Shown here: positions 1-47,865 of the stretch, piece after piece
How the letters are laid out: every line of letters starts with the position of its first letter
How positions within the stretch are numbered: position 1 is the first letter of the stretch
DNA from: Hyphomicrobiales bacterium
Lineage (GTDB): Bacteria; Pseudomonadota; Alphaproteobacteria; Rhizobiales; Xanthobacteraceae
Direction of reading: 5' to 3'
Assembly: GCA_021323775.1 (NCBI GenBank)
Contig: JAJPKK010000019.1
Location: 1-47,865, forward strand
DNA: 47,865 bases
Notes under the pieces: generated by a model
The model's input: only the letters and a program-made list of their open reading frames with translations
What the model was told of the DNA's origin: nothing
Databases searched by the model: none
Position numbers and translations under genes: made by a program

Positions 1-7
1 CAGTCTT

Positions 8-107
8 GCGGGCGGCGGCAGCCGGTCAAGGGCGAGTTGCGCGCGTTTAATCGCGCGCCAATCGCCGCTTAAGCGGTCGAGACCCTTGACCGGCTGCCGC
101 CGCCCGC
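8..107. repeat. Large imperfect-loop hairpin at the left edge
   Basis: A perfect 25-base inverted repeat has arms at 8-32 and 83-107, separated by 50 bases. The loop itself holds smaller palindromes: a GCGCGCG-type pair around 40-58 and CCGCTTAAGCGG at 65-76. No coding sequence is visible here. The arm sequence (GCGGGCGGCGGCAGC) recurs as the last 15 bases of the window, so this is part of a dispersed element rather than a unique structure. Confidence 0.85.
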
Positions 108-195
108 CACAAGAAGCATCCAAGCGATCAAGGCCGCGAGTGATCGCGGGTTGGCTGCTTTTCACGTCCTGTCCCACTCGAAATTCAAAAGAACC
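93..195 (+). repeat. Terminal repeat, left copy
   Basis: About 103 bases match the reverse complement of 47764-47865 with scattered differences. The best conserved core (AGCATCCAAGCGATCAAGG, then CCGCGAGTGATCGCGG) is at roughly 114-148. The two copies differ in length by one base, so their reading frames are not conserved; this argues for a non-coding dispersed element. It overlaps the right arm of the terminal hairpin. Confidence 0.8.
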
Positions 196-448
196 TCTTG
201 CATCGCTGTTATAAAACCTGCCTCCAGCTCCTCACGACGCTTCTGCCTTCTCCGCCGTCAAAAAGTCAAAAACATAATACCTCCGTTGCGCTTCACCTTC
301 TGCGCAAATAACAAACTGATTTCACAGATTTAATTGCAGGTAACTTTTACTCCGAAGATTCTTTTTCAATCGGGTGGCGTCAAGTCGGCCTCAAAGCAGA
401 CGCAATCGTCTGAAAAATGACTGGGCTGGCTTACGAGGGGGGGCGGCC
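196..448. other. Non-coding leader, no feature recognised
   Basis: This stretch is clearly more AT-rich than the rest of the window, especially 230-370. I see no RNA gene or convincing small ORF. It presumably contains the promoter of the TAXI gene, but no -35/-10 pair stands out. Confidence 0.5.
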
Positions 449-1588
449 ATGCGCGGTTTCGTCATAACGGGCGCTTTGGGACTGGCCTTTGGCTTGTGGA
501 TCAGCATTGCCGAGGTGGGCAGCCAGACCATCCCGAAATCACTTCAGGAGAGCGGGCCCGAGGACGTCATCAAGCAGCGCGAGAACAACTGGACGGTCGG
601 CCTTGCCGGCGGCGCTTTTGACGGAACCTATCTGCGCTTCGCCGACGAGCTTGGAAAGGTGCTCGACGACGGCGACCAGTTGCGCGTGCTTCCCATCATC
701 TCGCGCGGCGCCGCTGGCAACCTGGAGGATCTGCTCTACCTTCGCGGCATCGACATCGCGTTTACCCAATCGGACGTGTTCGAATACTTCCGCACCGAGC
801 GCAAGACGCCTCACCTGGAGGACCGTATCCGTTACATCATCCGCCTTCCCGTCGCCGAATTCCACATTCTGGTCCGGCCGGAAATCAAGACCCTGGAAGA
901 CCTGCGCGGCGAAAAGATCATATTCGGTCCGCCCGGCGTTTCGGCAACGTTGACTGGCCCGATCGTATTCCAGCGACTCAACCTTCCGGTCGAGCCGGTC
1001 TTCATCGACTTTACCACCGGGTACAAAATGCTTTTGGCGGGTGACGCCAAAGGACTGCTCGGCTCGGTGTCCAAGCCCGTCGACTTCTGGCTCAAAATAC
1101 CGCAGAGCACCGGCCTTCACCTCTTGCCGGTGCCGTACACCAGGGCTTTCGCTGACCTCTATGCCGTCGGCGAGTTCACTAGTGCGGATTATCCAAACCT
1201 GATAGCGCCCGGCGAGAGGATCGACACCGTCGCGGTTCCTTCCGTGCTCGCCGTCTATAACTGGCCAAAAAACAGCGACAGATATCGTCGGGTCGAACGG
1301 TTTGTGCAGTATCTGTTCAATCGCTGGAACAAACTCACACAGCAGCCTTTTCATCCCAGATGGCGCGACGTCAACCTCGCCGCCACCGTTCCCGGCTGGA
1401 CTCGTTTCAGCGTGGCGGAAGACATGCTCCAGCATCTTGCCCAGGGTGACTCAGGCGATCAGGGGATGGCGCGCGATTTTCAGACCTACATGACGCGGCA
1501 GGTGCGCACCGCGCCACGGAATGAAGCCGAGCGCGACGCCCTGTTTCGCCAATTCATGCTATGGCGCGAGCAACAGCACAGGCAATGA
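449..1588 (+). CDS. TAXI family TRAP-type periplasmic solute-binding protein
   Basis: The 379-residue product has an N-terminal signal or anchor segment (MRGFVITGALGLAFGLWIS) and then the layout of TAXI/NMT1-like binding proteins: an early GGAFDGTY segment, a GAAGNLEDLL region, IDIAFTQSDV, and a central VRPEIKTLEDLRGEKI hinge. Such proteins capture small organic acids in the periplasm for TRAP transporters. No DctM-type permease is in the window, so the partner is elsewhere or the protein acts as a sensor. I chose ATG at 449 because a G-rich purine run (GAGGGGGGG) precedes it. An in-frame GTG at 374 would add 25 basic residues ahead of the signal sequence, which is less likely. Its stop overlaps the next start (ATGA). 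Confidence 0.8.
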   Translation: MRGFVITGALGLAFGLWISIAEVGSQTIPKSLQESGPEDVIKQRENNWTVGLAGGAFDGTYLRFADELGKVLDDGDQLRVLPIISRGAAGNLEDLLYLRGIDIAFTQSDVFEYFRTERKTPHLEDRIRYIIRLPVAEFHILVRPEIKTLEDLRGEKIIFGPPGVSATLTGPIVFQRLNLPVEPVFIDFTTGYKMLLAGDAKGLLGSVSKPVDFWLKIPQSTGLHLLPVPYTRAFADLYAVGEFTSADYPNLIAPGERIDTVAVPSVLAVYNWPKNSDRYRRVERFVQYLFNRWNKLTQQPFHPRWRDVNLAATVPGWTRFSVAEDMLQHLAQGDSGDQGMARDFQTYMTRQVRTAPRNEAERDALFRQFMLWREQQHRQ

Positions 1589-2439
1589 CCCTCGATATGA
1601 GCCAACAGGAAGCGGGATTAGTGCGAGATCGGTACGTGCTCGGACATTCGTCCGAGGAATATCAACGGCTTCAGCGTCAAGGCCAGACGTTTGAAGCGGT
1701 CACCAGGCGACTGTTTCACGCGATAGGCCTGCGGCCTGGCTGGACGTGTCTCGATGTCGGCTGCGGGCCGGGCGAAACCATGCGTCTGATGGGCGAGATG
1801 GTTGGACCTTCAGGCGAGGTGACCGGGCTCGATCGCGATTCTAATGCCGGGCGCGAAGCAATCGCACGGCTGCAGGCAACCGGAACAAGTTGCTACCGAT
1901 TCATCGAAGCGAATATGGAGAGCGCCGACGACATCGGCGGCGAGCTGTTCGACTTCACCTTCGCGCGGCTTGCGCTCCTGTTCACCCGCGATCCCGTTGC
2001 CGTGCTTCGCAGAATGTACCGCTGGACGAAGCCGGGTGGGACCGTCGCGGTTCAAGACTTATATGTCCGCACGATCAATCTCTACCCAAGGCTCGAAGCC
2101 TGCTCGGAGCTTTTGCGCGTCATCCTTGAAACGTGCGCGCGGTCTGGTCAGGACATGGAGTTCGCTTTCAAGCTTCCGGTCTATTTTGTCGACGCCGGCA
2201 TTGGCGCGCCGGACGGCACTGACATCGATCTTCCAATGACGTCGCTTGAGCCTTTCGTCGCGCATCACCAGGCCTTGTGCCGCAGTCTTCTGCCCAGAGC
2301 GGTTGAGCTGGGCGTCACAACGCAGGAGCGAATGCAAGGCGTCTTTCGAGACCTTGAGCAGGCACGAGCCGACGAACGACAGTACTCGGCGCTCTGGCCT
2401 GCGATGATCGGGGTGTGGAAGCGCAAACCGATGCGGTAA
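1585..2439 (+). CDS. Class I SAM-dependent methyltransferase
   Basis: The product of 284 residues carries the Rossmann-fold motif I of SAM methyltransferases (CLDVGCGPGET) and a motif II acidic residue in VTGLDRDS. A later motif is FDFTFARLALLFTRDP, followed by a LRRMYRWTKPGGTVAVQD segment typical of ubiquinone/sterol-type (Methyltransf_11/25) enzymes. The substrate cannot be told. ATG at 1585 overlaps the stop of the preceding binding-protein gene as ATGA, which implies translational coupling. An in-frame ATG at 1561 would give 8 extra residues and a 28-base overlap. A sequence of short palindromic-repeat type (2494-2511) follows the gene. Confidence 0.8.
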   Translation: MTLDMSQQEAGLVRDRYVLGHSSEEYQRLQRQGQTFEAVTRRLFHAIGLRPGWTCLDVGCGPGETMRLMGEMVGPSGEVTGLDRDSNAGREAIARLQATGTSCYRFIEANMESADDIGGELFDFTFARLALLFTRDPVAVLRRMYRWTKPGGTVAVQDLYVRTINLYPRLEACSELLRVILETCARSGQDMEFAFKLPVYFVDAGIGAPDGTDIDLPMTSLEPFVAHHQALCRSLLPRAVELGVTTQERMQGVFRDLEQARADERQYSALWPAMIGVWKRKPMR

Positions 2440-2493
2440 ATCGCGTCGCCATCCGGCTCGCCGCTCCAGGCAACGCATCTCGCGCCTTCAGCT

Positions 2494-2511
2494 TCTCCCT
2501 CTTGCGGGAGA
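2494..2511. repeat. Short palindromic repeat (CTCCC...GGGAG type)
   Basis: TCTCCCT-CTTG-CGGGAGA forms a short inverted repeat, followed by a G-rich tract. It is the simplest member of a group of CTCCCC-GCAAGC-GGGGAG palindromes also seen near 9130, 17265, 27895 and 37885. It could help end transcription of the methyltransferase gene, but there is no T-run. Confidence 0.5.
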
Positions 2512-2548
2512 GGCGGGGGGGGCGGCGCCAGACGCACCTGCATGCTCG

Positions 2549-2905
2549 TCACCGGGGAAGCTGCGCCAATCTCGAAATACGGTCTCGCGCTGCGAGCGAG
2601 CCCAGGTCCCTCGCCCTTTCATACCAGGCGCGAGCCAGGGTGAGGTCGGGCGTGATTCCTCCTCGTAACCGCAATCTCCCCAGCACCACCGGGTCGTAGG
2701 TCTCCGCAAGCGCAAATGCGCCTGCCGCATCGCCCGCTTCGGCTGCACGCTGAAACATCGTGCGCGCTGCAGCGATATCGCCATATGCCATCAGCTCCGC
2801 GCCAATCTTCATTTTCGCGGCGATTTCGGAGGCGTCCGCTGTCAACGCGGGCGGCCGGAGAGAAGCGGGAGGCGAAACGCTTTGCGGCGGCGCTGGCGAC
2901 GGCAC
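2549..2905 (-). CDS. Small Sel1/TPR-like repeat protein, possibly a 5'-truncated remnant
   Basis: The 118-residue product has a Pro-rich N terminus and then one to one and a half Sel1-like helical repeats (AARTMFQRAAEAGDAAGAFA, then LARAWYERARDLGS). The repeat pattern, with small residues at AEAGD and YERARDLG, is that of Sel1/TPR protein-interaction repeats. The start is GTG at 2905. The frame stays open upstream to a stop at 2993-2995 without another usable start, and the residues there contain no signal peptide. In related bacteria, as I recall, this module forms the C-terminal end of longer proteins, so it may be a remnant. It is flanked by non-coding sequence on both sides and opposes the adjacent trp genes. 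Confidence 0.45.
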   Translation of the reverse strand: MPSPAPPQSVSPPASLRPPALTADASEIAAKMKIGAELMAYGDIAAARTMFQRAAEAGDAAGAFALAETYDPVVLGRLRLRGGITPDLTLARAWYERARDLGSLAARDRISRLAQLPR

Positions 2906-3429
2906 TGGCCGTTGTTGACAGGCATTCGACCCGGGATCGTTTGCGCTCGGGATTAGAGAAAATCGCGTCTGCCGCCTCTGGCAGGATTTACCTCATTTTT
3001 CCGGAGCGGCATTTTTCTGGAACGGCGCACCCTAAAGGTGTAATCATCGCGAAATACATTGCGCGATTATTTGTCCGGATTGTGGTCGTTCTCGCAGACG
3101 ACGCTTTGACTCGCGCCAGGACATTGGACGGCATTCCGATATTGCCGGCGCGGAACGCGAAATTCGGCAAAGAGTTCAAAAATGTTCATCCGTAGCGCCC
3201 ACAACCGGACGATCTTGACGTGCTCAGGGGGGGCGTCTAAGAGCAATTTATATCGATCTCTTGCGTCACATTCCCCATTCGTCTTGTTGGGATCAGGGCT
3301 GGTGTGAACCGGCGGATGTGCGCAGGCGCCCCCGGGCCAGCGAGGTCCTTCTCGTAACTCCTTTCCCGGCAAGCGAGAGGGGCACGGAGGGGCAAAAAAT
3401 GACGGCAGCCCGAGCTAAACGAGCGTGAC
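2906..3429. other. Non-coding region upstream of trpG
   Basis: About 520 bases with no convincing gene. It is comparatively AT-rich around 2985-3110 and probably holds the promoter of the trpG block. trpE, usually found near trpG in related genomes, is not here. No attenuator-type leader peptide with Trp codons was seen. Confidence 0.5.
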
Positions 3430-4044
3430 ATGGATGCATCGGTCGTCCTCATCGACAACTATGACAGCTTCACCTTCAACCTCGTTCATTACCTTGGCGA
3501 GTTGGGCGCCGATGTTATCGTGTACCGCAATGACAAGATCGCCGCAGCGGACGTGATCGCGGCCGCGCCCGATGCGATCGTGCTTTCTCCCGGGCCTTGC
3601 ACCCCGAACGAAGCGGGTATCTGCCTGGAGCTGATCGCCGCGGCTGCTTCCACCATCCCGGTGTTCGGCGTCTGCCTCGGCCATCAGGCGATTGGACAGG
3701 TGTTCGGCGGCAGCGTGGTGCGAGCGCCGGCGCCGGCGCATGGCAAGGTCTCCGAGATCCGTCACCGCGGCGACGGCGTATTCCGCGGCATCAACGGACC
3801 ATTCCTGGCGACGCGCTATCACTCTCTGGTGGTTGACCACGACACCATGCCGGACGAGCTCGCGGTAACGGCGGAGACCGGCGGACGCCTCGTCATGGGC
3901 CTCGCCCACCGCAAGCTGCCGGTGCACGGCGTGCAATTCCATCCCGAAAGCATCGCATCCGAGCATGGACATCTCATCCTGAAGAACTTCCTCGACATCG
4001 CGGCGGACTGGAATGCGGCCTCGGGCCGGCGCCGGACGCAGTAG
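3430..4044 (+). CDS. trpG: Anthranilate synthase component II (glutamine amidotransferase)
   Basis: This 204-residue class I glutamine amidotransferase supplies ammonia to TrpE for making anthranilate from chorismate in tryptophan synthesis; such subunits can also serve aminodeoxychorismate synthase (PabA role). It starts with the family hallmark VVLIDNYDSFTFNLVHYLGE, has an oxyanion strand SPGPCTPNEAG, the nucleophile Cys82 in GVCLGHQAIGQ, and the His171/Glu173 dyad in QFHPES. It leads the trpG-trpD-(kinase)-trpC-moaC-moeA block on the same strand. trpE is absent from the window. Length is normal for the family. Confidence 0.97.
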   Translation: MDASVVLIDNYDSFTFNLVHYLGELGADVIVYRNDKIAAADVIAAAPDAIVLSPGPCTPNEAGICLELIAAAASTIPVFGVCLGHQAIGQVFGGSVVRAPAPAHGKVSEIRHRGDGVFRGINGPFLATRYHSLVVDHDTMPDELAVTAETGGRLVMGLAHRKLPVHGVQFHPESIASEHGHLILKNFLDIAADWNAASGRRRTQ

Positions 4045-4193
4045 CGGCGCCGTGGCGATCTATCCCGATCCCGTATCCGCCGACCGCCGGATCTTCCAAG
4101 TCAACTGTGAAACGGAACACTGGCGTCTGATGCCGAAAAGTTGCAGAGTTTTCGAATCGCTATCGGGCGGAAAATCAAGCAGACTGGCGCATC

Positions 4194-5207
4194 ATGGTAG
4201 AGATCAAGGCGCTGATCGGTCACGTGGCCTCCGGGGCGACCCTGTCGCGCGAAATGGCGCGTGAGGCGTTCGACAGCATGATGTCGGGCGAGGTGACGCC
4301 GGCGCAGATCGGCGCTTTGCTGATGGGTTTGCGGGTGCGCGGCGAGACCGTCGACGAGATCACCGGGGCCGTCACCGCCATGCGCGCCAAAATGCTCGCC
4401 GTCGCCGCTCCCGATAGTGCAATCGACGTGGTCGGCACCGGCGGCGACGCCTCAGGGTCGTTCAACATCTCGACCTGCGCGGCTTTCATCGTGGCGGGGG
4501 CCGGCGTGCCGGTCGCCAAGCACGGCAATCGGGCCTTGTCGTCGCGATCGGGCGCGGCGGACGTGTTGACGGCGCTCGGCGTCAAGATCGATCTCGCGCC
4601 GGAAACGATCAGTGCCTGCATCAAGGTCGCCGGGATCGGTTTCATGTTCGCGCCGGCGCATCATCCCGCCATGAAGCATGTCGGCCCGACACGCGTCGAG
4701 CTCGGCACGCGCACCATCTTCAACCTGTTGGGGCCGCTGTCGAATCCAGCTGGGGTGAAACGCCAGATGGTCGGGGTGTTCTCGCGCCAATGGGTTGAGC
4801 CGCTCGCCCATGTGTTGAAAAATCTCGGGTCCGAGCGCGCCTATGTGGTGCATGGCTCCGACGGTCTCGACGAGATCACCACCGCCGGACCGACCGCAGT
4901 AGCGGCGCTGGAGCACGGCAGCGTGAGGACGTTTGAGATCGAGCCGGAAAGTCTCGGCATTGCGCGCGTCAAACCGGAAGCGCTGCGCGGCGGCGACGCC
5001 ACGGCTAACGCGGCGGCGCTCAAGGCGGTGCTCGAAGGCCGTACCGGCCCCTATCGGGACGTCGCCCTGCTCAACGCTGCGGCCGCTCTGGTGGTCGCAG
5101 CAAAGGTGAAGACACTCCCCGATGGCCTGAAGCTTGCGGAGCACGCGATCGATTCCGGCGCGGCTGAGGGCTGCCTCGACCGGCTGATCGCAGTCTCGAA
5201 CGGGTAG
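4194..5207 (+). CDS. trpD: Anthranilate phosphoribosyltransferase
   Basis: The 337-residue enzyme transfers phosphoribose from PRPP to anthranilate. Diagnostic motifs are present: the PRPP loop [14 protein letters not shown] near residues 82-95, [17 protein letters not shown] just after, [19 protein letters not shown], and [10 protein letters not shown]. The N-terminal four-helix domain ([25 protein letters not shown]) is intact. It follows trpG by 149 bases. ATG at 4194 has only a weak ribosome-binding site. After the stop, the usual partner trpC is not adjacent but 3.1 kb downstream, behind a histidine kinase gene. Confidence 0.97.
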
Positions 5208-5379
5208 CCCGGGCATGAAAGCAAAGAGCGACACCGCGCCGCGCCTTCGACTGCCCCTTGAAAACATGATGTCACCTAAATTGGCCTACAATTCGCCTGA
5301 TTTGTATTTGCTGTCGCGGGAAGAAGCTAAGCCCGTCTAGGCTGATGGGCCGCGGGACCTTTGGTCAGGATCGGCAGCC

Positions 5380-7869
5380 GTGGGGAAGCTCGTCAAGGTT
5401 CAGTCTGCGCCCGGCGTGCTGCTGAGGGCGGCGGTTGGCAAGTTCGCCTGCTTGCCGACGGCATGGCACGCCGTGAACTGGACGATCACCTCCAGACTGA
5501 TCGCAATCGTTATCGCTCTCGCTTTGCCGCTGAACCTCGTGATCGTTGCCGTGATCTGGAATCTCGACCGGGCGGCCGATGAGGCTCAGCGCACAAACCT
5601 CTTGTACGCGGCGCGCTCGCTCGCCGCCGCGGTCGACGCCGAACTCGACAAATGCATCACGCTCGCGCAGGCTCTGTCCCGCTCGCCGGCCCTCCTCGAT
5701 GACAATCTCGACGCCTTCGATGCAGAGGCGCGCCGCACCTTCGCATCGATGAAGGACGCCTCGTTCCTGGTGGCCGCTCGGGATGGCCAGCAGCTTATCA
5801 ACGGCGCTGCCCTGCAGGATCGCCCCCTTCCCCGCTTGCAGCCGGCTGCAATGCGCGCCCACAACCTCGCTTTTGAGAGCCGCTCGGTTGTTGTCTCAGG
5901 CGTCCTGATCGGCAATGTTTCGAAGGAGTGGGTCGCGGATATCTATGTGCCCGTCTTCAAGAACAACCAGCCATTTCGCACGCTTGCGGTCGCCATGAGA
6001 GCGCGCGGCTTTTTGAAGCTGCTCGACGCGCACGAATTACCGCCAAATTGGCAAGCAGGCATCATCGACGGACAAGGCCGATTCATCGCCCGCCTGCCCG
6101 ATCATGCCGCCTTTGTGGGCGAACTCGCCTCTCAGGAATGGCGCGACGTCAAGGACCAGGACGGCATTTTCGAATTTCTTCACGCTGGCGACGGCGACGT
6201 CGTTCTCAATGCGAGCGCGCATCCCGCTTTGTCCAGTTGGACGGTGGGCGTGGCCGTGAAGAAAAGCGAATTGCAGGCGGCGGTGCTTAACGCCGTCGGC
6301 TGGGCAATCGTGCTCGGTATCGCCATCTCGCTCATGTCGCTGGGGCTTGCCGTTGCCGTCGCTCGGCGGATCACCCGCCCGATCGAGGAAATGCGCGGCA
6401 AAGCCGCGATGGTGCTCAGCGGTCGCCAAATCTCGTTCGAACCGCGCCTGCCGGAGCTCGCCGCGCTTTGGTCGGCGCTCCAGCAGGCCGTGGCCGACCG
6501 CAGCCGCAGCGATGCCGCGCAGCGCGAGAGCGAAGGGCGGCTCGCCGCGGTCGTCACCTCATCACAGGCCGCCATCGTGACCACGACGCTCGACGGCGCC
6601 ATCACGAGCTGGAACGCAGCGGCTGAGCGGCTCTTTGGATACACCGCGAAGGAGATGGTCGGCCAGTCGATCCGGCGCCTGCTCCCGGCCAAGCGGCAGA
6701 GCGACGAAGCTGCCATGCTCGCCCGCGTCGCGGCCGGCGAGACCACCGCGCAGTTCGAAGCGACGCGGCTGCACAAGAACGGCTCGACGGTGCAAGTGTC
6801 GGTTACCATCTCGCCGATCCATGATCGAGACGGAAAGGTCGTCGGCCTTTCCGGAATTGCGCGCGACATCGGCGCCCGCAAGCAAGCCGAAGAGTCGCTG
6901 CGCGACCGCCTGTCTGAAATTGAAGCCATCTACGACAACATGCCGATTGGCCTCGCGCTGCTGGACCGCGATCTGCGTTATGTCCGCATCAACGCGGCGC
7001 TGGCCGAAATGAACGGCGTGCCGGCCGCGGACCATATCGGCCGTCTGGTGTGGGATATCGTGCCTGCGATGCGGGAGACGTGCGAGCCGCTGATGCGCCG
7101 CGTTCTTGAGACGGGCGAGATCGCCAGGATCGAGGTTTCAGGGGAGAGCTCGAAGCTTCCGGGGATCAGTCGGCACTGGGATAAGAGCATCTACCCTCTC
7201 AGACGTCCTGACGGCAGCATTCTGGCGATTGGCGTCACTGTCGAGGAGATCACCGAACGCAAACGTGCCGAGGAGCTCCAATCCCTGCTGATGCGCGAAA
7301 TCAACCACCGCACCAAAAACATGCTCAGCGTCGTGCAATCGATCGCACGGCAGACTGCCGCCTCCGACACGGCCGAATTCATCAGGCGCTTTTCCGCCCG
7401 CATTCAGGCGCTGTCCGCCAATCAGGACCTCCTCATCAAGAGCGATTGGCGGGGTGTCGAGCTGGAAGACCTCGTCCGTGCTCAGCTTGGGCCTTTCGCC
7501 GACCTGGTCGGCATGCGAATCACCGTCCACGGCCCCAAGGTGCGGCTCGCCGCTGCCGCAGCCCAAAGCATCGGCATGGCGCTGCACGAGCTTGCCACCA
7601 ATGCCGGCAAATACGGCGCATTATCGGCTGAGCGCGGATGCGTCGATATCGACTGGCGGCTTGACGGGAACGAGTTCTCGATCGGCTGGGCCGAATGCGA
7701 CGGGCCCGCCGTGGTCCCGCCGAAACGACACGGGTTCGGCAGCACGGTCATTTCGACGGTCATTAAAGCGAGCGTCGATGGTGAGGTCGAGCTCAACTAT
7801 GCTCAGACCGGCCTCACCTGGCGCCTGAAATGCTCCCCTGACAAGATCCTGGAGCGGCGGAGTGCGTGA
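5380..7869 (+). CDS. HWE-type hybrid-free sensor histidine kinase with Cache-like sensor and two PAS domains
   Basis: The product has 829 residues. A first membrane segment lies at about 38-60, a periplasmic region of about 235 residues follows (consistent with a double-Cache ligand-binding domain), and a second membrane segment is at about 304-328. Next come a HAMP-like linker (RRITRPIEEM) and two PAS domains (about 385-500 and 512-625). The catalytic region is of the HWE family: phospho-acceptor His643 in REINHRTKNMLSVV, the N-box HELATNAGKYGALS (737-750), and the W-x-E signature WAECDGP at 770-776, then HGFGSTVI. Start is GTG at 5380. No response regulator is adjacent, so it is an orphan kinase. 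It splits trpD from trpC. Some HWE kinases feed the alphaproteobacterial general stress response; nothing here proves that. Confidence 0.88.
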   Translation: MGKLVKVQSAPGVLLRAAVGKFACLPTAWHAVNWTITSRLIAIVIALALPLNLVIVAVIWNLDRAADEAQRTNLLYAARSLAAAVDAELDKCITLAQALSRSPALLDDNLDAFDAEARRTFASMKDASFLVAARDGQQLINGAALQDRPLPRLQPAAMRAHNLAFESRSVVVSGVLIGNVSKEWVADIYVPVFKNNQPFRTLAVAMRARGFLKLLDAHELPPNWQAGIIDGQGRFIARLPDHAAFVGELASQEWRDVKDQDGIFEFLHAGDGDVVLNASAHPALSSWTVGVAVKKSELQAAVLNAVGWAIVLGIAISLMSLGLAVAVARRITRPIEEMRGKAAMVLSGRQISFEPRLPELAALWSALQQAVADRSRSDAAQRESEGRLAAVVTSSQAAIVTTTLDGAITSWNAAAERLFGYTAKEMVGQSIRRLLPAKRQSDEAAMLARVAAGETTAQFEATRLHKNGSTVQVSVTISPIHDRDGKVVGLSGIARDIGARKQAEESLRDRLSEIEAIYDNMPIGLALLDRDLRYVRINAALAEMNGVPAADHIGRLVWDIVPAMRETCEPLMRRVLETGEIARIEVSGESSKLPGISRHWDKSIYPLRRPDGSILAIGVTVEEITERKRAEELQSLLMREINHRTKNMLSVVQSIARQTAASDTAEFIRRFSARIQALSANQDLLIKSDWRGVELEDLVRAQLGPFADLVGMRITVHGPKVRLAAAAAQSIGMALHELATNAGKYGALSAERGCVDIDWRLDGNEFSIGWAECDGPAVVPPKRHGFGSTVISTVIKASVDGEVELNYAQTGLTWRLKCSPDKILERRSA

Positions 7870-8323
7870 GAGCACATCGCTGCTATGGCGTCCGCGTCAG
7901 GGCAAATCATTCATCGGAACTATTATGCCCTGCGGGCATCGGGGGCTGCTGTCGCCCGTCTGGCATGAACGCCTCGTCGAGATATTCGTCAAGTTTCGTG
8001 AATCACGCCTTTTGCGTGGAATGGTCCATCGCTGGGCTCCGAGAGCACGGTTGGCTGGCTTCGCCGCCCATGCACTTCGGCTCCGGACAGGCAAATTCCT
8101 TCCGCGGACGCACCGCTGACTCGCATCTATTCTGGAAGATTTTTGCTGTTGGCCGAGCGATGCGATCGGCAGCGATTCGTAAATCGTGCACGCGAGCTGT
8201 TCTGCAAGCATCGGTAGGGTCGCCCCAACACCAGGGCCGCCCTATTCCAACCCCTCCCCGGCCCATTGACGGGCAGCATAGAGGCGTCTGGACTTAGGCC
8301 CGCTGCGTCGCTATCCAAACCCT
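7870..8323. other. Non-coding region between kinase gene and trpC
   Basis: About 450 bases. Several small ORFs can be read but show no recognisable residue pattern. I see no RNA gene. It presumably contains a promoter for trpC-moaC-moeA, because the kinase insertion separates trpC from trpD. Confidence 0.4.
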
Positions 8324-9175
8324 ATGGCCGACATTCTCGCCCGCATCGAAGCCTACAAACGCCGGGAGATCGCCGCGGCGAAGCGCGCGCGATCGCGCAG
8401 CGCGCTCGAGGCCGCCGTCAAAGCCGCCCCGCCGCCCCGCGGCTTTTTGGCGGCGATCGAGCGGCGGATCGCGGCGGGTCAATACGCCCTCATCGCCGAG
8501 ATCAAGAAGGCAAGCCCGTCCAAGGGCCTCATCCGGGCCGACTTCGATCCGGCGGCGCTGGCGCGGGCCTATGAAACTGGCGGCGCCGCCTGCCTCTCGG
8601 TCCTGACCGACGCGCCCTCGTTTCAAGGCGCACCGGAACATCTGGCGGCCGCGCGCGACGCCACGCGGCTGCCAGTCCTGCGCAAGGATTTCATGTACGA
8701 CCCCTATCAGGTGGCCGAGGCGCGCGCGCTCGGCGCCGACTGCATCCTCCTCATCATGGCGGCGCTCGACGACGGCGCCGCCCGGGAGATCGAGGCCGAA
8801 GCCTTCGCGCTTGGCATGGACGTGCTGCTTGAAGTCCACGACGAGGCCGAGATGGCGCGCGCCTTGCGCCTGACGTCGCGGCTCATCGGCATCAACAACC
8901 GCGATCTGAAGACATTCGTCACATCGCTTGCCGTCGCCGAGCGTCTCGCCCCGATGGCCCCGCGAGACCGCGTGGTGGTGGGCGAAAGCGGCGTCTTTAC
9001 ACCCGCGGACATTGCGCGACTGGCGGCAGCCGGCATCTCGACCTTCCTGGTCGGCGAGAGCCTGATGCGGCAGGCCGATGTTGCAGCGGCGACGCGGGCG
9101 TTGCTCGCCCGCGACCGTCCTCCCTACCCTCCCCCTCCCTCCTCTGCAAGCGGGGGAGGGGCGGCGGCGCGTTGA
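8324..9175 (+). CDS. trpC: Indole-3-glycerol phosphate synthase with repeat-derived tail
   Basis: The 283-residue TIM-barrel enzyme closes the ring of carboxyphenylamino-deoxyribulose phosphate in tryptophan synthesis. Family motifs are clear: [14 protein letters not shown] (catalytic Lys), [54 protein letters not shown], and [13 protein letters not shown] with [12 protein letters not shown]. The normal protein end is around ATRALLAR. The last 20 or so residues (Pro-, Ser- and Gly-rich) are encoded by a palindromic repeat at about 9118-9168, so the gene's own stop was displaced. Its stop is 4 bases before moaC, so the two are co-transcribed. Confidence 0.97.
9118..9168. repeat. Palindromic repeat inside the trpC 3' end
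   Basis: The core reads CCTCCCTCCTCTGCAAGCGGGGGAGGG in separate parts: a C-rich arm (9120-9143), then CTGCAAGC, then a G-rich arm (9151-9160). It belongs to the same group as the palindromes near 17265, 27895 and 37885. Here it is translated, forming the tail of TrpC, and lies directly before moaC. Confidence 0.7.
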
Positions 9176-9179
9176 ACCC

Positions 9180-9659
9180 ATGGCGAAAGCGCTCACCCAT
9201 ATCGACCGCGGCGGCAGCGCCCGCATGGTTGACGTATCGTCAAAGCCCGCGACCGAACGGGTCGCGGTTGCCGCCGGCTTCGTGCGCATGAGCGCCGCCA
9301 CGCTCGATCTCGTCCTCTCCGGCAACGCCAAGAAAGGCGACGTGCTCGGCGCCGCCCGCATCGCCGGCATCATGGCGGCAAAAAAGACCCACGAACTGAT
9401 TCCGCTCTGCCATCCGCTCCCCATCACCAACGTCGCGGTCGATATCGCGCCGGAACGCGACGGGCTTCTCGTGCGCGGGACCGTCAAGGTCACGGGGCAG
9501 ACCGGCGTCGAGATGGAAGCCCTGACCGCCGTGTCGATCGCGTGCCTCACGATCTACGACATGGTCAAGGCGGTTGAGCGCGGCGTCGCCATCGAGATGA
9601 TCCGGCTGATCGAGAAAAGCGGCGGGAAATCCGGCCATTATCGGGCCGAGGGAAACTAG
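9180..9659 (+). CDS. moaC: Cyclic pyranopterin monophosphate synthase
   Basis: MoaC, with MoaA, converts GTP to cyclic pyranopterin monophosphate, the first stage of molybdenum cofactor synthesis. The 159-residue length is normal. Motifs: [15 protein letters not shown] at the N terminus, [19 protein letters not shown], the conserved [11 protein letters not shown] with catalytic-site His, [19 protein letters not shown] and KSGGKSGHY at the end. ATG at 9180 sits 4 bases after the trpC stop. An upstream in-frame start at 9078 would overlap trpC by about 100 bases and be read from the repeat, so it is rejected. moeA follows after 2 bases. Confidence 0.97.
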
Positions 9660-9661
9660 CC

Positions 9662-10873
9662 GTGGCTTTGCTGCCGGTCGCCGACGCTCTGGCGCTCGTG
9701 CTGGCGGATGTGGCGCCGCTGCCGGCGGAGGCCGCCGTTCTCATCGACGCGTGTGGCCGCGTGCTTGCCGGCGATCTCGTCGCGCTGCGCACTCAGCCTC
9801 CGGCCGACGTCTCCGCCATGGACGGCTATGCGGTGCGCGCCGCCGACGTGGCGACGGCCCCGGCGCATCTGACCGTCATCGGCGAAGTGGCTGCAGGGCG
9901 CCCGTTCGATCGCGAGGTCGGGCCCGGCGAGGCGGTGCGGATCTTCACCGGCGGCGTAATGCCGCGCGGCGCCGATACGGTGGTGATCCAGGAGGTCACG
10001 GCGCGGGAAGGCGACGTCGTTGTCATCAAGCAGCCGGCAAGCAAGAGGCGCTACATTCGTCCGCAGGGGTTCGATTTCAAGGCCGGCGCGGCGCTGCTCA
10101 CCGCGGGGCGCCGCCTCACCGAACGCGACATCGCGCTCGCTGGCGCCATGAACCATGCGACCGCGCCGGTCCATCGCCGCCCTCGCATGGCCGTGCTCGC
10201 GACCGGAGACGAACTGGTGGCGCCTGGCACGCCGCCTGCCCCGGGCCAGATCGTTTCCTCCAACAGCTTTGCCCTGATTGCCATCGGCAACCGCGAAGGC
10301 GCCGAAACCCTCGATCTGGGGATTGTGCCAGACGGTCTCGACGCGACGGCCGCGGCGGTGCGGCGCGCCCGCGCTGCCGGCGTCGACGTGCTGGTCACGA
10401 CCGGCGGAGCCTCCGTCGGCGATTACGATTTCGTCCGGCAGGCGTTTATGTCGGAGGGGGTGGCGCTTTCGTTCTGGAACGTCGCAATGCGTCCCGGCAA
10501 ACCCCTTATGCACGGACGACTGGGGGGAATGAGCGTGCTGGGGCTGCCCGGCAATCCGGTATCGTCCTTCATCTGCGCAGTGCTGTTCGTGGCGCCGCTG
10601 CTGCGCAAGCTCGCCGGGCGCAAGGATATCTTGATGCCTACGGCGCGCGCCGTGCTCGGGTGCGCGCTGCCCGCCAATGACGGACGCGCCGGATACCTGC
10701 GGGCCGTGCGCACAACCGCGCCGGATGGAACGACGATCGCCAACCCATTCCGCAGGCAGGACAGCTCCCTGCAGGTCACGCTGTCGCAGGCTGATTGCCT
10801 CCTCCTCCGCGAGCCTTTTGCCCCTGCCGCGGAACCGGGCGCTCCTTGTGACATCATCAACCTTGAATTTTGA
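9662..10873 (+). CDS. moeA: Molybdopterin molybdenumtransferase
   Basis: MoeA inserts molybdate into adenylylated molybdopterin. The 403-residue protein has the usual order: an N-terminal domain with ADVSAMDGYAVRA, a GEAVRIFTGGVMPRGADTVV segment, a MoaB/Mog-like domain with LATGDELV and VTTGGASVGDYDFV, and MRPGKPLMHGRLGGMSVLGLPGNPVSSF, then a beta-barrel C-terminal domain. Start is GTG at 9662, two bases after moaC's stop, so moaC-moeA form a tight operon. The SoxC-like enzyme at 20.7 kb is a likely user of the cofactor. Confidence 0.96.
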   Translation: MALLPVADALALVLADVAPLPAEAAVLIDACGRVLAGDLVALRTQPPADVSAMDGYAVRAADVATAPAHLTVIGEVAAGRPFDREVGPGEAVRIFTGGVMPRGADTVVIQEVTAREGDVVVIKQPASKRRYIRPQGFDFKAGAALLTAGRRLTERDIALAGAMNHATAPVHRRPRMAVLATGDELVAPGTPPAPGQIVSSNSFALIAIGNREGAETLDLGIVPDGLDATAAAVRRARAAGVDVLVTTGGASVGDYDFVRQAFMSEGVALSFWNVAMRPGKPLMHGRLGGMSVLGLPGNPVSSFICAVLFVAPLLRKLAGRKDILMPTARAVLGCALPANDGRAGYLRAVRTTAPDGTTIANPFRRQDSSLQVTLSQADCLLLREPFAPAAEPGAPCDIINLEF

Positions 10874-10925
10874 TCTTCAATTTTGACATGCGGCCGGGTC
10901 GTTCACTCCAAATTAAATGGTTGCA

Positions 10926-10940
10926 GAACACATATGGAAC
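10926..10940 (+). promoter_or_regulatory. SOS box (LexA operator) upstream of lexA
   Basis: GAAC at 10926-10929 and GAAC at 10937-10940 are separated by exactly 7 bases, matching the alphaproteobacterial LexA site (GAAC-N7-GAAC, equal to GTTC-N7-GTTC on the other strand). It lies 70 bases before the lexA start, as expected for autorepression. Confidence 0.88.
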
Positions 10941-11010
10941 GGATAGTGTATGTTCATGATTTGTTTTGGCCGCCTGTGCCGATCGGGAAAACCGGGGGAG
11001 GGCTTAAGAC

Positions 11011-11715
11011 ATGCTGACGCGCAAACAATACGAACTGCTGCGCTTCATCCACGAGCGTTTGAAGGAAGCAGGCGTCCCGCCCTCGTTCGACGAAATGAAG
11101 GAGGCGCTTGATCTGCGCTCAAAATCGGGCATCCACCGCCTGATCACCGCGCTGGAGGAACGCGGCTTCATCCGCCGCCTGCCGAACCGTGCGCGCGCCA
11201 TCGAGGTGATCAAACTGCCCGAATCGGTTAGCCACGGCGTCACCAACGGGCGGTCGCGCGGCTTTGTGCCCAATGTCATCGAAGGCAATCTCGGACGGGT
11301 GCGCACGCCAGCCGCGGACGAGGATAACACCCGTCCGGTCGCGGTCCCGGTGATGGGACGCATCGCTGCCGGCACGCCGATCGAAGCGATCCAGAATAAG
11401 AGCAATGTGATCAATATGCCGGCAGATCTGCTGTCGGCAGGCGAACATTTCGCTCTGGAGGTGCGCGGCGACTCGATGATCGACGCCGGCATCCTGGATG
11501 GCGACATTGCAGTGATCAGGAAAAGCGAGGCGGCGGACACCGGCGACATCGTGGTCGCGCTGATCGACGAGGAGGAGGCAACCCTCAAGCGCTTCCGCCG
11601 CCGCGGCGCCTCGATCGCACTGGAACCTGCCAATACATCATACGAAGTGCGCATCCTGCCGCCGAACCGGGTGCGAATCCAGGGCAAGCTGGTGGGGCTG
11701 TTCAGGCGATATTGA
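11011..11715 (+). CDS. lexA: LexA repressor
   Basis: LexA represses the DNA-damage response and cleaves itself when RecA filaments form. The 234-residue protein has the N-terminal winged helix ([38 protein letters not shown]), the self-cleavage bond Ala120-Gly121 in [12 protein letters not shown], catalytic Ser155 in [11 protein letters not shown] and Lys193 in ATLKRF. The linker between domains is long (about 70-110), as in other alphaproteobacteria. It has its own SOS box upstream and follows moeA by 137 bases, so it is probably transcribed independently. It is convergent with comEC, with 26 bases between the stops. Confidence 0.97.
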
Positions 11716-11741
11716 GTGCTGCTGCGAGCGCGGGGCGTCTG

Positions 11742-14015
11742 TCACTCCTCCGCATCGATGTCCGGCTGCGACAGCGGCGCCTCACGCGAGGGCGGCGGGG
11801 CGGCGGACGGCGCCACGCTCTGCACCGTATTGCGGACGACCTCGCGGCGGCGCGCCCAGGGGCGATCGAGACCCTCGGGGCGCGCGGAAACCGCTTCGAA
11901 ATGGCCGTTGCGGTAGGTGAGCGCCGTCGCGCCGTTGCCTCGCAGGGTCGTGCGATCGAGCACCATGGCGGCGCAATCCGCCGGCGCGGGGCGCAGGGTC
12001 ACGATCAGGACCGCACGGGTGCAGTCGTCGGCGAACGCCGCCGCGGTGCGGCTCACGGCCACCGCGGCGCCGTCGTGGAGCCGCGCGACGCAGCCGTCCG
12101 GATCGCAGGCAAATCCCGACGCCACTGCGCGGTCGTTCGGCAGCCGCGCATCGCCGTCGGCAGCAAGCCACTCGCGCAACGACAGGGTGTCGCTGCCGAA
12201 CTTGACGGCGGAGAGCCGGCCGTCGGCGCCACGCACCGCAACTGCGTCCCCAGCGGCAGAAACCATCACGTCGGGCTGCGCCGCCATCACGGCGGCTGCA
12301 CAGCCCGCCACGACGAAAGCGGCGCCGGCAAAGCGCAGCGGGCTCTTGAGCAGGCAGATGACGATCAATCCGGCGGTGGCGAGCAGCACCGCCCCCGCCC
12401 CGAAGGCCGGAACGTGGCCGACGGCGCCCGGCAGGTTTGCGACCCACAAGGCGACCGCCACCATCCAATCGATGCCGACACCCATCAACCGCCATAGCGG
12501 GGCATCGAAGCCTAACGGCATCGCCAGCAGGGCCAGCAGACCGGCCGGCATCGACAGCGCCGAAATCACCGGCATAGCAAGCAGGTTGGCGATGACGCCG
12601 TAAGGCGCCATGCGATGAAAATGATAGGCCGCGTAAGGCGTGGTGGCGAATCCTGCGACCAGCGAGGCAATCACGAGCACTGCGACCTCCCGCGCCCCCC
12701 ACAGCGCGATCCGCGCGCGGAGCGGCGTCTCCGGCCCGCTCGCTGCCCATGGCATGCCGCGCTCATAGGTCGCGATCAGCGCCAAGGTTGCCGCAAACGA
12801 CATCTGGAAACTCGGATGAATGACAGCTTCTGGCGCGATCAGCATCACAGCGAGCGCCGCCACCGCGATTGTGCGCATGGTGAGGGTGGGGCGGTCCGCG
12901 ATGACGCCGATCAGCACCACGGCCGTCATCACGTAGGAGCGCTGCGTCGCCACCTCGGCGCCGGAGAGGACCAAATATATGGTCGCAGCCGCAAGGGCCG
13001 TCGCCGCCGCCCATTTCTTGATGGCATGGCGCAGCGCCAGCGCCGGAACGAGTGCGAGCACAGCGCGTACGACGAAGAATACCACGCCTGCGACGAGCGC
13101 CATGTGGTAACCGGAGATCGACAGCACATGCCCGACGCCCGAAACGTACATGGCGTCAAATACCGGAGTCGACAGCGGGTCGCGCTTGCCCGTGATCAGG
13201 GCCGATGCGATCGACCCGGAATCGCCTTTCACCGCGGCGCGGATGCGGCTGTCGATGCTATCGCGGATCGCCTCGACAGCCGTCGCGAAAGCCAGCCACA
13301 GCCCGGGCGCGGCGGACGCCGGCAGCACGGCGATCTTTCCCAGCGCGAGGCCTGTGGCGCCGACCTTCTGGAAATAGAGATCGCGGGAAAGATCATAACC
13401 GCCCGGACGAAAGGGCGAGGCTGGCGGATCAAGGCGCGCTTTGAGCGAAATGAACGCTCCCACCGGAGGCGCCGCGCCCTTGCGCACGGTGAGGCGGATG
13501 CGCTCGGGCCGGCCGGCGAGACGCACAGCCTCCATCGCGGCGACGCGCACGATGATGCGGTCTGAGCGCTCGCGCTCCTCGCGCGCCTCCACGAAACCCG
13601 AGACGCTGACGCTGTAAGCAGGGGCCGTGAGTATTGCGTGATCCACGAGGCGGCTCTTGAGCGCGGCGGTCGCAAACCCCGCTGCTATAGCAGCGCACCC
13701 GAGCGCAGCGGGAAAACCTGCCGGACTTGCCCGCAGCCGATAGGCTGCCGTCACCGCTGCGGCGGCCAGCGCCGCCGCAACCCACCAGACCGGCTCCCGA
13801 TCCGCTGCGAAATAGACCACGATGCCGAGCCCGAACCCGACCGGCAGCCACGGAACCAGGCGGCCGGGTGCGACCTCTGCGGCCGCCCATTCGCGCAACT
13901 TCGCCGCCATCGGCCCGGCAACGCCGGGAAACGGCCGCAGCCACGGCCCCGCGGTCCCGGCCATTCCGGGCCACGTGCCAACTCTGCTCCGCGCCTTGCG
14001 CTGCCCCGCCATCAC
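11742..14015 (-). CDS. comEC: ComEC/Rec2 family inner-membrane DNA channel protein
   Basis: The 757-residue protein has an N-terminal DUF4131-like part with membrane segments and an OB-like beta domain (about 55-230), then the competence core with DPLSTPVFDAMYVSGVGHVLSISGYHMALVAG and about eight further membrane helices, including SGAEVATQRSYVMTAV and HPSFQMSFAATLALIA. ComEC passes single-stranded DNA across the inner membrane in naturally transformable bacteria. The C-terminal region (about 590-757) sits where many ComEC proteins have a metallo-beta-lactamase domain, but no HxHxDH motif is visible. Start is GTG 14015 or the adjoining ATG 14012. lexA-comEC convergence is common in related genomes. 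Transformation ability is not implied. Confidence 0.9.
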   Translation of the reverse strand: MMAGQRKARSRVGTWPGMAGTAGPWLRPFPGVAGPMAAKLREWAAAEVAPGRLVPWLPVGFGLGIVVYFAADREPVWWVAAALAAAAVTAAYRLRASPAGFPAALGCAAIAAGFATAALKSRLVDHAILTAPAYSVSVSGFVEAREERERSDRIIVRVAAMEAVRLAGRPERIRLTVRKGAAPPVGAFISLKARLDPPASPFRPGGYDLSRDLYFQKVGATGLALGKIAVLPASAAPGLWLAFATAVEAIRDSIDSRIRAAVKGDSGSIASALITGKRDPLSTPVFDAMYVSGVGHVLSISGYHMALVAGVVFFVVRAVLALVPALALRHAIKKWAAATALAAATIYLVLSGAEVATQRSYVMTAVVLIGVIADRPTLTMRTIAVAALAVMLIAPEAVIHPSFQMSFAATLALIATYERGMPWAASGPETPLRARIALWGAREVAVLVIASLVAGFATTPYAAYHFHRMAPYGVIANLLAMPVISALSMPAGLLALLAMPLGFDAPLWRLMGVGIDWMVAVALWVANLPGAVGHVPAFGAGAVLLATAGLIVICLLKSPLRFAGAAFVVAGCAAAVMAAQPDVMVSAAGDAVAVRGADGRLSAVKFGSDTLSLREWLAADGDARLPNDRAVASGFACDPDGCVARLHDGAAVAVSRTAAAFADDCTRAVLIVTLRPAPADCAAMVLDRTTLRGNGATALTYRNGHFEAVSARPEGLDRPWARRREVVRNTVQSVAPSAAPPPSREAPLSQPDIDAEE

Positions 14016-14561
14016 CCTGCCCGCCGGCGGCAGGCTTAGCAGAATTCAACGAAAAATTGAAATAGCCGCGCTTCTCCTCTTTTCCCCACGGCTTCGGGGC
14101 TGTGGATTTCACCAAGGGCCTTACGAAAGCCGGCTTCAACGGCAAATCAATTCTGCGGAAATCGATTCGAGCTTAGGACTAGGAGCAACAATAATATAAC
14201 TGCTTCAGTTCACCCGCCAACCAGAAAACAACCGAAAGTAGACAAAACCAGAGATGCCGCTATAATAGATGTAGGTCCCATTCTTCAGGGAGATGATATC
14301 ACGGCACGCAATAGCGGCAGGATTTTTCAAAATTCCCAAATTCCCTGTTATTTTCCCTGTTCTCAGGGAAAGTAGTATTTCAGTAGGGAGCTGCCGATCT
14401 TTGAATGATTGGCGGTCAGGGTGCCGTTATGCCGCGATGCCATATGCACGAGACATGACCGTGCCGTGGCGACAACGACGATCGCCGGTTTGCGGTACCG
14501 GAAACGATTCAGCAATGTTGCCGCCTTCCTTAATCCACAGGGAGATGAAAGAGGTGAACTC
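14016..14561. other. AT-rich intergenic region with a small hairpin
   Basis: About 545 bases. TTTCCCTG-TTCT-CAGGGAAA makes a perfect 8-base stem at 14352-14371, and the words TTCCCTGTT are repeated just before it (14341 and 14353). 14160-14400 is much more AT-rich than the surroundings. I believe the 14330-14440 part resembles a dispersed non-coding element of rhizobial genomes, but cannot verify it. No gene is supported before 14562. Confidence 0.45.
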
Positions 14562-14822
14562 ATGGTAAAGGCGATCATTCTTTCTTTCGCTTGCGCCGTC
14601 GTAGGATCTTTCTTCTCGGTGAGCGCCTGGGCCTTCCCGGTCTCCTCGCTCGACCGAGGAGCATTTTCCGACGTGACGCCCGTGGCCCAGGGATGTGGGC
14701 CCGGATTCCACCGCGGACCGTACGGTCGTTGCAGGCCCGATGTGGTCGTCGTCCCACCCCGCCGCGTTTGCCCGTTCGGAATGCATTACTCGCCCTTCAG
14801 AGGTCGCTGCGTGCCGAATTAA
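14562..14822 (+). CDS. Small secreted GCG_CRPN-type Cys/Gly-rich protein
   Basis: The 86-residue product has a clear signal peptide (VKAIILSFACAVVGSFFSV, likely cut after AWA). The mature part has GCGPGFHRGPYGRCRP and CPFGMHYSPFRGRC, two related Cys-flanked units with the pattern C-x-x-G-x-H-x(3-4)-G-R-C. This matches the family named for its GCG and CRPN motifs, whose function is unknown. I chose ATG at 14562 for the upstream GAGGTG site and the signal peptide; an in-frame start at 14409 would put 51 basic residues ahead of it. It stands alone, facing the carboxylase gene. Confidence 0.75.
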   Translation: MVKAIILSFACAVVGSFFSVSAWAFPVSSLDRGAFSDVTPVAQGCGPGFHRGPYGRCRPDVVVVPPRRVCPFGMHYSPFRGRCVPN

Positions 14823-14977
14823 TCGAAGCTCTTGGGTGCCTTTAGGTGGGATGGAGCCACTGGCCCTGTCCCTCGCCCGCGATGTCCCGCTCGTCGAGCT
14901 GGCCGACGCCTTCTCGGCGACTTCGAGGCAACGTTCACCCACGCGGCGGCGAGCGCCTCTTTGACGGCTGCTCTGTC

Positions 14978-17002
14978 TTACTCGAACTCCAGAATAACAG
15001 CGTCGACCGCGAGGCTGTCGCCCTTGTTGGCGAAGATCGCCTTGACCACGCCGTCGCGTTCGGCGCGCAGCACGTTCTCCATTTTCATCGCCTCGACGAC
15101 CGCCAGCGTCTCGCCCGCCTTGACCTCCTGGCCCACCGCAACGGCGATCGAGACCACGAGGCCCGGCATCGGGCACAGGAGCTTCTTGCTGGCGTCGGCC
15201 GCGACCTTGGAGGGCATCAGCCGGGCGGCTGCCGACTCGCTCTCGGTATAGACGAAGGCCTTGGCCTCGACGCCGCGATGAAACAGGCGGAAGCCGTTGA
15301 GGATGGGACGCACCTGCACGGCGACAGGCGCGCCATCGATGGTGCCGTGCCACACCGGCTCGCCCGGCTTCCACGACGACGACAGCACGATCAGCGGCCC
15401 CGACCCCGGCCCCTCGTCGGTCTCGCCGAGGAGGCGCACGCCGATGCCGCCATGTTCGCGCGCGACCTCGAGGCGGATCTCGGCGCGGTCGAGCCACACC
15501 GAGCGCAGCCGCTCGCGCACCACCGGCCGCCCGGCCATTTGGCCTGAAATGCGCCGCCGGCGCTCGCCGATCACGTGGTCGACCGCGGCTGCGACCGCCG
15601 CGATGGCTTGTGCGGTTGCCCCTGCCGGAGCGGGCGGCGAAAAGCCGTCGGGAAACTCCTCCGCGATGAATCCGGTCGAAAGCTTTGCGGCCTGCCAGCG
15701 CGGATGCTGCATGAGCGCCGCAAGAAACGGAATGTTGTGGCGGATGCCGTCGATATAAAACGCGTCGAGCGCCCGCGCCTGCGCGGAGATCGCCGCTTCG
15801 CGTGTTGGCGCATGAGTGACGAGCTTGGCGATCATCGGATCGTAGTAGAGCGAGATTTCGCCGCCCTCAAAGACGCCGGTATCGATACGGACCGTAACCC
15901 CGTCGGCAATCCCCTCCGCTGGAGGACGATATTTGACGAGGCGTCCGGTCGAGGGCAGGAAATTGCGATACGGGTCTTCCGCATAGATGCGCGATTCGAT
16001 CGCCGAACCGGCAAGCTTCACGTCGCTTTGTGCGACTGAGAGCCGTTCCCCTGCCGCAACGCGGATCATCTGCTCGACGAGATCGATGCCGGTGACAAGC
16101 TCGGTGACCGGATGTTCGACCTGGAGGCGGGTGTTCATCTCCAGGAAATAGAAGCTCTTATCCTGTCCGGCCACGAACTCCACCGTGCCCGCGGAGTCGT
16201 AACCGACCGCCTTGGCGAGCGCGACCGCCTGGGCGCCCATCTGCTCGCGGGTCGCGGCGTCAAGGAGCGGGCTCGGCGACTCCTCGATCACCTTCTGATT
16301 GCGGCGCTGGATCGAGCACTCACGCTCGCCGAGGTGAATCACATTGCCGTGCTTGTCGCCGAGCACCTGGATTTCGATATGGCGGGGATCGACGATGAAC
16401 TTCTCGATGAACACGCGCTCGTCGCCGAACGACGATTTCGCCTCGGAGCGCGCCCGCGCAAACCCTTCTGTGACTTCGGGCGCCGAACGGGCGATGCGCA
16501 TGCCCTTGCCGCCGCCGCCTGCCGAAGCCTTGATCATCACGGGGTAGCCGATCTCATCAGCAATGCGCACCGCCTCCCGCTCATCCTCGATCACGCCGAG
16601 ATGGCCGGGCACCGTCGAGACCTTAGCCGCGGCAGCCGCTTTCTTGCTTTCGATCTTGTCGCCCATAGCGGCAATGGCTTGCGGGTTCGGACCGATGAAG
16701 ACGATGCCGGCCTTGGCGAGTGCGAGCGCAAACGCTTCGCGCTCGGACAAAAACCCGTAGCCCGGATGCACCGCCTCGGCGCCGCTCGCGCGGCAGGCGG
16801 CCACGATCCTGTCGATGTCAAGGTAGCTCTCGGCGGCCGGCGGCGGGCCGATCGGCACGGCCGTATCGGCCATTTCGACGTGAAGCGCGTCCTTGTCTGC
16901 GTCGGAGTAGACTGCGACGGTCTCAATCCCCAGCCGGCGCGCGGTCTTGATGATGCGACAGGCGATCTCGCCGCGGTTAGCGATCAGAATCCGCTTGAAC
17001 AT
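14978..17002 (-). CDS. pccA: Acetyl/propionyl-CoA carboxylase alpha subunit (biotin carboxylase plus BCCP)
   Basis: The 674-residue subunit carboxylates its own biotin with ATP and bicarbonate; the partner beta subunit transfers the carboxyl group to acyl-CoA. Visible order: biotin carboxylase N domain (FKRILIANRGEIACRII), ATP-grasp with KASAGGGGKGMRIA, ERECSIQRRNQKVIEE and NTRLQVEHPVTE, the carboxylase C domain (ESRIYAEDP), a linking BT domain, then a C-terminal biotinyl domain with VVEAMKMENVL and biotin acceptor Lys640. Length suits the propionyl-CoA or methylcrotonyl-CoA type; pccB is not nearby, so substrate is inferred. ATG at 17002 has AGAGG just upstream on its strand. Confidence 0.93.
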   Translation of the reverse strand: MFKRILIANRGEIACRIIKTARRLGIETVAVYSDADKDALHVEMADTAVPIGPPPAAESYLDIDRIVAACRASGAEAVHPGYGFLSEREAFALALAKAGIVFIGPNPQAIAAMGDKIESKKAAAAAKVSTVPGHLGVIEDEREAVRIADEIGYPVMIKASAGGGGKGMRIARSAPEVTEGFARARSEAKSSFGDERVFIEKFIVDPRHIEIQVLGDKHGNVIHLGERECSIQRRNQKVIEESPSPLLDAATREQMGAQAVALAKAVGYDSAGTVEFVAGQDKSFYFLEMNTRLQVEHPVTELVTGIDLVEQMIRVAAGERLSVAQSDVKLAGSAIESRIYAEDPYRNFLPSTGRLVKYRPPAEGIADGVTVRIDTGVFEGGEISLYYDPMIAKLVTHAPTREAAISAQARALDAFYIDGIRHNIPFLAALMQHPRWQAAKLSTGFIAEEFPDGFSPPAPAGATAQAIAAVAAAVDHVIGERRRRISGQMAGRPVVRERLRSVWLDRAEIRLEVAREHGGIGVRLLGETDEGPGSGPLIVLSSSWKPGEPVWHGTIDGAPVAVQVRPILNGFRLFHRGVEAKAFVYTESESAAARLMPSKVAADASKKLLCPMPGLVVSIAVAVGQEVKAGETLAVVEAMKMENVLRAERDGVVKAIFANKGDSLAVDAVILEFE

Positions 17003-17132
17003 AACCTCTCCGCAACCCGGCGAATAAGGCTTTGCGGGGAAGGAAGGGAAATGTCAATTCCACATTGGCCCCAACTGCCCTCGTCGAGAGCCCTTCTCAT
17101 CCTTCTCCCGTCGCTCGCCTCATCCCCTCTCT

Positions 17133-17222
17133 GTAGCCCGGATTGAGCGCAGCGAAATCCGGGACCGGGTCGCCCCGCGGCAATGCCGTTCCCGCGTATC
17201 GCGGGCGCTCAGCCCGGGCTTA
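17133..17222. repeat. GTAGCCCGGATTGAGCG-type palindromic repeat, copy 1
   Basis: The element begins GTAGCCCGGATTGAGCGC and ends GCGCTCAGCCCGGGCTTA, so its ends are complementary. A second copy is at 22553-22646. This sequence type is widespread in proteobacterial intergenic DNA (my recollection). It lies between the starts of pccA and the end of the next minus-strand gene. Confidence 0.75.
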
Positions 17223-17232
17223 GGCGCCGTTC

Positions 17233-17333
17233 AAGAATAACTGCGCCACTTGCTGTCGCCTCCCCGCAAGCGGCGAGGGGAAGCTCACTGCGCCGCCGCG
17301 CAATAATTGAAGCGATTAATTCGCGGAAAAGCC
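17233..17333 (+). repeat. 102-base dispersed repeat, copy 1 (inverted partner at 37822-37923)
   Basis: From AAGAATAACTGCGCCACTTG through a CCCCGCAAGC palindrome to CTGCGCCGCCGCGCAATAAT and GCGGAAAAGCC, this stretch matches the reverse complement of 37822-37923 at most positions. Both copies lie just beyond a gene's 3' end. The central CTCCCC/GGGGAG part varies most between copies. Confidence 0.75.
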
Positions 17334-17360
17334 TTACCTGGAGTGAGGCAAGGAGACGGC

Positions 17361-18023
17361 TCAGATCATGAGATCGGCCGTCGCCGTGAGTGGAGGGGCC
17401 ACCGAAAGGGTCGCCCCGATCGCGGTCAGGAAAGCCGAAAGACCCATCACGGTTGACTTCAGGCGCCTCTTATTGCGCAGCTGGGAGGCAATCCAGGCCA
17501 GGCTCTCGCCACCGATATCGGTCGGGCGGTTGGCCCACGAGGACAAGGCCGTCGCCGGATCGAGTGCGACCTGCCGCGGCGGCACCACATGTCCGGCCTC
17601 GGCCAGCGTCAGATGAGCAACCGATTTGACCAGGAGGTCATCGAAACGGCCGTTGTCGGTGCGCTCCGCGGCCGCGGCGTCGATGTCGAACAGGACGTTC
17701 GCCTCAAGCCGCGAGACCGGCGCGCCGGCGTCGCCGCCGGCCGCTTTCAGGATGCGGGCGCAGAGCGACGCATCTTGCGGGTCGAGCGCACGCGAGAAAT
17801 GCACGCGGCCAGCGGTCGTCGGGCCTTCGCCCGTAATGACGCCTTTGAGCACGCCGCGAAGCGCGGCGGCCGCAAGTTCCGGCGCCTCAATTTTTGAGCG
17901 CTCGATGGCGGCTATGAGATTCTGAAAACTCCCCCCCCTCTCTATTCTCCCCAGATGCGTGGGAGCGTAGGGAGAGGGTGGCGACCACGACGGATCTGAG
18001 GTTTCGACCGAAGCTGGCTCCAT
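17361..18023 (-). CDS. Uncharacterised protein with C-terminal membrane segment
   Basis: I do not recognise this 220-residue protein. It has a Ser/Pro-rich N terminus, a mostly helical middle with acidic patches (SRLEANVLFDIDAAAAERTD and FDDLLVKSVAHLTLAEAG), and one hydrophobic segment at the C-terminal end (about 192-212, STVMGLSAFLTAIGATLSVA), suggesting a tail-anchored membrane protein. The start at 18023 is chosen for a GGAG site 8 bases upstream; ATGs at 18083 and 18173 would extend it. Codons for residues about 12-32 (WSPPSPYAPTHLGRIERGG) lie in a CCCTCTCCC-type palindrome (about 17932-17985), so part of the protein may be repeat-derived. Confidence 0.6.
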   Translation of the reverse strand: MEPASVETSDPSWSPPSPYAPTHLGRIERGGSFQNLIAAIERSKIEAPELAAAALRGVLKGVITGEGPTTAGRVHFSRALDPQDASLCARILKAAGGDAGAPVSRLEANVLFDIDAAAAERTDNGRFDDLLVKSVAHLTLAEAGHVVPPRQVALDPATALSSWANRPTDIGGESLAWIASQLRNKRRLKSTVMGLSAFLTAIGATLSVAPPLTATADLMI

Positions 18024-18380
18024 GATGATGGCTCCATGATGCTTATCCCGCGCCTTTAATGCGATGCTTTCAATGCCGCGCATGAACCGGCGATTTAACG
18101 CCTGACCTGCCGATTGGTCGCACCTCGCCGAGTGCGGGTTCGATCGCCCGCCCGCGCGTTCCTGCTGCGACAACGACGCACGATGCTTCCCGCCGAGATT
18201 TCAATTTTTTTGTGCGGCCGGCGCTTGCAGCAGGTTTATTCCGCATGCCGGGTCCGGCGCAAAACGGCATTCTTACCCGGCAACAAGTTGTTTAACTGTC
18301 TTTCCTTAGGGCCTATATGAGGTCGCTGCGGGTCGCCGCCAAGGTGACCAGACCGTCAAATAAAAGTGCGGAGGTTTGCA
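18024..18380. other. Divergent promoter region before the peroxiredoxin gene
   Basis: About 357 bases between divergent genes. A GGCTCCATGAT direct repeat is at 18016-18040. It should carry promoters in both directions, but no confident -35/-10 pair or OxyR-type site could be assigned. Confidence 0.4.
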
Positions 18381-19040
18381 ATGACCCTTCAAATTGGCGA
18401 TACCGCCCCGGATTTCGAAGCCGACACGACCGAAGGCCACATCCGCTTTCATGACTGGATCGGCGATTCGTGGGCCATCCTGTTCTCCCATCCCAAGGAC
18501 TTCACGCCGGTCTGCACTACCGAACTCGGCAGCATGGCGCGCCTCAAGCCGGAATTCGACAAACGCAACGTCAAAATCATTGGCCTTTCGGTCGATCCGG
18601 TCGCCAACCACGCCAGGTGGGCGGACGACATCAAGGACACCACCGGCTTTGCGCCGAACTATCCGATGATCGGCGACACCGATCTCAAGATCGCCAAAAC
18701 CTGGAACATGCTGCCGGCCGCCGCCTCGGGCGATGCCTCGCAGCGCACGCCCGCGGATAACCAGACGGTGAGAAACGTCTTCATCATCGGGCCCGACAAG
18801 AAGATCAAGCTGATCCTTGTCTATCCGATGACCACCGGACGGAACTTCGACGAAGTGCTGCGCGTGGTTGACTCCCTGCAACTGACCGCGAAGCACAAGG
18901 TGGCGACGCCGGCCGACTGGAAGCAGGGGGAGGACGTCATCATCGCGGGCTCGGTCAGCGATGAAGAAGCGAAGAAGACTTATCCGCAGGGTTGGAAAGC
19001 GCCGCGGCCTTACATCCGCATCGTGCCGCAGCCGCATTGA
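18381..19040 (+). CDS. 1-Cys peroxiredoxin (Prx6/AhpC-TSA family)
   Basis: The 219-residue enzyme reduces peroxides through Cys45 in the motif HPKDFTPVCTTELG. It has the Prx6-type C-terminal extension (RVVDSLQLTAKHKVATPADWKQGEDVII, then YPQGWKAPRPYIRIV), and no resolving Cys is seen at the usual 2-Cys position, so an external thiol is likely needed. ATG at 18381 is preceded by CGGAGG at a good distance; an upstream in-frame GTG at 18366 overlaps that site and is rejected. A palindromic repeat starts 22 bases after the stop. Confidence 0.95.
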   Translation: MTLQIGDTAPDFEADTTEGHIRFHDWIGDSWAILFSHPKDFTPVCTTELGSMARLKPEFDKRNVKIIGLSVDPVANHARWADDIKDTTGFAPNYPMIGDTDLKIAKTWNMLPAAASGDASQRTPADNQTVRNVFIIGPDKKIKLILVYPMTTGRNFDEVLRVVDSLQLTAKHKVATPADWKQGEDVIIAGSVSDEEAKKTYPQGWKAPRPYIRIVPQPH

Positions 19041-19061
19041 GGGCGTGGACCAGAATCGCTT

Positions 19062-19116
19062 GTAGGGCAGGCAAAGGCGCGCTCGTGAGCGTCAAATGGA
19101 GCGCGCCCTGCCCGCC
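19062..19116. repeat. GTAGGGYRGGC-type palindromic repeat (short copy)
   Basis: GTAGGGCAGGCAAAGGCGCGCT at the left and AGCGCGCCCTGCCCGCC at the right are complementary at their ends, with about 20 bases between. It resembles the GTAGGGTGGGC element at 43078-43196. It could act as a terminator for the peroxiredoxin transcript. Quoted here in parts: left arm 19062-19083, right arm 19100-19116. Confidence 0.65.
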
Positions 19117-19164
19117 AGACATCTGGGCGGGCGCGCTTCGATCCGCCCGAGAGGAACCTCGCCC

Positions 19165-19578
19165 TTGAATGCCGAAGATACCGCCCGCACAGCCCGCCTT
19201 CTGCAGGCCATTGCCGAGGCGCAACCTCCATTCTTCCGCCTGCTGGGAGCAAAAATCGTTGAGGCCTCGCGCGATCGGGTGGTCGCCGAACTCGTGGTCC
19301 GGGACGAGCTGGGCAACCGCAATGGCGTCATCCACGGCGGCGCCGCGACCTTCCTGAATTTGCCTGAAGGCGCCGGCACGACGACGATTGAGAGCAAGAC
19401 CAATTTCTTTGCCGCCGTCGCGCTCGGCGACACGCTGAGAGCGGAATGTACGCCCCTGCACCGCGGCCGCACCACGATGGTGTGGCAGACCCGGATTACC
19501 CGAGGCGACGGCAAGCTCGCCGCCATCGTCACACAAACACAGCTTGTCATGCGAAAAGACGGCCCGACCGCCGTGTAG
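19165..19578 (+). CDS. PaaI-type hotdog-fold thioesterase lacking its active-site helix
   Basis: The product (137 residues) is a PaaI/YiiD-like hotdog protein of the kind that hydrolyses acyl-CoA thioesters. Family parts are present: GAKIVEASRDRVVAELVV, GNRNGVIHGGA, TTTIESKTNFFAAVALGDTL, and ECTPLHRGRTTMVWQTRI. Between HGGA and ATFLNLPEG the usual 11-13 residues (pattern xMAxADxxGG) that begin the central helix and carry the catalytic Asp are missing, without a frameshift. The enzyme may therefore be inactive. I prefer TTG at 19165, with GAGAGGAA upstream, because the ATG at 19096 would read its N terminus from the repeat at 19062-19116. Confidence 0.75.
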   Translation: MNAEDTARTARLLQAIAEAQPPFFRLLGAKIVEASRDRVVAELVVRDELGNRNGVIHGGAATFLNLPEGAGTTTIESKTNFFAAVALGDTLRAECTPLHRGRTTMVWQTRITRGDGKLAAIVTQTQLVMRKDGPTAV

Positions 19579-19650
19579 GCGGGCGGGTAGGCCGCTCAGC
19601 AAAGGAAGGTCCAGCCCCCCAGACGGGGCGAGCCGAAGTAGCCCCCGTCC

Positions 19651-20373
19651 TCACTTTTTTAGCTGCGACTTTACCAACTCAAAGAGCGCGGTCGCGAGTG
19701 CGCCGGTCGCCAGCGTGTACGCGATCAAGAGTCCGCCGCGCAACAGCGGCCCCTCCTGCCAGACAGCCGCGACCTGCACTGCGCCCAGGTCGATCCCCTC
19801 GAGCAGCATGGGCTCCGCAAAAGAGAGATATTTGCCGCTGACCCAGGCGAAAAATTGCGAGACGGCATCGTCGCCCCAAAATGCAGCGCGATCGCAATAA
19901 CCGGCGGGTTCGCAATCCTGGTCGGCAAAACGGAACGAACGGAAGCGGCCCAAATAGGACCTCACCGCGTCCGCCAGCACGACCTCGTCGGAGCCTTGCA
20001 CTTGTGCCTGTCGGTGGAAGATGAGGACGGCGCGTTCGGCAGCCGCCTCTACCCTGGCTTGCGGCGCAGGCACGCGTTTCGGCCCAATCGGCAGTCCGTA
20101 CAACGAGCTATTGTCTAAGGCTGCGTACCAGTCGCGCACATAGCGCCGTATGTCATCATCCACCCGGCATCCGTGGTTGAGGAGATAGAGGTGGTAATCC
20201 TCCGTTGTGAAGTCCGACTCCAAGAGGCTTGATTTGCAGACGCTGGCGTACGGGAGAACCCAGGTCCACGCGTACAAATAGCCAATTGCGAACGGCAGCG
20301 CCGCCGCGCAGCCGAGGATAATGAGAAGCGCGTACGCGATCGTCCGCCACTCGCTTCGGGTCGTGCCCGCCAT
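19651..20373 (-). CDS. Uncharacterised two-segment membrane protein
   Basis: I do not recognise this 240-residue protein. A hydrophobic segment at about 11-40 and a second at about 212-232 suggest an N-in, C-in topology with a periplasmic domain of about 170 residues. That domain has five Cys residues (46, 69, 154, 160 and one near the first segment), some possibly disulfide-bonded. Recognisable words: NHGCRVDDDIRRYVRDWYAAL, and RFRSFRFADQDCEPAGYCD. ATG at 20373 starts just before the first membrane segment; an upstream ATG at 20499 would add 42 basic residues and is rejected. It diverges from soxC. Confidence 0.6.
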   Translation of the reverse strand: MAGTTRSEWRTIAYALLIILGCAAALPFAIGYLYAWTWVLPYASVCKSSLLESDFTTEDYHLYLLNHGCRVDDDIRRYVRDWYAALDNSSLYGLPIGPKRVPAPQARVEAAAERAVLIFHRQAQVQGSDEVVLADAVRSYLGRFRSFRFADQDCEPAGYCDRAAFWGDDAVSQFFAWVSGKYLSFAEPMLLEGIDLGAVQVAAVWQEGPLLRGGLLIAYTLATGALATALFELVKSQLKK

Positions 20374-20671
20374 CGTCCCGCAGCCCTCGTGATTCCCGGC
20401 TCCATGGAGATGACCATTTTGCGCGTTGGCGCCGCCCCGGCGCAAGAGTGCACAGCGTGGCGGTGCCCTTGTCCGGCGCAACGGCATGGGTTGCAGCATC
20501 GGCGTTGGCGGATTACGTCTCGCCGATTCGGCAGGTGTGGCCGGACCTCATCGCAATCTGCGGCGCTGCCATTCCGCATCTTCGCATCGAAAAATGCATC
20601 TCCCCGGTTCCCTGCCGTGCCGGTCAGATTACAATGGTAGGCAATGCGATATGCGCAGGGAGGAGTTGAGC

Positions 20672-21940
20672 ATGAAGGAAACGTCTCGGAGCGAAACCGA
20701 ACGGGTGGCGGGCAACGGGCTCTTGCATCGCCGCATGTTTCTCACCGGCAGCGCGGCCGCGATCGGCGCCGGCACGATAGTGGATCAGGCCGGCGCAGCG
20801 CCGCTCGCGGTCGAGCCGTGGATGAGAATTCCAGGCGCGCCGTTCAATGCTTACGGCCAGCCTTCAAAGTACGAGGAAAAGGTCGCCCGCACCTGGGCGT
20901 CGGCTCCGGGCACCGGAGGCACCGGCTCCGCGCGCACCCCGCACCACCTGCTCAACGGCATGATCACCCCGAGCGGGCTGCATTTCGAGCGCAGCCACAG
21001 CGGCGTTCCGGACATCGATCCGGACAAGCACCGCCTGCTCATTCATGGTCTGGTGAAGCGTCCGCTCGTCTTCACGCTCGATGATCTCGGCCGCTATCCG
21101 ATGCAATCGCGCATCGCGTTCGTGGAATGCGCCGGCAACAGCGGCGCCTTGTTCGCGAAGCAGCCGGCGAACGCCAACGTGCAGGCGATCCACGGCCTGT
21201 TGTCGTGCTCCGAGTGGACCGGCATCAAGCTCTCGGTGCTGCTGGAGGAAGCGGGCATCGACCCGGCAGCCAAGTGGGTGCTGGCGGAAGGCGCCGATGC
21301 GGCCGGCATGAGCCGCTCATTCCCGATTGAAAAGGCGCTCGATGACGCGATGGTCTGCCTCTACCAGAACGGCGAGCGCGTGCGGCCGTCGAACGGCTAC
21401 CCCTTGCGTCTGCTGCTGCCCGGCTTCGAAGGCAACATGAACGTCAAGTGGCTGCGGCGCATCAAGCTCACCGCAGGCCCGACCATGACCAAGGACGAGA
21501 CGTCCAAATACACGATCCTGCTGCCGTCCGGGAAAGCGCTGCAATTCGTATTCCCGCTGGAAGGCAAGTCGATCATCACCCATCCGTCGCCCGGGCTGAC
21601 GGTGCGCGGGCCGGGCTTCTACGAAATCTCGGGCCTCGCCTGGTCGGGCTACGGCAAGATCGCGAAAGTGGAGGTGTCGGCGGACGGCGGCAAGAGCTGG
21701 GGTCTCGCCGCATTGCAGGAGCCGGTGCTGTCCAAAGCCGTGACCCGCTTCCGCATGGCATGGCAATGGGACGGCGGCCCGGCGGTGCTGCAGAGCCGCG
21801 CGACCGACGAGACCGGCTACGTGCAGCCAAGCCGCGCCCAGCTCGTTGCGCTGCGCGGCGACCGCGGCAATTATCACAACAACATGATCCAGTCCTGGGC
21901 AGTGGCCGCCAGCGGCGAGGTGAAAAATGTCTATGCGTAA
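20672..21940 (+). CDS. soxC: SoxC-like sulfane/sulfite dehydrogenase molybdenum subunit
   Basis: The 422-residue protein has a twin-arginine signal (HRRMFLTGSAAAIGAG, Arg20-Arg21), so it is exported folded with its cofactor. The sulfite-oxidase fold is shown by DPDKHRLLIHGLVKRPLVFTLDDL, the molybdenum-binding Cys153 in RIAFVECAGNSGAL, WTGIKLSVLLEEAGI, NGYPLRLLLPGFEGNMNVKWLRRI, and a C-terminal dimerisation domain (ISGLAWSGYGKIAKVEVSADGGKSW). SoxC with SoxD oxidises the sulfane sulfur in the Sox pathway; related SorA oxidises sulfite. ATG at 20672 has GGGAGGAG upstream. It overlaps the cytochrome gene by 14 bases. No soxXYZAB genes are in the window. Confidence 0.88.
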   Translation: MKETSRSETERVAGNGLLHRRMFLTGSAAAIGAGTIVDQAGAAPLAVEPWMRIPGAPFNAYGQPSKYEEKVARTWASAPGTGGTGSARTPHHLLNGMITPSGLHFERSHSGVPDIDPDKHRLLIHGLVKRPLVFTLDDLGRYPMQSRIAFVECAGNSGALFAKQPANANVQAIHGLLSCSEWTGIKLSVLLEEAGIDPAAKWVLAEGADAAGMSRSFPIEKALDDAMVCLYQNGERVRPSNGYPLRLLLPGFEGNMNVKWLRRIKLTAGPTMTKDETSKYTILLPSGKALQFVFPLEGKSIITHPSPGLTVRGPGFYEISGLAWSGYGKIAKVEVSADGGKSWGLAALQEPVLSKAVTRFRMAWQWDGGPAVLQSRATDETGYVQPSRAQLVALRGDRGNYHNNMIQSWAVAASGEVKNVYA

Positions 21941-22463
21941 GGTCTTCGTCGCGGCTGTCCCGGCGGTTCTTATAGCGCTCACGGCGCCCGTACCCGCGCA
22001 GCAAAGCCCCAATCTCGGCAAGCCGATCTCGCAGGAAGACCTGGCCTCCTGGGACATCAGCATCGGCCCGGACGGCGCCGGACTGCCGCCGGGCAGCGGC
22101 ACCGTACAGCAGGGCGAGGCGGTGTTCGCGGCGAAGTGCCAGGCCTGTCACGGCGAGAAAGGCGCCGGCCAACCCAACGATCGCCTGGTCGGCGGTCAAG
22201 GTTCGCTGCCAGGCGACAAGCCGGCCATCAAGACAGTCGGCAGCTATTGGCCGTATGCCACGACTCTGTTCGACTACATCCGGCGCGCCATGCCGCTCAA
22301 CGAGTCGAAGTCACTCACGAATGACGAGGTCTACGCGGTGGTGGCGTACCTGCTCAACCTGAACGGCATCATCCCCGTGAGCGAAACGATGAACGCGGAG
22401 TCGCTGCCGAAGGTGATGATGCCGAACCGCGAAGGATTTGTCACGTTCACCCGCGGCAAGTAG
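21927..22463 (+). CDS. soxD: SoxD-like periplasmic monohaem cytochrome c
   Basis: The 178-residue product has a signal peptide (MRKVFVAAVPAVLIALTAPVPAQ), a segment typical of SoxD-type cytochromes (LGKPISQEDLASWDISIGPDG) and one haem site, CQACH at 71-75. Candidate axial Met residues are in RRAMPLN and KVMMPN. It would take electrons from the SoxC-like subunit. Classical SoxD is about twice as long and has two haem domains, so this is a short form, closer in size to SorB. Its start overlaps soxC by 14 bases (a second ATG is at 21933), indicating translational coupling. Confidence 0.82.
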   Translation: MSMRKVFVAAVPAVLIALTAPVPAQQSPNLGKPISQEDLASWDISIGPDGAGLPPGSGTVQQGEAVFAAKCQACHGEKGAGQPNDRLVGGQGSLPGDKPAIKTVGSYWPYATTLFDYIRRAMPLNESKSLTNDEVYAVVAYLLNLNGIIPVSETMNAESLPKVMMPNREGFVTFTRGK

Positions 22464-22802
22464 GGTTGCGGCAAGCGGGGTTGATGTGGTCTGCCGGGGT
22501 TAGCCCTGTAGGGCGACCCTTGCGGTCGCCCGCGCGTCATCCTTAAGGACCCGTAGCCCGGATTGAGCGGAAGCGACATCCGGGCTCGCCCTGTCAACGC
22601 CGCAACGCTGTCCCCGGGTTTTCAGTTTGCGCTCAACCCGGGCTGGCCGGCGGCTCGTCAAGCAGGCGCCGGCGAGGCGGCGCAAAAAAGCGCCCGCGCG
22701 CTTTGATTTTATACTATCATGCTGTGAAAATAGGCTCTCGCGTTGAACCGATGCTTCGTTAATTGCTACAGACGGTTGAGCATCAAAGATCGGTGACGCA
22801 CC
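22464..22802. other. Intergenic region with two palindromic elements
   Basis: Contains a perfect hairpin GGGCGACC-CTTGC-GGTCGCCC at 22511-22531, and the repeat at 22553-22646. The final 100 bases (22700-22800) are AT-rich and probably hold the promoter of the next gene. The hairpin may end soxCD transcription but lacks a T-run. Confidence 0.6.
22553..22646. repeat. GTAGCCCGGATTGAGCG-type palindromic repeat, copy 2
   Basis: Begins GTAGCCCGGATTGAGCGGAA and ends GCGCTCAACCCGGGCTGG; its ends are complementary and match copy 1 at 17133-17222. The middle differs between the copies, as expected for elements that keep only their stem ends. Confidence 0.75.
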
Positions 22803-23639
22803 ATGGACTGGCGGCTGATTGCCGCTGTTTCGGCGGCGACTGGTTCCTTTTGCTTCGTTGCCTTTGGCGCCTATGTGGTATTCACCCACAATCCGGCTCC
22901 GCAGCGGACGGCTGCTCCCGCTCCGATGCTTCTCTCCGAATTTCGATTCCCGGCCGCGGCGCCGCCGTCGCTGCTGAGCGTGCAGCCCGCATCCGCCAGT
23001 TCGTCCGCGCCAGATCCGTTTGGGCCAGGCGTGTTTGCGTCTGCGTCGAGTCCGTTTGCGCCTCAGGCCAACGCAGCGCCGCCTGCGCCCTACCCTCCCC
23101 TGCCAACAGCAGAGCGGCAAATGGGGCCGGCGACGTCCGGGGCAGCCGCTGCGCCGGGACGCATCGGCGCGTCCGCCCAGGCGGTCAATCCGCCGCCGCG
23201 CCAGCCGCACGGCGCCGGCTATAAGAGCGCTGCCCTTACGCCTTTCGATGCAGCCCCACGGCCCGAGCCGCCACGGCCGGTCATCGAGATGAAAAAAAAT
23301 TCGGTGGTGCCGGAGCTTCACGCGGCGCCGCCCGCCGCGCGCTACCGCGGGGTGCTGACTTCAGCGGAAATTGTTCGCATCAAATCCAATCTGCGGCTCA
23401 CCCCAGACCAGGAGCGGGCGTGGCCGCCGGTCGAAGCCGCTCTGGCCGAGATGGGGCGGCAGCAGATCGCATTGATCCGGCGCGGACAAGAGCCGCGGAT
23501 TTCTCCGAATGACTGGCCGCCGGGCCGGCTCTACGCGATTGCCGGACCGCTCTTGCAAACCTTGCGGCCCGATCAGAAGGAGGCAGTCCGCAGGCTCTGC
23601 CGGTCACTCGGATTCGAGGGCGTGGCATCCATGATCTAG
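22803..23639 (+). CDS. Membrane-anchored protein with Pro-rich linker and LTxxQ-like C-terminal domain
   Basis: The 278-residue product starts with one membrane segment (about 5-28), followed by about 150 residues rich in Pro, Ala and Ser, and a compact C-terminal helical domain of about 95 residues. That domain contains NLRLTPDQERAWPPVEAALAEM and LLQTLRPDQKEAVRRLCRSLGF, the paired LTxxQ-like repeats seen in the Spy/CpxP group of periplasmic chaperone-like proteins and in many rhizobial hypothetical proteins. The likely location is the periplasm, tethered to the inner membrane. Function is not known. ATG at 22803 has no strong ribosome-binding site. Confidence 0.65.
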   Translation: MDWRLIAAVSAATGSFCFVAFGAYVVFTHNPAPQRTAAPAPMLLSEFRFPAAAPPSLLSVQPASASSSAPDPFGPGVFASASSPFAPQANAAPPAPYPPLPTAERQMGPATSGAAAAPGRIGASAQAVNPPPRQPHGAGYKSAALTPFDAAPRPEPPRPVIEMKKNSVVPELHAAPPAARYRGVLTSAEIVRIKSNLRLTPDQERAWPPVEAALAEMGRQQIALIRRGQEPRISPNDWPPGRLYAIAGPLLQTLRPDQKEAVRRLCRSLGFEGVASMI

Positions 23640-24039
23640 CGCGGAACTCGATTGCTTTAGGGCTGTCACTGGGCTCCTCCGGGCGACAAGCGCGAGCCTT
23701 TTGGGCACGGAGCAAGAATGATTGCGTGGGCGGCGATAAGCCGGGCCACTTCAAGAGGATGTGCCACGTGCAGCGGCGCCGTATGCTGTTCAGGTGAACC
23801 GGATGCAACCATGTCGCGACGAAGATTTGGCATCCGTGAATGCGCTGGCAAGATCGATGAGTAGTCTCCGTTTCACATACACCAATGTTCGGCCGGCTTG
23901 CCGCGAAGGCGCGAATGACGCGTACGCGCCTTCCCCTCCGCTGGAGGCGCGCGCGGGAGGCCCGCTCCTTGACCAGGCAGCGCCGCCATCTATCCGCCAT
24001 TTCCACAACGGCGCATGGGACGCCCGCGCTCCCAGGAAG
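23640..24039. other. Region before the P60-like gene
   Basis: An open frame from GTG 23761 continues into the next gene, but its residues (Arg- and Pro-rich, no signal peptide) do not look like protein. I treat 23640-24039 as non-coding leader. No RNA gene or operator was recognised. Confidence 0.45.
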
Positions 24040-25836
24040 ATGAGGGTCAGCGCATGGCCCATCATCGCGTTCGGGGCCGCCGCGCTGGCGGGCGCGATCC
24101 TGACGCTCGCGCCGGACCGAGCCGCCGCCGCCGATAATATGGTGGTGAAGCGCTTTTCGAGCGGCGCCACGCAGAATTCCGTCGGCATCGTCGACGCTGC
24201 CGAAGACGCCCCGCAAGACGGCCCGCAGGCGATCTACGCGGCCGACGACGGCAGCCTCTATCTGCTTGATCAGGTCAACAGCCGCATTCTGCGCTTCGAT
24301 GCGAGAACTCCGGGCGCCCCCGTTCAATCCCTCGAGCTGCCCGACAACATGCGGCCCACCGACATCGTCATTCGGCGCGGCAGCGTCTATGTGTGGGACG
24401 GCGCCCCGCGGGCTCTGCTGCCGACCGGCCGGGAGGATGCGCCGGTGCGCGGATTGACCCAGACCCGTTCGACCGAGGCGCCGGACGATTTCACTCTTTC
24501 GGCCTTCGCGCAGATGGGCTCGCAAGCCCTCGACAGCCCTGATGAGCTGCTCGGCGAACGGACGCGCGCCATCCCCGTGAACCGAAGGCCGGCCCGGCAG
24601 TTCGTCGCCTCGCGCGGCCGCGGCTCGGTCACGGCCGACGTCACCATAGGCGACAAGCTTAATACCGCTCAGGTCGAGGTGCGCGAGCAGGCCTCGAACG
24701 CGGAGATTGCGAAGCTGCATCTGCGCGTGCGCGATCGCATCGGCGCCGTTGAGTTTCTTGAGATCGACAACAGCGGCCGGATGTTCGTTCTCACCGAAAA
24801 CATCCCAAATAATGCGAAGCGCGCTGCGGCCGCCTTCGTGGTTCGCTTCTCTCCGCAAGGGGTGCAGGAAAGCGTCTACGATATTCCGCTTCAGGACAGC
24901 GTGGCGCTGTCGCGACGCTTCGTTGCAATTTCGCCGGAGGGCGATGTCTACTTCCTGCGCTCGCGGAAGTCCGAGGTCGATGTCATTGGCGTCGGCTCGC
25001 GCAGCGTGCGCGCGAACGCCATCATCGACAATCCGAGCCTCACCCGCGTTGCGGACAACGAGGCGCGGATCCCTGCCAAGGGCCTGGCTGCGGCGGTGCG
25101 GCCACTGACGCGCCAGCAGGTGGTGCAGACCGCTTTCGGCTTCGAAGGCTTGCAATGGCGTCTCACGCCGGCGAATTACGGCCCCGACCCGGATATGACG
25201 TGCACGGGGTTCAACCGCATCCGGCGGCCGGGCTACCTCAGCGGCAAGCTCAATCAGGAGGTGCGCGGCGTCCCCTATTGCTGGGGGTGCATGGGCTCGC
25301 TCAATCAGTTCCGCCTGAGGGTGGCGAACGGCATGCTCGCCGGCAACGTCTGCACCCACAACGAGCCGCGAACCGATGTCGCCGGCGTTGATTGCTCCGC
25401 CTTCGTCAGCGCCGCCTGGGGCCTTGCCAATCACTTCACCACAGCCGCGATGCCGGCGATCACGACCGTACTTGCCAATCCGTGGGATTTGCAGCCGGGC
25501 GATGCGCTCAACAAGCCCGGCAGCCATGTGATGTTGTTTTTGCGCTTTACGCCGGATCGCAAGGTCGAGGTCATGGAGTCCTCGACGGGCGGGTGCAATG
25601 GCCGTGTCTGCCGCAATGTCTACCCGCTCGCGTCCCTGCTGGCGCGGGGCTTCAAGCCGGTCCGTTTCAACGCCTTGCAAGACCAGACGGCGGTGGCCGC
25701 GGCGGCATCCAATGACGACAGGTCGACCGGAAACAAAGGCGCGCTGCACGCGTCCGCTCCCTCGTCTCCCGCGCAAGCGGCCGAAGGCAGAGAGGCGGCG
25801 GAGCGGGGTGGACGCCATCACAGAAAGCACAGGTGA
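24040..25836 (+). CDS. Exported beta-propeller-like protein with C-terminal NlpC/P60-type cysteine hydrolase
   Basis: The 598-residue product has a signal peptide (WPIIAFGAAALAGAILTLA, cut likely near RAAAADN). Residues about 55-330 contain strand-rich repeats with NHL/propeller-type words (IYAADDGSLYLLDQVNSRIL, EIDNSGRMFVL, VAISPEGDVYFL). Residues about 385-540 contain a Cys hydrolase-like part: VPYCWGCMGS, the likely nucleophile Cys452 in AGVDCSAFVSAAWG, and His496 in KPGSHVMLF, as in NlpC/P60 (peptidoglycan peptidase or amidase fold). The tail is basic and low-complexity. ATG at 24040 has AGGA upstream and begins the signal peptide. Its stop overlaps or nearly abuts the caspase-like gene, so the two are likely co-expressed. 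Substrate is unknown. Confidence 0.72.
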   Translation: MRVSAWPIIAFGAAALAGAILTLAPDRAAAADNMVVKRFSSGATQNSVGIVDAAEDAPQDGPQAIYAADDGSLYLLDQVNSRILRFDARTPGAPVQSLELPDNMRPTDIVIRRGSVYVWDGAPRALLPTGREDAPVRGLTQTRSTEAPDDFTLSAFAQMGSQALDSPDELLGERTRAIPVNRRPARQFVASRGRGSVTADVTIGDKLNTAQVEVREQASNAEIAKLHLRVRDRIGAVEFLEIDNSGRMFVLTENIPNNAKRAAAAFVVRFSPQGVQESVYDIPLQDSVALSRRFVAISPEGDVYFLRSRKSEVDVIGVGSRSVRANAIIDNPSLTRVADNEARIPAKGLAAAVRPLTRQQVVQTAFGFEGLQWRLTPANYGPDPDMTCTGFNRIRRPGYLSGKLNQEVRGVPYCWGCMGSLNQFRLRVANGMLAGNVCTHNEPRTDVAGVDCSAFVSAAWGLANHFTTAAMPAITTVLANPWDLQPGDALNKPGSHVMLFLRFTPDRKVEVMESSTGGCNGRVCRNVYPLASLLARGFKPVRFNALQDQTAVAAAASNDDRSTGNKGALHASAPSSPAQAAEGREAAERGGRHHRKHR

Positions 25837-25847
25837 GAGGCAGGGCG

Positions 25848-27593
25848 ATGAGCATCTCTTTCAGGGACGCTGGTCCGTTCCTTCGATCCACATTTTCTGC
25901 ATTGACGCTCGCATCGGTTACGCTTGCCAGCCTGATCTTCGATGGGCGCTACACCGCACAGGCGGCCATTCGTCCGCCGGAAGGCGGGGAGGTGCGCGCC
26001 CTGGTGATCGGTATCGATGCCTATCAGTTCGTGCCCCCGCTGCGTGGCGCTGTGGCGGATGCCCGCGACATCGAACAGACATTGCGAAGCCAGGGCGTCA
26101 GGGACATTACCGCCCTCTACGACGCAGCGGCCGACCGCGCGACGGTGATGCGCACGCTCGAGGAGCTCGTGCAGCGGAGTCAGTCCGGCGACCTCGTCGT
26201 ATTGTCGATCGCCGGCCATGGCGTGCAGGAGCCCGAGCACATCAAAGGGTCGCAACCCGACGGCCTCGACAATGTCTTTGTGCTCGCCGGCTTCAATCCA
26301 AAGACCCCGGCCGGGACGCAGCAACGCATCATCGGCACCGAATTCAACCATGTGATCAAGCAATTCGAGGCCAAGGGCGCCCAGGTCATGTTCGTCGCCG
26401 ACGCCTGCTACGGCGGCGGCCTGGCGCGTGAAATCGATCCCCGCGCCGGCGAAATGAGCTTTCGCCAGGCGCCGCGCTATTCGCTGACGTTCGACGCTCT
26501 CCAGCGGATCTCGACCGCGAGCGATGCGTTCCTGAGCGATATCGATTTCGAGCGGACCGCATTTCTCGCTGCGGTCGATCGCAACACCAAGGCGCCGGAA
26601 GTCCGCATCCCCGGCGTGCCCGGATTCCGGGGTGCGCTAAGCTACGCGGTAGCTCGCGCATTCGAGGGCGCTGCAGACGAAAACCGGGACGGTCACGTTT
26701 CGCATACCGAGCTGTTCACTTATGTGCGGCAGGTGGCCTACCAGCTCTCCGATCAGCGGCAGCTGGTCGTTACCAGCGGTCCGATGACGCGCGCCGGGGG
26801 TTCCGACGTGGTCTTCGAACGCACGCGCGGGGTGATCGTGCTCGATGCGGTGCAGCCCAGCGAAACGCGCCCCCAGCCGCCGGCGCCCGTCGCCGCGGCG
26901 TTGCCCGGCGCGCAGCAGGCCGCGCGTCCGCCGGCGCCCCCCCCGCCAGCGCCGGCCCCAGGCGCGTTGGGCATCGTCCGGATCGCCGCCCTCGGTGACC
27001 AGCGCGATCTCCTGGCCAATCTCGAAGCCCGGGAGGCGCGTTTCGAGGTGGTCGGCATCAAAGACAATCCCGATCTCATTTGGGATCCGGCGTCCCTCGA
27101 GGTGCTCGCCGGTGGTGATATCGTCGCCTATGGGATTGACCGCGCCGGCCTCGGCAGCGTCGTTGACCGCGTGGCCGCCGTCAACGGCTTCAAGCGCCTC
27201 GCCGCCAAAGCGCCGCAACCGGTGCGCATCCTGCCGGACGACAAGGTCCATCGCCGCGACGCGCGCATCGATGTCGAGGTGTCCGGCGTCGCGGCGCGTT
27301 CGCTTTTGATGTTCAACATCGCCGGCGACGGCACGGTGCAAACCCTGTATCCGATCGGCTCGGACGCGCGCATCATCGCGACTCCCGACTACAAATTCCA
27401 GGTGCGGGCCGGAGAGCCATTCGGGGCGGATCAGGTGGTCGCGATTTCCTCGCAGCTGCGTCTTGGCGACCTTGAAGAGGCATTGCGAAAAATGAGCCAG
27501 CGCCGCACCGCGGTCGAGGTGTTCAAGCTGGTCGAGCGCTATGCGCCTGCCGACGCCAGGATCGGCGCCGCCAGCCTCTACACCGCGCCGTAG
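25848..27593 (+). CDS. Exported caspase-like (peptidase C14) protein with EF-hand-like loop and DUF4384-like domain
   Basis: The 581-residue product has an N-terminal hydrophobic export segment (about 15-40, ending TAQAAIRPP). The caspase fold follows: RALVIGIDAYQFVPPLRGAV, catalytic His124 in VLSIAGHGVQ and Cys187 in MFVADACYGGG. A calcium-loop-like DENRDGHVSHTEL is at about 277-289. A Pro/Ala-rich linker (about 335-375) leads to a C-terminal region with LLMFNIAGDGTVQTLYPIG, resembling DUF4384. Bacterial caspase-like proteins are usually cytoplasmic; export makes this one unusual. ATG at 25848 has a GAGAGGCAGGG site; a GTG at 25833 overlaps the upstream stop (GTGA). Catalysis and calcium binding are inferred from motifs. 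Confidence 0.8.
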   Translation: MSISFRDAGPFLRSTFSALTLASVTLASLIFDGRYTAQAAIRPPEGGEVRALVIGIDAYQFVPPLRGAVADARDIEQTLRSQGVRDITALYDAAADRATVMRTLEELVQRSQSGDLVVLSIAGHGVQEPEHIKGSQPDGLDNVFVLAGFNPKTPAGTQQRIIGTEFNHVIKQFEAKGAQVMFVADACYGGGLAREIDPRAGEMSFRQAPRYSLTFDALQRISTASDAFLSDIDFERTAFLAAVDRNTKAPEVRIPGVPGFRGALSYAVARAFEGAADENRDGHVSHTELFTYVRQVAYQLSDQRQLVVTSGPMTRAGGSDVVFERTRGVIVLDAVQPSETRPQPPAPVAAALPGAQQAARPPAPPPPAPAPGALGIVRIAALGDQRDLLANLEAREARFEVVGIKDNPDLIWDPASLEVLAGGDIVAYGIDRAGLGSVVDRVAAVNGFKRLAAKAPQPVRILPDDKVHRRDARIDVEVSGVAARSLLMFNIAGDGTVQTLYPIGSDARIIATPDYKFQVRAGEPFGADQVVAISSQLRLGDLEEALRKMSQRRTAVEVFKLVERYAPADARIGAASLYTAP

Positions 27594-28019
27594 CAGCGGG
27601 ATACAACCGCAGGCCCTGGGGGTTGGCTTATCGAGGGCGCTCCGATGAGATTGAATCACCCTCATGCCCGTGCACAAACACCCTGCCGCGTCAGCCGGCG
27701 GGGAGCCGGTCTTCGCAAGCATCCGGGTCTTTGCCGCGGCGCCTCCCCTAAAGAGACGTGGAAGGCCGGGACAGGCCCCATTGGGGCTAACTCAGGCTGC
27801 GCGCTCCCGCCCCTGCTTGCGGAGGAGGGTTGGGGAGCGGGCTCTTGCGGCGAGTCAGTGTCCGGGGACACGGTCCCCTCCCGAGCCCTCCCCCGCAAGC
27901 GGGGAAGGAGAAAGACTGCTGCCGGGCTGCGCGAATCGACCCGCTCAGTCTCGGCGAAGCTTAAGTTAACGCTTACGGGGACAAGCCCGGCCATCACTCC
28001 ACAGGAGATGGCCAACGTC
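27594..28019. other. Intergenic region with palindromic repeats
   Basis: Holds three inverted repeats: a GCTCCC/GGGAGC pair spanning about 27803-27841, GTGTCC-GG-GGACAC at 27858-27871, and CTCCCCCGCAAGCGGGGAAG at 27888-27907. They may limit read-through from the caspase-like gene to the DUF4384 gene. A frame open from 27645 is read through these repeats and is not considered coding. Confidence 0.6.
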
Positions 28020-28697
28020 ATGGGGCGCTGGTCCAAGATCGCGCGACGGGCCGTCGCGGGATTGGCGGCCGCGGTTCTGACCGGAACAGCCGCTCTTGCC
28101 CAGGCGCCGCATTCGGTGACGATCCTTCCCGATGTTCCGGAGCCGCCGTCCGCCACACGGACGCCTGACTTTTCGATGGCAAGGCTCGAACTCCTGAACT
28201 CGACCATCAAGGTCGAAAATCCGGCGGGCGTCTCGGTCGATGTCATCCCCAAGCTGGAAGTGCCTGCCGGTTCGAAGATCGGATTCCGCATCGCCGCAAA
28301 GAGAGCAGGCTATGTCATTCTCCTGGACGTCGATGCGAGCGGGAGGCTCACGCAGATATTCCCGAACCCAACTGCCGCAACCCACGGCTTGCGCGGCGCG
28401 ACCAATCTGATCAAACCGGGACACAGTCTGACCATCCCGCAACCTGGCACCCCTTATGCGGGGTTCGAATTCGTTGCCGAGCCGCCGGGCGGCATCGCAA
28501 TGGTGGTTGCGCTGTTGAGCGACAGGCCGGTGCAGGTCGTCGATCTTCCCGACACTCCCCCTCCCGCTTTCGCGCCCGGCGATACGCTGAAATATGTCCG
28601 CGATCAGGCGAGGACACTTAAGGTTGCGAATCCGGAGGGCGGGCGGCTGGAGCAGCCGAATTGGTCGATCGACGGAAAATTCTATCTCATCAGATAG
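28020..28697 (+). CDS. Secreted DUF4384 domain protein
   Basis: The 225-residue product has a signal peptide (RRAVAGLAAAVLTGTAALAQ). The mature part contains VPAGSKIGFRIAAKRAGYVILLDVDASGRLTQIFPNP and a later GFEFVAEPPGGIAMVVALLS strand pair, the pattern of DUF4384, a beta-sandwich that commonly accompanies caspase-like or kinase proteins. The same domain type closes the caspase-like protein just upstream, so the two may act on the same partner. Start: ATG at 28020, 12 bases after AGGAG; ATG at 28008 lies too close to that site. The quoted strand is at mature positions about 80-115. Confidence 0.72.
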   Translation: MGRWSKIARRAVAGLAAAVLTGTAALAQAPHSVTILPDVPEPPSATRTPDFSMARLELLNSTIKVENPAGVSVDVIPKLEVPAGSKIGFRIAAKRAGYVILLDVDASGRLTQIFPNPTAATHGLRGATNLIKPGHSLTIPQPGTPYAGFEFVAEPPGGIAMVVALLSDRPVQVVDLPDTPPPAFAPGDTLKYVRDQARTLKVANPEGGRLEQPNWSIDGKFYLIR

Positions 28698-28732
28698 CCG
28701 GACGCGCGTTGACCAGCGCGCCGCATGCGGGC

Positions 28733-30553
28733 TTACGTCCGCATCCGCTCCACGGGGTCCGCCGGCGCCACATCGATCATCCGCAGCCGAACGCCCTCGC
28801 TGCCCTGCCAGCGGTCGATCGACAATGTCCCGGCCACGTGGACGGCGCGTCCCCGGCTCTTGAGCAGGGCCTGTCCGAGCTTTTGCCCGGCGGCGCGGAA
28901 CGCGATGGCGTTGATGGCCGCGCCGTCGCCCGATTGCAATCTCGCGCGCACATGCGCTTGGCCGACTTCTTCGGCATGCGCGATCATGTGCGCCGGAAGC
29001 ACGATCACCGGCTCCGGATTGCCGGCGCCGAACGGCCCTGCGGCAGCGAGCGTCGCAAGCAGTTCGGCGCTCGCAGCCCGCGCCGTCAAGGCGCCGTCAA
29101 CGAGCAACGCGTCGTCGCGCCGCGCGGCTTCGACATCGGCGCCAAGGCGGCTTTCGAGAAAAGCTCGAAACTCTCCGAGCGCACGCGCCTTCAGCGTGAC
29201 GCCAGCGGCCATAGCGTGTCCGCCGCCCTTCATGATGAGCCCGCCGGCGACGGCATGGCGCACCGCGCGGCCGAGATCGACGCCCGGAATCGAGCGCCCC
29301 GAACCCGTGCCGATCTCGCCCGGTCCGAGCGCAATCGCAAACGCGGGCCGGCCGAACCGCTCCTTGAGCCGCGCCGCGACGAGGCCGACCACGCCGGGAT
29401 GCCAGCGCGGCGACGCCGTCACGATTACAGCGCCCTTCTCCTCGGTGCCGAGCGCCGTCATGGACTCGGCCTCGGCTTCCGCGACGGCGGCAAGCTCGAT
29501 CGCCTGGCGCTCGCGATTGAGGCGGTCGAGCTGGGCCGCAAGCGCTGCCGCAGCCGTCGGATCCGTGCATAAGAGCAGCTCCGCGCCGAGGTCGGCTCGC
29601 CCGATACGGCCGCCCGCATTGATGCGCGGCCCCAGCATGAAGCCGAGATGCCACGGCTCCGGCGGGCCGCTCAGTCGCGAGACGTCCATCAACGCGGTCA
29701 GGCCGACGCGCTCGCGCCGGCGCATCGCAATCAGCCCCTTGGCCACGAAGGCGCGATTGAGCCCTTTGAGCGCGACGACATCCGCAACCGTGCCGAGCGC
29801 CACCAGGTCGAGGAGTTCGAGCAGGTCTGGCTCCGGCCGCGCCGCGGTCCAGAACCCCCGCCGCCGAAGCTCCCGGTTGATCGCCACAACGCTGAGAAAA
29901 ACGAGCCCGACCGCCGCGAGGTAGCCGAGCCCTGACAGATCGTCGAGCCGGTTCGGGTTGACCACTGCCGCCGCGGGCGGAAGATTTTCGTCGGCCTGGT
30001 GGTGATCGATAACGATCGTATCGAGGCCAAGACGCTTGGCCTCGGCGAGCGGCTCGAGGCTGGTGGTGCCGCAATCAACCGTCACCAGAAGACCGGCGCC
30101 GCGCTGAGCGAGGGAAGCGATGGCTTCTGCGTTCGGACCATAGCCTTCGAAAATGCGATCCGGAATATGAATAAGAGGTTCGAGCCCGGCGACGCGCAGG
30201 AAACTTGCGAGCAGCGCCGCGGATGTCGCGCCATCCACATCATAATCGCCGAAAATCGCGACCTGCTCGCGTCGCATGACGGCTTCGGCGAGGCGGCTTG
30301 CTGCCGCTTTCATATCGACGAGCACATCCGGATCCGGCATCAGCCGCCTGATGGTGGGGTCGAGATAGGCTTCGACGGCATCGATTTCGACATTGCGACC
30401 CGCCAGGACGCGCGCGAGCATTTCCGGCACGCCATGGCGTTGAGCAATCGCGAGCGAACGCGCGTTGCCGCGATCGTCGAGGCGGTCGCGCCACGGCCGC
30501 CCCGTCGCCGAGCGCTCCACCCCCAAAAAATGGCGATTGGATTCCCCGCGCAT
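28733..30553 (-). CDS. recJ: Single-stranded-DNA-specific 5'-3' exonuclease RecJ
   Basis: RecJ degrades single-stranded DNA 5' to 3' in recombination and mismatch repair. The 606-residue protein has all DHH-family motifs: DYDVDGATSAALL at 103-115, LVTVDCGTTS, the DHH at 183-185 in VIDHHQAD, GTVADVVAL, and the DHHA1 motif GGGHAMAAGVTL near 470. The OB-like C-terminal domain follows. It is the last gene of a minus-strand group (aminotransferase, hom, glpX, recJ), with 253 bases separating it from glpX. ATG at 30553 gives normal family length. Confidence 0.96.
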   Translation of the reverse strand: MRGESNRHFLGVERSATGRPWRDRLDDRGNARSLAIAQRHGVPEMLARVLAGRNVEIDAVEAYLDPTIRRLMPDPDVLVDMKAAASRLAEAVMRREQVAIFGDYDVDGATSAALLASFLRVAGLEPLIHIPDRIFEGYGPNAEAIASLAQRGAGLLVTVDCGTTSLEPLAEAKRLGLDTIVIDHHQADENLPPAAAVVNPNRLDDLSGLGYLAAVGLVFLSVVAINRELRRRGFWTAARPEPDLLELLDLVALGTVADVVALKGLNRAFVAKGLIAMRRRERVGLTALMDVSRLSGPPEPWHLGFMLGPRINAGGRIGRADLGAELLLCTDPTAAAALAAQLDRLNRERQAIELAAVAEAEAESMTALGTEEKGAVIVTASPRWHPGVVGLVAARLKERFGRPAFAIALGPGEIGTGSGRSIPGVDLGRAVRHAVAGGLIMKGGGHAMAAGVTLKARALGEFRAFLESRLGADVEAARRDDALLVDGALTARAASAELLATLAAAGPFGAGNPEPVIVLPAHMIAHAEEVGQAHVRARLQSGDGAAINAIAFRAAGQKLGQALLKSRGRAVHVAGTLSIDRWQGSEGVRLRMIDVAPADPVERMRT

Positions 30554-30806
30554 CCTGCGTCTTCATCAGCGCCATCTTTTGCGCACCCGCTGCGGCGGGC
30601 CGATTCGGGCGCATCGGGGAGTCCAGCCCAAATTGGGCTCGCCGGCAATCGAATTGATCGGGCCTGTTAATCCTTCGATGAATTGCCGGCCGCGCGCCGC
30701 AAAGCCACACCTCAAGCAGACGGGTGAATGCGCTCATCATAGGGCTGTTGCGATGTGCCGGAATGCAACAGCCGATTTCGGTTGCGCCTTTGCCGACCCT
30801 ACAAAC

Positions 30807-31802
30807 TCACTCCAGATGAAACTTGCCGAACTGGCGATGCTCGGCCCGAATCCACCGCACCGTACCGGTGACTGAGCGCATCACCACCGTCTCGGTTTCG
30901 ATCAACCCCTCGCGAAATCGCACGCCCTTGAGCATCGACCCGGTGGTGACTCCGGTTGCGGCGAAAAGACAATCCCCCGTCACCATATCTTCCAGTTGAT
31001 ATTTCTTGCGCGGATCGGTGACGCCCATTTTGGCGGCGCGGGTTCGTTTTTCTTCAGTGTCGAGCAACAGCCGGCCCTGGAATTGGCCGCCGATGCAGGC
31101 GAGCGCCGCCGCCGCCAGCACGCCCTCGGGCGCTCCGCCGATCCCGAGATAAATGTCGATGCCGGTCGACTCCGGGTCGGCCGTATGGATGACGCCGGCA
31201 ACGTCGCCGTCGGTGATGAGCCGCACCGAGGAGCCGGCCTTACGCACAGCGGCAATGAGGTCGGCATGGCGCGGCCGATCAAGAATGAGCGCCGTAATCT
31301 CCTCCGGCTTGACGCCTTTGGCCCTGGCGAGCGCGCGGATATTCTCCTCCGCGGGCGCATCGAGATCAACGATCCCCTTCTGGTAGCCGGGACCGATGGC
31401 GATCTTGTCCATGTAGACATCGGGCGCGTTGAGCAGCGTGCCGCCTTCGGCCATGGCCATGGTGGCGATCGCTCCCGGCATGTTCTTGGCGCATAAGGTG
31501 GTGCCTTCCAACGGATCGACCGCAATGTCGACCCGGGGGCCATGCCCTGTTCCGACCTTTTCGCCGATGAAGAGCATCGGCGCCTCGTCGCGTTCGCCCT
31601 CCCCGATCACGATGGTCCCGACAATCGCCAGATTGTTCATCTCCCGACGCATGGCGTCGACTGCTGCCTGGTCCGCGGCCTTCTCGTTGCCGCGACCACG
31701 TAATTTCGCCGCCGCCACCGCGGCCCGCTCCGTCACCCGGGCAATTTCCAGCGACAGAATCCGATCGAGCGGAAGGCTCGATCTCGCGTGGCTCGACGAC
31801 AT
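30807..31802 (-). CDS. glpX: Class II fructose-1,6-bisphosphatase
   Basis: GlpX removes the 1-phosphate of fructose 1,6-bisphosphate in gluconeogenesis; in alphaproteobacteria it may also act on sedoheptulose bisphosphate. The 331-residue protein has IVIGEGERDEAPMLFIGE, the metal site VDPLEGTTLCAKN, LDRPRHADLIAAVR, TDGDVAGVI and GIGGAPEGVLAAAAL. ATG at 31802 has GAGGAG upstream on its strand; an upstream ATG at 31835 overlaps the hom stop. It lies 30 bases after hom, so they are likely one transcript. Confidence 0.96.
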   Translation of the reverse strand: MSSSHARSSLPLDRILSLEIARVTERAAVAAAKLRGRGNEKAADQAAVDAMRREMNNLAIVGTIVIGEGERDEAPMLFIGEKVGTGHGPRVDIAVDPLEGTTLCAKNMPGAIATMAMAEGGTLLNAPDVYMDKIAIGPGYQKGIVDLDAPAEENIRALARAKGVKPEEITALILDRPRHADLIAAVRKAGSSVRLITDGDVAGVIHTADPESTGIDIYLGIGGAPEGVLAAAALACIGGQFQGRLLLDTEEKRTRAAKMGVTDPRKKYQLEDMVTGDCLFAATGVTTGSMLKGVRFREGLIETETVVMRSVTGTVRWIRAEHRQFGKFHLE

Positions 31803-31831
31803 GGGCGACTCCTCAACTTCGGCAGAACAAA

Positions 31832-33157
31832 TCAATATTTCTCGATGCGGATGACCTGCGGCTGCCCGGCGATGACGCCCTCGCGCTTGATGGCGTTCAA
31901 CGCGCGGCGCACCGCATCCTCGGTCGTGGCATAGGTGATGAGAATGACCGGCGCCGGCGTCGCCGGGCTGTTCGGATCATCGCCGCCGTGGGGCCGGCCG
32001 CCTGGGTGTCGCTGCACGATCGACTCAAGCGAGATGTTCTCGTCCGCCAGATGCTTCGCAATCGTCGCAAAAGTGCCAGGCCGGTCGAGCGCAGCTAAGC
32101 GAATATAGTAGCCGCCTTCATGGCGCTGCATCGGCGCCTGGCGGCACTCGGTGAGACGGGATAGCGGACGGCCAAAAGCCGGCGCAAGCGCGCCGCGCGC
32201 GATGTCGCAGAGGTCCGCAACAACCGAAGACGCTGTCGCGGCTCCGCCGGCGCCCGGCCCGACCAGCGTGATCGGCGCGATGCCCTCGGCGTCGAGCGAG
32301 GCAGCGTTGGTCACGCCCATAACCTGGGCGATGGCGGTCTCCTTCGGCACCATGGTGGGGTGCACCCGCTGTTCGATCCCTTGTGCGGTACGCACCGCGA
32401 CGCCGAGCAGCTTCACCCGATAGCCGAGCGCATCGGCCGCGTCGAGGTCTTCAGGCGTGATGGACGAAATGCCCTCAACATACACCGCATCCGGATTGAC
32501 GCGAATGCCGAATGCGAGGCTTGCGATGAGCGCAAGCTTCTGGGCTGTATCGAAGCCTTCGACATCGAACGTCGGATCGGCCTCCGCATAGCCGAGGCGC
32601 TGCGCATCCTTGAGGCATTCGGCGAAGGAGAGCCTTTCCTGCTCCATTCTGGTGAGAATGTAATTGCAGGTGCCATTGAGGATGCCGTAGACGCGCGCGA
32701 ACGAATTACCGGACACCCCCTCGCGCAGCGTCTTCACGATCGGGATGGCGCCGCCAATCGCCGCCTCGAAATTCAACGCGACGCCATGCTTCTCGGCGAG
32801 CGCCGCAAGCTCGACGCCATGCCTGGCCAGAAGCGCCTTGTTGGCGGTCACAACAGATTTTCCGGCGGCAAGCGCGGTCTTGACCGCGAGCTTCGCCGGA
32901 TCGCCCTCGCCGCCGATCAGCTCCACAAAGACATCGATCTCTTCGTCGGCCGCGAGGGTTGCGGGATCAGAGACCCAGCGCGGTTTAGCCTGGCCAAGGT
33001 CGCGCTTCTTGTCGGCCGTTCGCGCCGTGACCGCAACGATCTCGATGCCGCGTCCGCACCGGGCCTCGATCAGATCGCGTTGCTGCGCGATGAGGCGCGC
33101 GACTGCAGAACCAACTGTGCCAAGCCCGGCAAGACCGGCTTTCAGAGGCGCAACCAT
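31832..33157 (-). CDS. hom: Homoserine dehydrogenase
   Basis: This 441-residue enzyme reduces aspartate semialdehyde to homoserine, leading to methionine and threonine. It has the NAD(P) motif GLAGLGTVGSAV at 8-19, FEAAIGGAIPIVKTLREG, ILNGTCNYILTRM, EADPTFDVEGFDTAQKLALIA, and a C-terminal ACT domain (about 355-441) for feedback control. ATG at 33157 is preceded by ACAGGCG. A frame open to 33361 would add 68 residues of no family likeness. It follows the aminotransferase by 103 bases. Confidence 0.96.
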   Translation of the reverse strand: MVAPLKAGLAGLGTVGSAVARLIAQQRDLIEARCGRGIEIVAVTARTADKKRDLGQAKPRWVSDPATLAADEEIDVFVELIGGEGDPAKLAVKTALAAGKSVVTANKALLARHGVELAALAEKHGVALNFEAAIGGAIPIVKTLREGVSGNSFARVYGILNGTCNYILTRMEQERLSFAECLKDAQRLGYAEADPTFDVEGFDTAQKLALIASLAFGIRVNPDAVYVEGISSITPEDLDAADALGYRVKLLGVAVRTAQGIEQRVHPTMVPKETAIAQVMGVTNAASLDAEGIAPITLVGPGAGGAATASSVVADLCDIARGALAPAFGRPLSRLTECRQAPMQRHEGGYYIRLAALDRPGTFATIAKHLADENISLESIVQRHPGGRPHGGDDPNSPATPAPVILITYATTEDAVRRALNAIKREGVIAGQPQVIRIEKY

Positions 33158-33260
33158 CTTTCGCCTGTCAGTGTTGCAGCTTCCCGACGCACAGTGATGT
33201 CTGCGCGATGGAAATAAGCCATCAGAGTCAGAGCGCCAGGAGCGAGGGTCGCGCCGCCGC

Positions 33261-34478
33261 TCAACGCCGCCTCGCAAGAGGGACGATGTTGTGCAACTTT
33301 TCTGGACCGGTTTCAAGGAAGCGGCGCAGGTTCCGGGCAGCCTGGCGGATCCGCTGTTCATTCTCTACCAGCGCGATGCGCACAAAGCCTTCGCCGTGTT
33401 CGCCAAATCCGATGCCCGGCGAGACCGCAATCTCCGCCTTTTCGATCAGCAAAGTCGAAAACTCGACGGTGTCGAGGGTACGGAACGCCTCAGGGAGCGG
33501 CGCCCACGCGAACATCGACGCGCGCGGCGCGGGAATGCTCCAGCCCGCCCGGCCGAAGCTTTCGACCAGAACGTCCCGGCGACGCTTGTAAGTCTCGCGC
33601 ATCTCGCAAATGCAGTCGTCGGGGCCGTTCAAGGCCGCGGCGGCGGCGACCTGTATGGGCGTGAAAGCGCCGTAGTCGAGATAGGACTTGACCCGGGCGA
33701 GCGCGGCGATGATCCGCTCATTGCCGACCGCAAAGCCGAACCGCCAGCCCGGCATCGAATAGGTCTTCGACATCGAAGTGAACTCGACCGACACATCCAT
33801 CGCGCCTGGCACCTGCAGGATCGAGGGCGGAGGATTGTTGTCGAAATAAACCTCCGCATAGGCGAGATCGGAGAGCACGATCAGATTGTGCCTTTTCGCA
33901 AATGCGACGATGTCCCGATAGAACTCAATATCGGCAACGGCCGCCGTCGGGTTCGCCGGGTAGCACACGACGAGCGCCAGCGGCTTGGGGATAGAGTGCA
34001 TGCAGGCGCGCTCCAGCGCCTCAAAGAAGGCGGGCGTCGGGTCGGATGGCACGGAGCGAATTACGCCGCCTGCCATCAGGAAACCGAACGCGTGAATCGG
34101 GTAGCTCGGATTGGGCACGAGAATGACGTCGCCGGGAGCCGTAATGGCCTGGGCTACGTTGGCGAAGCCTTCCTTCGAACCCAAAGTGGTGACGATCTGC
34201 GTGTCTGGATTGAGCTTCACGCCGAAGCGGCGCGCGTAGTAAGCCGCCTGGGCGCGGCGCAGCCCGGGGATACCCTTGGAGGCCGAATAACGATCGGTGC
34301 GGGGACGACCGACGGTCTCTTTGAGCTTCTCGATGACGTGAGTCGGAGCGGCCAGATCCGGATTGCCCATGCCGAGATCGACAATATCCGCCCCCGCGTT
34401 GCGTGCAGCCGCCTTGGCGCGATTCACCTGCTCGAAAACATAAGGCGGCAAGCGCCGGATGCGGTGAAACTCTTCCAT
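33261..34478 (-). CDS. Class I PLP-dependent aminotransferase (alanine/LL-diaminopimelate-like)
   Basis: The 405-residue fold-type I aminotransferase begins MEEFHRIRRLPPYVFEQVNR and has GADIVDLGMGNPDL, ASKGIPGLRRAQAAYY, VVCYPANPTAAVAD, LSDLAYAEVYFD and the PLP Lys in SMSKTYSMPGWRFGFAVG. Close relatives are variously annotated as LL-diaminopimelate, alanine or aspartate aminotransferase; its place before hom suggests a role in aspartate-family amino acids, but the substrate cannot be fixed. ATG at 34478 starts at a conserved N terminus; ATG 34541 adds 21 residues without likeness. It heads the minus-strand hom-glpX-recJ group. Confidence 0.9.
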   Translation of the reverse strand: MEEFHRIRRLPPYVFEQVNRAKAAARNAGADIVDLGMGNPDLAAPTHVIEKLKETVGRPRTDRYSASKGIPGLRRAQAAYYARRFGVKLNPDTQIVTTLGSKEGFANVAQAITAPGDVILVPNPSYPIHAFGFLMAGGVIRSVPSDPTPAFFEALERACMHSIPKPLALVVCYPANPTAAVADIEFYRDIVAFAKRHNLIVLSDLAYAEVYFDNNPPPSILQVPGAMDVSVEFTSMSKTYSMPGWRFGFAVGNERIIAALARVKSYLDYGAFTPIQVAAAAALNGPDDCICEMRETYKRRRDVLVESFGRAGWSIPAPRASMFAWAPLPEAFRTLDTVEFSTLLIEKAEIAVSPGIGFGEHGEGFVRIALVENEQRIRQAARNLRRFLETGPEKLHNIVPLARRR

Positions 34479-34537
34479 GTTCCCAATCTCCTGCCTGCAA
34501 CTCCCGGAGGGGGCAAAACTCGGGACCGTTCCCCCGC

Positions 34538-34624
34538 TCATGGCCGGGCTTGTCCCGGCCCTCCCGATAATCGCGCGCTTTCCGTATCCCGATCGTCATC
34601 GCCGGGACAAGCCCGGCGATGACG
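34538..34624. repeat. GCCGGGCTTGTCCCGGC-type inverted repeats
   Basis: TCATGGCCGGGCTTGTCCCGGCC is followed 45 bases later by CATCGCCGGGACAAGCCCGGCGATG, so the two units are inverted relative to each other and each is palindromic. In bradyrhizobia-like genomes this is a common intergenic element (recollection). It lies in the promoter-side gap of the aminotransferase. Unit positions: 34538-34560 and 34597-34621. Confidence 0.7.
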
Positions 34625-34699
34625 CCGCGACGCTTGCTCCTCCTACGCAACGCCCGTAAGCGGCATGACCGATAAAGCCGTCTCGTCATCGCGGGTTGC

Positions 34700-34983
34700 T
34701 TGTCCGTGCTCCCGTAACTTCCCCGACACGTGCAGGACGCAAAGTCGACGCGACAGGCCCGGCATCAAGACCGCCGGCGATAGGCCTGGACGGCCAGACG
34801 CCTAAAACAGACGCCCAGCCCTTCGCCCCTCCTACTGCCCTGCAAGAAGGCAGTGAAAGAGCAACCGGCACGAGTTTTGCCCGTCTAGCCCAGCGTCGGA
34901 CGGCCTGACCCAGCCGACGAAGCCGCAAAACAAGACGGCGAGACTCGACGGGCAGCCCCGTACCGGCGGCGGTGCGGGCTTTT
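34700..34983 (+). ncRNA. Candidate structured RNA ending in a terminator-like hairpin
   Basis: No plausible protein gene fills 34630-35040, but the plus strand can form many stems: GTTTTGC (about 34873) with GCAAAAC (about 34925), CGTCGG with CCGACG inside it, CTGCC/GGCAG around 34834-34855, and a final stem at 34954-34980 followed by CTTTTA. A terminator on the plus strand with no plus-strand gene before it suggests an RNA gene. I could not match it to RNase P, tmRNA, 6S or SRP RNA. Start is a guess. Confidence 0.3.
34954..34983 (+). terminator. Possible intrinsic terminator (plus strand)
   Basis: AGCCC-C-GTACC, loop GGCGGC, GGTGCGGGCT forms a stem of about 10 pairs with one bulged C, followed by TTTT. 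The T-run is short. The reverse strand has no T-run after the hairpin, so it would serve plus-strand transcription only. Confidence 0.5.
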
Positions 34984-35043
34984 AGCACGGGATCAGCGGT
35001 GCGCAGCAGGAATTTGCTTTCAGCCTCGTACCACCGGAGTTGG

Positions 35044-35367
35044 TCACTCCGGCAGGCCTGTTGCCTTCGCGCGGCGGGCTTGCTCAGCGCGCATGGCGGC
35101 GAGTTCCGCCTCGACCTTCTTTCTTTCTTCCTCGGTCAACACCGCGGCAGTGCGGGGCGGCGGCATGTCGTGGACGGCTGGGTATTCGGGTGCGACGTCG
35201 GGACGCGCTGGCGTCCCGGCCGGCAGGCCGCCGATTTCTTTCGGCATTTCGGACAATGCGGTGGAACAAGCGACGAGAAACACTGAGCCGACGCAAAGGA
35301 GCGCCCGCCCCGCGAGGGCCTGCCAGTTCCGGCGAGTGTTCAAGATGGAATTTTGTAATCTTCGCAT
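35044..35367 (-). CDS. Small lipoprotein
   Basis: The 107-residue product has a lipoprotein signal: basic N terminus, hydrophobic stretch, and lipobox LVAC (ALLCVGSVFLVACSTALSE), so it should be anchored by its Cys after cleavage. The mature part is about 70 residues, Pro-rich (PAGTPARPDVAPEYPAVHDMPPPRT), then a charged helix (LTEEERKKVEAELAAMRAEQARRAK). I recall similar small lipoproteins in Rhizobiales but know no function. A perfect 7-base inverted repeat (CCGGAGT/ACTCCGG) spans its stop at 35034-35052. Confidence 0.75.
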   Translation of the reverse strand: MRRLQNSILNTRRNWQALAGRALLCVGSVFLVACSTALSEMPKEIGGLPAGTPARPDVAPEYPAVHDMPPPRTAAVLTEEERKKVEAELAAMRAEQARRAKATGLPE

Positions 35368-35481
35368 CTTCGCGACTTCAGCCTTTGTGCGGAAGCAAAT
35401 CGACGGGAGCCTGGTCGATGGTAAAGTAGCAGCGGCGCATTATCTAGCGATATATCCAACCCATGGAAGATAAATCCAGGA

Positions 35482-37740
35482 ATGGCTCGGTCACCCATCC
35501 CTCGCAACAAACCTGGCGTGCGCCGGCGCAAGGTGAAGTCCGTTCCTCCGCCAAGCGGGGTGCGTGAGCGGAGTAATAAATTACCTCACCCTCCGGCACA
35601 GAGCATGGCGACGCCAGCCGTCACGCCCCCTCCGTCCCCTGCTGCGCCCCCGGCGGAGGCGCTGGCCGCCATCTCCCCTCCCTTGCCCCTGGTGATGACA
35701 AAGGCTGAGGCGCCGCGTTCAGGGGGGGAGAAGATGCGAGCAGTGCGTGCGGAAGAACGCACGGCGGGTGCGCCTCTTGAAGAGGACAGCGCAGCGGCCA
35801 CGCCCCCTTCGAAAGAGCGCACAGCGGCTGCGCCTCCTAAGGAGGAAGGCGCAGCGGCCACGCCCCCTGGACACAAAGCGGAGGCGCCGCCACCAGTCAA
35901 GAAACCGCCTGCTGCACCAGATTCGGATGCTGGCGCGCAGCCGGAACATGAAACCGGCTATCCTTACCACATTGACGTGGAAGCCCTGACCAGGAACGTG
36001 GCCCGCCTGATCGAGGAGGGGAGCCGTGCGGCTGCGGCCTATTTCAGGCCGCGCGAAAACGGCATCCGAAAAATCGATTACTCCGACGAGGTCGTAGACG
36101 CTGCGCGGACCCTCGGCCAGGTCGCCGAATACTGGTACGGAGAACCCCGGCGCACTGTGGAAATGCAGACGCGACTGGGCAAGAGCTTTCTCGATCTATT
36201 TGCCAATGCGTCGCGACGGCTTGCAGGCGAGCCGGCCGACCCGGTGGTGAAACCTGACCCGCGCGACAAGCGCTTCAGTGATCCGGAATGGTCGTCGAAC
36301 CATTATTTCGACTTCCTCAAGCAGGCTTACCTGCTGCTCGCAGACTGGGCAAAGTACCTCGTCGAGCATGCCGTTGAGCTCGACCCTGCGGTGCGCCAGA
36401 AAGCCGAATTCTACACGCGCCAGATCGTGAACGCGCTCGCGCCGTCGAATTTCATCCCTACCAATCCGGAACTGCTCCGCACGACGCTGAGCAGGAGCGC
36501 CGAGAATCTGGTGCACGGCGTCCGGATGCTTGCCGAGGATATCGAGGCGGGCAACGGCGAACTGAAAATCCGCCAGTCCGACATGTCGAAATTCGAGGTC
36601 GGACGCAACCTCGCGGTCACGCCCGGCAAGGTCATCTATCAAAACGATCTGATGCAGCTCATCCAGTACACGCCCTCAACCGGACGCGTGTTGAAGCGTC
36701 CGCTGCTGATCGTGCCGCCCTGGATCAACAAATATTATGTCCTCGATCTGACGCCGGAAAAGTCCTTCATCAAATGGTGCGTCGATCAGGGGCTGACCCT
36801 CTTCGTGATTTCCTGGGTCAACCCCGACGAGAGGCTCGCCCAGAAAAGCTTTGCCGACTACATGCACGAGGGTCCGCTCGAAGCGCTCGACGTGGTCGCC
36901 AAGATCACCGGCGAGGAGAAGGTCAACACGGTCGGCTATTGTGTGGGCGGCACGTTGCTCGCCATCACGCTGTCCTACATGGCCGGAAAGCGGGACGACC
37001 GGGCCGCGTCGGCGACCTTCCTCACCACCCAGGTCGACTTCACCTTTGCGGGCGACCTGAAGGTATTCGCCGCGACAGAAGAGCAGGTCGCCGCCGTCGA
37101 ACGCCAGATGTCCGAGCGCGGCTATCTTGAAGGTTCCAGGATGGCGACCGCTTTCAACCTGTTGCGCTCCAACGATCTGATCTGGCCCTACGTCATCAAG
37201 AATTATCTCAAGGGCGAGGCGCCGTTCGCCTTCGATCTCCTGTATTGGAATGCCGACGCGACGCGGATGCCGGCGGCCAATCATTCCTATTATCTGCGCA
37301 ACTGCTATTTGAACAACAACATCACAAAGGGCAAGCTCACGATCGACAACGTGCGGATCGACCTCAAGGAGATCAGGATCCCAGTCTACAATCTCGCCAC
37401 CCGCGAGGACCATATCGCGCCGGCCAAATCGGTCTATGTCGGCTCAACGTTCTTCGGTGGCCCGACGCGGTACGTGCTGTCGGGGTCGGGCCACATTGCG
37501 GGCGTTGTCAATCCGCCTGCCAAGGCAAAGTATCAGTACTGGACGGGCGGCGCGCCGCGCGGCGAGGACCTCGAGGGATGGCTCAAGAGCGCGACCGAAC
37601 ACCCCGGATCGTGGTGGCCCGACTGGCTTGCCTGGATCAAGGCACAGGACGCCGAAGAGGTCCCGGCGCGTTCGCCGGGCGTGGGCCCCTTCGCACCGCT
37701 CGAAGACGCGCCGGGGAGCTACGTGAAGGTGCGAAGCTGA
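35482..37740 (+). CDS. phaC: Class I polyhydroxyalkanoate synthase with long N-terminal extension
   Basis: PhaC polymerises hydroxyacyl-CoA into storage polyester on granules. The catalytic triad is visible: Cys487 in the lipase-like box GYCVGG, Asp in [11 protein letters not shown] and His in [10 protein letters not shown]. Also present are [16 protein letters not shown] and [14 protein letters not shown]. The conserved enzyme starts near residue 160 ([18 protein letters not shown]). The first 155 residues are Pro/Ala/Glu-rich, contain a 20-residue tandem duplication (92-131), and lengthen the protein to 752 residues against about 600 for usual class I synthases. ATG at 35482 is the first in frame; starts at residues 42, 72 or 85 are possible. 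phaA, phaB and phaR are not near. Confidence 0.93.
35755..35874 (+). repeat. 60-base tandem duplication inside phaC
   Basis: Two 60-base units (35755-35814 and 35815-35874) encode [20 protein letters not shown] and [20 protein letters not shown]. The differences between units show it is not a very recent duplication. The frame is kept. Confidence 0.85.
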
Positions 37741-37821
37741 AGCAAGCGCTCAATCGGTCGACGCGCCGCTCCGCTTGATCGGGGTGGAGAGCCTCTCCCC
37801 AGGCTTCGGCTCGAGGGCTTG

Positions 37822-37923
37822 GGCTCTTCCGCGGAATTCATCGCCTCGATTATTGCGCGGCGGCGCAGCGGACTCCGCTCCTCGCAAGCGGGGGAGGGGA
37901 CCACAAGTGGCGCAGTTATTCTT
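37822..37923 (-). repeat. 102-base dispersed repeat, copy 2 (inverted partner at 17233-17333)
   Basis: The reverse complement reads AAGAATAACTGCGCCACTTG at its start, a CCCCGCTTGC palindrome in the middle, and CTGCGCCGCCGCGCAATAAT, then GCGGAAGAGCC, matching copy 1. It sits between the convergent 3' ends of phaC and the MarR gene. Confidence 0.75.
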
Positions 37924-37952
37924 CGCCACGCCTTGGTCTCGCGGAATGCCCC

Positions 37953-38450
37953 TTACGCCCGCCCGCCCCGAGCGCCACTGCGTTTCGCCGGTTCGATGGA
38001 TAAACGCAACGAGTCCGCCGCCTGCGCGCCGCGATCGGCGGCGATGAGCCGGATGAGCAGCCGCCGCAGCGTCTCCTGCTCGGGCGACGCCAGCGCGCCA
38101 AAAAATGCCTCCTCAAGCCGGTCGACCTCGACATCGCACTGCGCCAGCAGGTTTCGGCCTCTCGGCGTGAGTTCGAGCCGGCGGACGCGGCGATTCTCTG
38201 CGCCCTCCGTGCGGCATACCAAGTGCCGCGCACTCAGCGACGCTACGATCTCATTGGCGGATTGCGGGCTCACCCCGAGCCGGCGCGAGAGCGCCGCCGA
38301 GGACAAGCTCTCGCCGCGGCGGCTGAGAATGGCGAGGACGGTGTACTGGGCGGGCGTAAGACCGAAACTGCGCAGGGCCTGATCGAGCCGCTGGTAGATT
38401 GCAAGCTGCGCCTGCCGCACCAGGTAACTCAGCCTTGCATGTTGCGGCAT
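37953..38450 (-). CDS. MarR family transcriptional regulator (hydroxycinnamate-module type)
   Basis: The 165-residue winged-helix protein has the MarR layout: N-terminal dimer helix (LSYLVRQAQLAIYQRLDQAL), FGLTPAQYTVLAILSRRGESLSSAALSRRLGVSPQSANEIVASLSARHLVCR as helix-turn-helix (about 30-82), wing ENRRVRRLELTPRG, and C-terminal dimer helices. It is divergent from an aromatic-acid transporter and a hydroxycinnamoyl-CoA hydratase/lyase. MarR proteins CouR (Rhodopseudomonas) and FerC (Sphingobium SYK-6) repress such genes and release DNA on binding the CoA thioester, so the same role is inferred. A palindrome at 38487-38503 is a candidate operator. The quoted helix-turn-helix region is at residues 30-82. 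Confidence 0.85.
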   Translation of the reverse strand: MPQHARLSYLVRQAQLAIYQRLDQALRSFGLTPAQYTVLAILSRRGESLSSAALSRRLGVSPQSANEIVASLSARHLVCRTEGAENRRVRRLELTPRGRNLLAQCDVEVDRLEEAFFGALASPEQETLRRLLIRLIAADRGAQAADSLRLSIEPAKRSGARGGRA

Positions 38451-38486
38451 CTCGCACCTTGCGGCGACTTAAGAACGACTTGACTA

Positions 38487-38515
38487 TATCAGGGAGCCTG
38501 ATAGGCCTCCTGATA
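38487..38515. promoter_or_regulatory. Candidate MarR operator
   Basis: TATCAGG-GAG-CCTGATA (38487-38503) is a perfect palindrome, followed 12 bases on by a second CCTGATA half-site (38509-38515). It lies in the divergent promoter region between the MarR gene (start 38450) and the transporter gene (start 38646). Its size and symmetry suit a MarR dimer site. Confidence 0.6.
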
Positions 38516-38645
38516 AACGAGGCGCGCCTTAAAATCAACCGTTCTCGGCGAGGGATACATTCTTAAGACCTGCTCCCGTGTCCTCCGCAGGGGAGCAAGG
38601 GCGGTCGCCGCCAGGCAGCAGGGGCGTGTCCGACGGGAGGGAAAC

Positions 38646-40040
38646 ATGAGCGGCACATCGCATGGGTCCGCCGTCTTTGACGTCAGCGAGTTCCTCGACC
38701 GCCCGAGATTCGGCGCTTATCGCATCCTCATCTTCGCACTGTGCACGCTGGTCATGACGGTGGACGGCTACGACGTGTTCGTCGTTGGCTATCTGGCGCC
38801 GGCGCTGGCGCAGGACTTCGGCGTGCCTTTCTCCGCAGTGACGTCGATCTTTGTGTTTCAGACCATCGGTCTCGGTCTCGGCGCCTATGCGGTGTCGCCA
38901 TTCGCCGACCGCTTCGGTCGCCGCAACATCATTCTCATCTGCACGGCGCTGCTTGGCCTGCTCACGCTCGCAGGCACGCTGGCGGCATCGGTGGGCGAGC
39001 TTGCCGTGTTGCGCTTTGTCGCCTCGTTCTTCTTCGGCGCAGTGGTGCCGAACCTTGTGGCGGTAACCTCCGAATACTGCTCGCAGCGCAGCCGGCCGAC
39101 CCTCGTGATCATCCTCTTTATTGGCTATACGGTGGGCGCAGGCGGCGGCGGTTCGATTGCCTCGGCGCTGGCGGCGCAATTCGGCTGGAAGGCGGCTTTC
39201 TGGATGGGCGGGCTTACGCCGCTCTTCATTGCCGCCCTGCTCTACGTCCTGCTGCCGGAGTCGATCCGGTTCATGGTTCTCAAAGGCGACCGCAACGACG
39301 AGGTGGCGGCGCGTCTGCGGCGCATTGATCCGACATTGGACCTTTCGGGCACGCACGGCTTCACGATCCGCGAGGAGAAGTCCGGCGCGATGCCGGTCGC
39401 CGCCCTGTTCCGACACGGCCGCGCGCCGACCACCCTGCTGCTGTGGCTGAGCTACGCCATGAATCTGTTCGTGCTCACCTTCATCGCGTCGTGGATGCCC
39501 ACCTTCCTCCGCGTCTTCGCGGGCGTCGACCTGAAACAGGCAGGCGCCATCGCGGCGCTGTTTTCGCTCGGCGGCATCGTGTCGCCGCTGATCCTCGCTT
39601 ACTTCATCGACCGGCACGGCGCCACCCGGGCGCTCGCCGCTAACTATGTTGCGGCCGGCGTCTCCATCATTCTGATCGGGCTTGCGAGCGCCGACGCTAC
39701 GCTCGCCGCCATTGCGGTTTTCTCCGCGGGCCTGTTCGTGATCGGCGGCCAGGGCGGCATCAATGCCCTCGCCTCCATGGTCTACCCCACCGAGATGCGG
39801 GCGACCGGGGTTGGCTGGGCGCTCGGCGCCGGGCGCGTCGCCTCGGTGTTCGGGCCCATGGCGGGCGGAGCGATGCTTGCCGGGCGGTGGTCGGCAGCCT
39901 CTATCTTCGCGACCGTCTCGATGCCCGTCTTCATCGCCGCGCTCGCCACGATCTGTGTCCGCTTCACGCGCCGCGCCGGGTCGGCGCCGGCGGACCGGAA
40001 CGCCGGCGCGGAAGGCCGCCCAGTCATCGGAACCAGTTGA
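38646..40040 (+). CDS. MFS aromatic acid:H+ symporter (AAHS family)
   Basis: The 464-residue membrane protein has 12 predicted helices in two halves. The first helix ends in VMTVDGYDVFVVGYLAPAL, matching the AAHS signature (D-G-x-D), and the loop between helices 2 and 3 has SPFADRFGRRNII. The middle loop includes LLPESIRFMVLKGDR, and FIDRHGATRAL marks the loop between helices 8 and 9. AAHS carriers import benzoate, 4-hydroxybenzoate, vanillate or hydroxycinnamates with protons. Position ahead of the hydratase/lyase suggests ferulate or coumarate as substrate. Start: ATG at 38646 after GGAGGGAA. The next gene begins 13 bases after its stop. Confidence 0.9.
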   Translation: MSGTSHGSAVFDVSEFLDRPRFGAYRILIFALCTLVMTVDGYDVFVVGYLAPALAQDFGVPFSAVTSIFVFQTIGLGLGAYAVSPFADRFGRRNIILICTALLGLLTLAGTLAASVGELAVLRFVASFFFGAVVPNLVAVTSEYCSQRSRPTLVIILFIGYTVGAGGGGSIASALAAQFGWKAAFWMGGLTPLFIAALLYVLLPESIRFMVLKGDRNDEVAARLRRIDPTLDLSGTHGFTIREEKSGAMPVAALFRHGRAPTTLLLWLSYAMNLFVLTFIASWMPTFLRVFAGVDLKQAGAIAALFSLGGIVSPLILAYFIDRHGATRALAANYVAAGVSIILIGLASADATLAAIAVFSAGLFVIGGQGGINALASMVYPTEMRATGVGWALGAGRVASVFGPMAGGAMLAGRWSAASIFATVSMPVFIAALATICVRFTRRAGSAPADRNAGAEGRPVIGTS

Positions 40041-40053
40041 AGGGAAAGCGTTC

Positions 40054-40932
40054 ATGGCGCCTGCAAAAGACCGCGAGCAAATGAAAACTTCGGCGGTGTC
40101 GTCCGGAGGGAATGTACATGTAGAGTTTGAGGACGGGATTGCCTGGGTGGCGATGAACAGGCCCGACAAGCGCAACGCCATGAACCCGGCGCTCAATGAC
40201 GAGATGCTGAAAGTCCTCGACGATCTTGAAGTCGATGATGCCTGCGGCGTGGTGGTCCTGACCGGCATGGGCGATTCATTTTCGGCCGGAATGGATCTGA
40301 AGGAATTTTTTCGCGACCTCGACGACCTGCCCTATACGCAGCAGGTGCACAAGCGGCGCTCAGCCTGGCAGTGGCAATGGCGCCAGCTCATGGCCTATCC
40401 GAAGCCGACCATCGCCATGGTCAATGGCTGGTGCTTCGGCGGCGCCTTTACGCCGCTCATTGCCTGCGATCTGGCGATCGCCGCGGAGGAAGCCGTGTTC
40501 GGCCTGTCGGAAATCAATTGGGGGATCATCCCGGGCGGCAACGTGACCCGTTCGGTGGTGGCGGCGATGAATCTGCGGGACGCGATGTACTATGTCATGA
40601 CGGGCGAGACCTTCGACGGCCGCAAAGCCGCCGCCATGGGGCTCGTCAACGAGGCGGTGCCAAAGGAGCGCCTGCGCGCGCGCACGCGCGAGCTTGCCAA
40701 GGTTCTGCTCAGCAAGAATCCCACCGTGTTGCGAACCGCAAAGGTCGCCGTGCGGGCCGTACAGGGCATGCCGTGGGAACTCGCGGACGACTATCTCATG
40801 GCGAAGAGTCACCAGGCGCGCTATCTTGATCCGGAGCAGGGCCGCTCTCAAGGGCTCAAACAGTTCCTCGACGAGAAATCCTTCAAACCGGGGCTCGCTC
40901 CGATGCGCCGCGGAACCGAAGGAGAAATCTAA
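40054..40932 (+). CDS. p-Hydroxycinnamoyl-CoA hydratase/lyase (crotonase family)
   Basis: The 292-residue enzyme hydrates feruloyl- or coumaroyl-CoA and splits off acetyl-CoA, giving vanillin or 4-hydroxybenzaldehyde. It is close to known HCHL/CouA/FerB in order and words: WVAMNRPDKRNAMNPALND, FSAGMDLKEFFRD, AWQWQWRQLMAYPKPTIAMVNGWCFGG, GLSEINWGIIPGGN, YYVMTGETFDGRKAA. Glu153 matches the catalytic Glu143 of the Pseudomonas enzyme; the position of its Ser123 is Thr133 here (GGAFTPL). ATG at 40054 has AAGGGAAAG before it. It is followed after 17 bases by an NDP-forming ligase. The third quoted motif lies at about residues 104-130. Confidence 0.9.
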   Translation: MAPAKDREQMKTSAVSSGGNVHVEFEDGIAWVAMNRPDKRNAMNPALNDEMLKVLDDLEVDDACGVVVLTGMGDSFSAGMDLKEFFRDLDDLPYTQQVHKRRSAWQWQWRQLMAYPKPTIAMVNGWCFGGAFTPLIACDLAIAAEEAVFGLSEINWGIIPGGNVTRSVVAAMNLRDAMYYVMTGETFDGRKAAAMGLVNEAVPKERLRARTRELAKVLLSKNPTVLRTAKVAVRAVQGMPWELADDYLMAKSHQARYLDPEQGRSQGLKQFLDEKSFKPGLAPMRRGTEGEI

Positions 40933-40949
40933 GGGCGGCGGCCAGCAAC

Positions 40950-43073
40950 ATGCCCCCATCGACGACGCACCGCATCGACATCGCGCGGCTGATGCGGCCG
41001 CGGTCGATCGCGATCGTCGGCGTCTCGCCGCAGCGCGGCTCGGGAGGCGGCGGCGTGCTCGAGAACCTCGAACGCTACGGCTATCGCGGCGAGATTCACC
41101 TCGTCAGCCGCAGCTCAATGGAAATCAAGGGACGTGCCTGCGTCGCGTCGATCGATGATCTCCCGCAAGGGGTCGATGCGGTCCTGCTGATGATCCCGCG
41201 GGGGGCGATCGAGCCGGCCATCTCGGCCTGCGCGCGGCGCTCGGTTGGCGCCGCCATCATATTTGCGGCTGGCTTTGCGGAGGCGGGCGGCGAGTGGAAG
41301 GCCGCGCAGGAGCGCATTGCCACGGTGGCGCGCGAGGCCGGCATGGCCATTTGCGGCCCCAATTGCCTCGGCATCATGAACTATGTCGACGGCATTCCGC
41401 TGACCTTTTCGCCGCAGCAGCGTTCGAAGCCGCCGACCGGTCCAAGCCTCAGCATCGTGGCGCAGAGCGGCGGCCTGTCGTCGATTCTGCGCACTGCGCT
41501 TCTTGCCAGGGACGTACCGGTGGCGTTCGCTGTCTCGACCGGCAACGAAGCCGTGCTCGGGCTCGAGGACTACATCGAATTTCTGCTCGACGACGCGATG
41601 ACCCGCGTGGTTGCCGTGTTCGCCGAGCAAATCCGGCAGCCGCAACGCTTCCTCAAGCTCGCGGCGTGCGCCAGGCAGGCCGGCAAGGCGATCGTGCTGC
41701 TGCATCCCGGACGCAGCGCGGCGGCCCGCGCCGCAGCGCAATCCCACACCGGCGCGCTCGCCGGCGATCACGCCGTCATGCGCGCGCTCACGGCCCGCGA
41801 GGGGGTAATCGCGGTCGATGGCCTGGACGAGCTGATCGATGTTTCCGAATTGATGGCGCGATTTCCAAACATGCCGGCCGCCGGTCCCGCGATCCTGACC
41901 GACTCCGGCGCATTCAAGGGGATGACGCTCGATCTCGCCGAGGCGGTCGGCCTTGATCTGCCGCCGCTTTCGCCCGCAACGGCCGATGCGCTCAAGGGCG
42001 AGTTGCCCGATTTCATGGCGCCCGGCAATCCCCTCGATTTGACCGCACAAGGCATTCTGGATCTTGACCTCTATGCGCGGACCCTGAAGCCGCTGTTCGC
42101 CGATGCGGCATTCGGCAGCGTATTCGTTGCGCCCATTGTGAGTGCGAACAGCGCATTCGCGGCGGCCAAGATCACCGCCATCCTCAAGGCGGCGGCCGGC
42201 GCCGGCAAGCCCGCCGTTCTCGGCTTGCTGGGCGATGAGGTGGCGCTGCCGCCCGGCGCCGCCGAAAACGTCCGCGCTGCCGGAATTCCCCTGTTTCGTT
42301 CGCCCGAACGCGGCCTGCGGGCGCTCGCGCGCGTCATTGCGCATGCCCGGGCCGCAGCGCAGAGGCGGACGCCGCCGTCTGCGATTCCAGCGCCGGCGCT
42401 CCCCGGCATCGGCGTGCTGCCGGAGCATGTGGCGAAATCATATCTTGCGGGCCTCGGCATTCCGGTTCCGAAGGCTGCGTTGGCGCGTGATCTTCCTGCC
42501 GCGCAGGCCGCAGCGGCGCAGATCGGCTACCCGGTTGCGCTCAAGCTGCAGGCCGGCGCGCTCCCCCACAAGAGCGATGCCGGCGGCGTCGTGCTCGATA
42601 TTCGCGATGCGGCGGCGCTGGCGTCGGCGTGGCGTCAGATGCACCAGTCCGTTCTGCGGCGCCACCCCGGCATCGCGATCGACGGCGTGCTCGTCGAAGC
42701 GATGGCGAAGGGTGGCCTCGAAATGATCGTCGGCGCGCGCCGCGACCCGGACTGGGGGCCCGTCGTCGTCATCGGCCTCGGCGGCATCTGGACCGAAGCG
42801 CTGCAGGATATTCTCGTGTTGCCGGCGGATCTCGACCCGTCAGAGCTTGGGGTCGAACTTGAGAAGCTCAAAGCGGCGCCGCTCATCGCAGGGACCCGCG
42901 GCGCGCCTGCGCGGGACGCCGCGGCATTGATCGACATCGTCGGGCGGATCGGAGCCCTGGTGCGCGCACGGGCGGAGATCGCGGAGATCGAGATCAATCC
43001 GCTGATGGTGTTCGAGCGCGGCGCCGGCGTGCTTGCGCTTGATGCGCTGGTTGTGGTGGAGGAGCCGCGGTAG
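40950..43073 (+). CDS. NDP-forming acyl-CoA synthetase (feruloyl-CoA synthetase candidate)
   Basis: The 707-residue enzyme fuses the alpha and beta parts of the succinyl-CoA-synthetase-like family. It has a CoA-binding domain (RPRSIAIVGVSPQRGSGG), GPNCLGIMNY, SIVAQSGGLSS, the phospho-His candidate His266 in QSHTGALAG, a linker (about 470-490), then an ATP-grasp domain with GYPVALKLQAGALPHKSDAGG and AEIEINPLMVF. Such enzymes join carboxylates to CoA with ATP, giving ADP. FerA of Sphingobium SYK-6, which activates ferulate, belongs to this superfamily, and the gene follows the hydratase/lyase as in ferBA; the substrate is inferred from that. Confidence 0.85.
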   Translation: MPPSTTHRIDIARLMRPRSIAIVGVSPQRGSGGGGVLENLERYGYRGEIHLVSRSSMEIKGRACVASIDDLPQGVDAVLLMIPRGAIEPAISACARRSVGAAIIFAAGFAEAGGEWKAAQERIATVAREAGMAICGPNCLGIMNYVDGIPLTFSPQQRSKPPTGPSLSIVAQSGGLSSILRTALLARDVPVAFAVSTGNEAVLGLEDYIEFLLDDAMTRVVAVFAEQIRQPQRFLKLAACARQAGKAIVLLHPGRSAAARAAAQSHTGALAGDHAVMRALTAREGVIAVDGLDELIDVSELMARFPNMPAAGPAILTDSGAFKGMTLDLAEAVGLDLPPLSPATADALKGELPDFMAPGNPLDLTAQGILDLDLYARTLKPLFADAAFGSVFVAPIVSANSAFAAAKITAILKAAAGAGKPAVLGLLGDEVALPPGAAENVRAAGIPLFRSPERGLRALARVIAHARAAAQRRTPPSAIPAPALPGIGVLPEHVAKSYLAGLGIPVPKAALARDLPAAQAAAAQIGYPVALKLQAGALPHKSDAGGVVLDIRDAAALASAWRQMHQSVLRRHPGIAIDGVLVEAMAKGGLEMIVGARRDPDWGPVVVIGLGGIWTEALQDILVLPADLDPSELGVELEKLKAAPLIAGTRGAPARDAAALIDIVGRIGALVRARAEIAEIEINPLMVFERGAGVLALDALVVVEEPR

Positions 43074-43077
43074 GCCG

Positions 43078-43196
43078 TAGGGTGGCGGTAGGCCGCAGGG
43101 TGGGCAAAGCGCGTCAGCGCGCGCCCACCAGCCCTCGAAAAGGCCGCGCCCTGGTGGGCACGGCGCGCAAGAGCGCGCCTTCGCCCACCCTTGCAT
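43078..43196. repeat. GTAGGGTGGGC-type palindromic repeat
   Basis: GTAGGGTGG occurs twice (43078 and 43097 region), then GGGCAAAGCGCGTCAGCGCGCGCCCACC, and in inverted order CTGGTGGGCACGGCGCGC to CGCCCACCC at the right. The ends are complementary over the whole 119 bases. It follows the hydroxycinnamate module and may help end its transcription. The internal unit at about 43100-43130 and the right unit at about 43152-43193 are inverted copies. Confidence 0.7.
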
Positions 43197-43343
43197 TAGC
43201 GCGAATCAGTATGGTGAGGCCCGTTCCGCAAGGAACGGTCCGGCCCGGGTGGCCACCCAGGCCGGACCGCCGATCGTCGGATCGCTGCCCACCTGAGCCT
43301 TTTAGGGCTGTTGGTCCCCTCCAGTCTTGGCGAAAGTTTAGGT

Positions 43344-43435
43344 CGTAGGATGGGTTGAGCGAAATCGAAACCCATCAGGCCCTTGCGGACGCGCGTCGAT
43401 GGCGGGTTTCGCTTCGCTCAACCCACCCTGCGAAC
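43344..43435. repeat. GTAGGATGGGTTGAGCG-type palindromic repeat
   Basis: GTAGGATGGGTTGAGCGAAA, then AACCCATC, and at the right GGGTTTCGCTTCGCTCAACC. The ends are complementary (GGTTGAGCGAA with TTCGCTCAACC). It abuts the stop of the cytochrome gene at 43436. A widespread proteobacterial element type (recollection). Confidence 0.7.
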
Positions 43436-43804
43436 CTACTTATAGGTCTGCAGAAAAGCGACGAGATCGTCCGCCTCGGAGGGATTGGCGACGCCGCCGA
43501 ACGGCATGCGATTGCCCTTCACCTTGGCCTGGGGATCCAGCAGATAGGCGCGCAGATTGGCCGCGTCCCAGATCAGGTTTGCGCGTTTCATCGGGTTGGA
43601 GTAGCGGAAATCATCAAGCGACGCCGACTTGCGGCCGAAGACGCCCTTGAGGCTTGGCCCGATCGCATCGGTCTTCTCGCTGTGGCACGCCGCGCAGGCA
43701 ACAAACAACTCCTTGCCGTGAGAAGCATCCGCCGCAATCGCGCCGGCGCCCGAGAACGCCAAGCATACAGCCGCGCCCGCCCACAGCATCATCATGACCT
43801 TCAT
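43436..43804 (-). CDS. Small class I c-type cytochrome
   Basis: The 122-residue product has a signal peptide (MLWAGAAVCLAFSGAGAIA), a single haem site in FVACAACHSEK and an axial Met in GNRMPFGG near the C terminus, with IGPSLKGVFGRKSASL and FLQTYK as in cytochrome c2-like soluble electron carriers. It should work in the periplasm. No partner oxidase or dehydrogenase is adjacent; the SoxCD-like pair lies 21 kb away. The stop touches a palindromic repeat that may serve as its terminator. Confidence 0.9.
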   Translation of the reverse strand: MKVMMMLWAGAAVCLAFSGAGAIAADASHGKELFVACAACHSEKTDAIGPSLKGVFGRKSASLDDFRYSNPMKRANLIWDAANLRAYLLDPQAKVKGNRMPFGGVANPSEADDLVAFLQTYK

Positions 43805-44157
43805 TTCCGTTTCGCTCCCAAGGCTTCCCGTCTGCCCGGTTTCCGATCGGGCATCGCATGTTAGGACATGTTCCGGTCATATTGAACCATTCTTCTTACG
43901 TCATGTATGGACGGCCCCTCTCGGCAAGGGCGATTTTGGCGTCTCGACGAGCGGATCAGGTGCGGTCATGTATCCTCTCCTGGCTAGTCCGGGCCAGCCA
44001 CGTCTTGCTCGCTGAGCCGCCGCAAGAAAGACGTGGATGGCCCCGACGGGCGCGGCCACGACGACGGAGGGAAGGGACTCGATCTCATCGAAAGCGTGGT
44101 CCAGAACGGTCGCGCACAACCGCCAGGCCAACATCCCTCCGCGCAGGCCGGGCGCGC
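43805..44157. other. Intergenic region, nothing supported
   Basis: About 350 bases between the cytochrome start and the end of tpiA. A local inverted repeat, CTGGCTAG/GGCCAG, is near 43980-43998. Small ORFs here lack any family pattern, start context or RNA features. Confidence 0.4.
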
Positions 44158-44910
44158 CTACGCGTACACCCCGGCAATCGCCAGGAACTCCTCAGCCTTG
44201 AGGCTCGCGCCGCCGACCAGCGCGCCGTCCACATTGTCGACCGCCAACAACTCCTTGGCGTTCGACGGCTTCACCGAACCGCCGTAGAGGATGCGGATCC
44301 CCTGCGCTGAGACCGGAAACCGAGCGTTAAGCCGCTCGCGGATGAAGCCGTGGACCTCGGCGATATCGGCAGGCGTCGGCGTGAGCCCGGTGCCGATCGC
44401 CCATACGGGCTCATAGGCGATGACGAGATTGCGGGGGGTTGCCTCGTCCGGAATGGAGCCTTCCAACTGCGCGCCAACGACCGACAGGGTCCGGCCGGCC
44501 GCCCGCTCATCGCGGGTCTCGCCAATGCACACGATGGCGAGGAGTCCGGCCCGCCAGGCCGCCTGGGTTTTGCGCCGCACATCGGCGTCGCTTTCGTGGT
44601 GGAACGCGCGGCGTTCAGAGTGGCCAACGATCACGGCGCGGGCGCCGAGATCGGCCAGCATCTCGGCCGAGATATCCCCCGTGAACGCGCCGCTTGGCTC
44701 GGCGTGGCAATCCTGGCCTCCAACCTCGACGCTGCCGCTGTCGCAACTCCCGATGAACTGGAAAATGAGGGTCGCTGGCGGACACACTATGAAGTCGACC
44801 TTTTCGCGCAGCTCATTGGCGCCTGCCACGATTTGGCAGAACGCCTCGACCGACGCCCTGAGGCCGTTCATCTTCCAGTTGCCGGCAATCAGCGGGCGTC
44901 GTGTTGTCAT
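44158..44910 (-). CDS. tpiA: Triose-phosphate isomerase
   Basis: The 250-residue TIM-barrel enzyme interconverts dihydroxyacetone phosphate and glyceraldehyde 3-phosphate. Catalytic residues are in place: Lys13 in AGNWKMN, His97 in VIVGHSERR and Glu167 in [12 protein letters not shown]; the phosphate loop GGSVKPSNA and end-of-barrel [12 protein letters not shown] follow. ATG at 44910 gives the normal length; a start at 44967 would add 19 residues. It diverges from the PleD-like gene across 125 bases, where the promoters for both must lie. Confidence 0.97.
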
Positions 44911-45035
44911 GCCTCTTTCTCCAGCGAAACATGAGCATGGGAAGGCGTCGGAGCGGAGCAAACTCATAATCCTATTGACGAGACGTTAACAGGCGTCCCG
45001 TAGGTTGGGCCCGCATTCAGCCTAAGTTGAGCAAG

Positions 45036-46301
45036 ATGTCGCTTGCCGGCCCAATCCTCGTCATCTCCGACCGCACCGACGACCGCAAGCTCGCGGTTGC
45101 GCTGGCGGAGGCCGGCGCAGCGCCGGTGGTCGAGAGCGGCCTCGCCGAGGCCGCGGGCGCGCTTTCGCGAATTGAGCCGGTCGCCGTTCTGTTTGCTGAT
45201 GCGGACCCGGCGCCGGCGCCGCTTCTTGCCGACGAGCTCATGGCCGCCATTGACGCCATGCCGGCGCCGTTCATGCCGGTCATGGTGCGGGTCAGCGATT
45301 GCCGCGCGGCAGCCCTTGAGGCGCTGCCGATCGATGCGAATGCGCCGAACGAACAGATTATCGCCCGCCTTGCGGCGGCGCTCAGCGCGCGGACGTTGCA
45401 CCGGACGGTGCTGCAGCGGATCGATTCGCTGCGCCGCAACGGCGCCGACGCGCCGTTGCTCCCCGACACCGATCCGCTCGAGGAGGCGACGGTGCTGGTG
45501 GCGGGACGGGGGCGCCACTATCCGCCGCTGGCCGCCGCAGTGGGCGAGCGCGTCAGCTTCATCGGCGCGCTCAGCGTCGAAACGGCAGCGCGCTATCTCA
45601 ACATTCGCGACGTTGATGGCGTCATCATTGGCGAAGGTTTTGGCCCGTCGACGGTGGAGGCTTTCCTCACCGCGCTCAGCGAGGATTGCCGCTTCCGCGA
45701 CTTGCCGGTCGGCGTCGTGCCGGAGCTTCCTGGCTCGATTGACCGGGCTCGCCTCGCCGGCATTGAGCCGGTGAAGGGCGCCGCCGCTGATATCGTCGCT
45801 CACCTGACGCCTCTGGTGCGCGTCCATGCCTTCGCGGCGCGGCTGCGCCGTCACATGGCCTCGCTTGACGCTGGCGGCATGCTCGATCCCGAGACCACCC
45901 TGCTCACGGTCGCGGCGTTCGAGCGCGACCTGGAGCGGGCAATCGCGGATTCACGCGCGCGCAATGCCCCAATGTCGATCGCCCGCTTCGATCTCCCGGC
46001 TGGCCTTACGCGCCGCGGACAGGTCGATGCGGCGCGGCTCGTAAGCCGGCTCATCCGCGCTGCCGACATCGCCTGCCAGACTGCGGACGGCGCGATCACC
46101 GTGGCGATGACCGCTACGGCGCTGCAGCATTGCCACGTCATCGCCCGGCGGATCGGCAGCACCCTGCGGCAGACGATGTTTGAACGCGAAGGCAGCGGCC
46201 GCATGGAGGCGATGGTCACCCTCGCCTCGCTCAAGTCGACCGATTCGCCGCAATCGCTGCTGGCTCGCGTGTCCGGGCCCGCGACCGCGGCGGCGGAGTA
46301 A
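45036..46301 (+). CDS. PleD-like protein with degenerate receiver and GGDEF domains
   Basis: The 421-residue product has two receiver-like halves (ILVISDRTDDRKLAVALAEA at the start, then TVLVAGRGRHYPPLAAAVGE near 155) and a C-terminal region of GGDEF outline (MLDPETTLLTVAAFERDLERAI, then RLIRAADIACQTADGAITVAM). Where active diguanylate cyclases have RxGGDEF, this has QTADGAI, and the receiver halves lack the usual paired acidic residues and Lys. It is therefore unlikely to make cyclic di-GMP or accept phosphate. It may bind a partner or a ligand. ATG at 45036 is chosen over TTG at 45027. Its stop is followed at once by a terminator for the opposite strand. Second receiver-like half starts at about residue 150. 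Confidence 0.65.
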   Translation: MSLAGPILVISDRTDDRKLAVALAEAGAAPVVESGLAEAAGALSRIEPVAVLFADADPAPAPLLADELMAAIDAMPAPFMPVMVRVSDCRAAALEALPIDANAPNEQIIARLAAALSARTLHRTVLQRIDSLRRNGADAPLLPDTDPLEEATVLVAGRGRHYPPLAAAVGERVSFIGALSVETAARYLNIRDVDGVIIGEGFGPSTVEAFLTALSEDCRFRDLPVGVVPELPGSIDRARLAGIEPVKGAAADIVAHLTPLVRVHAFAARLRRHMASLDAGGMLDPETTLLTVAAFERDLERAIADSRARNAPMSIARFDLPAGLTRRGQVDAARLVSRLIRAADIACQTADGAITVAMTATALQHCHVIARRIGSTLRQTMFEREGSGRMEAMVTLASLKSTDSPQSLLARVSGPATAAAE

Positions 46302-46302
46302 T

Positions 46303-46331
46303 AAAAAAAACCCGCGCCCAAACCTGGGCGC
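46303..46331 (-). terminator. Intrinsic terminator for the DUF1236 gene
   Basis: On the minus strand the order is GCGCCCA, loop GGTT, TGGGCGC, then GGG and a run of eight T (plus-strand A-run 46303-46310, stem 46314-46331). It lies 59 bases past the stop of the DUF1236 gene and overlaps the end of the PleD-like gene region. Confidence 0.85.
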
Positions 46332-46389
46332 AGATCACCCTGCCAATACGCAGGCGCTGCGTCGTCGCCGGACGCGATGAACGTCGCCG

Positions 46390-47189
46390 CTATACCTCGA
46401 CAATCGCCACTATTTCCATCGACCTTGGGTCGATGATCGCCATTCGGTCCCCGACCATGAAATATCCAAGGCCGCGCCATTCGGGTTCGATTTCCACGAT
46501 GGTCCGCGGAAGAGCGGCGAACCTCACGGCGCGCGGCACTCGGGTACCGATTGAGATGTCGAAATTCGGGCTGCTTACTCGCGGAGCGTTTCGTTGCTGG
46601 ACGATGACTTCGTGTATGCGGGTGCGCTTCTCAGGCGTCAGGTCGACGGTCACATTGCCTCTCGCCCCAGCAGCACCCTGGCCGGTCGTCACCCGATTAC
46701 CTTCCGTGCGGTCAGTTCTCTCTCGTTCCTGTTCGAACCTCTTCTGTTCGGACGCACGGTTTGTTCGGTCTTCCCGCGGCGCTTGACCAGTTGCGCGGTT
46801 CTGCTCCGGCGCTCGATTCAATCGATCCTCGCGCGGTGCCTGGCCGGTCGTACGGTTCTGCTCATTCCTCCGTTCGGACCTGAGAGGCTGTTCGGACCTG
46901 AGAGGCTGTTCGGTTCTGCCGCGCTCCTGCTCCGAGTTGCGCTCGCTCGGCCGGCTCTGTCGATCCTCGCGGGGAGCTTGTCCGGTGGTCTCCGAGCGGC
47001 CCGTGTTTTGGGTGCCTCGCCGATGCGGCCATTCGGCGCTTGGTGGTGGACCCCAGACGCATTATGGGGCGCCATTTTCTCTGCCGGTGCGCCGCGTTCC
47101 TGCTGAGGTCCGCGTTCCTGCTGAGGTCCGCGTTCCTGCTGAGCCAGAGAAACGCCTGGGGCAGTCGCAAACGCGATGACGGCGGCCAT
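46390..47189 (-). pseudogene. DUF1236 family exported protein, broken by a one-base frameshift
   Basis: Two overlapping frames make one protein. From ATG 47189 the first frame has a signal peptide (MAAVIAFATAPGVSLAQ), then QQERGPQQERGPQQERG and IGEAPK. Just after the A-run at 47006-47009 (CCCAAAACACGGG on the coding strand) it becomes nonsense and stops near 46818. The other frame is open from about there: NTGRSETTGQAPREDRQSR, repeats of TTGQAPREDR and QPLRSE, then VDLTPEKRTRIHEVIVQQ and the DUF1236 end (VEIEPEWRGLGYFMVGDRMA, IIDPRSMEIVAIVEV). Adding one A restores a single frame of about 265 residues. It may be a real mutation, phase switch or an assembly error. A good terminator follows. 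Confidence 0.8.
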
Positions 47190-47309
47190 TCTCCATGCGG
47201 TTTTTGAAGGTATAGTTCAGCATTAAGGTGAGATTGGTGATGCTGCCGCGCTCCTGCGCGGGTCCATGGGTGGTGATCGGTTTGTCAAACGTAATCAGAT
47301 TTGCGAAAC

Positions 47310-47516
47310 TCAGTTCCACCTTTGACTGCTGTACCAGTCATCAATATCTTTGCGAATTTGATCCTTCGCGAGACCGTACCGCTGCTGAATCTTGCCTTCG
47401 AGTTGGTCTCGACGGCCGTTTATAACGTTGAGATCGTCATCAGTGAGCTTCCCCCACTTCTCCCTCACCTTGCCCTTAATCTGCTTCCAGTTTCCTTCCA
47501 CCCTATTCCAGTCCAT
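47310..47516 (-). CDS. CsbD family stress-response protein
   Basis: The 68-residue hydrophilic helical product (MDWNRVEGNWKQIKGKVREK, then WGKLTDDDLNVINGRRDQLEG) has the CsbD pattern: an N-terminal W-x-x-x-x-G-x-x-K-x-x-x-G-K repeat, followed by L-T-D-D-D-L. In Bacillus csbD is a sigma-B general-stress gene; in alphaproteobacteria homologues are often stress induced. ATG at 47516 has GGAGG upstream. I found no EcfG-type promoter. It is followed on the same strand by the DUF1236 gene. Confidence 0.9.
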   Translation of the reverse strand: MDWNRVEGNWKQIKGKVREKWGKLTDDDLNVINGRRDQLEGKIQQRYGLAKDQIRKDIDDWYSSQRWN

Positions 47517-47763
47517 GTGAACCTCCGTTTCGAATCAGCTCGCGACGTGGACAAGGGTGAACGCGTCGACTCAACTAACCCAACTTAGCCAATTCGCAGC
47601 AAAAAATGAATGAAATCAAAGACGGCATCCCGAAAGTCTCCACTACAGCGACTGAGTTTTTCTGATGCCACGCGGATTTTCGTTCGCAGAAACGCGTGAG
47701 GCCACAGCCTACTCTCAATTCCTGCGGTCGAACACCCAGTTGGTCTACCCTACAGAGGATTTT
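47517..47763. other. AT-rich leader upstream of csbD, nothing else recognised
   Basis: About 250 bases with lower GC than the rest. It must carry the csbD promoter on the minus strand. A plus-strand frame is open from ATG 47664 to the window end but has no ribosome-binding site, and its frame is not kept in the left repeat copy. Confidence 0.4.
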
Positions 47764-47865
47764 GGCTCTTTTGAAAATCGAGTGGGTCAGGACGCGCAGG
47801 CGGCCCCGCCGCGATCACTCGCGGCCTTGATCGCTTGGATGCTCTTTGTCGCGGGCGGCGGCAGC
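47764..47865 (-). repeat. Terminal repeat, right copy
   Basis: Reverse complement of this stretch matches 93-195 with about ten differences and one length change. The last 15 bases equal the left hairpin arm at 8-22, so the window stops where the repeat's own hairpin would begin. Confidence 0.8.

What the first reader, a model, noticed from the sequence alone, without database searches (positions are those of the whole stretch)
24040..28697. Exported cysteine-hydrolase, exported caspase-fold protein and DUF4384 partners in one cluster
Three consecutive plus-strand genes all carry export signals. The first joins a propeller-like region to an NlpC/P60-type hydrolase (Cys452, His496). The second has a caspase His124/Cys187 pair, a calcium-loop-like DENRDGHVSHTEL and a DUF4384-like end. 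The third is DUF4384 alone. The first two are coupled within about 12 bases. Two different cysteine hydrolases in the periplasm, one of caspase type with a possible calcium switch, suggest an extracytoplasmic proteolytic or cell-wall-acting system; I know of no described system with this exact set. That it is a functional unit is inference.
Basis: partly seen in the sequence, partly recalled or inferred. Interest (0 to 1): 0.72.

Follow-up and report, generated by a model that had tools for sequence, protein, structure and literature searches.

The report
Periplasmic hydrolase–caspase module tied to T6SS
Three exported bacterial proteins, a likely cell-wall cutter, a caspase-like protease and a small partner protein, form a conserved set that in many relatives sits inside the gene cluster of a bacterial harpoon (type VI secretion), suggesting an undescribed periplasmic helper or control module for that weapon.

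Summary
24040-25833 (P1): beta-propeller plus divergent NlpC/P60-fold domain, Cys452/His496 invariant in 15 of 15 orthologues. 25848-27590 (casA): caspase with His124/Cys187, EF-hand-like loop, DUF4384-like end. 28008-28694 (P3): DUF4384. P1-casA are 11 bases apart; P3 follows a 414-base gap.

9 of 15 P1 loci lie among tss genes; in the closest relative P1-casA-P3 sit between clpV and tssA. 10 of 12 P1 genomes carry TssF against 27 of 195 P1-negative ones. The window's P1 nests in the T6SS-linked clade, so the module was probably moved away from the T6SS that this genome keeps on two other contigs. In some relatives casA has lost its caspase and the P3-type gene carries an intact-looking trypsin. 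The T6SS kinase PpkA's periplasmic domain resembles casA's C-terminus.

Best reading: an optional periplasmic accessory module of one PpkA-type T6SS subtype, combining peptidoglycan cutting with a regulatory protease. Linkage and folds are supported; mechanism is inferred. Against: two P1 genomes lack TssF, four P1 loci form a non-T6SS clade, and 11 of 21 T6SSs of this subtype come from genomes without P1.

The parts
24040..25836 (+). P1 (P0001): exported protein, NHL-like beta-propeller (about residues 30-324) plus divergent NlpC/P60-fold domain (about 353-548), Cys452/His496
   Evidence: export judged by eye
25848..27593 (+). casA (P0002): exported caspase/metacaspase-like domain (His124, Cys187, EF-hand-like loop 277-288) with DUF4384-like C-terminal domain
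   Evidence: export judged by eye
28008..28697 (+). P3 (P0003): exported stand-alone DUF4384 protein; relatives elsewhere carry caspase and/or trypsin domains in front
   Evidence: export judged by eye
27594..28007 (.). 414-base spacer between casA and P3 holding a dispersed repeat (78% over 103 bases on contig C201 of the same genome); in the closest relative L013 the listed ORFs are 14 bases apart

Best explanation
The three genes are an optional periplasmic accessory module of one subtype of type VI secretion system in Hyphomicrobiales (the subtype with PpkA, PppA, TagF), which in this genome lies away from the T6SS locus, probably by relocation. Shown by computation: membership in a conserved gene set, physical linkage to T6SS genes in 9 of 15 loci, the folds and conserved catalytic residues, and differing distribution of protease domains between casA and the P3-type gene. 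Inferred: P1 cuts peptide bonds in peptidoglycan where the T6SS spans the cell wall (as TagX does in Acinetobacter); the caspase (in other genomes a trypsin-like domain) is a regulatory protease that trims or removes P1 or another envelope partner, possibly in a calcium-dependent way; DUF4384-type domains, also resembled by the periplasmic end of the kinase PpkA, hold the module together and may carry its state to PpkA, which controls T6SS assembly.
For: (1) 9 of 15 P1 loci lie among T6SS genes; in L013 P1-casA-P3 sit between clpV and tssA; in L078 they follow tssM, tagF, pppA, ppkA and a DUF4424 gene. (2) TssF in 10 of 12 P1-positive genomes versus 27 of 195 P1-negative ones, P = 5.5e-7 (two overlapping draws, kinship not corrected; 3 of 4 versus 27 of 195, P = 0.011, within one draw). 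Control: the casA family at large shows no link, 7 of 38 versus 23 of 161, P = 0.34. (3) The P1 tree puts the window inside the 11-row clade that holds all nine T6SS-linked rows (sister L013, 100/99). (4) In a 42-row TssF tree the TssFs of 8 of the 9 linked loci (L015 not in the tree), of G662 and of the own genome fall in one clade (21 rows, support 100). (5) The own genome has this T6SS with PpkA, PppA, TagF. (6) Protease domains: caspase in casA with bare P3 (window, L013, L014, L078) versus caspase-less casA with trypsin-dead-caspase-P3 (G137, G610). (7) PpkA periplasmic domain versus casA C-terminus: hhalign 87.6% against 5.6, 0.5 and 1.1% for three control pairs. (8) Precedents: TagX (PMC5061870, passages); RtkS, a periplasmic activator of PpkA (PMC6082577, passages); A. 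tumefaciens lacks TagQRST (PMC3953482, passages).
Against: Two of 12 P1 genomes (G155, G657, one genus) have no TssF match (other tss genes not searched there). Four P1 rows form a separate clade whose loci show no T6SS genes but OmpA-casA-trypsin/caspase genes, so the module can exist without this T6SS. 11 of 21 TssF rows of the relevant clade come from genomes without P1, and no P1 was found in 15 stretches around eight of these T6SSs, so it is not essential to that T6SS. In the window itself no T6SS gene is nearby. L015's casA has lost the catalytic His, and its P3 has no trypsin. PpkA-P3 profile similarity is weak (20.8%), Pfam sees no DUF4384 in PpkA, and kinases with that domain also occur near T6SSs without P1 (G024, G058). 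No activity, interaction or expression was tested.
Confidence: 0.55

Rival explanations
1. A general envelope-quality or stress module (peptidoglycan hydrolase plus protease, as with MepS-NlpI-Prc) that has no functional tie to T6SS; linkage reflects shared genomic islands.
For: Four P1 loci in a separate clade are not T6SS-linked; G155 and G657 lack TssF; related casA-family genes occur in 31 of 38 cases in genomes without TssF.
Against: 9 of 15 P1 loci lie among tss genes, at differing positions inside the clusters; 10 of 12 versus 27 of 195 co-occurrence; linked loci confined to one TssF clade as far as placed.
Confidence: 0.28
2. Periplasmic sensor feeding the T6SS threonine-phosphorylation pathway, in place of TagQRST or RtkS, with the hydrolase and protease acting mainly as signal generators. 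(Overlaps with the best explanation; it differs in the main task.)
For: PpkA periplasmic domain resembles casA C-terminus; linked genomes carry PpkA, PppA, TagF genes; Agrobacterium lacks TagQRST; RtkS precedent.
Against: PpkA-type T6SSs occur without P1; homology is moderate and no interaction was tested.
Confidence: 0.3
3. P1 is a T6SS antibacterial effector (Tae-like amidase) and P3 or casA its immunity.
For: NlpC/P60-type fold; Tse1/Tae1 structures are among the matches (Z about 7).
Against: P1 has an apparent Sec signal (by eye) and a propeller, is found in two genomes without TssF, and matches other NlpC/P60 hydrolases better (Z 10.6 versus 7.2).
Confidence: 0.06
4. Caspase-based anti-phage or cell-death system.
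For: casA matches PADLOC's caspase model, E 1.1e-17.
Against: Exported location by eye; the eight neighbouring proteins scanned show no defence domain (Pfam only); P1 and P3 match no PADLOC model.
Confidence: 0.03

Closest known systems
TagX, T6SS peptidoglycan hydrolase of Acinetobacter (PMC5061870, passages)
   Same: Envelope peptidoglycan peptidase encoded in T6SS clusters of several species
   Different: TagX is an L,D-endopeptidase of the LAS family with metal-coordinating residues; P1 has an NlpC/P60-type Cys-His fold and a beta-propeller, and is optional
RtkS / TagQRST, periplasmic inputs of the T6SS kinase PpkA (PMC6082577, passages)
   Same: Periplasmic proteins linked to PpkA-PppA-TagF type T6SS
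   Different: Sequence relation not tested; here the parts are a hydrolase, a protease and DUF4384 proteins
Trypsin - QC pseudo-orthocaspase - DUF4384 proteins of Rhizobiales (PMC6426788)
   Same: Same architecture as the P3-type gene of L018, L019, L084; section 13 also notes DUF4384 with kinase domains
   Different: Section 13, the one I read whole, does not mention T6SS or a partner hydrolase; in the window the trypsin and caspase parts of this gene are absent
MepS-NlpI-Prc (PDB 8xud; regulation recalled)
   Same: NlpC/P60 hydrolase held in check by a periplasmic protease through a helper protein
   Different: Protease, helper and context are of other kinds; only the logic is compared

Membership tests
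NlpC/P60-CHAP superfamily (P1 C-terminal domain) | papain-like NlpC/P60 fold | tested here: met
   model pLDDT 81, pTM 0.81; VIA best Z 10.6, rmsd 2.7, 114 aligned, with NlpC/P60-type hydrolases filling nearly all top rows; Foldseek alone weak, best E 0.012
NlpC/P60-CHAP superfamily (P1 C-terminal domain) | catalytic Cys and His | tested here: met
   Cys452 and His496 invariant in 15 of 15; geometry not inspected
NlpC/P60 Pfam family | score over the curated cut-off | tested here: not met
   no NlpC/P60 match for P1 at E up to 1; so fold superfamily only, not the Pfam family
Caspase/metacaspase (Peptidase C14) | domain match with His-Cys dyad | tested here: met
   PF00656 51.4 bits against a cut-off of 21.4; His124, Cys187; yeast and plant metacaspases in the PDB
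Caspase/metacaspase (Peptidase C14) | proteolytic activity after basic residues, calcium dependence | not testable with these tools
   needs purified protein; an EF-hand-like loop is present
DUF4384 (PF14326), P3 | score over the curated cut-off | tested here: met
   P3 64.6 bits against 27
DUF4384 (casA C-terminus) | score over the curated cut-off | tested here: not met
   13.4 bits against 27; distant relation to P3 by hhalign 85.7%
DUF4384 (PpkA periplasmic domain) | Pfam match | tested here: not met
   no match at E up to 5 in four such domains; hhalign to casA end 87.6%, to P3 20.8%
T6SS-associated (tag) gene set | encoded in T6SS clusters of relatives and co-occurring with T6SS | tested here: met
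   9 of 15 loci linked; TssF in 10 of 12 genomes
T6SS-associated (tag) gene set | encoded in the T6SS cluster of the genome at hand | tested here: not met
   own T6SS genes found are on contigs C201 and C256, the window is C287
T6SS-associated (tag) gene set | T6SS phenotype on deletion | not testable with these tools
   bench experiment

The most novel reading that the evidence does not exclude
A periplasmic protease switch (caspase in some lineages, trypsin in others) senses the state of the cell wall opened by P1 and signals through DUF4384-type domains to the periplasmic domain of the T6SS kinase PpkA: an undescribed input to T6SS control in alphaproteobacteria that uses a caspase-type protease.
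Probability: 0.2. Interest if true: 0.85.

Novelty: new variant of a known kind. Interest (0 to 1): 0.62.

Why it matters
In the passages read, the input of PpkA differs between species (TagQRST, RtkS) and A. tumefaciens lacks TagQRST (PMC6082577, PMC3953482). What opens the cell wall for, and what feeds, the T6SS of these alphaproteobacteria is thus open as far as I read. A linked hydrolase-protease-DUF4384 module gives named genes to delete. It would also be a case of a caspase-type protease working with a bacterial secretion machine, with caspase and trypsin domains distributed differently between two partner genes as natural variants.

Tried and rejected
Effector-immunity and defence-system readings were weighed and put low. 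The first TssF tree had four rows in a wrong frame (longest ORF on either strand) and was discarded; the redone tree (LG+G4, ultrafast bootstrap) uses the reported strands. It leaves out two of the 30 genomes (G057, below the curated cut-off; G085, TssF in two pieces) and L015 (partial TssF at the locus edge). An idea that casA in general marks T6SS genomes was tested and dropped (7 of 38 versus 23 of 161). An idea that the module is needed by its T6SS subtype was dropped: 11 of 21 TssF rows in that clade come from genomes without P1, and in 15 stretches around eight of those T6SSs tblastn at 1e-5 found no P1 and no casA or trypsin partner (the other three, G121, G150 and G183, were not fetched). 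The class-wide search found P1 in 1 of 385 genomes, the window's own. Whole-model structure searches showed only the propeller; the C-terminal domain was then folded alone, and Foldseek gave no match at E 0.001 or better. The P1-positive group of the main Fisher test (12 of 397 genomes) and the negative group (195 of 199) come from two overlapping draws; within the 199 alone it is 3 of 4 versus 27 of 195, P = 0.011; kinship is not corrected for. ORF choice was a home-made GC3 rule; it missed P1 in L083, whose place comes. Papers: T6SS with DUF4384, orthocaspase or COG4249: none; with caspase, ppkA and tagF: one, where caspase stands only in a reference title; with metacaspase: eight, listing seen only; with Bradyrhizobium, Methylobacterium and ppkA: none; a six-term search gave 52, of which 20 were seen in the listing, none on such a module by title. 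The 2009 T6SS genome survey (PMC2660368) has no 'caspase', 'protease' or 'COG4249' in its held text.
Full report
WHAT IS THERE. The window is contig C287 of a 6.07-Mb draft genome in 353 contigs. P1 (24040-25833) starts with a Sec-like signal judged by eye, then a beta-propeller: Foldseek and VIA match NHL-type and other propellers over residues of about 30-324 (best Z 12.8). Its C-terminal part has no Pfam match to NlpC/P60, but folded alone with 15 aligned sequences (pLDDT 81, pTM 0.81) it aligns best with NlpC/P60 hydrolases (Z 10.6, rmsd 2.7, 114 residues). Cys452 and His496 are invariant in 15 of 15. A conserved Glu (513) may be the third residue; this is my reading of the alignment against recalled NlpC/P60 and CHAP motifs, not measured. 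casA (25848-27590) holds a caspase domain (E 1.5e-13) with His124 and Cys187, related by sequence to metacaspases in the PDB, an EF-hand-like loop (strict pattern in 15 of 25 aligned rows, this one included) and a DUF4384-like end. P3 (28008-28694) is DUF4384 (E 9e-18). P1 and casA are separated by 11 bases, casA and P3 by 414.

CONSERVED SET. P1 was found only in this order: 12 of 397 genomes of the order, the own included, and 1 of 385 across the class, again the own. With three named genomes (Tardiphaga MAG L013, Methylocella silvestris L014, Alsobacter metallidurans L015) that gives 15 loci. casA and the P3-type gene stand in the same fetched locus as P1 in 9 of 15 (window, L013, L014, L015, L018, L019, L078, L084, L085). 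In the three with the immediate order P1-casA-P3 (window, L013, L078) the genes run in one direction.

TYPE VI SECRETION. In L013 hcp, tssE, tssF, tssG and clpV precede P1-casA-P3, and tssA and vgrG follow (Pfam domains). In L078 tssM, tagF, pppA and ppkA precede them (Pfam domains). By blastp against these references, 9 of 15 P1 loci lie among T6SS genes: L013, L014, L015, L017, L078, L079, L080, L081, L083 (P1 of L083 placed). The six others are the window, L018 and L085 (one genus, no TssF in the genome), L019 and L084 (one genus, T6SS elsewhere), and L082 (a contig of 9.9 kb; it shares a DUF4424 neighbour with linked loci, and its genome has TssF on another contig). TssF occurs in 10 of 12 P1 genomes and in 27 of 195 P1-negative ones, P = 5.5e-7, or 3 of 4 versus 27 of 195, P = 0.011, within one draw. 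The casA family at large shows no such link (7 of 38 versus 23 of 161), which argues that the link is with P1 and its own casA.

HISTORY. A P1 tree splits into 11 rows, which hold all nine linked loci plus the window and L082, and four unlinked rows (midpoint root, for drawing only). The window is sister to L013 with support 100/99. In the TssF tree the TssFs of eight of the nine linked loci (L015 is not in the tree), of G662 and of the own genome fall in one clade of 21 rows (support 100); the other 11 rows are from genomes without P1. Four further TssFs of P1 genomes lie outside it: a second copy in G690, two in G023 and one in G765. The own genome's copy of this T6SS is split over two contigs: C201 carries a caspase gene, ppkA, pppA, tagF, tssM, a tssL-like gene, vgrG, tssA, tssB and tssC, and C256 tssC, hcp, tssE, tssF, tssG and clpV. 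The simplest account is that P1-casA-P3 left the T6SS locus in this lineage; the repeat-bearing spacer before P3 fits local rearrangement. This is inference from the trees.

PROTEASE DOMAINS. Where both partner genes were seen, three states occur. First, caspase in casA with a bare P3: window, L013, L014, L078, and L015, where the caspase His is gone. Second, casA without a caspase next to a trypsin-caspase-P3 protein whose caspase dyad is lost but whose trypsin motifs are intact: G137, G610 (G717 shows only the second gene, G646 only the first). Third, both: L018, L019, L084 (partner caspase with Gln for His) and L085 (partner caspase dyad intact). So at least one intact-looking protease remains in the pair in all of these except L015, which suggests that proteolysis by the pair is what is kept. 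The trypsin-QC caspase-DUF4384 architecture itself is in print for Rhizobiales (PMC6426788, section 13).

LINK TO THE KINASE. The periplasmic end of PpkA compared by hhalign with the casA C-terminus gives 87.6%, against 5.6, 0.5 and 1.1% for three control pairs; with P3 it gives 20.8%, and Pfam is silent. Similar kinase ends also occur at two T6SSs without P1 (G024, G058). I take this as suggestive only.

HOW IT PROBABLY WORKS. Inference: P1 cuts peptidoglycan locally for the T6SS (precedent TagX, PMC5061870, passages); casA or the trypsin partner limits or activates P1 or a partner by cleavage (logic as in MepS-NlpI-Prc, recalled; PDB 8xud); DUF4384 domains bind the parts and possibly PpkA, whose periplasmic input differs between species (PMC6082577 and PMC3953482, passages; TssW, PMC12607579, passages). 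None of these steps was tested. Results against: two P1 genomes lack TssF, four P1 rows are outside T6SS clusters, and the same T6SS subtype often lacks P1.

VERDICT. Observation confirmed; the unit idea is supported; its meaning was not found in the searches named in Tried and rejected: a T6SS-associated periplasmic hydrolase-caspase module, probably relocated in this genome.

Noticed in passing
window 27594-28007: Spacer between casA and P3 with a dispersed repeat (78% over 103 bases on own contig C201, also inverted copies).
   Followed up: partly
window 20672-22463: Molybdopterin oxidoreductase and c-type cytochrome pair upstream, sulfite-dehydrogenase-like (name recalled; Pfam domains).
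   Followed up: partly
window 22803-23639: Plus-strand gene of 278 aa just upstream of P1 with no Pfam match; no relative among the loci clustered.
   Followed up: partly
L042, L043, L044, L047-L051, L054-L057, L059: Adjacent casA/P3-family genes in 13 of 20 loci fetched for casA relatives, mostly two caspase genes (trypsin in the second gene of L042), often behind a gene of the OmpA-TPR family; L051 also has a cytochrome c-DUF4384 protein. Not tied to T6SS.
   Followed up: partly
L014, L078, L079, L080, L081, L082: A DUF4424 gene lies close to P1 in 6 of 15 P1 loci.
   Followed up: no
L088 1-1313 (own contig C201), L013 14368-15948, L078 14299-16176, L063 6162-8597: A further caspase gene (casC) in or near the T6SS cluster, also in the window's genome beside ppkA.
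   Followed up: partly
own genome, contigs C94, C182, C201, C286, C290, C293: Seven further Peptidase_C14 matches in the same genome, two of them on C290.
   Followed up: no
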